This document shows positions 1 to 27,188 of a stretch of 27,188 bases of DNA, piece after piece (positions within the stretch are counted from its first letter, which is position 1; every line of letters begins with the position of its first letter). The stretch lies in the IMG/VR virus record IMGVR_UViG_3300044644_000710, positions 1 through 27,188 of that record. One strand, 5' to 3'. The translations under genes and the position numbers were made by a program. The DNA is from a virus. The notes under the pieces are model-generated. The model searched no databases. It was not told where the DNA came from and saw nothing but the letters and a program-made list of their open reading frames with translations.

Positions 1-70
1 GACTGGAATTGCGATTTCAATAATTTAAAGAATTGGTTATTTTTTTGGTTGAAAAAAGTACGTGAAAAAA
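1..70. other. Left edge, no supported gene
   Basis: Short AT-rich stretch before the first terminator. Two plus-strand frames close with stop codons at 21-23 and 26-28, so the 3' end of a plus-strand gene lying outside the window is possible. Nothing in these few codons is recognisable, and no gene is claimed. Confidence 0.3.
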
Positions 71-98
71 AAGAGGGGTTTTTGGCCCCTCTCTTTTT
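71..98. terminator. Bidirectional intrinsic terminator
   Basis: A 7-bp stem AGAGGGG (72-78) / CCCCTCT (86-92) encloses a 7-nt T-rich loop. On the plus strand it is followed by CTTTTT. On the minus strand it is followed by an uninterrupted T8 run, so it should stop leftward transcription best. The loop also contains the TTTG used as the -33 element of the next promoter, so terminator and promoter are physically fused. Confidence 0.75.
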
Positions 99-111
99 AT
101 GATTATCTTTG
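81..111 (+). promoter_or_regulatory. Bacteroidota promoter for HNH leader 1
   Basis: TTTG at 81-84, a 19-nt spacer, then TATCTTTG at 104-111. This matches the Bacteroidota primary sigma consensus TTTG-N19-21-TAnnTTTG exactly. Transcription should begin a few bases after 111, giving a leader of about 110 nt before the ATG at 227. Confidence 0.8.
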
Positions 112-115
112 CAAA

Positions 116-223
116 GTAGTTAAACCAATGGACGAGATTGGTAAAAGAAACTGGCATCAATGCCACAACATAGCCTCAGATTGGAACGACTCGTCCTCGT
201 TTTGATTTGGGGCTTTTGTTTTT
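116..223 (+). ncRNA. HNH-leader RNA, copy 1, predicted kissing loop
   Basis: Three hairpins can be drawn by hand. SL1: ACCAAT (124-129) / ATTGGT (137-142) with the 7-nt loop GGACGAG (130-136). SL2: TGGCA (152-156) / TGCCA (161-165) with loop TCAA. SL3: 172-189 pairs with 197-214, 18 consecutive Watson-Crick or G-U pairs, capped by the 7-nt loop CTCGTCC (190-196). The SL1 and SL3 loops are perfect reverse complements over all 7 nt, predicting a kissing interaction. SL3 is followed by TTTTGTTTTT, so it also looks like an intrinsic terminator, 12 nt before the ATG. A second copy with the same architecture precedes the other HNH gene (10823-10918). Shared strings are AAAGAAAYTGG, AGCCT, AACGR, CGTTTTG and GGGCTTTT. 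The structure is seen in the sequence; its function (attenuator, translation control, or a separate small RNA) is inference. Confidence 0.75.
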
Positions 224-226
224 AAA

Positions 227-793
227 ATGGAAGAAATTTGGAAAAGCGTAATTGGGTATGAAGGATTTTATGAAGTCTCAAACCAAGGAAGAGTAAGAAG
301 TGTTGATCGGTTTGTGATGCAGGTAATTAATGGCGTTCAAACTAAATGTTTGTATAAAGGGAGGATTTTAAAATTTACTAATGATAATTCTGGATATCCA
401 ATGGTAACACTTAGTGCATTGGGTAAGATTAAGACATTTCGAATTCACCGATTAGTAGCCGATGTTTTTATTGAAAATCCAGAAAGCAAAAAAACTGTGA
501 ACCACATCAATGCGATTAAAACTGATAATCGAATTGAGAATCTTGAATGGGCAACACAGTTAGAAAATAATGTTCATGCCAATTATAATGGACTAATTAA
601 TCGTAAAAAACGAAAGGGTCTACCTCAGAAATATCCAGTATCACAATACGATATTTATGGGAATTTTATTCAAAATTGGGAATCAGCTTCATTTGCCGCA
701 AAGACTCTAGGTTTTGACCAAACGTCTATTTCAAAATGCGTTTTAGGAAAGTATAAAACTTCATATGGTTTTGTGTGGATAAAAAGCAAATAG
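227..793 (+). CDS. Free-standing HNH homing endonuclease (NUMOD4-HNH-NUMOD1)
   Basis: A 188-aa site-specific DNA nuclease of the phage HNH homing type. Residues 4-27 carry the NUMOD4 signature (W, then GYEGFYEVSNQGRVRS). Residues 72-119 form the HNH_3 core, with H74 in RIHRLVADVF, NH at 92-93, then DNRIENLEW and a later NNVH. Residues 137-186 resemble the NUMOD1 DNA-binding module (SQYD, GNF, a helix-turn-helix-like stretch, YGFVW). The ATG follows the structured leader directly and has no Shine-Dalgarno sequence. It is transcribed against the late structural operon and lies just beyond the 3' end of the capsid gene. The stop codon is the first base-paired triplet of the downstream terminator hairpin. 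Such genes usually spread by cutting phage lacking them; self-homing here is inferred from the family. Confidence 0.92.
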   Translation: MEEIWKSVIGYEGFYEVSNQGRVRSVDRFVMQVINGVQTKCLYKGRILKFTNDNSGYPMVTLSALGKIKTFRIHRLVADVFIENPESKKTVNHINAIKTDNRIENLEWATQLENNVHANYNGLINRKKRKGLPQKYPVSQYDIYGNFIQNWESASFAAKTLGFDQTSISKCVLGKYKTSYGFVWIKSK

Positions 794-817
794 GGAGTCA
801 TTTGACTCCCTACTTTT
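791..817. terminator. Terminator between HNH gene and capsid gene
   Basis: TAGGGAGTC (791-799) pairs with GACTCCCTA (804-812) across a 4-nt loop, followed by CTTTT on the plus strand and by TTTGCTTTTT on the minus strand. It serves two converging units, the HNH gene ending at 793 and the capsid operon ending at 869. Confidence 0.75.
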
Positions 818-868
818 AAGCATATCCATCGGAGTAACCATTTGAATAGGACCCCGTAGGCAGAGGAT

Positions 869-2011
869 TTATACTGCCTGAGTGAAAGCGGCTTCGAATA
901 CACCATTCACACCAGTCAAACGGTCAGTTGATTTGAACAACTCCATTGAAGGCGTGTAGATTTCGAAGAATTGATCCAAGAATACTGCGTAATTCTCAGA
1001 ACACTCATCAGGTAGAATCCGCACATCAATGTTCACGTTTGGCAATTGTGGAATTGGCATTGTGAAACGCTTCATTACCCCGATGTCACCAAAGTTACCT
1101 ACGTACTGAAGGAACGGAAGGTAAAGCATTGAACCCGGCATAAAGACGATTGCAGCATCTTCAGAAGCGAATTGATCTACTACGTTCTCATCGGTAAATA
1201 AACGCATCTCCTGACCGGCAGCACCACGAACGGATGCGAAGTCGAAACCATTTGCACCTGGTCCAAAGTAACGTGAATCCTGTTGGAAAATACGATCCAT
1301 CGCACCGTATCCAGAAATGATGTGAGGCAATCCATTGAACTTGGTTGCACGAGCGTCCTGACGGAACTCAAGCAATCCACCTGCGTTGATTGAACCACCA
1401 CCATTGGCATAAGTAGCACCATTCTGCACCACGTATGATTTGGAAGCAGCACCACCAACCCAAGTTCCTTTTGCCGCATCAGCGTAAGCAAGAATCTTCT
1501 TGTTTACTGCCTGAATCATGGCATCCATTGACAATTGGAAGTCGCTGAACATCTCACGAATCACGGAAAGTTCAGTTGTAGCTGAACCCATTTCAGAGGC
1601 TTTCATCACGATCTGACGAGGGTCTTTCGATCCGGTCAAACGTACAAGTTCAGAGTAAGATGAATCGTATTGACGTACAGTTGATTCGTTCAGGAGGAAC
1701 TTACCACCGACATAGTCAGTGATGGTCACAACCTCCTCTTCGTAAAGCAACTCAGAACCAGGAGTACAATCTTTTGATGAAACGGTATCATCGGCAGTCT
1801 GGCGTTGCTTGGTAACAACACGTACTTGCTTCTGATGTCCTGTTCCGTCATCGTTTGCCAACCGGATGATCTTACCAGATGCAAGGTTCTCAGCTGTGTT
1901 CAATGCTCCCAACGCTCCGGTGTTGATTCCGACCGTTTCGGCATTGTTGATAAGGTTAGCCGTCAATGAGGTAAGCACCCCAAGGCTAATATTGTTTAAT
2001 GCAACAGACAT
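869..2011 (-). CDS. Putative major capsid protein
   Basis: A 380-aa protein, the last gene of the minus-strand late operon. The size fits a major head protein, and the gene directly follows a scaffold-like gene, the usual order. There is no signal peptide or membrane segment. The sequence is rich in small residues with a Gly/Ala-rich centre (around residues 187-212) and a long mixed alpha/beta C-terminal half ending in a stretch typical of capsid axial domains (PQLPNVNIDVRILPDE, then YAVFLDQFFEIY). I recognise no diagnostic catalytic motif. The assignment rests on size, position, neighbours and a general capsid-like look. No promoter was found between it and the scaffold gene, so it is probably co-transcribed from far upstream. 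The alternative is another abundant head protein. Confidence 0.7.
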   Translation of the reverse strand: MSVALNNISLGVLTSLTANLINNAETVGINTGALGALNTAENLASGKIIRLANDDGTGHQKQVRVVTKQRQTADDTVSSKDCTPGSELLYEEEVVTITDYVGGKFLLNESTVRQYDSSYSELVRLTGSKDPRQIVMKASEMGSATTELSVIREMFSDFQLSMDAMIQAVNKKILAYADAAKGTWVGGAASKSYVVQNGATYANGGGSINAGGLLEFRQDARATKFNGLPHIISGYGAMDRIFQQDSRYFGPGANGFDFASVRGAAGQEMRLFTDENVVDQFASEDAAIVFMPGSMLYLPFLQYVGNFGDIGVMKRFTMPIPQLPNVNIDVRILPDECSENYAVFLDQFFEIYTPSMELFKSTDRLTGVNGVFEAAFTQAV

Positions 2012-2034
2012 TTTATTAAAATGGAATTACCGAA

Positions 2035-2928
2035 CTAACCCATATTAGGGATGTTCAGGTTCGCCAGAGCATTTGCCACCATTGGGTGTTGCTTCGGCTG
2101 CGTGCTACCACCGCCAGAAGGAGGGGTAAAGGGGGGAGTGGGTGAAGGATTCGGATTGCCACCTCCAGATTCCTTCATAAGTTTATGTTCCTGCAAAATT
2201 ACAGAATGCAAGTCATTAAATGCAAATTCTTTCCCAGACACGACCAAAGGCAAGGTTTCATCTTTGGCGTTTACCAACCGGGCTGATAACGTGTCAGCAT
2301 CAAACACCAACTTAGCTTCAAGTTTAGAAAGTTGAGCAGACATTGCAGCGTTGTATGTTGCCTCTCTTGCTATCTCAGGAATAGCATCATTCCATTGAAC
2401 CGATGCAAGTTGATTCCGCATCCAGAGATTTTGTTGCTTTGCCTTCTGCGTTTCAAGAATCTGGAACTTTTCAGTTTCAAACTTCTTTGTTGCATCTTCT
2501 AAAGCTTTCTGAGCTTCGGACAATTTACGGACGTATTCATCTGATCCTGGTTTGTGCTTCTTGGCCTCGTCAATTCTGGAATTGTACTTATCAAGAATCT
2601 TACTCATTCTTTGCCCGGTAGATTTAGAAGCTGCCTTGATTTCTTCAATTTCTGCATCATCAAATCCTGATGCTTTCAGTTGATCAAATACGGCTGATTC
2701 CATCCCGTTAAATGCCATTCCGGTGAAATGGTTTTTCAGGTCAAGATTAGACTTTGCCGTGTTGAAATCCATCAGGTTTGTGTTCACCTGGTTGATTACG
2801 GAATCCGGTAATTCTAAACCTTTCAATGTATCGGCAGCAGATCCGGCCAAAGCCAGATCAAATTCCTGATTGTCCTTTATTCCGGCTCTTGCCGCAATGC
2901 TCTTAATAAAGTCGAGTGCAGTTGCCAT
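2035..2928 (-). CDS. Putative capsid scaffolding protein
   Basis: A 297-aa, highly charged, mostly helical protein. The middle (roughly residues 80-170) is rich in Lys, Glu, Ala and Gln with coiled-coil character. Residues 255-275 are a low-complexity Gly/Pro/Ser/Thr linker (GGGNPNPSPTPPFTPPSGGG). A short hydrophobic tail follows (MVANALANLNIPNMG), resembling the C-terminal capsid-binding segment of scaffolds. It lies 23 nt upstream of the capsid gene. Known scaffolds act as internal chaperones of procapsid assembly and leave before packaging. No protease signature is present, so it is not an obvious protease-scaffold fusion. Confidence 0.65.
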   Translation of the reverse strand: MATALDFIKSIAARAGIKDNQEFDLALAGSAADTLKGLELPDSVINQVNTNLMDFNTAKSNLDLKNHFTGMAFNGMESAVFDQLKASGFDDAEIEEIKAASKSTGQRMSKILDKYNSRIDEAKKHKPGSDEYVRKLSEAQKALEDATKKFETEKFQILETQKAKQQNLWMRNQLASVQWNDAIPEIAREATYNAAMSAQLSKLEAKLVFDADTLSARLVNAKDETLPLVVSGKEFAFNDLHSVILQEHKLMKESGGGNPNPSPTPPFTPPSGGGSTQPKQHPMVANALANLNIPNMG

Positions 2929-2929
2929 A

Positions 2930-3328
2930 TTAGATTAGTGGGTTGTTGTCGGTGGTTTCTGGTTCGGTTGCTTCTTTGTCGGCTTTCTTCAAAGCCTTTT
3001 CACCTGCCTTCAGTTGCTTCAGCAGTTCAGGATTGGCGAGAACTTTTTGAATGAGTTCATCATCTGACAATGGGTTCGTGTCCTGCTTGGATTGAACCAT
3101 TGTCTTGCCTGATAATTGTGATTCGTACCCGATTGGATAGATACGTTTCCAGATGGCAGGTCTCTGGTTAACTGGTAAGGAAAGGAACTGTAATGCGGTG
3201 GTAGCATTTACTTCAATTTTGGCATCCACTTTCACAAGGCCCGTTTCAGGGCTTATTTTAGTGCGGATGACCATCGCCCTTTCACCTCTTGCGATGGCTT
3301 GACGGATGTAAGCTAATTGATCTGACAT
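2930..3328 (-). CDS. Hypothetical protein in head operon
   Basis: A 132-aa protein with no family I recognise. The N-terminal two thirds look globular. The C-terminal 45 residues are very charged and rich in Lys, Glu, Ala and Leu (ELLKQLKAGEKALKKADKEA), probably a helix followed by a disordered acidic tail. It ends 1 nt before the scaffold start, so the two are likely translationally coupled. Position suggests a head-assembly accessory role, but the sequence does not show it. Confidence 0.6.
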   Translation of the reverse strand: MSDQLAYIRQAIARGERAMVIRTKISPETGLVKVDAKIEVNATTALQFLSLPVNQRPAIWKRIYPIGYESQLSGKTMVQSKQDTNPLSDDELIQKVLANPELLKQLKAGEKALKKADKEATEPETTDNNPLI

Positions 3329-3335
3329 ATAAATT

Positions 3336-4004
3336 TTATTGAGTGTGCTTTATTAATGAGGGATTACACATGGTAATCTTAGCCTGACAGATGACATGGT
3401 TACCTTGAAACCCGAATGACTTGACCTTGTCCTGCAATCCAGTCAATTGCCAATCAATGCCACCAGTTTGGGTGTGGGTTTCATCAAAGAAGAATTTAGC
3501 GGCAGTCTGGTTTACAGAATAGGCATGGGTCAGCCACATTCCACAACCGCCAAAAAGCAGAGGGAATGATTCATTCTTGACTGGCTTAAATTCGTTTTTG
3601 ATTGATTTGTTGTTGCTGATATAACCAAAGTTCACATAATCCCAATCCGGCATTTTTGCGAAGTTGGTAAACACTTTTTCCGCAAATTGACCAAACCGGA
3701 CATCGTCTTCCAGAATCAGACAGTTGTCAAGGCCCGATTCCATGAAATCAGACCAGACCTGACGATGAGATGCAAAACATCCTATTTCACCTTGGCTCAT
3801 CAGTTGCTTCCTATTCTGCTTCTTGATTGAATTGTCAACACTATGACCATACTTGCATCCATTGTTAGCCGGGAATATGACAGGCCCGTTGCCGTTTATA
3901 TCCGTCACACCACCGACACGGTCAAACTCTTTAAACAAGTTTGTCCGTCTGTTGGTAGATTTGGTTAGACTGATAATGTATATTTTCTGGAAGGGCAAAA
4001 CCAT
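3336..4004 (-). CDS. Glycosyltransferase family 25 protein
   Basis: A 222-aa cytoplasmic GT25-type sugar transferase (the LPS beta-1,4-galactosyltransferase / procollagen galactosyltransferase family). Visible signatures are KIYIISLTKSTNRR near the N-terminus (residues 7-20), GEIGCFASHRQVW (72-84), and LILEDDV (96-102), which carries the acidic metal/nucleotide-sugar motif. The frame is open up to an ATG at 4040, but the -7 promoter element lies between that ATG and this one. I therefore choose the ATG at 4002-4004, giving a nearly leaderless transcript. It interrupts the head genes, lies on the minus strand like them, and has its own promoter. It probably works with the plus-strand glycan cassette starting 1 kb away. 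Acceptor unknown. Confidence 0.85.
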   Translation of the reverse strand: MVLPFQKIYIISLTKSTNRRTNLFKEFDRVGGVTDINGNGPVIFPANNGCKYGHSVDNSIKKQNRKQLMSQGEIGCFASHRQVWSDFMESGLDNCLILEDDVRFGQFAEKVFTNFAKMPDWDYVNFGYISNNKSIKNEFKPVKNESFPLLFGGCGMWLTHAYSVNQTAAKFFFDETHTQTGGIDWQLTGLQDKVKSFGFQGNHVICQAKITMCNPSLIKHTQ

Positions 4005-4009
4005 GTTTG

Positions 4010-4041
4010 CAAATTTACATTTGAATATTTGATTATTCAAA
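4010..4041 (-). promoter_or_regulatory. Bacteroidota promoter of the GT25 gene
   Basis: On the minus strand: TTTG (4041-4038), a 20-nt spacer, TAAATTTG (4017-4010). The -7 box ends 5 nt before the chosen ATG, so transcription should start at or next to the start codon. Confidence 0.75.
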
Positions 4042-4061
4042 TACGTTGCAATCGTAAATGG

Positions 4062-4532
4062 TTAACACCTTTCACAGACAATCGTTTCTACGTTCGTGAA
4101 GTCAATGCTGAAGAAGTAGGTTTCGAAGTTGTGTTCCTCTGTGCCGAAATAGGTCTGAGCAATTGACTTTGCAGAGTTGTCTGTCCCGGTGTAATTTAAT
4201 CCAGGTATTGAGTTGATAATGGCAGTCAGGTTGAATTCCGCATCAGCATTCTTTGAATTCCCGATTAGTTTAAAAGTGACTTCTCTCGATAGCTTATTCC
4301 GGTAACCACCTTTGACCTGATCCTTTGGGCTTGATCCGGTCCGAACGATGAACAGAACAAGGTCATAGTTGTCATTGACGGCACAAGGGACAGCCTGTTC
4401 AATACTGGCATAATTAGCACCTTCGTTCTCCAAGATGACTTCATGAGCCTCGCCATAATTCAGGCAATTGATACCGAATTTAAGGCTGATTTTATCGCAG
4501 AGTTTAGAAAGGTCGTTTGTAGCTGTTGTCAT
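4062..4532 (-). CDS. Putative tail completion/terminator protein
   Basis: A 156-aa protein that overlaps the upstream neck-like gene by 4 nt (ATGA), so the two are coupled. It has no signal peptide or membrane segment. Small proteins of this size directly after an HK97-gp10-like protein are commonly tail terminators, which cap the tail tube at its head-proximal end. The N-terminus (DLSKLCDKISLKFGINCLNYG) and the later beta-rich region are compatible with that fold. I see no residue-level signature. The call is mostly from gene order. Confidence 0.5.
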   Translation of the reverse strand: MTTATNDLSKLCDKISLKFGINCLNYGEAHEVILENEGANYASIEQAVPCAVNDNYDLVLFIVRTGSSPKDQVKGGYRNKLSREVTFKLIGNSKNADAEFNLTAIINSIPGLNYTGTDNSAKSIAQTYFGTEEHNFETYFFSIDFTNVETIVCERC

Positions 4533-4993
4533 TTTGAAAGGAGTTTTTGAGCCTGACGGTTTATAACATCGAGACTGACTTGTAGTTCATATTTGGAAGG
4601 GTCAAAGATAGTTCCAAATCGTCCTTCATTCCATTCTGCCTTTTTGAATTCATCCGGTCCAAGAAATCCGATGCCGTAACTGTTCGGTCCGGTCGGTCCG
4701 GCCTTCAATGAGTTCATCATTGCACCCGATAGAGTCAGGTCAATGATGGCGGTCTGAAATCCTTTCTTGTTCCTGAATCGTCCATAAGCCCTTGAATAAG
4801 CCCCGTATTTACGGGCCGACTTAGTTCTCATTTTCACATCTGCCGTGTTTTTACCGTCATTCTGAATCCTGCGTTTCATCTCTGGAACAACCACAATCAC
4901 AGCCTGACGCAAAACTTTATTGGCATCCGTAGCATTCTGAAAATTAGCCAGTTGTTGAGCCGCAAACGCCTGAAGAGAATTATATTTTGGCAT
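4529..4993 (-). CDS. HK97 gp10-like neck/head-tail connector protein
   Basis: A 154-aa basic protein. The segment around residues 38-93 (EMKRRIQNDGKNTADVKM, SARKYGAYSRAYGRFRNKKG, then IDLTLSGAMMNSL) resembles the virion-morphogenesis / HK97 gp10-type proteins that join head and tail. In these families a positively charged loop is followed by a LTxSGxMxxSL-like strand-helix. It is the first gene of a coupled pair with the tail-completion candidate. No clear TAnnTTTG promoter lies upstream on this strand; the 72-nt gap holds the divergent promoter of the plus-strand cassette. Confidence 0.65.
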   Translation of the reverse strand: MPKYNSLQAFAAQQLANFQNATDANKVLRQAVIVVVPEMKRRIQNDGKNTADVKMRTKSARKYGAYSRAYGRFRNKKGFQTAIIDLTLSGAMMNSLKAGPTGPNSYGIGFLGPDEFKKAEWNEGRFGTIFDPSKYELQVSLDVINRQAQKLLSK

Positions 4994-5009
4994 TTCTTAA
5001 AATTATTTG

Positions 5010-5041
5010 TTGCAAATTAGAAATGAATTATTCTATATTTG
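5010..5041 (+). promoter_or_regulatory. Bacteroidota promoter of the glycan cassette
   Basis: TTG at 5010-5012, a 21-nt spacer, TATATTTG at 5034-5041. It is the only good promoter I found ahead of the ten tightly packed plus-strand genes, so they probably form one transcript ending at the terminator at 9700-9726. Confidence 0.7.
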
Positions 5042-5065
5042 ACGCAGAAACAAAATAACAAAAAA

Positions 5066-5410
5066 ATGACCAACAAATCAGTATTTCACATTTCGAGCAT
5101 CGTTGTAATGTCTCAGTCACCAATCCGTAGTTCAATCAGCTTGACCTCGGTATCGCTTCACGACATAGCTGAATTGGCTAAATTGTGGGGAGGAACGATT
5201 CGGATAACCTTTAAACAAGGTCAATCTGGAGCAATGATCTCTCTTCAAGGATCATTTAATAATTGTGAATTTTGGGGACACCATCACACAACTATTGAGG
5301 CCGGAAACCTTCAACAAGAGGTCTTTCAGTCCGACTTTTTTGTTGTAGAGCCGGAAACGAACCTGACTATTATTGACAATCAGTATCTCGTTAAATCAGA
5401 TGTTGCCTAA
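5066..5410 (+). CDS. Hypothetical protein, first gene of plus-strand cassette
   Basis: A 114-aa protein, not recognised. The frame can be extended to a TTG at 5039, but that codon lies inside the -7 promoter box, so the ATG at 5066 is preferred. The sequence looks beta-rich (IRITFKQGQSGAMISLQGSF, then ETNLTIIDNQYLV) with a short His run (WGHHHTT). There are no membrane segments. It is the leading gene of the cassette and overlaps the next small gene by 11 nt. Confidence 0.6.
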   Translation: MTNKSVFHISSIVVMSQSPIRSSISLTSVSLHDIAELAKLWGGTIRITFKQGQSGAMISLQGSFNNCEFWGHHHTTIEAGNLQQEVFQSDFFVVEPETNLTIIDNQYLVKSDVA

Positions 5411-5546
5411 CAGAGAAACCCGTAACGAACTGAAAGAGTCCTATCTGGGACTCTTCAGTTGGTTGATGATCACTATCTGTGTGATCATATTCATGATTTA
5501 CTTTATAGCCCCTCAAATCCTGCGTCACTATGGAATCACCCATTAG
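5400..5546 (+). CDS. Small single-span membrane protein
   Basis: A 48-aa ORF with a charged N-terminus (MLPNRETRNELKES), one strong hydrophobic span at residues 16-37 (LFSWLMITICVIIFMIYFIA), and a short basic tail (RHYGITH). It overlaps the previous gene by 11 nt and the next by 17 nt, the same close packing as the rest of the operon, which argues that it is real. One span with a short tail would suit a holin-like, spanin-like or membrane-anchor role. No motif decides between these. Confidence 0.55.
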   Translation: MLPNRETRNELKESYLGLFSWLMITICVIIFMIYFIAPQILRHYGITH

Positions 5547-5733
5547 TCAGTATGGGATTTACTATCCGAAAGGATTACTTCGAGGCGAAAAGGGCCGGAT
5601 CATTAGCCCAGATAGTCAGGTTGTCGTTTTGTCGATTGACAAGGAAGGAACGGCAAATGTTTGTCGATTCGGTGATTACAAGGATTCAATTTATACACAC
5701 ATCAGTAATTTAAGCAAGTGGAAAATCAAATAA
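5530..5733 (+). CDS. Hypothetical small protein
   Basis: A 67-aa protein, not recognised. Its composition is that of a compact beta-rich domain (GRIISPDSQVVVLSIDKEGT). It starts inside the end of the membrane-protein gene and overlaps the following glycosyltransferase by 16 nt. An alternative frame over the same region (5459-5713) exists, but this frame fits the overlap pattern and has the better-placed ATG. Confidence 0.5.
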   Translation: MESPISQYGIYYPKGLLRGEKGRIISPDSQVVVLSIDKEGTANVCRFGDYKDSIYTHISNLSKWKIK

Positions 5734-6404
5734 CAATATGTATCACATCCTGCGGTCGGTGGGATTTGTTGGAACGAACCCTCAAAAGTCTTGTTCAATT
5801 TTGGGATGGTCCAAGTCGGCCAAAATTAATAATTTATGAAGACACAAATAATGACATAGAATTAAGCAAATTTCCTGGTTATTTTTTTCCTGATTTTTTT
5901 GGTGGTGTTGAACTTTCTGGTGGTAAAATAGGCCAAATAGGGGCTATTAGCTATCTTTATTCAAGAGTCACAACCCCTTATATTTTTCATTGTGAAGATG
6001 ACTGGGAGTTTACCAGAACCGGATTCATCCAGAAGTCACTTGCGATTTTGGAAGAAAAGCCAATGACCTGTCAGGTCTGGATTCGTGAACCCAATGACCG
6101 CAATGGTCATCCGGCAATCGGGCAGGTAATCACCTTGGAATCTGGTGTTAAATATCAATTGATGAAGACGGGGTTTAGAGGTGTATGGCATGGCTTCAGT
6201 TTTAATCCTGGTCTTCGCAGGTTATCCGATTACCAGAAACTATTTCCGAAAGGAATGTACGCTGACATCCATTGGTCACCATCCAATCCATTGCAGGCTG
6301 AACAATTAGTTGGCAAGCAATACTTCCGGCATGGATACAGGGCCGCAACACTATTGGAAGGCTATTGTAAGCACATCGGGAACAATAGACACGTTCAGCC
6401 ATGA
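5718..6404 (+). CDS. GT-A fold glycosyltransferase (GT2-like)
   Basis: A 228-aa cytoplasmic glycosyltransferase. The N-terminal strand ITICITSCGRWDLLERTLKSL (residues 4-24) is the usual GT-A nucleotide-binding start. IFHCEDDWEF at 89-98 carries the acidic DxD-like motif for metal and nucleotide sugar. The start is the GTG at 5718; no other plausible start precedes the first beta strand. The ORF ends in an ATGA overlap with the next gene. Donor and acceptor cannot be read from the sequence. Its place among methyltransferases and other transferases points to synthesis or decoration of a glycan. Confidence 0.8.
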   Translation: MENQITICITSCGRWDLLERTLKSLVQFWDGPSRPKLIIYEDTNNDIELSKFPGYFFPDFFGGVELSGGKIGQIGAISYLYSRVTTPYIFHCEDDWEFTRTGFIQKSLAILEEKPMTCQVWIREPNDRNGHPAIGQVITLESGVKYQLMKTGFRGVWHGFSFNPGLRRLSDYQKLFPKGMYADIHWSPSNPLQAEQLVGKQYFRHGYRAATLLEGYCKHIGNNRHVQP

Positions 6405-6694
6405 GCCAATTAAACCTATTCACCGTTGACCCTAAACAGGCCAAATTCGAACGGTATCATGCCGAGAATCCTGAGATTTGGCAACAGTTCAAAGATGCTA
6501 CCTTTGCGTTGATTCGGGTCGGTAGGAATCACTTTAGTGCGGATGCCATCCTTCATTCGATCCGGTTTAATACTGTTATTAGGGGAGGAAAAGACTTCAA
6601 GATCAACAACAACTATTCATCCATGTATTCAAGGATGTTTACGGCTAATTTTCCACAACATAAGGACTTTTTTGAACAGAGAATTTTAAAATGA
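6401..6694 (+). CDS. Hypothetical phage protein
   Basis: A 97-aa protein coupled to the previous gene by ATGA and to the next by a 4-nt overlap. The pattern FERYHAENPEIWQQFKDATFALI, then a histidine and SADAILHSIRF, resembles a small protein seen in many phages and prophages of varied hosts, whose function I do not know. It is soluble and basic. It does not look like a glycan enzyme, so the cassette also carries ordinary phage accessory genes. Confidence 0.6.
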   Translation: MSQLNLFTVDPKQAKFERYHAENPEIWQQFKDATFALIRVGRNHFSADAILHSIRFNTVIRGGKDFKINNNYSSMYSRMFTANFPQHKDFFEQRILK

Positions 6695-7125
6695 TACAAG
6701 CAAACGAATTACGAATTGGCAACATTGCAAAAGATAGAGGCGGTAAAATATTGAAAATTGACCGATTTTATGGAAACAAGATTGAATGCGACATTAAAGG
6801 TATGCCAGATAAAGACCCTGATACCGGAATCAAATTATATTATCATCCACTAACCGAACAGATTCAATTTCTTGAACCAATCCCACTCACCGAAGACTGG
6901 CTTTTGAAAATGCCTTGTGAAATTGGTGAATGGGATTCAGAAACAGAAATGTTTTACTTTGAAAAAAGTGAATTTATCATTGAAAAATTGAGCAATGGAT
7001 ACTTTGTTTTTCGCCCATATTCCACTTGTAATTTTGATGTTAAACTCAAATCGGTTCACCATTGGCAGAACCTTTACTTCGCATTGACCGGAACCGAATT
7101 AGAATTGAAAAATGAAAATAATTGA
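6691..7125 (+). CDS. Conserved phage hypothetical protein
   Basis: A 144-aa protein. The opening MIQANELRIGNIAKDRGGKI and the end VHHWQNLYFALTGTELEL are the two ends of a small protein family common in Bacteroidota phages and prophages, with no known function to my knowledge. The middle is acidic and beta-rich. It overlaps both neighbours (4 nt with the previous gene, 14 nt with the next), consistent with one operon. Confidence 0.65.
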   Translation: MIQANELRIGNIAKDRGGKILKIDRFYGNKIECDIKGMPDKDPDTGIKLYYHPLTEQIQFLEPIPLTEDWLLKMPCEIGEWDSETEMFYFEKSEFIIEKLSNGYFVFRPYSTCNFDVKLKSVHHWQNLYFALTGTELELKNENN

Positions 7126-7606
7126 ATTTAAAAACCACACATACCCTCACTTTCAATCAGAGGGTTTTGCGGCAAGATTTGCCTTTCCTGTTGCTGAAAT
7201 GCTCTGCAAAGGAAATGGTGTTGATGTTGGATGCATGAAGCCTGAATGGGCCTTTCCAAATGCGAAACCGATTGACATTGCATTTGATGACGGATTCCAT
7301 GCACTCAATTTGCCCGACAATCTGGATTACATATTCAGTAGTCATTGCCTTGAACATCTGGATAACTACGTGACGGCATTGGAGTACTGGCACAAACAAT
7401 TGAAACCAGGGGGAATACTGTTCCTGTATTTACCGGACATGAATAGTCAGGTCTATTGGAGACCTTGGCACAATAGAAAGCACATTCACTTTCTCTTTCC
7501 TGAATTGATGCGCCTGTATACTCAGGATTGTGGCCTATGGGAAAATGTCTTTGTGTCTGATACTGATTTAAATTCAAGTTTTTACTTTGTAGCTGAAAAG
7601 AAATAA
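7112..7606 (+). CDS. SAM-dependent methyltransferase, class I
   Basis: A 164-aa protein with a compact Rossmann methyltransferase. Motif I is reduced to GVDVGC (residues 36-41). The acidic strand is IDIAFDDG (54-61). The post-motif element is SSHCLEHLDN (76-85), and motif IV/V is LKPGGILFLYLPD (97-109), as in Methyltransf_11-type enzymes acting on small molecules, sugars or lipids. It is shorter than most (usually 200-250 aa), lacking extra substrate-binding domains. It is coupled by TAATG to the FkbM gene. The substrate is unknown; a sugar or the end of a glycan is a fair guess from context. Confidence 0.8.
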   Translation: MKIIEFKNHTYPHFQSEGFAARFAFPVAEMLCKGNGVDVGCMKPEWAFPNAKPIDIAFDDGFHALNLPDNLDYIFSSHCLEHLDNYVTALEYWHKQLKPGGILFLYLPDMNSQVYWRPWHNRKHIHFLFPELMRLYTQDCGLWENVFVSDTDLNSSFYFVAEKK

Positions 7607-8325
7607 TGGAAGTCCAATTAAAAGAGTTCAAGTTCGATGTTTATGGAGATCCAATTTTCTGGTTGGGCGTTGAAGCATGGGAACCGGAAACATTCGAGAT
7701 CGTAAAGCGATATGCCGATCAATCAAAGTCATTCATTGACATTGGTGCATGGAATGGAGTTGTCAGCCTTTACGCATCCCATTTGTTTAATAATGTGGTT
7801 GCTATTGAGCCGGATGTAATCGCATTTGAGAAGCTATCAAAAAACATTCAGTCAAATTCATGCCTCAATGTGACTTGTCGGAATGTGGCTATTTCAAACA
7901 CAAACGGAAGTTCAATATTGAACCTTTCCAACGCAGGGGATTCCATGAGCAGCTTGCTACCAAGAGATACACAATGGTTTCCTACGGTTGATTTCCAGGG
8001 TGTAGAAACCAAGAAATTCGAAACAATCATTAAAGGTTCAAGTGTTGAAATCGGCCTGATTAAAATGGACATTGAAGGAGGGGAGTTACTTGTTATTCCT
8101 GATATGTTGGAATACTTGGAGGCCCAAAAGACACCAATCTACATTTCATTTCATCCGTTCTGGTTTCCCGAAAATTCAAAAGAAACAAAAATTGAATATT
8201 TTGCATCAATGCTTTTCGGCATTTATCCAGTTGTTAGAGATGGGCAATTCAATGAGGTCACAAAGCAACAATTCATTGAAGGTATGCAGTCAAATTCATT
8301 CTCTTACGTTTTTGATACAAAATGA
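7606..8325 (+). CDS. FkbM-family methyltransferase
   Basis: A 239-aa class I methyltransferase. Motif I is FIDIGAWNGVVSLY (43-56), the acidic cofactor residues are AIEPD (66-70), and the FkbM hallmark is IKMDIEGGE (152-160). These enzymes O-methylate sugars and polyketides and are frequent in surface-polysaccharide gene clusters. It starts at the A of the preceding stop (TAATG) and overlaps the next gene by 4 nt. Placement between a methyltransferase and a GT2 enzyme supports a role in a methylated glycan. Confidence 0.88.
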   Translation: MEVQLKEFKFDVYGDPIFWLGVEAWEPETFEIVKRYADQSKSFIDIGAWNGVVSLYASHLFNNVVAIEPDVIAFEKLSKNIQSNSCLNVTCRNVAISNTNGSSILNLSNAGDSMSSLLPRDTQWFPTVDFQGVETKKFETIIKGSSVEIGLIKMDIEGGELLVIPDMLEYLEAQKTPIYISFHPFWFPENSKETKIEYFASMLFGIYPVVRDGQFNEVTKQQFIEGMQSNSFSYVFDTK

Positions 8326-8972
8326 AAACGGGCCTTTTAATAACCACCTTTAACCGTCCTGATTATTTGTCTCAATGTCTGGAATCGGTTTCCAATATTG
8401 CGTTCAATGGTGAACTTGAAATCCTTATTGTCGATGATGCTAGTACAGATCAGGAGACTATTGAATTGATAAATTCCTTTTGTGAAAAGTGGCCCAATGT
8501 TCGGAAGATGTTTTTACCAAAAAACAAAGGAATTGCAAACGCATTACGAATCGGATTCAATTATCTGTTTGCTTCCGGTTGCCACAATGTAATCAACCTT
8601 GATGCTGATGCGATTGTAAAGCCTGAATTTATTGATGTTTTGACCACTTTGAAAAACACATATCCGTTATACATCATTTCAGGATTTAACACGCAAACGG
8701 TTGATCTTGGAACTGGAAAGGTTCGGCATAGAACCCTTTCAATTTATCAGGATCATTGCACAAAGGAATCCATTGGTGGCATCAATATGCTCATTGATCA
8801 GAAACAGTATAAAACCATTGTTTTGCCGTCTTTACAAAAAACTGGACATTGGGATTGGAACGTCTGTAAAATGGTCAAAGAGTTTATTGTTTCAACTCCG
8901 TCCGTTGTTCAGCACATCGGAATTCAAAAGGGATTAAACATGAATAACCCTGATGTAGCTTTTGATTTTTAG
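8322..8972 (+). CDS. Family 2 glycosyltransferase
   Basis: A 216-aa classic GT2 enzyme: LLITTFNRPDYLSQCLESV at residues 5-23, VDDAST (37-42), and INLDADAIV (91-99) holding the metal-binding DxD-type motif. Further on, WDW (in GHWDWNVCK) may supply the catalytic acidic residue. It is single-domain with no membrane segment, so it is probably cytoplasmic. ATGA overlap with the FkbM gene; 3 nt before the next gene. Sugar specificity cannot be read. Confidence 0.88.
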   Translation: MKTGLLITTFNRPDYLSQCLESVSNIAFNGELEILIVDDASTDQETIELINSFCEKWPNVRKMFLPKNKGIANALRIGFNYLFASGCHNVINLDADAIVKPEFIDVLTTLKNTYPLYIISGFNTQTVDLGTGKVRHRTLSIYQDHCTKESIGGINMLIDQKQYKTIVLPSLQKTGHWDWNVCKMVKEFIVSTPSVVQHIGIQKGLNMNNPDVAFDF

Positions 8973-8975
8973 CCT

Positions 8976-9674
8976 ATGGCAGTCGTTATTTTACAACCAC
9001 ACGGGTTGGGAGATCACATTTTCTGCATAAGTCTTGCCCATCAAATTGCAGACAGGCAGGAAATCATTTGGCCCGTACTGGATCACTTTCTTCCCGGACT
9101 TCGTTTTGCATATCCTCAAATAAATTGGGTTCGTGTTGGCTCACTTGGTCGGCAGATTGAAGAATTTAAACGTATTGGATTCATAAGAGGTCATACAATC
9201 GTTCCAATTCGTTGGGCTGATCAACTTACCAAAGTAGTTTATAAGGATTGTATGAGGTCCAAATATGACCTTTATGGATTAGACTGGAATACCTGGAATC
9301 ATTTCACATTCAAAAGGAATCATGAGAAAGAATCACAACTGTTTTCGGATGTCTTAAAGTTGCAATTGGATGAACCATTCCGGTTGATTAATCGCAGGTT
9401 CACAAGCTTGGAATCCAAATCGGTTAATATTCCAGATAGCAAAGAAATCCGCAATGTTGAGATGCAATCAATTAAAGGGTTCAGCTTGTTTGACTGGTCA
9501 AGAGTTATTTCAAGAGCATCCGAGATTCACACGGTCGGAACGTCAATCAATTACATTATTGAACTCTTGTCGATTCAGGCTGAAGAAGTCGTGCTTTACA
9601 AAAGATTGCCCGATGAGAATCATTATCAGAATTATGATTACATCCTAAAACGGCATCAATACATTTACACATAA
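8976..9674 (+). CDS. GT-B-like (heptosyltransferase-like) glycosyltransferase
   Basis: A 232-aa protein. The N-terminal LQPHGLGDHIFCISL (residues 6-20) is a GT9/ADP-heptose transferase-style G-LGD loop. FDWSRVISRASEIHTVGTSI (172-191) resembles the C-terminal nucleotide-sugar site, with a late Ser/Thr-rich TS pair and E196. It is shorter than true heptosyltransferases (about 320-350 aa), so it may be a minimised relative or act on a different substrate. It is the last gene of the cassette and is followed by a strong terminator. Confidence 0.65.
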   Translation: MAVVILQPHGLGDHIFCISLAHQIADRQEIIWPVLDHFLPGLRFAYPQINWVRVGSLGRQIEEFKRIGFIRGHTIVPIRWADQLTKVVYKDCMRSKYDLYGLDWNTWNHFTFKRNHEKESQLFSDVLKLQLDEPFRLINRRFTSLESKSVNIPDSKEIRNVEMQSIKGFSLFDWSRVISRASEIHTVGTSINYIIELLSIQAEEVVLYKRLPDENHYQNYDYILKRHQYIYT

Positions 9675-9699
9675 AGAACCATGTTTAGAACGAAGAAAG

Positions 9700-9726
9700 G
9701 CCGGATTATTTTAGTCCGGCTTTTTT
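9700..9726 (+). terminator. Intrinsic terminator of the glycan cassette
   Basis: GCCGGA (9700-9705) pairs with TCCGGC (9715-9720), and the stem can extend inward by three more pairs to a 3-nt loop. It is followed by T6. The opposite-strand gene ends in the same T run (stop at 9725-9727), so the two units converge here. Confidence 0.85.
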
Positions 9727-10777
9727 ATGGCCTCCTTCCAGTTGTCGCAATCATGGCCTGATCTTCACAGTCAAAACACAAACCTTCAGCACCTAGGTTC
9801 AACTGTTCAGCCCAATTATCAATGGCATCTTTGAACTTCTCTTCAAAGGTCACAAGGCTGCGTTCTGTGCGCTCTGTGTTTGACTGAGTGAAGTAATTGA
9901 CACGGTTAGACCCTAACTTAAAACGGAGAGTCTGTGCGGCCAGTAAATTGCCCCATGATTCTAAAAGGAACTCCCTTTGTCCGCAGATGAATGAATCCAA
10001 TGAGCAGAGCAGTTCAGCATCCCAATAGATAGCTGATTGACTGAAGTCATTGTTCCACAATTCACCTAAACCGTAGTTCAGAGGGGCAGTAACCGGAAAG
10101 ATGTTGTAACCGGATGTATTCAACCATGAATAATAACGGCTTGCACATTGGGCATCCATACCTTGCCAGTTCCACGAGCCGTTATCAATGAATTGACCTG
10201 TCAGCGTTGGCAGGTTTGTGCAATCCACTAGCATGGCAATGTTGATTTTGTCGAATACCAACCCGAAGGTTTGACCAATGTTGATTGTGTTTGCCCCTGG
10301 TTGAACAGTCACGGTTGTTTCCCAAAGGACAGTACCATCCTGACATTGAAATATCTTGATCGGCACATTAGCAACTGCAACTGCACCTGAATTGTAGATG
10401 TAGGCTTTCTTGATTCTCAGTCCGGCATACTTTGACCCTGCGATTGATGTGAATACACCTTTGAATATGGCTTCTTCAGGAACTGGATTGATTTGTTGCC
10501 ATTGTTGGACGAATAGTCTGGATGTCTGGAAAAGAACCTGATCCAATCTTGCCCCTGCAAAGTCCTTCAATGCCTTCTGCACACTTGTCTTCAGTTCAAG
10601 ATATGCAGTCTGTTGGATGTCCTTCCAGACCTGCGAGAAGGTCACCTGATCACTCGATGCAACCTTGTCGATTAGTTCAGTTGACATACCAGGATACTGA
10701 TTAATGTACACACCAGATTCTGGTTCGGTGGTTGAGCAACCCCGTAAACCGATATAATCAAGAAGGCAAGTATTCAT
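9725..10777 (-). CDS. Cys-rich phage structural protein
   Basis: A 350-aa protein, function not recognised with certainty. The N-terminus has C-x9-C in a CLLDYIGLRGCSTTEP context, followed by GVYINQYPGMS, an opening I associate with Bacteroidota phage virion proteins. The middle (about 115-190) is beta-rich (LRIKKAYIYNSGAVAVANVPIKIFQ). Further Cys residues are spread through the C-terminal half, ending in CFDCED. It follows the portal and MuF genes in transcription order, so an adaptor, decoration or neck role is possible. The HNH gene has inserted between it and the MuF gene. Confidence 0.6.
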   Translation of the reverse strand: MNTCLLDYIGLRGCSTTEPESGVYINQYPGMSTELIDKVASSDQVTFSQVWKDIQQTAYLELKTSVQKALKDFAGARLDQVLFQTSRLFVQQWQQINPVPEEAIFKGVFTSIAGSKYAGLRIKKAYIYNSGAVAVANVPIKIFQCQDGTVLWETTVTVQPGANTINIGQTFGLVFDKINIAMLVDCTNLPTLTGQFIDNGSWNWQGMDAQCASRYYSWLNTSGYNIFPVTAPLNYGLGELWNNDFSQSAIYWDAELLCSLDSFICGQREFLLESWGNLLAAQTLRFKLGSNRVNYFTQSNTERTERSLVTFEEKFKDAIDNWAEQLNLGAEGLCFDCEDQAMIATTGRRP

Positions 10778-10787
10778 GGTTCAATTT

Positions 10788-10819
10788 TTTGTAAAAATAC
10801 AGCAATTTTTGTATCTTTG
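10788..10819 (+). promoter_or_regulatory. Bacteroidota promoter for HNH leader 2
   Basis: TTTG at 10788-10791, a 20-nt spacer, TATCTTTG at 10812-10819. The -7 box is identical to that of the other HNH unit. It lies just outside the divergent structural gene, whose ATG is at 10775-10777. Confidence 0.8.
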
Positions 10820-10822
10820 AAC

Positions 10823-10918
10823 TGTTGCGGAGTAGAGGCCAAAACAAAGAAATTGGTTTTTTAACCTTTAAGCCTGGCGAACGGTCCTCTACCCGTTTTG
10901 CCGGGCTTTTAAATTTTT
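10823..10918 (+). ncRNA. HNH-leader RNA, copy 2, predicted kissing loop
   Basis: Same layout as 116-223. SL1: TGTT (10823-10826) / AACA (10843-10846) and GG (10829-10830) / CC (10839-10840) around a 2x2 internal loop, capped by a loop holding GTAGAGG (10832-10838). SL2: GGTT (10855-10858) / AACC (10863-10866), loop TTTT. SL3: 10871-10884 pairs with 10893-10907 (14 pairs, one bulged T), loop TCCTCTAC (10885-10892). CCTCTAC (10886-10892) is the exact reverse complement of GTAGAGG in SL1. Relative to copy 1 the kissing 7-mers and much of the stems changed while complementarity was kept, for example the last pair of AACGR/YCGTT is A-T in one copy and G-C in the other. The run TTTTAAATTTTT then leads directly into the ATG. 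SL1 is weaker here than in copy 1, and its first bases lie at the likely transcription start. Confidence 0.7.
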
Positions 10919-11554
10919 ATGCAAGTAGATTATAGAAAAGAATTAAGAAGAATTGAACGAGAAAAAAACAAAGTTGAAATTGAATCATTGCCCGGTGAAA
11001 TCTGGAAAGATGTAGTTGGTCTTGAAGATTCTTACATGGTCAGTAATCTTGGAAGGGTGAAATCAAAGGAAAGAACTATTCAGCAAATTAGTAGATGGGG
11101 CAGTGAAATGAAAAAGCCTTATCCTGAAAAAATAATAGTCCCTTCTTCCAATCGTGCTTATTTAATTATTGGATTAAGCAAAAGTAAAAAATTGACAGTT
11201 CACAGGCTGGTTGCTACACATTTTATTCCAAACCCAGAAAACAAGCCAGAAATAAACCATATTAATGGGATTAAATTTGACAATAGGGTAGAAAATTTAG
11301 AATGGGTTACGAGGTCAGAAAATACAATTCATGGATTTAAAACTGGACTAATAAAAACAAAAAAAGGTTCTGAAAGAAAAGATAGTACGCCAATATCTCA
11401 ATTTGATTTAGATGGAAATTGGATAAGAGATTGGGAATCTCAAAGACAAGTTCAAAGAGAAACTGGTTTGAGGCAAGGCAACATAAACCACGTTTTAAAA
11501 GGAAGATGCAAAAAAGCACATGGGTTTTTATGGAAATACAAAGAATCTATTTAA
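10919..11554 (+). CDS. Free-standing HNH homing endonuclease, second copy
   Basis: A 211-aa paralogue of the HNH protein at 227-793. A basic helical extension (residues 1-23, KELRRIEREKNK) precedes NUMOD4 (27-49, IWKDVVG ... YMVSNLGRVKS). The HNH_3 core spans 91-139: H95 in VHRLVATHF, NHINGIKFDNRVENLEW at 113-129, and ENTIHG. The C-terminal NUMOD1-like module starts at about 158 (SQFD, GNW, GNINHVLKG, HGFLW). The ATG is immediately downstream of the structured leader without a Shine-Dalgarno sequence. Its stop overlaps the stop of the opposing MuF gene: the ORFs share 8 nt tail to tail. It has no terminator of its own that I can see. Confidence 0.92.
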   Translation: MQVDYRKELRRIEREKNKVEIESLPGEIWKDVVGLEDSYMVSNLGRVKSKERTIQQISRWGSEMKKPYPEKIIVPSSNRAYLIIGLSKSKKLTVHRLVATHFIPNPENKPEINHINGIKFDNRVENLEWVTRSENTIHGFKTGLIKTKKGSERKDSTPISQFDLDGNWIRDWESQRQVQRETGLRQGNINHVLKGRCKKAHGFLWKYKESI

Positions 11555-12413
11555 GACCGGTTATTCCATTTTTACCTGCAACGGTGTATTGTAATTTGGT
11601 GACCGGGTAAATTGTGTGTCTACAATTCCAGCCACCAGCGAAGGAAAATATAGTTGATTTTGTGGTTCCTGCTTTGCGACCATTCCAGTTTCCAAGATTA
11701 GCCCAGTTTTCAACTTCGGACTTTTTGAAGTATCTGCCATGTCTCGCTTTGCAAAAAGACCGAGTATCTTTAATGGCCGTACCGGAATAGAAAAAAAACT
11801 GAAGATTTAAGTCTTCGGCAATAGTTTCTACATACTGTCTGGAAAAGGTCATCACAGAATCATTTGTGACGGTTGTTATGTATCTGTTCAGGTATGCCTT
11901 TTCAGCATCCGTGCCTTCTATGAACTCTTTAAGGGTCTTCTGAAGCAATGTGCGATTAGTAGTTCCTGATGCATTGGCCTTCAACGTTTCTTGTATGGCA
12001 TTAGCAAAGTTATTCCTGATGCCTGAACCAAGAAGCATATCCTTTGTGATCTCGACATTGGCTTTGAGGATTTCCTGGTACAACACTTCTTTCGCATTGA
12101 ACCCGTCAATCAGTTCACTAAAGTAGAGGTCAGATAGTTTCTTGAGGTCTTTGAACCCATCCAGAACCCGACCAACTTCTTTGACATATTCCGGGTTGGT
12201 GACAATGACATTGGTCAATTGTGTTTTCAGGCCGATGATGGCCCTGATGTTTGCGGCCCTTTTCTTGGGGTCAAGTGGCAGGTCATTAGTCAGTTCAATA
12301 ACTTGATCGGATAATCCCTTGAATATATCAGGCAGTCGGGAGTTCATGCCCTCTTCCAGTTCAGCCTGAAGAGTCTGAATCCGTTTGATTATCTCAAGTT
12401 GCTTGTCGGTCAT
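11547..12413 (-). CDS. MuF-like minor head morphogenesis protein
   Basis: A 288-aa protein with a helical N-terminal two thirds and a C-terminal MuF-type domain. The segment from about residue 205 (FFYSGTAIKDTRSFCKARHG) to 265 (SFAGGWNCRHTIYPV) shows the typical D-R-C ... GG-NCRH-P pattern. MuF proteins sit in the head next to the portal and are made from the gene after it. Here the start overlaps the portal stop (TAATG). The C-terminus after the MuF domain is short (TKLQYTVAGKNGITGLK), and its stop is overlapped by the inserted HNH gene. No toxin domain is fused. Confidence 0.8.
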   Translation of the reverse strand: MTDKQLEIIKRIQTLQAELEEGMNSRLPDIFKGLSDQVIELTNDLPLDPKKRAANIRAIIGLKTQLTNVIVTNPEYVKEVGRVLDGFKDLKKLSDLYFSELIDGFNAKEVLYQEILKANVEITKDMLLGSGIRNNFANAIQETLKANASGTTNRTLLQKTLKEFIEGTDAEKAYLNRYITTVTNDSVMTFSRQYVETIAEDLNLQFFFYSGTAIKDTRSFCKARHGRYFKKSEVENWANLGNWNGRKAGTTKSTIFSFAGGWNCRHTIYPVTKLQYTVAGKNGITGLK

Positions 12414-14233
12414 TATTCAGGCATCAAAGTAACCAATCCGGCTTTGATCTCTTTTTGTTTAGCGATTGCCATTGCCTTGACATCGGCTCGTTGCTTTGGC
12501 CTTGCCTCATTGATCCAGTCCATATCGGCCTCTATCAACTCCGTGACAAAGGCATTTAGGTAGGCAGATGTGATGTAGTCAAGTTCAGTACAACCCATTG
12601 AATCCTTCAAAATCAACTTCTCCTCGGTGGTCATGTAAGGCAATGGATCAATGGCCGTTTTGATTTTCAGCACCTTTAACTGATAGCTATTTTCACCGAA
12701 TACCTTCTCTGTATATTGAGCAGTTAGGCCCATTGTAATGATTGGGTCAAACTGGTTTCTGATGGCCTCAGAAAGGTTAGTAGAAAGGACGGATGTAGTC
12801 AAGACATCATAGTCTGATGGGATTACTACCTTCGGCTTATTGGCCTCGATCTGATCCAATGTCAAGAGCCTTGACTCTATTTCCGTCCGGTATCGTTGAA
12901 GGAATATAGCAAAGGATATTTCTTCGATTAGATAACCAAGGTGAACGGCAACCTGAAAAAAGAAGGTGTTTAATTCCTTCCGGTCGTATTGCTTCGCAAC
13001 TCCAGATTGAGCCGCAGGTACATTGGCTAACAGTTCAATTCCAATCGCTTGAAAGCCTCGGTAGATGTCATCATCAATGTCTTTCTTTTGGGCTTCAAGT
13101 GCGGCAATGTCGAGCTGAATATATCCGGCAGGTGGGCCAGTTGGATACTGGACATCTGGATTGGTTGCGTTCTTCTTCTGAAGATTTATTTCGATGGAGG
13201 CAAATGGTGAACCCTCTGAACCCAGTCCGTTTCCGTTACAGCTACCGCAAGTCCTTTGTGTGTTATCCTTTCCAGATAACAAGCCTGATCCGTTACAGGT
13301 CTTGCATGGGCTGTTTTTATAACGCCAGAAGATCGGATTCGAATGAAGGGCTTTATTAACCAACAAATCATCATTGGTAAACAAGGCATCATTCCATGCA
13401 GGAAGGCAAGGAGTAAGGATTGAATCATAAACGATTTGACCATCTTCAATTTCACAGATAACCGATCCAACCGAATAGATTGGATATTGCAGGAATTGAT
13501 AAGGTGCAATGAATGTATCAAATACATCCTCGCTTCCGTTGTACGGTCTGATTTGACGAACCAGAACCAGACCTTCCATTGAAACGGCAAGGAACTGGTC
13601 ATACTTCCGTTGAACCTTGTCACCGTCCTTGTTTTCGTACTGATCCAGTTTGAAAATGATTCCACCGTCAGCCTTGTAGACGATGTGATCCTCTTCAAAT
13701 ACTTGCGGATATGGTTTCTCCCAGTTGATGAACTGTTCGTTGCCCGGTGTTGGGTCTTCAATCCAAGATTCCAGATCAGGCCCGACAAACACCACCGAGT
13801 TTGGGTTCTCCAGGTATTTGGAAAGGCCCAATGAGAAAGTCCATGTTTCGATTGAACCAAACTTTGGCAAGTTCTCCAAACAATACTTTGAAGGTAGCCC
13901 TTTCGGGTTGCTTTCACTTATCCCGATGTCTGCAAAGTCATTCTTAAAAATGATCTTGAAATCATCCGCTTGCTGAATCTTTTGCAGAGTCGTATAAACC
14001 CTTCCGGTTGCCGTTCTCGTCTTGGGTTGCCACCGTTCCTTCCGGTAGATTTTCATCCAATCCTGCTCACCCGGATGCTGCACACGCAGCAACTTCTTCG
14101 GGTAATCTTCGTCAAAGTGCGGCTCAAGTTCATCCGCAATCTCACGGATGTCATGGATGTACTCTGATTGCCCCTCTCTAATTTTATCCTTAGAAAGGAG
14201 TTTGATAATGCCCAAAAGAAGTTGCTCGTTCAC
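12413..14233 (-). CDS. Putative portal protein with zinc-ribbon insertion
   Basis: A 606-aa protein. Its size, the position before a MuF gene, and the C-terminal helical block (AQSGVAKQYDRKELNTFFFQVAVHLGYLIEEI, residues 408-439, split by short loops) match dodecameric portal proteins. These form the DNA entry channel and bind terminase. The start is a GTG 4 nt after the previous stop. Unusually, residues 310-336 contain two CxxCxGxG units (CKTCNGSG at 310-317 and CGSCNGNG at 329-336), a DnaJ-type zinc ribbon in the middle of the protein. No J domain or other chaperone part is present, so this is not a DnaJ. I do not know this insertion as a general portal feature. Portal call likely but not proved; a bulky structural adaptor is the alternative. 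Confidence 0.7.
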   Translation of the reverse strand: MNEQLLLGIIKLLSKDKIREGQSEYIHDIREIADELEPHFDEDYPKKLLRVQHPGEQDWMKIYRKERWQPKTRTATGRVYTTLQKIQQADDFKIIFKNDFADIGISESNPKGLPSKYCLENLPKFGSIETWTFSLGLSKYLENPNSVVFVGPDLESWIEDPTPGNEQFINWEKPYPQVFEEDHIVYKADGGIIFKLDQYENKDGDKVQRKYDQFLAVSMEGLVLVRQIRPYNGSEDVFDTFIAPYQFLQYPIYSVGSVICEIEDGQIVYDSILTPCLPAWNDALFTNDDLLVNKALHSNPIFWRYKNSPCKTCNGSGLLSGKDNTQRTCGSCNGNGLGSEGSPFASIEINLQKKNATNPDVQYPTGPPAGYIQLDIAALEAQKKDIDDDIYRGFQAIGIELLANVPAAQSGVAKQYDRKELNTFFFQVAVHLGYLIEEISFAIFLQRYRTEIESRLLTLDQIEANKPKVVIPSDYDVLTTSVLSTNLSEAIRNQFDPIITMGLTAQYTEKVFGENSYQLKVLKIKTAIDPLPYMTTEEKLILKDSMGCTELDYITSAYLNAFVTELIEADMDWINEARPKQRADVKAMAIAKQKEIKAGLVTLMPE

Positions 14234-14237
14234 GTTA

Positions 14238-15080
14238 TTATGCAGTTACAGTTACTGATACATCAATAGTTCCAAAGATACATCCGGCTTCGTTGGATGC
14301 AACTACGGTCAAGACATAATCCCCAACAACTTGCGGATCAATGTCAAGTGAACCAGTTGTTGCGTCAATCGTTGCACCCAAAGCCGCAATAACGGCAGCA
14401 GATGAACCGAGTGACCAAACAGTTGACGGAAGGCTTTGTGAACCGAAATCGTAGTTGAGAGAGGCTGTATACGTTTCAGTCTGAATGAAGCCGATTGGTG
14501 CAGCAATCGCATCAACTCCGCTTACCTCGTAGAACAGACCTTCAAGTAATTTATCCGTGTCGAAATCAGAAGGAACAGGGTTTGAATCTGCTACCCATTT
14601 GATCATCGTTTCACCGTTGATAAACTGAGTCAGGTCATTCTGGATAACTGGATCACCGATAACGGTCACCTGCGTTCCAGAGGCATCCCAGTACAATTCT
14701 GGAGTGAAGTAGTACAGATCATAGTTCTGTGATGAACGAAGGATTTTGTTGTACGAATCAACATTGGCAATAACCTGAGCATCGATGAAGTTCAATGTGT
14801 GAGTCTTCGCCCCTGGTCGATTGATACGCAATCCAACACCCGGAAGTTCTGCCGTTTCTGGTTTCGGCTTGTCACCGGCAATGTTCAGGAACATGATAGC
14901 ATTCCCGTCTAAAGCTTGGTAGAAGATTGAATCCAGAAGAGTAGTAGCATCTGTCTTGTCGATGAGGCTCGCTACGGTCTTTTTCACCAAAGCTGCCCCA
15001 ATAATCCGACCTTTATAATCCACATCGCAACGGTAGTTCTTATAGCAAGAAACCGGAGGACAATTGAGAGTAATATTCAT
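14238..15080 (-). CDS. Virion structural protein with C-terminal Ig-like domain
   Basis: A 280-aa protein. The first 20 residues have three Cys (NCPPVSCYKNYRCDVDYKG), reminiscent of the Cys-containing start of the protein at 9725-10777. The middle is a beta-rich globular domain of unknown family. The last 75 residues look like a bacterial/phage Ig-like repeat of the He_PIG type: LPSTVWSLG, then IDATTGSLDIDPQVVGDYVLTV, VASNEAG and a final TVTA. Such domains decorate capsids and tail tubes and are thought to bind cell-surface sugars weakly. The gene lies 15 nt downstream of the large structural gene and 4 nt upstream of the portal start. A major tail or decoration protein is possible; the exact role is not readable. 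Confidence 0.55.
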   Translation of the reverse strand: MNITLNCPPVSCYKNYRCDVDYKGRIIGAALVKKTVASLIDKTDATTLLDSIFYQALDGNAIMFLNIAGDKPKPETAELPGVGLRINRPGAKTHTLNFIDAQVIANVDSYNKILRSSQNYDLYYFTPELYWDASGTQVTVIGDPVIQNDLTQFINGETMIKWVADSNPVPSDFDTDKLLEGLFYEVSGVDAIAAPIGFIQTETYTASLNYDFGSQSLPSTVWSLGSSAAVIAALGATIDATTGSLDIDPQVVGDYVLTVVASNEAGCIFGTIDVSVTVTA

Positions 15081-15095
15081 TTGAATGTTTGAATT

Positions 15096-17267
15096 TTAAC
15101 ACCCTATGCAGGCGTTGTTATTAGGCTGAAAGCCCTGAATCAGTGCGGAAAACTTCATTTGTGCAAGCTTTCTATAAGAGGTCTTGTTTGAAAAGTCCTG
15201 AACGGTGGCAACGTCCAAATCCCCAGAAACAAATATGGATTGGTCTTCGAAAATTAGAATCGGGCATCTTGTGGCAGAAAATACCGCATTCCGTGTTTCT
15301 AAGTCCAAATAATCACTATGCAAATCTACGGTTAAATCAGAATAATTGGAAGGTCTTTGATACGTTCCGTCTGAGTTACGATAAATTGACTCTTCAATCT
15401 TTGGCTTTTGTCCTGCCCCGTTGATTGGTAGCCGTAACTGTTGCATCCAACCGGAGTAATACTCAAAGCCCTCGATAATGGCATCCTCAGACGATCCGAA
15501 TTGCCACATTGAACTGAAGCAATCCTGATTGTTCAACTCAAGTGAATTCGAAAAGGCAAAGATTGATTGGTAAGGGTAGTTGTCATCGTATAGCCCGAAT
15601 ACATAGCACCCATCAGGTGCGGATGGGATTGTGACGGTTGCTAGGAATTGGGTAGCATTTTCCGTTTGTTGTACAAATTGATTCGTATAAGGAGGTAATG
15701 GTGGGTCTCCAATTAGATTAACGGCTAATTGAACCTGATAATCTCCGATCTGACAATCCAAAGCACAAGTGGTTACCGTAATTATCCCATAAAATGGCAA
15801 AAACTCATCTCCAGTTGCCACAAGTTCAACAGATACAGTATAATCATCCGTTGATAGACTTTCAATAAATGCAGCTAATTGGGCATCTGTGGTCAAGGGA
15901 ACTGTAGGTAATGGAATAGCTAAAATATATTCTGATGTGCTACCAAACCCAAAGTAGATTCCTAACTCATAAGTTGCAGGGTCTGCAATGTTACTATTAA
16001 TTTCCAACCTAATTGAATTCCACCCTGCCCAATCATCCACATAATTGTTAACAAAAATAATAGGTTTTAAACAACCAAATTTTGCTTGACCAATCTCACT
16101 CACAAAATTCAGGTTCTCATCAAACAGACCGATTTGGCAAGAAGTTAATCCGGTCAGGTTGGCTTGTTCTGGAATGATGTTGAATTGATAAGTGTCACCC
16201 GTTTTGATCGGCATCTGAAACGTGTCCACTTCTTCCGGTTCGCAACCGTTGTCGAACTGGATTAAATCCATGTCGTACCAATTGCCCGAAAACAACTGCC
16301 CCGTTAATGGTTCATAAGGCAATGATGTGGCAATGACGTAATCCCCTAAAAACTGGTCAATCGCAGATGAACTATCAATCACAAACCTCTGAAAGTACCA
16401 GAAAGACCCGTCAGTACGTGCTACTAAAGCAAACGACCTTTCACCTGTAAACAGGGTTGAAACCCGTTCAATCGCCCCAGACGAATCCGTGTCGGTGGTT
16501 ACCGTGTAATCATCTGGAAGATGCAAGAGATTGATTGCATTGATCAGGTCACTAGCCGTCAAAGTCTGGTCAGCGATGGTCAAAGAAATAATCCTTTCCA
16601 TCAGACTCAGGATGTAATTCTGAGACGGACTCAAAGCTGAAAAAGTCTTGGATTTCACCGGAGCAAATGGATTTGATTGTGCCGGATAGCGACCAACAAC
16701 GCCCGTGTCCAGATCAACCTTCCAATCCTTTCCCCTCGCTATTGAACTGGTTGCAATGCCCGTTGTACGGTCGAATGAATAGGTAATCGGGAAAATAGCA
16801 GAACCATTTTGATAATAGATTTCCAAGGCCCGTTTAACCAATAATTCAACATCTACAATCGGGTCATCGTAGGCTTGTGTAGCCGCAACGATTAAGTAAG
16901 TGTCGAACACGGAATCAACCACAATACCATCGACCAAGTCCAATGTCATGATTACCTTCTGGGTTGAATCAACGGCATGGAGTTGGTCATTCTGGACATT
17001 GAATATCAATGTCTGAGTCCCTGAAATGGTTGGGTAAGGCTTCGGATAAACCAAACGCAATTCACCACCATTTTGAGGCTCATTCAACGTGTCAATGTTA
17101 GCCTGAAAGTTCTTGATGGCCTGACCGATTGTTTGACCGACCAAATCCCCATTCGAATAAAGGTTTTGGAATTCTTTACACAAAGTTGATTGTAGACTGT
17201 ACCCTGGTTCAAATCCACCATTGACATTGGCCGGACTGAATCGGTAGAAAGGATGTGCGTTGCCCAT
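15096..17267 (-). CDS. Large virion/tail-appendage protein
   Basis: A 723-aa, beta-rich, acidic protein without a signal peptide or membrane span. It has multiple Cys, with a cluster in the middle (TCALDCQIG), and ends in NNNACIGC. The middle (residues 320-560) has strands and aromatic residues like a carbohydrate-contacting domain (GCEPEEVDTFQMPIKTGDTYQF; GCYVFGLYDDNYPY). The N-terminus (FYRFSPANVNGGFEPGYSLQS) is not recognised. It is coupled by TAATG to the preceding small protein. Because its partner carries a fibre-type docking segment, I infer a tail or head appendage, possibly involved in receptor contact. No enzyme motif is visible. Confidence 0.5.
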   Translation of the reverse strand: MGNAHPFYRFSPANVNGGFEPGYSLQSTLCKEFQNLYSNGDLVGQTIGQAIKNFQANIDTLNEPQNGGELRLVYPKPYPTISGTQTLIFNVQNDQLHAVDSTQKVIMTLDLVDGIVVDSVFDTYLIVAATQAYDDPIVDVELLVKRALEIYYQNGSAIFPITYSFDRTTGIATSSIARGKDWKVDLDTGVVGRYPAQSNPFAPVKSKTFSALSPSQNYILSLMERIISLTIADQTLTASDLINAINLLHLPDDYTVTTDTDSSGAIERVSTLFTGERSFALVARTDGSFWYFQRFVIDSSSAIDQFLGDYVIATSLPYEPLTGQLFSGNWYDMDLIQFDNGCEPEEVDTFQMPIKTGDTYQFNIIPEQANLTGLTSCQIGLFDENLNFVSEIGQAKFGCLKPIIFVNNYVDDWAGWNSIRLEINSNIADPATYELGIYFGFGSTSEYILAIPLPTVPLTTDAQLAAFIESLSTDDYTVSVELVATGDEFLPFYGIITVTTCALDCQIGDYQVQLAVNLIGDPPLPPYTNQFVQQTENATQFLATVTIPSAPDGCYVFGLYDDNYPYQSIFAFSNSLELNNQDCFSSMWQFGSSEDAIIEGFEYYSGWMQQLRLPINGAGQKPKIEESIYRNSDGTYQRPSNYSDLTVDLHSDYLDLETRNAVFSATRCPILIFEDQSIFVSGDLDVATVQDFSNKTSYRKLAQMKFSALIQGFQPNNNACIGC

Positions 17268-17818
17268 TATGCGATTGGGAATTTAGTGTACGTTCCGTAA
17301 ACCCGAAGGGTGTGATCTCCTTCTGTTGCATCTGCTCCAAACGCTGAAAGTGCTAGACCGCCTGAGTTATCGTTTTGGCTTGTTCTTGTATATAATTGCA
17401 GATTATATGTGCTTGGTTCATTCATTAAATTTCTTGTAATCGTAACGCTACCAACTACATTATCAATTTCATAAGATGCCGTAAACGCTCTGAAATTACT
17501 ACTTGTAGTACTTATAATTCCTGCGTAACCAGTAAAGTCATAATCAGTCGTGCCGTCATTATTTACTAAAATAGTAGCTGCAATCAATTGCAGATAACTA
17601 ACCCCGTCATCCTCTACTAATAGAATTGGGTTAGTAGCCATCCCTTGAATTGCAGCCGTGTCTGTGATGGTTACATCAAACTCATATCGCATCGCAAAGG
17701 AATCATTGACATCCTCGTTGTATGCCCTTTCTTCATCTGGTGTGATGTCACCAGTTTCGTTGTTGACAAATAAGGCGGCATTGGCCGCATTTAGTTCTTC
17801 TCTTGTTTTCTGTGCCAT
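17267..17818 (-). CDS. Small appendage protein with fibre-type docking N-terminus
   Basis: A 183-aa protein. Residues 5-40 (TREELNAANAALFVNN, ETGDITPDEERAY, NDS) match an N-terminal pattern seen on phage fibre proteins: LN..N..F..N..G.ITP...R......DS. The same pattern begins the long fibre at 19813-21582 (LNSQVDSNFPNN, ITPTLLR). The rest is beta-rich. It is translationally linked on both sides by TAATG (17818 and 17267). Likely a virion-attached appendage or adaptor for the 723-aa partner; this is inference. Confidence 0.55.
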   Translation of the reverse strand: MAQKTREELNAANAALFVNNETGDITPDEERAYNEDVNDSFAMRYEFDVTITDTAAIQGMATNPILLVEDDGVSYLQLIAATILVNNDGTTDYDFTGYAGIISTTSSNFRAFTASYEIDNVVGSVTITRNLMNEPSTYNLQLYTRTSQNDNSGGLALSAFGADATEGDHTLRVYGTYTKFPIA

Positions 17819-18186
17819 TAGGATTCAAAATTTAAGATTGATTCAAGGGCTTCAATTTGACGGGCAGAGAATTTCATATCTTCACCTTCTAAGGACAATA
17901 CTTTCAAATCCAAATCCTCCATTTCACCCGACTCATCCCATCTTTTGAACACTATTGAATCTGCAATTGTGTGGTATTGTTTTAACTCGCCTTCAGCATA
18001 CACTTCCTTTTTTGGCAGTATCGTTTCAAATTCAGCATTCAATTCTTCCGTGTACTTTTCACCAATTGATTTCAATCGGTCGAGATTTCGTTTAATGCGG
18101 TATGCGGTTGTAAATGAGAGTTCTTTATTGGTTAAATCACTCAGGGCAAAGTACAATTGAGCCGCCTTGCTTATTTTGATTGTCAT
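17818..18186 (-). CDS. Hypothetical helical protein (DUF1617-like size and shape)
   Basis: A 122-aa, mainly helical, charged protein. The frame is open to an ATG at 18282, but that part overlaps the opposite SGNH gene and a promoter-like sequence, so the ATG at 18184-18186 (MTIKISKAAQLYF) is chosen. A helix pair around TAYRIKRNLDRLKSIGEKYTEELNAEFE recalls the small phage proteins called DUF1617, but I am not sure of the match. It is the first gene of a TAATG-coupled trio with 17267-17818 and 15096-17267. Confidence 0.55.
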   Translation of the reverse strand: MTIKISKAAQLYFALSDLTNKELSFTTAYRIKRNLDRLKSIGEKYTEELNAEFETILPKKEVYAEGELKQYHTIADSIVFKRWDESGEMEDLDLKVLSLEGEDMKFSARQIEALESILNFES

Positions 18187-18208
18187 GCTGATTTTATCTT
18201 TAATGGTG

Positions 18209-18241
18209 GAAAGATACGAACATGAACCCAAATTAGACAAA
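18209..18241 (-). promoter_or_regulatory. Possible promoter of the 15096-18186 operon
   Basis: Minus strand: TTTG (18241-18238), a 21-nt spacer, TATCTTTC (18216-18209), one mismatch to TAnnTTTG. It lies 23 nt before the ATG at 18186. A supply from the upstream late operon is blocked by the plus-strand SGNH gene only in orientation, so this promoter may be the main source. Confidence 0.45.
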
Positions 18242-18271
18242 TACATAGCTGAAATCCCGTTCATTTGCAAA

Positions 18272-18952
18272 ATGAAACGCATTCTTATTTTACTAGCCTT
18301 CCTTATAACGGGATCGGCACAGGCACAACGAGTACTGGTAGCCGGAACATCTATTGACTACGGATTGAAAGCTTCACACCCTGATTCTGGATGGGTTTCA
18401 AGGGTTAAAGTCGCACTTGGATGGCAGGTTGTAAACAAGGCAGTACCGAACGCCACTTATCTGGATAGCACCAACTATAGACTAATCCCACAATTGCGGA
18501 GTCAGAAAGGTCAGCACTTCGACATTGTTATTCTTGGAGGCCCAACCAATGATGCACAGTTGCCCTACGGAGGTGGCAAAAAAGTCCCAAGGGCTTATCA
18601 ACGTGTAATTGATTCAGTGAAGCTATGGTGGCCCGATGCACTAATTATCCATAATACACCCATTGCATCAAGGCATCCCCTTATTCCTCAAAGGACTTTA
18701 GATACTTTAATCACTCCTATGGTTGTGGCTCAAGAAGGATTAATCTGCAATTTTGCTCAACTTCCATCCATCATTCTAAGCCCAGACCGGATTCATCCAG
18801 ATGATTGGGGTTATGCAAGAATGGCTTCTGCATTTGTGGCATGGTGGAGAGGGAAAAGGGATGTGGTAATAAAAGAAAAGAGCCTCATTGACGAGACTCC
18901 TATTGTTGAATTACGTGTTGGTAATCGGATGATTAGGAAACAAGTTTATTAG
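18272..18952 (+). CDS. Secreted SGNH/GDSL-family hydrolase
   Basis: A 226-aa esterase-like protein. Start chosen at the ATG that opens a clear signal peptide (MKRILILLAFLITGSAQAQ, cleavage likely after AQA); an upstream in-frame extension to 18167 would bury it. Catalytic blocks: GTS with Ser27 (block I, G-T-S in place of G-D-S), GGPTND with Asn93 (block III), and DRIHP with Asp172 and His175 (block V). Such enzymes often remove acetyl groups from polysaccharides. It runs opposite to the tail genes, and its stop lies 4 nt from the stop of the convergent fibre gene. A signal peptide is unusual for a virion enzyme and suggests action in the host envelope, for instance altering the surface receptor. 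No strong promoter was found upstream. Confidence 0.82.
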   Translation: MKRILILLAFLITGSAQAQRVLVAGTSIDYGLKASHPDSGWVSRVKVALGWQVVNKAVPNATYLDSTNYRLIPQLRSQKGQHFDIVILGGPTNDAQLPYGGGKKVPRAYQRVIDSVKLWWPDALIIHNTPIASRHPLIPQRTLDTLITPMVVAQEGLICNFAQLPSIILSPDRIHPDDWGYARMASAFVAWWRGKRDVVIKEKSLIDETPIVELRVGNRMIRKQVY

Positions 18953-18956
18953 GATG

Positions 18957-19811
18957 TTAAACTTGCCGTGCAAGAGTTGTATTGAAGGCTTGAACTAAAA
19001 TGGATAAATTTCTTGCCTGATCTGGATTTAAGCCAGTTCCAATAGTTGCAAATCTAAATGCCTGAGTTGATGGATAGGCTGCTCCGGATGTGGTAATTCC
19101 AATCGCCACCTGATTTGTTGGTAAAATATTAGATGTAGCAGTTGTGGTATTTGATCCAATCAATACGCTATTGATAAATAACATAATGTTATTTGAAGCG
19201 GTTCTTGATCCAATGACAAATCCCGTATTGGTACTTCTGGTCGTGAAGACATTATATTGAACCGATGCGGACGATATATTTTGAATTCCAAAAACACCTA
19301 CACCATTACCTGTAAGTAGTCCAAGTTTAGTCGGTGAAGAAAACGCACCAATTGGTGTGATAAGGTTTGTTGCTTGTGTAGTGCCTACATAAATGCTTTG
19401 ATGAAAATCAAAAGCAGATGCATTTACAGATGGAGTGTATCCGGTAGTGCCATAGCTTAACGCATCTGCTACGGTCTTTTGTAAGCCGTTAGCGGTTGAT
19501 GTTGTGAATCCCGTTCCGGTAAATGTTATATTAAATGTGGAAGTGTCTTTTAGATTCCATTTTTGAGCATTGAGTGAACTGCCAATAAATGGATAAATCA
19601 CTTGCATTCTGCTCCACAAGTCCATGTTCACAAGTCCCCACACCAAATTATTAATGGCATTAATTTCAGTCCTGGTCATTTGATATCCGATGCTTGCTTG
19701 AGCATCGATATAAGCAAAGACATTTGGATGTAAAATTTGAGGGAATAAAACCGTTCCGACATCTCCAACAACTACAGTTCCGGTCGGTCCTCCAAGTGCT
19801 GTTAGTGGCAT
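18957..19811 (-). CDS. Tail appendage/receptor-binding candidate
   Basis: A 284-aa, Ser/Thr/Asn/Ala-rich, beta-strand-rich protein without Cys. Residues 63-83 (SRMQVIYPFIGSSLNAQKWNL) carry the YPF-G ... WNL/FNL pattern that I associate with phage tail proteins from Bacteroidota, preceding a LamG/concanavalin-like beta sandwich. The later part (FIGSRTASNNIMLFINSVLIG) fits such a sandwich. It starts 1 nt after the fibre gene's stop, so it is coupled to it, and probably forms the tip or distal part of that fibre. Receptor binding is inferred from position and fold type. Confidence 0.6.
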   Translation of the reverse strand: MPLTALGGPTGTVVVGDVGTVLFPQILHPNVFAYIDAQASIGYQMTRTEINAINNLVWGLVNMDLWSRMQVIYPFIGSSLNAQKWNLKDTSTFNITFTGTGFTTSTANGLQKTVADALSYGTTGYTPSVNASAFDFHQSIYVGTTQATNLITPIGAFSSPTKLGLLTGNGVGVFGIQNISSASVQYNVFTTRSTNTGFVIGSRTASNNIMLFINSVLIGSNTTTATSNILPTNQVAIGITTSGAAYPSTQAFRFATIGTGLNPDQARNLSILVQAFNTTLARQV

Positions 19812-19812
19812 A

Positions 19813-21582
19813 TTAGTTTAGATAGGTAGCGGTAACAATTGAAGCAGTAATAGAATTGGCAGCGTTTGCGGTCACCCAATCGGCTTGCAAGTCAATGGCA
19901 AGTGTTCCAGTGGTATTGATTGATGCAGAGGTACTGCTTACCTGAAAATAGTTTTGTAAATCAGTTCCGGTATGATTTAGTCTACCGATTCCCAAAAATT
20001 GAAGTGTTCCAGATGCTCCAGTTGTTCTGCAAGTTAATGTAAACTCTGCATCATAATATACTGTTGTCAAACCTCCATTGTGGGAAAAGGTTATTGTTCC
20101 AACTGCTACACCACCGATGGTCAATTTTAAAGCACAATCTTGACTCCCTGAGTCTTGATTATAAGTTCCTGATACAAATATTTTAATCGTCTTACCTACT
20201 GCAAAAAAACTGGAAGGTAATGTGGAGCTTCCAATTAATGTTCCAAGTAGTGTTGTAGAGGTTGCTGTATTGGCTACCGTTATTGTATTGGTCTGAGTAA
20301 ATATGCCCAATGCCGTCAAGTCACCTGACTTGGTAAGATTTCCAGATATATCGGCAATAAGTACCCCAGAGGCTGAACCTGTGGCAAAGTCAGAGTTCCT
20401 TGCCGTTGTCAATACATTGGTTGCTCCCGTGCCTTTGTAAAGCACCAGATTTGGAACAGAGGAAACATTCTGATATGTCAGCATCCCATCAGTTGTTCCG
20501 GTGAATGCCGCAGAGGATGGTGTTAGTGTAAAGTGTGGAACAGATGCCGTTCCTGCTCCTAATGCCAATCTTGCAGAAATGGTTGTGCCAAATCCAATAC
20601 CCAATCGGTTGTTGGTATCGTCAAAAAAGAAATTGGAGTTGTCTTGTGCCAACACCCCACTAAGCCCTGCAAATAAAACACTTCCTGCTGTGGCACTTGT
20701 GATTGAACCACCGATTGCCATAGTAGCTACTCCTGCTGATGCCCACGAAGGAATGCCTGCCGATAAAGTTAATACATGGCCGTTTGTTCCTGCCGCAAGC
20801 CTTGTGAATAAACCACCTGAATTTCGGTAGTATATGTCACCTGTTGCATCCGATCCGACATTGATTACAGGAGAAGTTAGTGTCTTATTGGTTAAGGTTT
20901 GTGATCCTGATATCGTTACCACTTCAACGCCATTCGACTGAAGAACTCCCGTTCCTTTTGGTACAAGGTTTATATTGATGTTTGATGACGATCCGGTTGC
21001 CGTCATTGCAATCGTTCCTGTACCTCCTGCAAATCCCCAGTAATCGGCAGAGGCAGCACCAATATTTGTTGCACCATTCAAGGAAGCACCTGTTCCTGCG
21101 GCAGAACCGAATGAGGCAACTTCAGTACCTGAACTATTAAGAATTGAAACGCCACCGCTTCCACTTGCTTTGAAGTCTGTTCCAATTAATGCACCTGCGG
21201 CAAATGTTACAGCAGTCCCGTTTGTAGTAGCTCCAGAAATGCCACCAAAAGCCCCTGCGTTATTGTATTGAAGTTGTGTTGTCGATCCTCCTGGTGATCC
21301 ACTTGCAGTAATTACCGTCCAAACTGCGGTAGTTGTTCCTGAAGCATATAGGTACTCAATCTGCGTGTTAAAATCAATAATCCTGCTTTTCCCGATCAAG
21401 TATCCTGCCGCAACATTTTGACCTGCACCCGGAACGCCATCAAAAAAAGAATAAGGAGTAGATACGATAAAATCCTTTTGCTGACCCCTGAGTAAAGTCG
21501 GAGTGATTAACTTCGTGGTGTTATTAGGAAAATTACTATCTACCTGTGAATTTAATTCCGGTAATGATTTTGCTGTTGCCAT
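19813..21582 (-). CDS. Tail fibre protein
   Basis: A 589-aa, Gly/Ser/Thr/Ala-rich, low-charge protein typical of a trimeric fibre. The N-terminus (PELNSQVDSNFPNN, LITPTLLRGQQKD, S) is the virion-docking pattern also seen at 17267-17818. Residues about 225-275 carry the fibre hallmark SGSQTLTNKTLTSPVINVG, then GDIYYRNSGG and GTNGHVLTL. The C-terminal 150 residues form a compact beta domain (TGTLAIDLQADWVTANAANS), compatible with a head or trimerisation domain. Sits between the baseplate protein and the appendage candidate. No chaperone or peptidase domain seen. Confidence 0.8.
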   Translation of the reverse strand: MATAKSLPELNSQVDSNFPNNTTKLITPTLLRGQQKDFIVSTPYSFFDGVPGAGQNVAAGYLIGKSRIIDFNTQIEYLYASGTTTAVWTVITASGSPGGSTTQLQYNNAGAFGGISGATTNGTAVTFAAGALIGTDFKASGSGGVSILNSSGTEVASFGSAAGTGASLNGATNIGAASADYWGFAGGTGTIAMTATGSSSNININLVPKGTGVLQSNGVEVVTISGSQTLTNKTLTSPVINVGSDATGDIYYRNSGGLFTRLAAGTNGHVLTLSAGIPSWASAGVATMAIGGSITSATAGSVLFAGLSGVLAQDNSNFFFDDTNNRLGIGFGTTISARLALGAGTASVPHFTLTPSSAAFTGTTDGMLTYQNVSSVPNLVLYKGTGATNVLTTARNSDFATGSASGVLIADISGNLTKSGDLTALGIFTQTNTITVANTATSTTLLGTLIGSSTLPSSFFAVGKTIKIFVSGTYNQDSGSQDCALKLTIGGVAVGTITFSHNGGLTTVYYDAEFTLTCRTTGASGTLQFLGIGRLNHTGTDLQNYFQVSSTSASINTTGTLAIDLQADWVTANAANSITASIVTATYLN

Positions 21583-21596
21583 TGTTTTTTATTCGT

Positions 21597-23855
21597 TTAA
21601 GAAAATCCGTCTGAAAAACCATCTGAAAAGGCTTTTGCATCCCCGATTTTATTTGCCAAAGTTAATTTTAAAGTTGAAATTCCAGAATTGGGGTCTTGTG
21701 GTTTATTGGTCGCATCTTCAATGAATCCGAACAGTTCGAGACTTCCAGATGTGACACGAACCAACCCGTTACCGTTGTAACTCATGTCAATGAATGAACA
21801 GAGGGTTTGTGGTGCGTCAAATTCAACCGTAATTGGCTTCATCAGATATTCCACTTCACCAGGAACTAAGATATCCGGCCCGATGTTGGTATTTTCAAAG
21901 AGTACATCCGATGCACCATTGATTACCTCCATGCAATCTTCTGGTTCAGATGTCGAATCAATCCGACTGGAATAATCCGTAAAGTATTGGCCTACCTGAA
22001 AGGCAAGGATTGCCTTGGCCGTTGGTAGGCCATAGGTGTGCATACCTAATATCTTCCACCACCGAGCAGCAATTCGAGCGGGTGAATTGAAGACATTGTA
22101 AACCCGATCAATTGGGCCGTTGGATTCAGCAATAAAGTTTGAACCGTAGCTAACTGTTCCGGGCGGAAACGTCTTGCTTCCGGTTTCACCTTCTAGCCCA
22201 TAACCACTTCCAGTTTCTGTATCGAGATCAACTGTAACCTCATACCGATTGATCCAGATGATGAAAAGATCATAATCATTCGGTCTATCGGATGATCCAG
22301 AATCTTCACGAAGAAATTGCAATCGTCTGTAAAACTCAATCGCATAACCAGAGCCAATGATGTCGGATAATAGATTCAGACTAACAGATGAATTGTCGGC
22401 CCTTGCTTTATTGGCGATAAAATAGTTCCGGTCTGCATTGATTTCAGTTAGTGCTGATACTGCAATGTTTTTGAACTTGTCTGAATATCCAATTTTAATA
22501 TTGTTTACTAGTTTGTCGGACATTGCACTCTGCACGATTTGACCAACCTTTGAGAATGATTGAACGACTGCGTTACTGTTAAAAAAGTAATCAGCCTTTT
22601 CAACTCTTAATTTCCAAGAGCCGTAAACGTCTTGTTCGAATTGCCAACCAAGGCAGAATATCCGGTTTAGCCCTTCAAATAACTTTTCAAATGATGTTTT
22701 TATTGGGAATTGTGTTCCTTCTCCTGGCGTTGCATTACGAATCAGCAATCCAGTTGTAATGAAGTTATTCCACAAACAACCATCTGGATCAGTAAATGTA
22801 TCCGATACTAACCCGTTAGGATCGCCTGTGATTAGATAAATTGCAGTTTGAAGTGCTTTAAATACAGTAAGACCGTTTGTCAGAGATGCGGTCGTTGAAT
22901 TAAACTCCTCCAGTCTTAATGTGTTGGTATCGGCAAAAGTTAAATCATAGCCATAAATTGGGCTGAAGTCAAGAGATAAAAAATATGCAACTCTGTAATC
23001 AGCCTGAACCGAAATTGGGATTTGGGTAAAGGTATAGTCAATTAAGTATGTACTTAATGGGTTAATGTTCGGTGTTGCAAAAACAGTAGTAAAGATTCCA
23101 GTTGCTCCACCTGAACCATCATATTGACCAATTGTTACAAATGCTCTATTTGTATTAAATGGGTGATTATTTTTAACCGATACAACTGCACGACCGGAAA
23201 ATAGCATTTCTCTCGTCTCGTCTGAGTTGTTCACAAATATCACATTTGTGTTAGAAACGATATTACCAGTAATATCGAACGTATTACCAAAAACACCCTT
23301 AAAATCAGAATTTCTCCAAAAGACCAGAAAAACAGGTTCGGTAATGATGTTATTATAAAATCTTGGATCGTATTGTATCGCATCTGCCTGAAGGAACAAT
23401 TCTTGAGAATGCGTTGTAATCGTGTCCAGATCAACCGGAGTGATTACGTTTTCATCCAAGTCCTTTGCGGACAACAGATCAATCTCCACATTCTGACGGG
23501 CCAAAAACCTTTCACGGAAATTGTCCTCAATAATTCCAACGGTCACTTCAAATCCATTGGTATCACAGACGTTCTTTTCAGAGTAGATCGAAAGGTTCAG
23601 GAATCCATTAAAGGCATAGGCTGAACCATTCACATTGACATCCGACTGAATCAGGATGGCGATTTCGGCATTGATGTAGTGAACATCATATTCAGCCTTG
23701 ATCAGCTTTGCGGCCTTGCCGGTGAATGTCAGTTCAGTTGAGAATGGCGAATCAATGCCGTAAGAAGGTAGCCGTTTGGCCGTGAATTCGATTGCGTCAA
23801 AACCGATTGGTTCAGCAACCTGAATATTGTTTAAGTAAAACTTCCATCCTGCCAT
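21597..23855 (-). CDS. Large tail/baseplate protein
   Basis: A 752-aa protein following the tape measure gene in transcription order, the usual place for distal-tail and tail-associated proteins. The N-terminus (WKFYLNNIQVAEPIGFDAIEF) and the repeated beta-rich segments match the large tail proteins of Bacteroidota siphophages. These replace the separate Dit and Tal proteins of Gram-positive phages; this is my impression, not a domain hit. There is no peptidase or lysozyme motif. The C-terminus ends in a short repeat (FSDGFSDGFS). Its promoter candidate places the ATG 4 nt after the -7 box. Confidence 0.65.
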   Translation of the reverse strand: MAGWKFYLNNIQVAEPIGFDAIEFTAKRLPSYGIDSPFSTELTFTGKAAKLIKAEYDVHYINAEIAILIQSDVNVNGSAYAFNGFLNLSIYSEKNVCDTNGFEVTVGIIEDNFRERFLARQNVEIDLLSAKDLDENVITPVDLDTITTHSQELFLQADAIQYDPRFYNNIITEPVFLVFWRNSDFKGVFGNTFDITGNIVSNTNVIFVNNSDETREMLFSGRAVVSVKNNHPFNTNRAFVTIGQYDGSGGATGIFTTVFATPNINPLSTYLIDYTFTQIPISVQADYRVAYFLSLDFSPIYGYDLTFADTNTLRLEEFNSTTASLTNGLTVFKALQTAIYLITGDPNGLVSDTFTDPDGCLWNNFITTGLLIRNATPGEGTQFPIKTSFEKLFEGLNRIFCLGWQFEQDVYGSWKLRVEKADYFFNSNAVVQSFSKVGQIVQSAMSDKLVNNIKIGYSDKFKNIAVSALTEINADRNYFIANKARADNSSVSLNLLSDIIGSGYAIEFYRRLQFLREDSGSSDRPNDYDLFIIWINRYEVTVDLDTETGSGYGLEGETGSKTFPPGTVSYGSNFIAESNGPIDRVYNVFNSPARIAARWWKILGMHTYGLPTAKAILAFQVGQYFTDYSSRIDSTSEPEDCMEVINGASDVLFENTNIGPDILVPGEVEYLMKPITVEFDAPQTLCSFIDMSYNGNGLVRVTSGSLELFGFIEDATNKPQDPNSGISTLKLTLANKIGDAKAFSDGFSDGFS

Positions 23856-23859
23856 AGGA

Positions 23860-23867
23860 CAAAGGTA
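23860..23867 (-). promoter_or_regulatory. Candidate -7 element before the baseplate gene
   Basis: Minus-strand TACCTTTG (23867-23860) fits TAnnTTTG and ends 4 nt before the ATG at 23855. No TTTG lies at the right distance; the preceding terminator occupies that place. Possibly a weak or activated promoter giving a leaderless message. Confidence 0.4.
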
Positions 23868-23868
23868 A

Positions 23869-23897
23869 ATAAAAAAAGCCCCACAATATGTGAGGCT
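23869..23897 (-). terminator. Terminator after the small accessory gene
   Basis: On the minus strand AGCCTCACA (23897-23889) pairs with TGTGGGGCT (23885-23877), nine pairs with one G-U, a 3-nt loop and then T7. On the plus strand the same hairpin has a C-A mismatch and a poor T run, so it is oriented to stop leftward transcription from 23939-24190. Confidence 0.8.
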
Positions 23898-23938
23898 CTT
23901 TATTCAAAAAAAATCTATGGAAATAAACATTTATCCTT

Positions 23939-24190
23939 TTAATTCATTGAAATTTTATCTTGTTGCCACGTTTTTACGGTGGTATAAATTAAATCCAAAA
24001 AATCAGTTTCCGTGTTCATTAAATGAATAAGGCCATTCAATAAATCGGGCTGCGTTCCAATCATATTAGAATAGATTGATTCAGATCTTTTTTCAACAAA
24101 CATTATAAATGCTGAATGATCATTTTGCTCTGCAAACAAAATCAATTCTTTAGCTTGATTTTCTACGTCTTCTAAATTGGTAATTTTCAT
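23939..24190 (-). CDS. Hypothetical acidic accessory protein
   Basis: An 83-aa, acidic, all-helical-looking protein (NLEDVENQAKELILFAEQND, then DLLNGLIHLMNTETDFLDLIY). Not recognised. It is bracketed by its own perfect-consensus promoter and by terminators on both sides, between the tape measure and baseplate genes. Its expression is therefore separated from the late operon, as in phage 'moron' genes. A regulator, an anti-defence protein or a superinfection factor are all possible; nothing in the sequence chooses. Confidence 0.65.
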   Translation of the reverse strand: MKITNLEDVENQAKELILFAEQNDHSAFIMFVEKRSESIYSNMIGTQPDLLNGLIHLMNTETDFLDLIYTTVKTWQQDKISMN

Positions 24191-24213
24191 TTTTCGTTTG
24201 TTTTAATTTGCAA

Positions 24214-24244
24214 CAAAACTAAACAAGAGAATTAAACTATCAAA
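24214..24244 (-). promoter_or_regulatory. Bacteroidota promoter of the accessory gene
   Basis: Minus strand: TTTG (24244-24241), a 19-nt spacer, TAGTTTTG (24221-24214); an exact TAnnTTTG match, 23 nt before the ATG at 24190. It lies directly after the tape-measure terminator. Confidence 0.78.
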
Positions 24245-24254
24245 CTATTTTGCA

Positions 24255-24287
24255 ACAAAAAACCCGACCTTATGAGCCGGGCTTTTT
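24255..24287 (-). terminator. Terminator after the tape measure gene
   Basis: On the minus strand AAAAGCCCG pairs with CGGGTTTTT (core CCCG/CGGG at 24281-24278 and 24266-24263, extended by G-U and A-T pairs) around an 11-nt loop, followed by a T6 run. The stem is short in GC pairs, so it may be leaky, allowing late read-through to the tail genes. Confidence 0.65.
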
Positions 24288-24353
24288 GAAAACAAGCGAA
24301 AAAACAAAAAAGATGGATAAAAAACCTATATCGCAAAGTAGCAACAAAAAGAA

Positions 24354-27188
24354 CTAATTACCAAAACGATTGTTTAGGATTCTGGTTTCTCTTGATTTGG
24401 TTTGAATCTTCTTCGTAAACCCTCTTTCATCCATCGTCAGGGATGTGATTGGTAGCTTTGACAAGGTGTTTTCAATGCTGATTAGTCTTTCTACCAACTG
24501 CCCTGTTCCAGACTCACCACGCCCCTGATTCATCAGCTTAGAACCCATGAACCTTTCTGATTTGATGACCTCGTGATGTGGGATTACTTGTGATCCTTTC
24601 GGAAGGTCAACCAAGGTAGCTACTCCTGGTGTTTCGTACACCTGACCGGATGTAGTAACAACCCACTCTTTACCGATCTCACCGACAATCGCCTTACCAC
24701 CTTTGAAGGGCTTACCTTTTGTTCCTTCTTTGAATTCTGGTGTTGGTTGGGCTAATATCGTCCCAATCTGGAATGCTGCTGCTGCGTAAGATGCAATCGC
24801 TAATGGTGCGGTTATAACACCTGATATTTGTTTTGCAATGATTGGAGCAACATTAAATATAACTTGAGCAACTGCAGCTAATTTCTGAGCCTGAAATTCC
24901 TTGGTTCTAATTTCCTTTTCTTTTTGTGCTTTTTTCTCATTCAACTCCAATACTTTCTGCTCATTGTCTCCGGCCAGACGAAGTTCAGCCTCATACTTTT
25001 TATTTAAGGATTCAAGTTCTTTTTGAGCATTCTGTTGTTGCAGATTACGTAAATCTTGAAGAATTGAAGAGGCTGCTTGAGCATAAGCAGTCACCAAATC
25101 AACATTATTTTTTTTTCGGTCTTCCTCATCCTTTTTACGCAAATCAGACAATTCACGGTATAGTTTAGCGTTGTCTGCAAGAATTTTATCATTGGCATCT
25201 AATGCAGATTCAACGCTTTTGTTTGCGGCTTCATCGTTAGCCTTTATGATTTCATTATTTGCAGCTATTTGGTTTTGAATTAGCTTTTCACTTCTTTGAA
25301 AATCAGTCAAGACCTCAGATTCAATCGAAGCCTCTTGAATCATTTTATTCCGTTCAATGGCTTTCAGTTTAGCCTCGTAGATTCCTTGTTGTACTTCATC
25401 CTCACCTTTGACACGGGTTTCACGATCTCTAATTCCGGCATCAATGTATTCCTGGGTGATTTCGACATTTTGAGTCTTTACAATTTCAGGGAGGATTTTG
25501 GCTTTGTCTTTTGCCTGTTGAACTTCAAGGGCTGCATATTGCTTTGAGACTTTTAGTAGTTTCAAATTAGTTGCAAACTCCAATTCCATCATGGCTATTT
25601 TCTGACCATCAGCATCAACCGTTTGCTTGATTTTTTCAGCAGCGATTTGCCTATCTAATTCCAGTAATTCAACCTTTCTCTTGTATTCATCTTCAAGAGC
25701 CTTCTTGCGTTTCTTTGCGGCATCTTCAAGGGCTTTCTTTTCCTTTTCGGTTAGTTCAATCTTTTTGTTGTTTGTTACCTCAACACCTTTGACCTCTTTA
25801 TCGAGAGCATCCAAAACGATGTTGGTATATTTCAATTGAGTTTCAGCCTCGGTCAATGCGGCCTTATTCATTGATCCGGCAGATTGAATTCTTAGGTTGA
25901 CAGTCTTTTCCATCAACTGATCACGATAGGCCAATGTCTCGGTATATTTCTGCAACACAACCTGATCCATTGTGGCATTCTTGTTTGTATTGTCCTGAAT
26001 GGTTTTTAGCCTTTCAGCCAATTCGGTTTTCAGGTTTGTTGTGATGTTGGATTCAATTCTTGCGGCATCTTCGGCCTTCTTTTCACTTTCCGAAAGTGTT
26101 AATTTTCTAACTTTATCCAATGATACGGTTGCAAGATTTACCGTTTCGGCCAAATACTTGCTGATTGCAGGTGATTCCAGAAAGCGACTCCATGCAGTTG
26201 TAAAACGTCCAAGGGTAGCCGTCAAACTACTCATCTTTTTATTTGCCGCATCCCCAAAGGCATTCTCTAATTCAACTGCGAACTTCGGAAGGAAATCAGC
26301 CGATATGACCTGACCTTGTTCAAGCATTTTATTGAGTTCCTGAGTAGTCACTCCCATCGCTTTTGCGGCAAGGTTGAACGCCCCTGGAATACGTTCTCCG
26401 ATCTGGCCTCTCAACTCTTCAGCCTGAACTGTTCCTTTGGAAACGATTTGAGAAAAGGCCAAAAGAATGCCTTGGGTATCTTCGTTTGATTTACCAAGTG
26501 CGGTTGATGCTTTGACGGCAGCTTCAAATATCTTATTGGATTCTTCCAGTTTGATGCCTGATAGACTTGATGCAGATGTAAACGATGAATAAGTTCCGGC
26601 AAGGGATTGCAAGTCTTTACCGTATGTGTTAGCCAGATTGGTCAGATATTGAAACGCTTTCCCGTTTTCTTGTTGGCCCTCGGTTGCATAGTCAATTGTC
26701 GTTCTTAAACCTTCAAAGGCGGCAGTAGTTGTAAATATCTTTTTAGTGAATTCGATTAGTGCTGCTCCGGCAAATGCCCTTTTAATCATTGGGCCTAATC
26801 CATCGGCAATACCGCCAATGTTTTTCATCCCACCTGCAACCTGTTCTGTTGATTTTCTACCTTCACGACCTGTTGTAACAAGTGTGGTATTGAGTTGAAC
26901 TAATTTATCATTGAACGCCTTTGCTCCGGCCTCGGCTTTCTTTTCGGCTGCGGTTATTCCGGTAAATCCTGCACTTGCCTTGTTACCTGCTTCAACTGCC
27001 GCCTGTGCTGCCGTTTTCAGATTAGTTGTAAACGATCTAACTGCATCACTTGAATTCTTTATGGGAGTCAATGCAGATACAAATGCCTTTTCAGATGATG
27101 AACCAACATTGAGTATTTCGGCATTGAGTTTCTTGGTTTCAAGAATCGCCCTTTTTTCAGCCTCGGTCAGTTTATCAAAGTTCTGTTG
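24354..27188 (-). CDS. Tail tape measure protein (5' end outside the window)
   Basis: At least 944 aa. The frame is open to the window edge: 39 codons lie beyond the TTG at 27071 (QQNFDKLTEA ... AFVSA), so that TTG is not the start. About residues 150-320 of the visible part are the tape-measure N-terminal domain: GKDLQSLAGTYSSF, GKSNEDTQGILLAFSQIVSKG, VQAEELRGQIGERIPGAF, and the MGVTTQELNKMLEQG segment. A long charged coiled coil follows (KKRKKALEDEYKRK and similar). Then comes a hydrophobic stretch (VAPIIAKQISGVITAPLAIA) and a Gly-rich C-terminus (GKPFKGGKAIVGEIGKEW; LVDLPKGSQVIPHHEVI). It sets tail length and passes through the tail tube. No lysozyme domain in the visible part. Confidence 0.92.
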   Translation of the reverse strand, partial: QQNFDKLTEAEKRAILETKKLNAEILNVGSSSEKAFVSALTPIKNSSDAVRSFTTNLKTAAQAAVEAGNKASAGFTGITAAEKKAEAGAKAFNDKLVQLNTTLVTTGREGRKSTEQVAGGMKNIGGIADGLGPMIKRAFAGAALIEFTKKIFTTTAAFEGLRTTIDYATEGQQENGKAFQYLTNLANTYGKDLQSLAGTYSSFTSASSLSGIKLEESNKIFEAAVKASTALGKSNEDTQGILLAFSQIVSKGTVQAEELRGQIGERIPGAFNLAAKAMGVTTQELNKMLEQGQVISADFLPKFAVELENAFGDAANKKMSSLTATLGRFTTAWSRFLESPAISKYLAETVNLATVSLDKVRKLTLSESEKKAEDAARIESNITTNLKTELAERLKTIQDNTNKNATMDQVVLQKYTETLAYRDQLMEKTVNLRIQSAGSMNKAALTEAETQLKYTNIVLDALDKEVKGVEVTNNKKIELTEKEKKALEDAAKKRKKALEDEYKRKVELLELDRQIAAEKIKQTVDADGQKIAMMELEFATNLKLLKVSKQYAALEVQQAKDKAKILPEIVKTQNVEITQEYIDAGIRDRETRVKGEDEVQQGIYEAKLKAIERNKMIQEASIESEVLTDFQRSEKLIQNQIAANNEIIKANDEAANKSVESALDANDKILADNAKLYRELSDLRKKDEEDRKKNNVDLVTAYAQAASSILQDLRNLQQQNAQKELESLNKKYEAELRLAGDNEQKVLELNEKKAQKEKEIRTKEFQAQKLAAVAQVIFNVAPIIAKQISGVITAPLAIASYAAAAFQIGTILAQPTPEFKEGTKGKPFKGGKAIVGEIGKEWVVTTSGQVYETPGVATLVDLPKGSQVIPHHEVIKSERFMGSKLMNQGRGESGTGQLVERLISIENTLSKLPITSLTMDERGFTKKIQTKSRETRILNNRFGN

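Follow-up and report, generated by a model that had tools for sequence, protein, structure and literature searches.

A conserved 5' leader RNA, whose upstream 7-nt loop is predicted to pair with the loop of a terminator-like hairpin next to the start codon, precedes a phage homing-type nuclease gene. The same layout recurs with different but matching loop letters before every such nuclease gene and several replication-linked genes found in a lineage of uncultured Bacteroidota-type phages, the host being inferred from the promoter form only. The stretch analysed (hereafter the window) comprises the 27,188 nt of the uncultured virus record IMGVR_UViG_3300044644_000710, positions 1 to 27,188; the leaders and genes given with coordinates are on the plus strand of the window. 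The earlier note had described a promoter, three hairpins and an exact loop complementarity in front of one HNH gene and a recurrence of this design in front of the other, and this observation was confirmed in the raw sequence and proved to be more widespread than reported. Its interpretation was supported only in part, since the loop pairing is selected for and the element is conserved as RNA, whereas a definition as HNH leader is not supported.

The first leader, type C1, occupies positions 112-226, with the transcription start inferred at about 112-118. The Bacteroidota-type promoter at 81-111 consists of TTTG at 81-84 as a plausible -33 element, a 19-nt spacer and the -7 box TATCTTTG at 104-111, in agreement with the consensus TAnnTTTG of the phylum. 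A separate terminator-like hairpin (AGAGGGG...CCCCTCT followed by CTTTTT, 72-99) overlaps the -33 region. Hairpin H1 (124-142) is formed by ACCAAT 124-129 and ATTGGT 137-142 with loop GGACGAG 130-136, H2 (152-165) by TGGCA 152-156 and TGCCA 161-165, and H3 (172-214) by 18 unbroken pairs, 172-189 with 197-214, with loop CTCGTCC 190-196, the exact complement of the H1 loop. A U-rich tract follows at 214-223, and the ATG at 227 opens gene 1 (227-793, 188 aa). The terminator-like character of H3, with its U-tract 8-14 nt before the AUG, was missed in the earlier note and is the best clue to function. The minimum-energy fold contains the same three hairpins (z = -2.9 against dinucleotide shuffles), and only 10 of 20,000 dinucleotide shuffles of the leader hold a 7-nt complement to the loop of a long hairpin.

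A homologous leader, type C2, is located at 10823-10918 in front of gene 2 (10919-11554, 211 aa), with its -7 box TATCTTTG at 10812-10819. The strand GTAGAGG (10832-10838) pairs with the loop CCTCTAC (10886-10892) of H3 (10870-10908), which is followed by TTTTAAATTTTT and the ATG at 10919, and H2 is found at 10855-10866 (GGTT...AACC). In this copy H1 is weak (UGUUG...CAAAACA with bulges) and H3 has one bulge, and thus it fails the strict shuffle test mentioned above, although relatives have an unbroken H3. According to Pfam, both downstream genes encode NUMOD4 + HNH_3 homing-type endonucleases.

Pattern scans of IMG/VR revealed further C2 leaders on 11 other contigs. Aligned with 10 relatives, the C2 leader of the window shows 93% mean column identity. 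Counting on 11 aligned leaders, the loop pairing is intact in all (7 of 7 pairs in all 10 distinct sequences), one A-U pair is replaced by U-A in 4 of the 10 distinct sequences, and H3 has two further pairs changed on both sides. Homologues of C1 occur in the related loci L025 and L026 (L numbers designate phage loci retrieved for comparison). In L087 a second HNH gene is preceded by a leader with the same H2 as C1 but a different H1 and H3, with loops GGTGAAG and CTTCACC (type C3). Covariance models built from one type find the other types: model R1 finds C3 at E 1.6e-4 and C1 at 0.04, and model R2 finds most C2 members at 6e-4 to 0.02. In the joint alignment of H2 and H3, 99.1% of cells pair and 13 of 22 pairs have changes on both sides (in H2 at two of four modelled pairs), values reached by none of 500 shuffles. 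Since that alignment was fitted to the model, the first number is inflated, whereas the covariation among C2 leaders alone does not depend on it. MAFFT misaligns H1 of C1 and C3, and covariation of H1 was therefore judged by eye and not counted.

With the minor-capsid-like protein next to C2 as query, 66 related phage loci were retrieved, in which models R1 and R3 found further types: C4 in L177 and L179, C5 in L178 with loops GTACCAG/CTGGTAC, and C6 in L194 and L195 with GGTAGGAG/CTCCTACC. In C3, C4 and C5 the H1 of C1 is replaced by other stems; C1, C3 and C5 have 7-nt loop pairs. The RNA forms of the pairs GGACGAG/CUCGUCC, GUAGAGG/CCUCUAC, GGUGAAG/CUUCACC and GUACCAG/CUGGUAC illustrate that the loop pairing survives complete sequence replacement in independent leader types, as observed across C1-C6, which is why it is regarded as selected for. 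Reading upstream of the remaining HNH genes showed a second layout, D, in which a 10-nt strand at the very 5' end pairs with the loop of a start-proximal hairpin in two unrelated versions, GCTCGTCCGA and GCGTATCCGT. C6 precedes a DUF6291 gene, and types E and F, which carry an additional 5' hairpin such as GCCGAAAGGC, precede DUF6291, DnaD-like and small unknown genes. The class thus belongs to a phage lineage and not to HNH proteins.

A scan demanding TAnn(n)TTTG, a complement of 7 nt or longer, an enclosing hairpin, TTTT and an ATG opening a frame gave 44 hits (33 distinct) in 779 kb of this lineage, against 0, 0, 0, 1 and 1 in five codon-shuffled controls and none in 930 kb of other loci. 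Four of the 33 distinct hits (L025 TTCTTTG, L190, L195 CTTGAAA, and L223) look spurious, and about 29 look real. As the scanner was designed after the leaders had been seen, the count describes recurrence and is not an independent discovery rate, while the controls measure chance. Due to the fact that many of the other loci come from phages with other promoter types, the HNH comparison was repeated without the promoter demand: all 21 distinct NUMOD4-HNH genes of the lineage have the design, against 3 of 33 elsewhere, which look like chance, and an origin of the leader as part of the NUMOD4-HNH family at large was therefore rejected. The 21 HNH genes share ancestry and are not independent trials, and 12 of the loci were retrieved by leader patterns, in contrast to the 66 loci retrieved by the minor-capsid-like protein.

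A match to an existing Rfam family had been named beforehand as a refutation; none was obtained for the whole window at gathering cut-offs, and no credible one at permissive settings. HEARO was absent also from the permissive lists. Neither tRNA nor tmRNA was detected. No nucleotide match to a leader and no protein match for the major capsid or portal protein was found in named phages. A scan of cellular genome contigs with the C2 pattern gave only cytochrome-assembly coding sequence, a pattern for the E/F 5' hairpin gave none, and the only hit of R1 in 395 sampled Bacteroidota genomes is an ordinary terminator after a ribosomal protein gene, so the base of H3 looks like a host terminator. A guide or scaffold RNA for the HNH protein (OMEGA/HEARO-like), suggested merely by the location upstream of an HNH gene, is not supported and very unlikely: besides the absent Rfam match, the proteins are NUMOD4 + HNH_3 of 160-211 aa and not called as IscB (RuvC + HNH), the leader serves unrelated proteins too, and there is no variable guide segment, since the conserved block starts at the inferred transcription start. 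In this respect the earlier note, which saw no IscB/HEARO arrangement and knew no named class, was right.

Conservation peaks in the transcribed leader. Among 12 C2 loci, mean pairwise identity is 91.6% in the leader, against 68.9% in -75 to -13 and 64.0% in the first 90 nt of coding sequence, where shuffled sequences give 58-60%. L084 and L088 have identical leaders over proteins that are 49% identical, and L082 and L086 have 99% identical leaders over unrelated proteins (22%). So what is kept is the transcribed leader and not the gene. The L082 gene (8108-8614, plus strand) encodes a NUMOD4-HNH protein with a C-terminal helix-turn-helix matching Sigma70_r4. The 173-aa protein of L086 (3902-4423, minus strand), situated behind a C2 leader in place of an HNH gene, carries a DPPY motif but has no Pfam match, and its assignment as a putative N-methyltransferase is a reading from the motif. 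In L101 (8665-9212, plus strand) the HNH gene behind an intact C2 leader is broken by a stop at codon 4, whereas the leader is unchanged.

All C2 leaders lie at one site, convergent with the minor-capsid-like gene. In the window, an inserted cassette (spacer with -7 box, leader, and HNH gene) is inferred at 10801-11546 between a 350-aa structural gene and the minor-capsid-like gene; it begins about 20 nt before the inferred transcription start and runs through the HNH gene. In L167, L172, L175, and L180-L183 the site is empty, with about 30 nt separating the two structural genes. In L168, L170, L174, and L198 the same site, a cargo hotspot, holds a C5 DNA methyltransferase gene with a plain, short leader. 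This represents a natural control: cargo at this site does not need the structured leader, yet nuclease cargo always has it. Different ORFs behind nearly identical leaders at one site could also point to a DNA-level element, i.e., a recombination hook or target for cassette swapping with an incidental RNA fold, but the loop and stem covariation across types, the promoter-to-AUG layout and the C5 methyltransferase cassettes lacking such a leader make this quite unlikely. The glycosyltransferase cluster in the window likewise has a plain A-rich leader after its promoter at 5034. A block of glycosyltransferase and methyltransferase-like genes at 5718-9674 of the window is located on the plus strand inside the minus-strand structural cluster and is variable in content among relatives.

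The order promoter, 5' pairing element, hairpin with complementary loop, U-tract, and AUG is fixed, and a promoter followed within 100-140 nt by a terminator-like hairpin and then the gene is the plan of an attenuator. We therefore tentatively favour a cis-acting leader with conditional termination, although this reading falls just short of being more likely than not. In this view, transcription would start just after TAnnTTTG, H1 would fold first and present a 7-10 nt loop (or a single strand in the D types), and the loop of the emerging H3 would then pair with H1, whereupon H3 with its U-tract would act as a leaky, kiss-tuned terminator immediately before the AUG, so that only a controlled fraction of transcripts would reach the nuclease gene. 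The hairpins, the loop complementarity with its covariation, the order of elements, the lineage-wide recurrence and, as deduced from the empty sites, cassette insertion at one site are established from sequence. That the loops physically pair, that H3 terminates, that the kiss changes the efficiency, be it by favouring or by blocking termination, and that the purpose is to limit or time nuclease and replication-gene expression is inferred in the absence of transcript data. H3 of C1 was called terminator-like, and U-runs of 5-8 occur in most members of D, E and F. U-tracts lie next to the AUG in all types, often without the A at -3 that favours initiation in Flavobacterium (PMC6847099), which suggests that the U-run is kept for something other than translation. 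On the other hand, the U-tract of C2 is only UUUU before GAA/AAA and a generic terminator scan did not call the C2 hairpin of the window, long G-U-rich stems of 15-18 bp are unusual for intrinsic terminators, and in the folds inspected, which were no exhaustive search, no alternative antiterminator fold common to the types was seen. The constant short distance from H3 to the AUG is not needed for attenuation and would suit translational control equally well.

Translational control, in which the kissed H1-H3 structure ending 8-14 nt before the AUG limits or times ribosome loading, the U-rich stretch serves as landing site and termination plays no part, is the strongest alternative but appears rather unlikely. 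It would agree with the nearly constant H3-to-AUG distance across unrelated leader types and with the tuning of translation by secondary structure in Flavobacterium (PMC6847099). T4-type homing endonucleases (I-TevI, segB, mobE) are translationally regulated by RNA hairpins, and seg43 of Aeromonas phage 25 has a very stable hairpin just upstream of its RBS (PMC2988022). Common to both is a stable RNA structure immediately before a phage homing endonuclease gene, thought to restrain expression, but the T4 type is a single hairpin hiding a Shine-Dalgarno site on early transcripts. Here, three hairpins, a loop-loop pair, an own promoter, a U-tract and no SD, which is not expected in the phylum (PMC6847099), are found, also before replication genes. 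Furthermore, the AUG and the preceding 9-13 nt lie outside H3, the start region is not sequestered in the fold of C1, and U-tracts of terminator type are kept. In D and E leaders a short upstream ORF (MKTxK...) crosses H3 and could unfold it by its translation. In case of the E-type leaders L202:16860-17000, L199:10845-10985, and L197 near 20713, this ORF reads MKxLKxPxGKYL... and in L202 and L197 appears to run into the main ATG with an ATGA overlap, possibly allowing translational coupling. However, no upstream ORF is present in C2 and none is conserved among C types, and a leader peptide as a general feature was rejected for the C types, whereas it remains possible for D and E.

Two further readings are unlikely. 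The folded leader could act like HK022 putRNA, a phage-encoded structured RNA made right after an early promoter that binds RNA polymerase (PMC9378689), and render the polymerase resistant to H3 and later terminators, so that these genes could be read against opposing operons; in the window the HNH genes indeed lie antisense to structural operons. However, put RNAs have two hairpins with shared sequence and a defined RNAP-binding shape, whereas here three hairpins occur, the pairing is between H1 and a terminator-like hairpin, and H1 and H3 share little sequence between types. A stand-alone regulatory small RNA of about 100 nt ending at H3, with the downstream gene merely benefiting from read-through, is compatible with the own promoter and the terminator-like end. 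Yet the AUG always follows 8-14 nt after H3, each phage carries leaders with private loop pairs, and different types share too little sequence for a common trans target.

The loop pairs are strong (-9 to -18 kcal/mol as duplexes) and cross-pairing between leaders of the same phage is weak (-3 or weaker), which fits private, intramolecular use, although duplex energies ignore loop geometry. Two fully complementary 7-nt loops, as in C1, are also present in kissing complexes of the ColE1 RNAI/RNAII type, which form between a sense and an antisense RNA, whereas the pairing is apparently intramolecular here. In the IncI-alpha repZ leader pseudoknot, a loop of an upstream hairpin pairs with a hairpin next to the start codon of a replication gene, with a leader ORF comparable to the E type; in the present case no antisense RNA and no homology is shown, a U-tract is present and most cases precede nucleases. 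Both the ColE1 and the IncI system serve as comparisons of the mode of action only. Kissing loops between two RNAs are familiar, but a recurring cis design that ties the 5' end of a transcript to the loop of a start-proximal terminator is absent from Rfam, and no description was found in the open literature searched, which lacks most subscription journals. It is tempting to speculate, though less likely than not, that the lineage uses a modular control system in which each regulated gene, replication initiator or homing nuclease, has a private, mutually orthogonal loop pair of this kind, and that incoming mobile nuclease genes, always found behind such a module, are controlled by it after transcription initiation without a dedicated protein. 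The occurrence before every homing-type nuclease found in the lineage and before replication genes makes a testable proposal for how phages keep mobile nucleases under control without a protein regulator, and such leaders would also give orthogonal, protein-free expression modules for Bacteroidota, where genetic tools are few.
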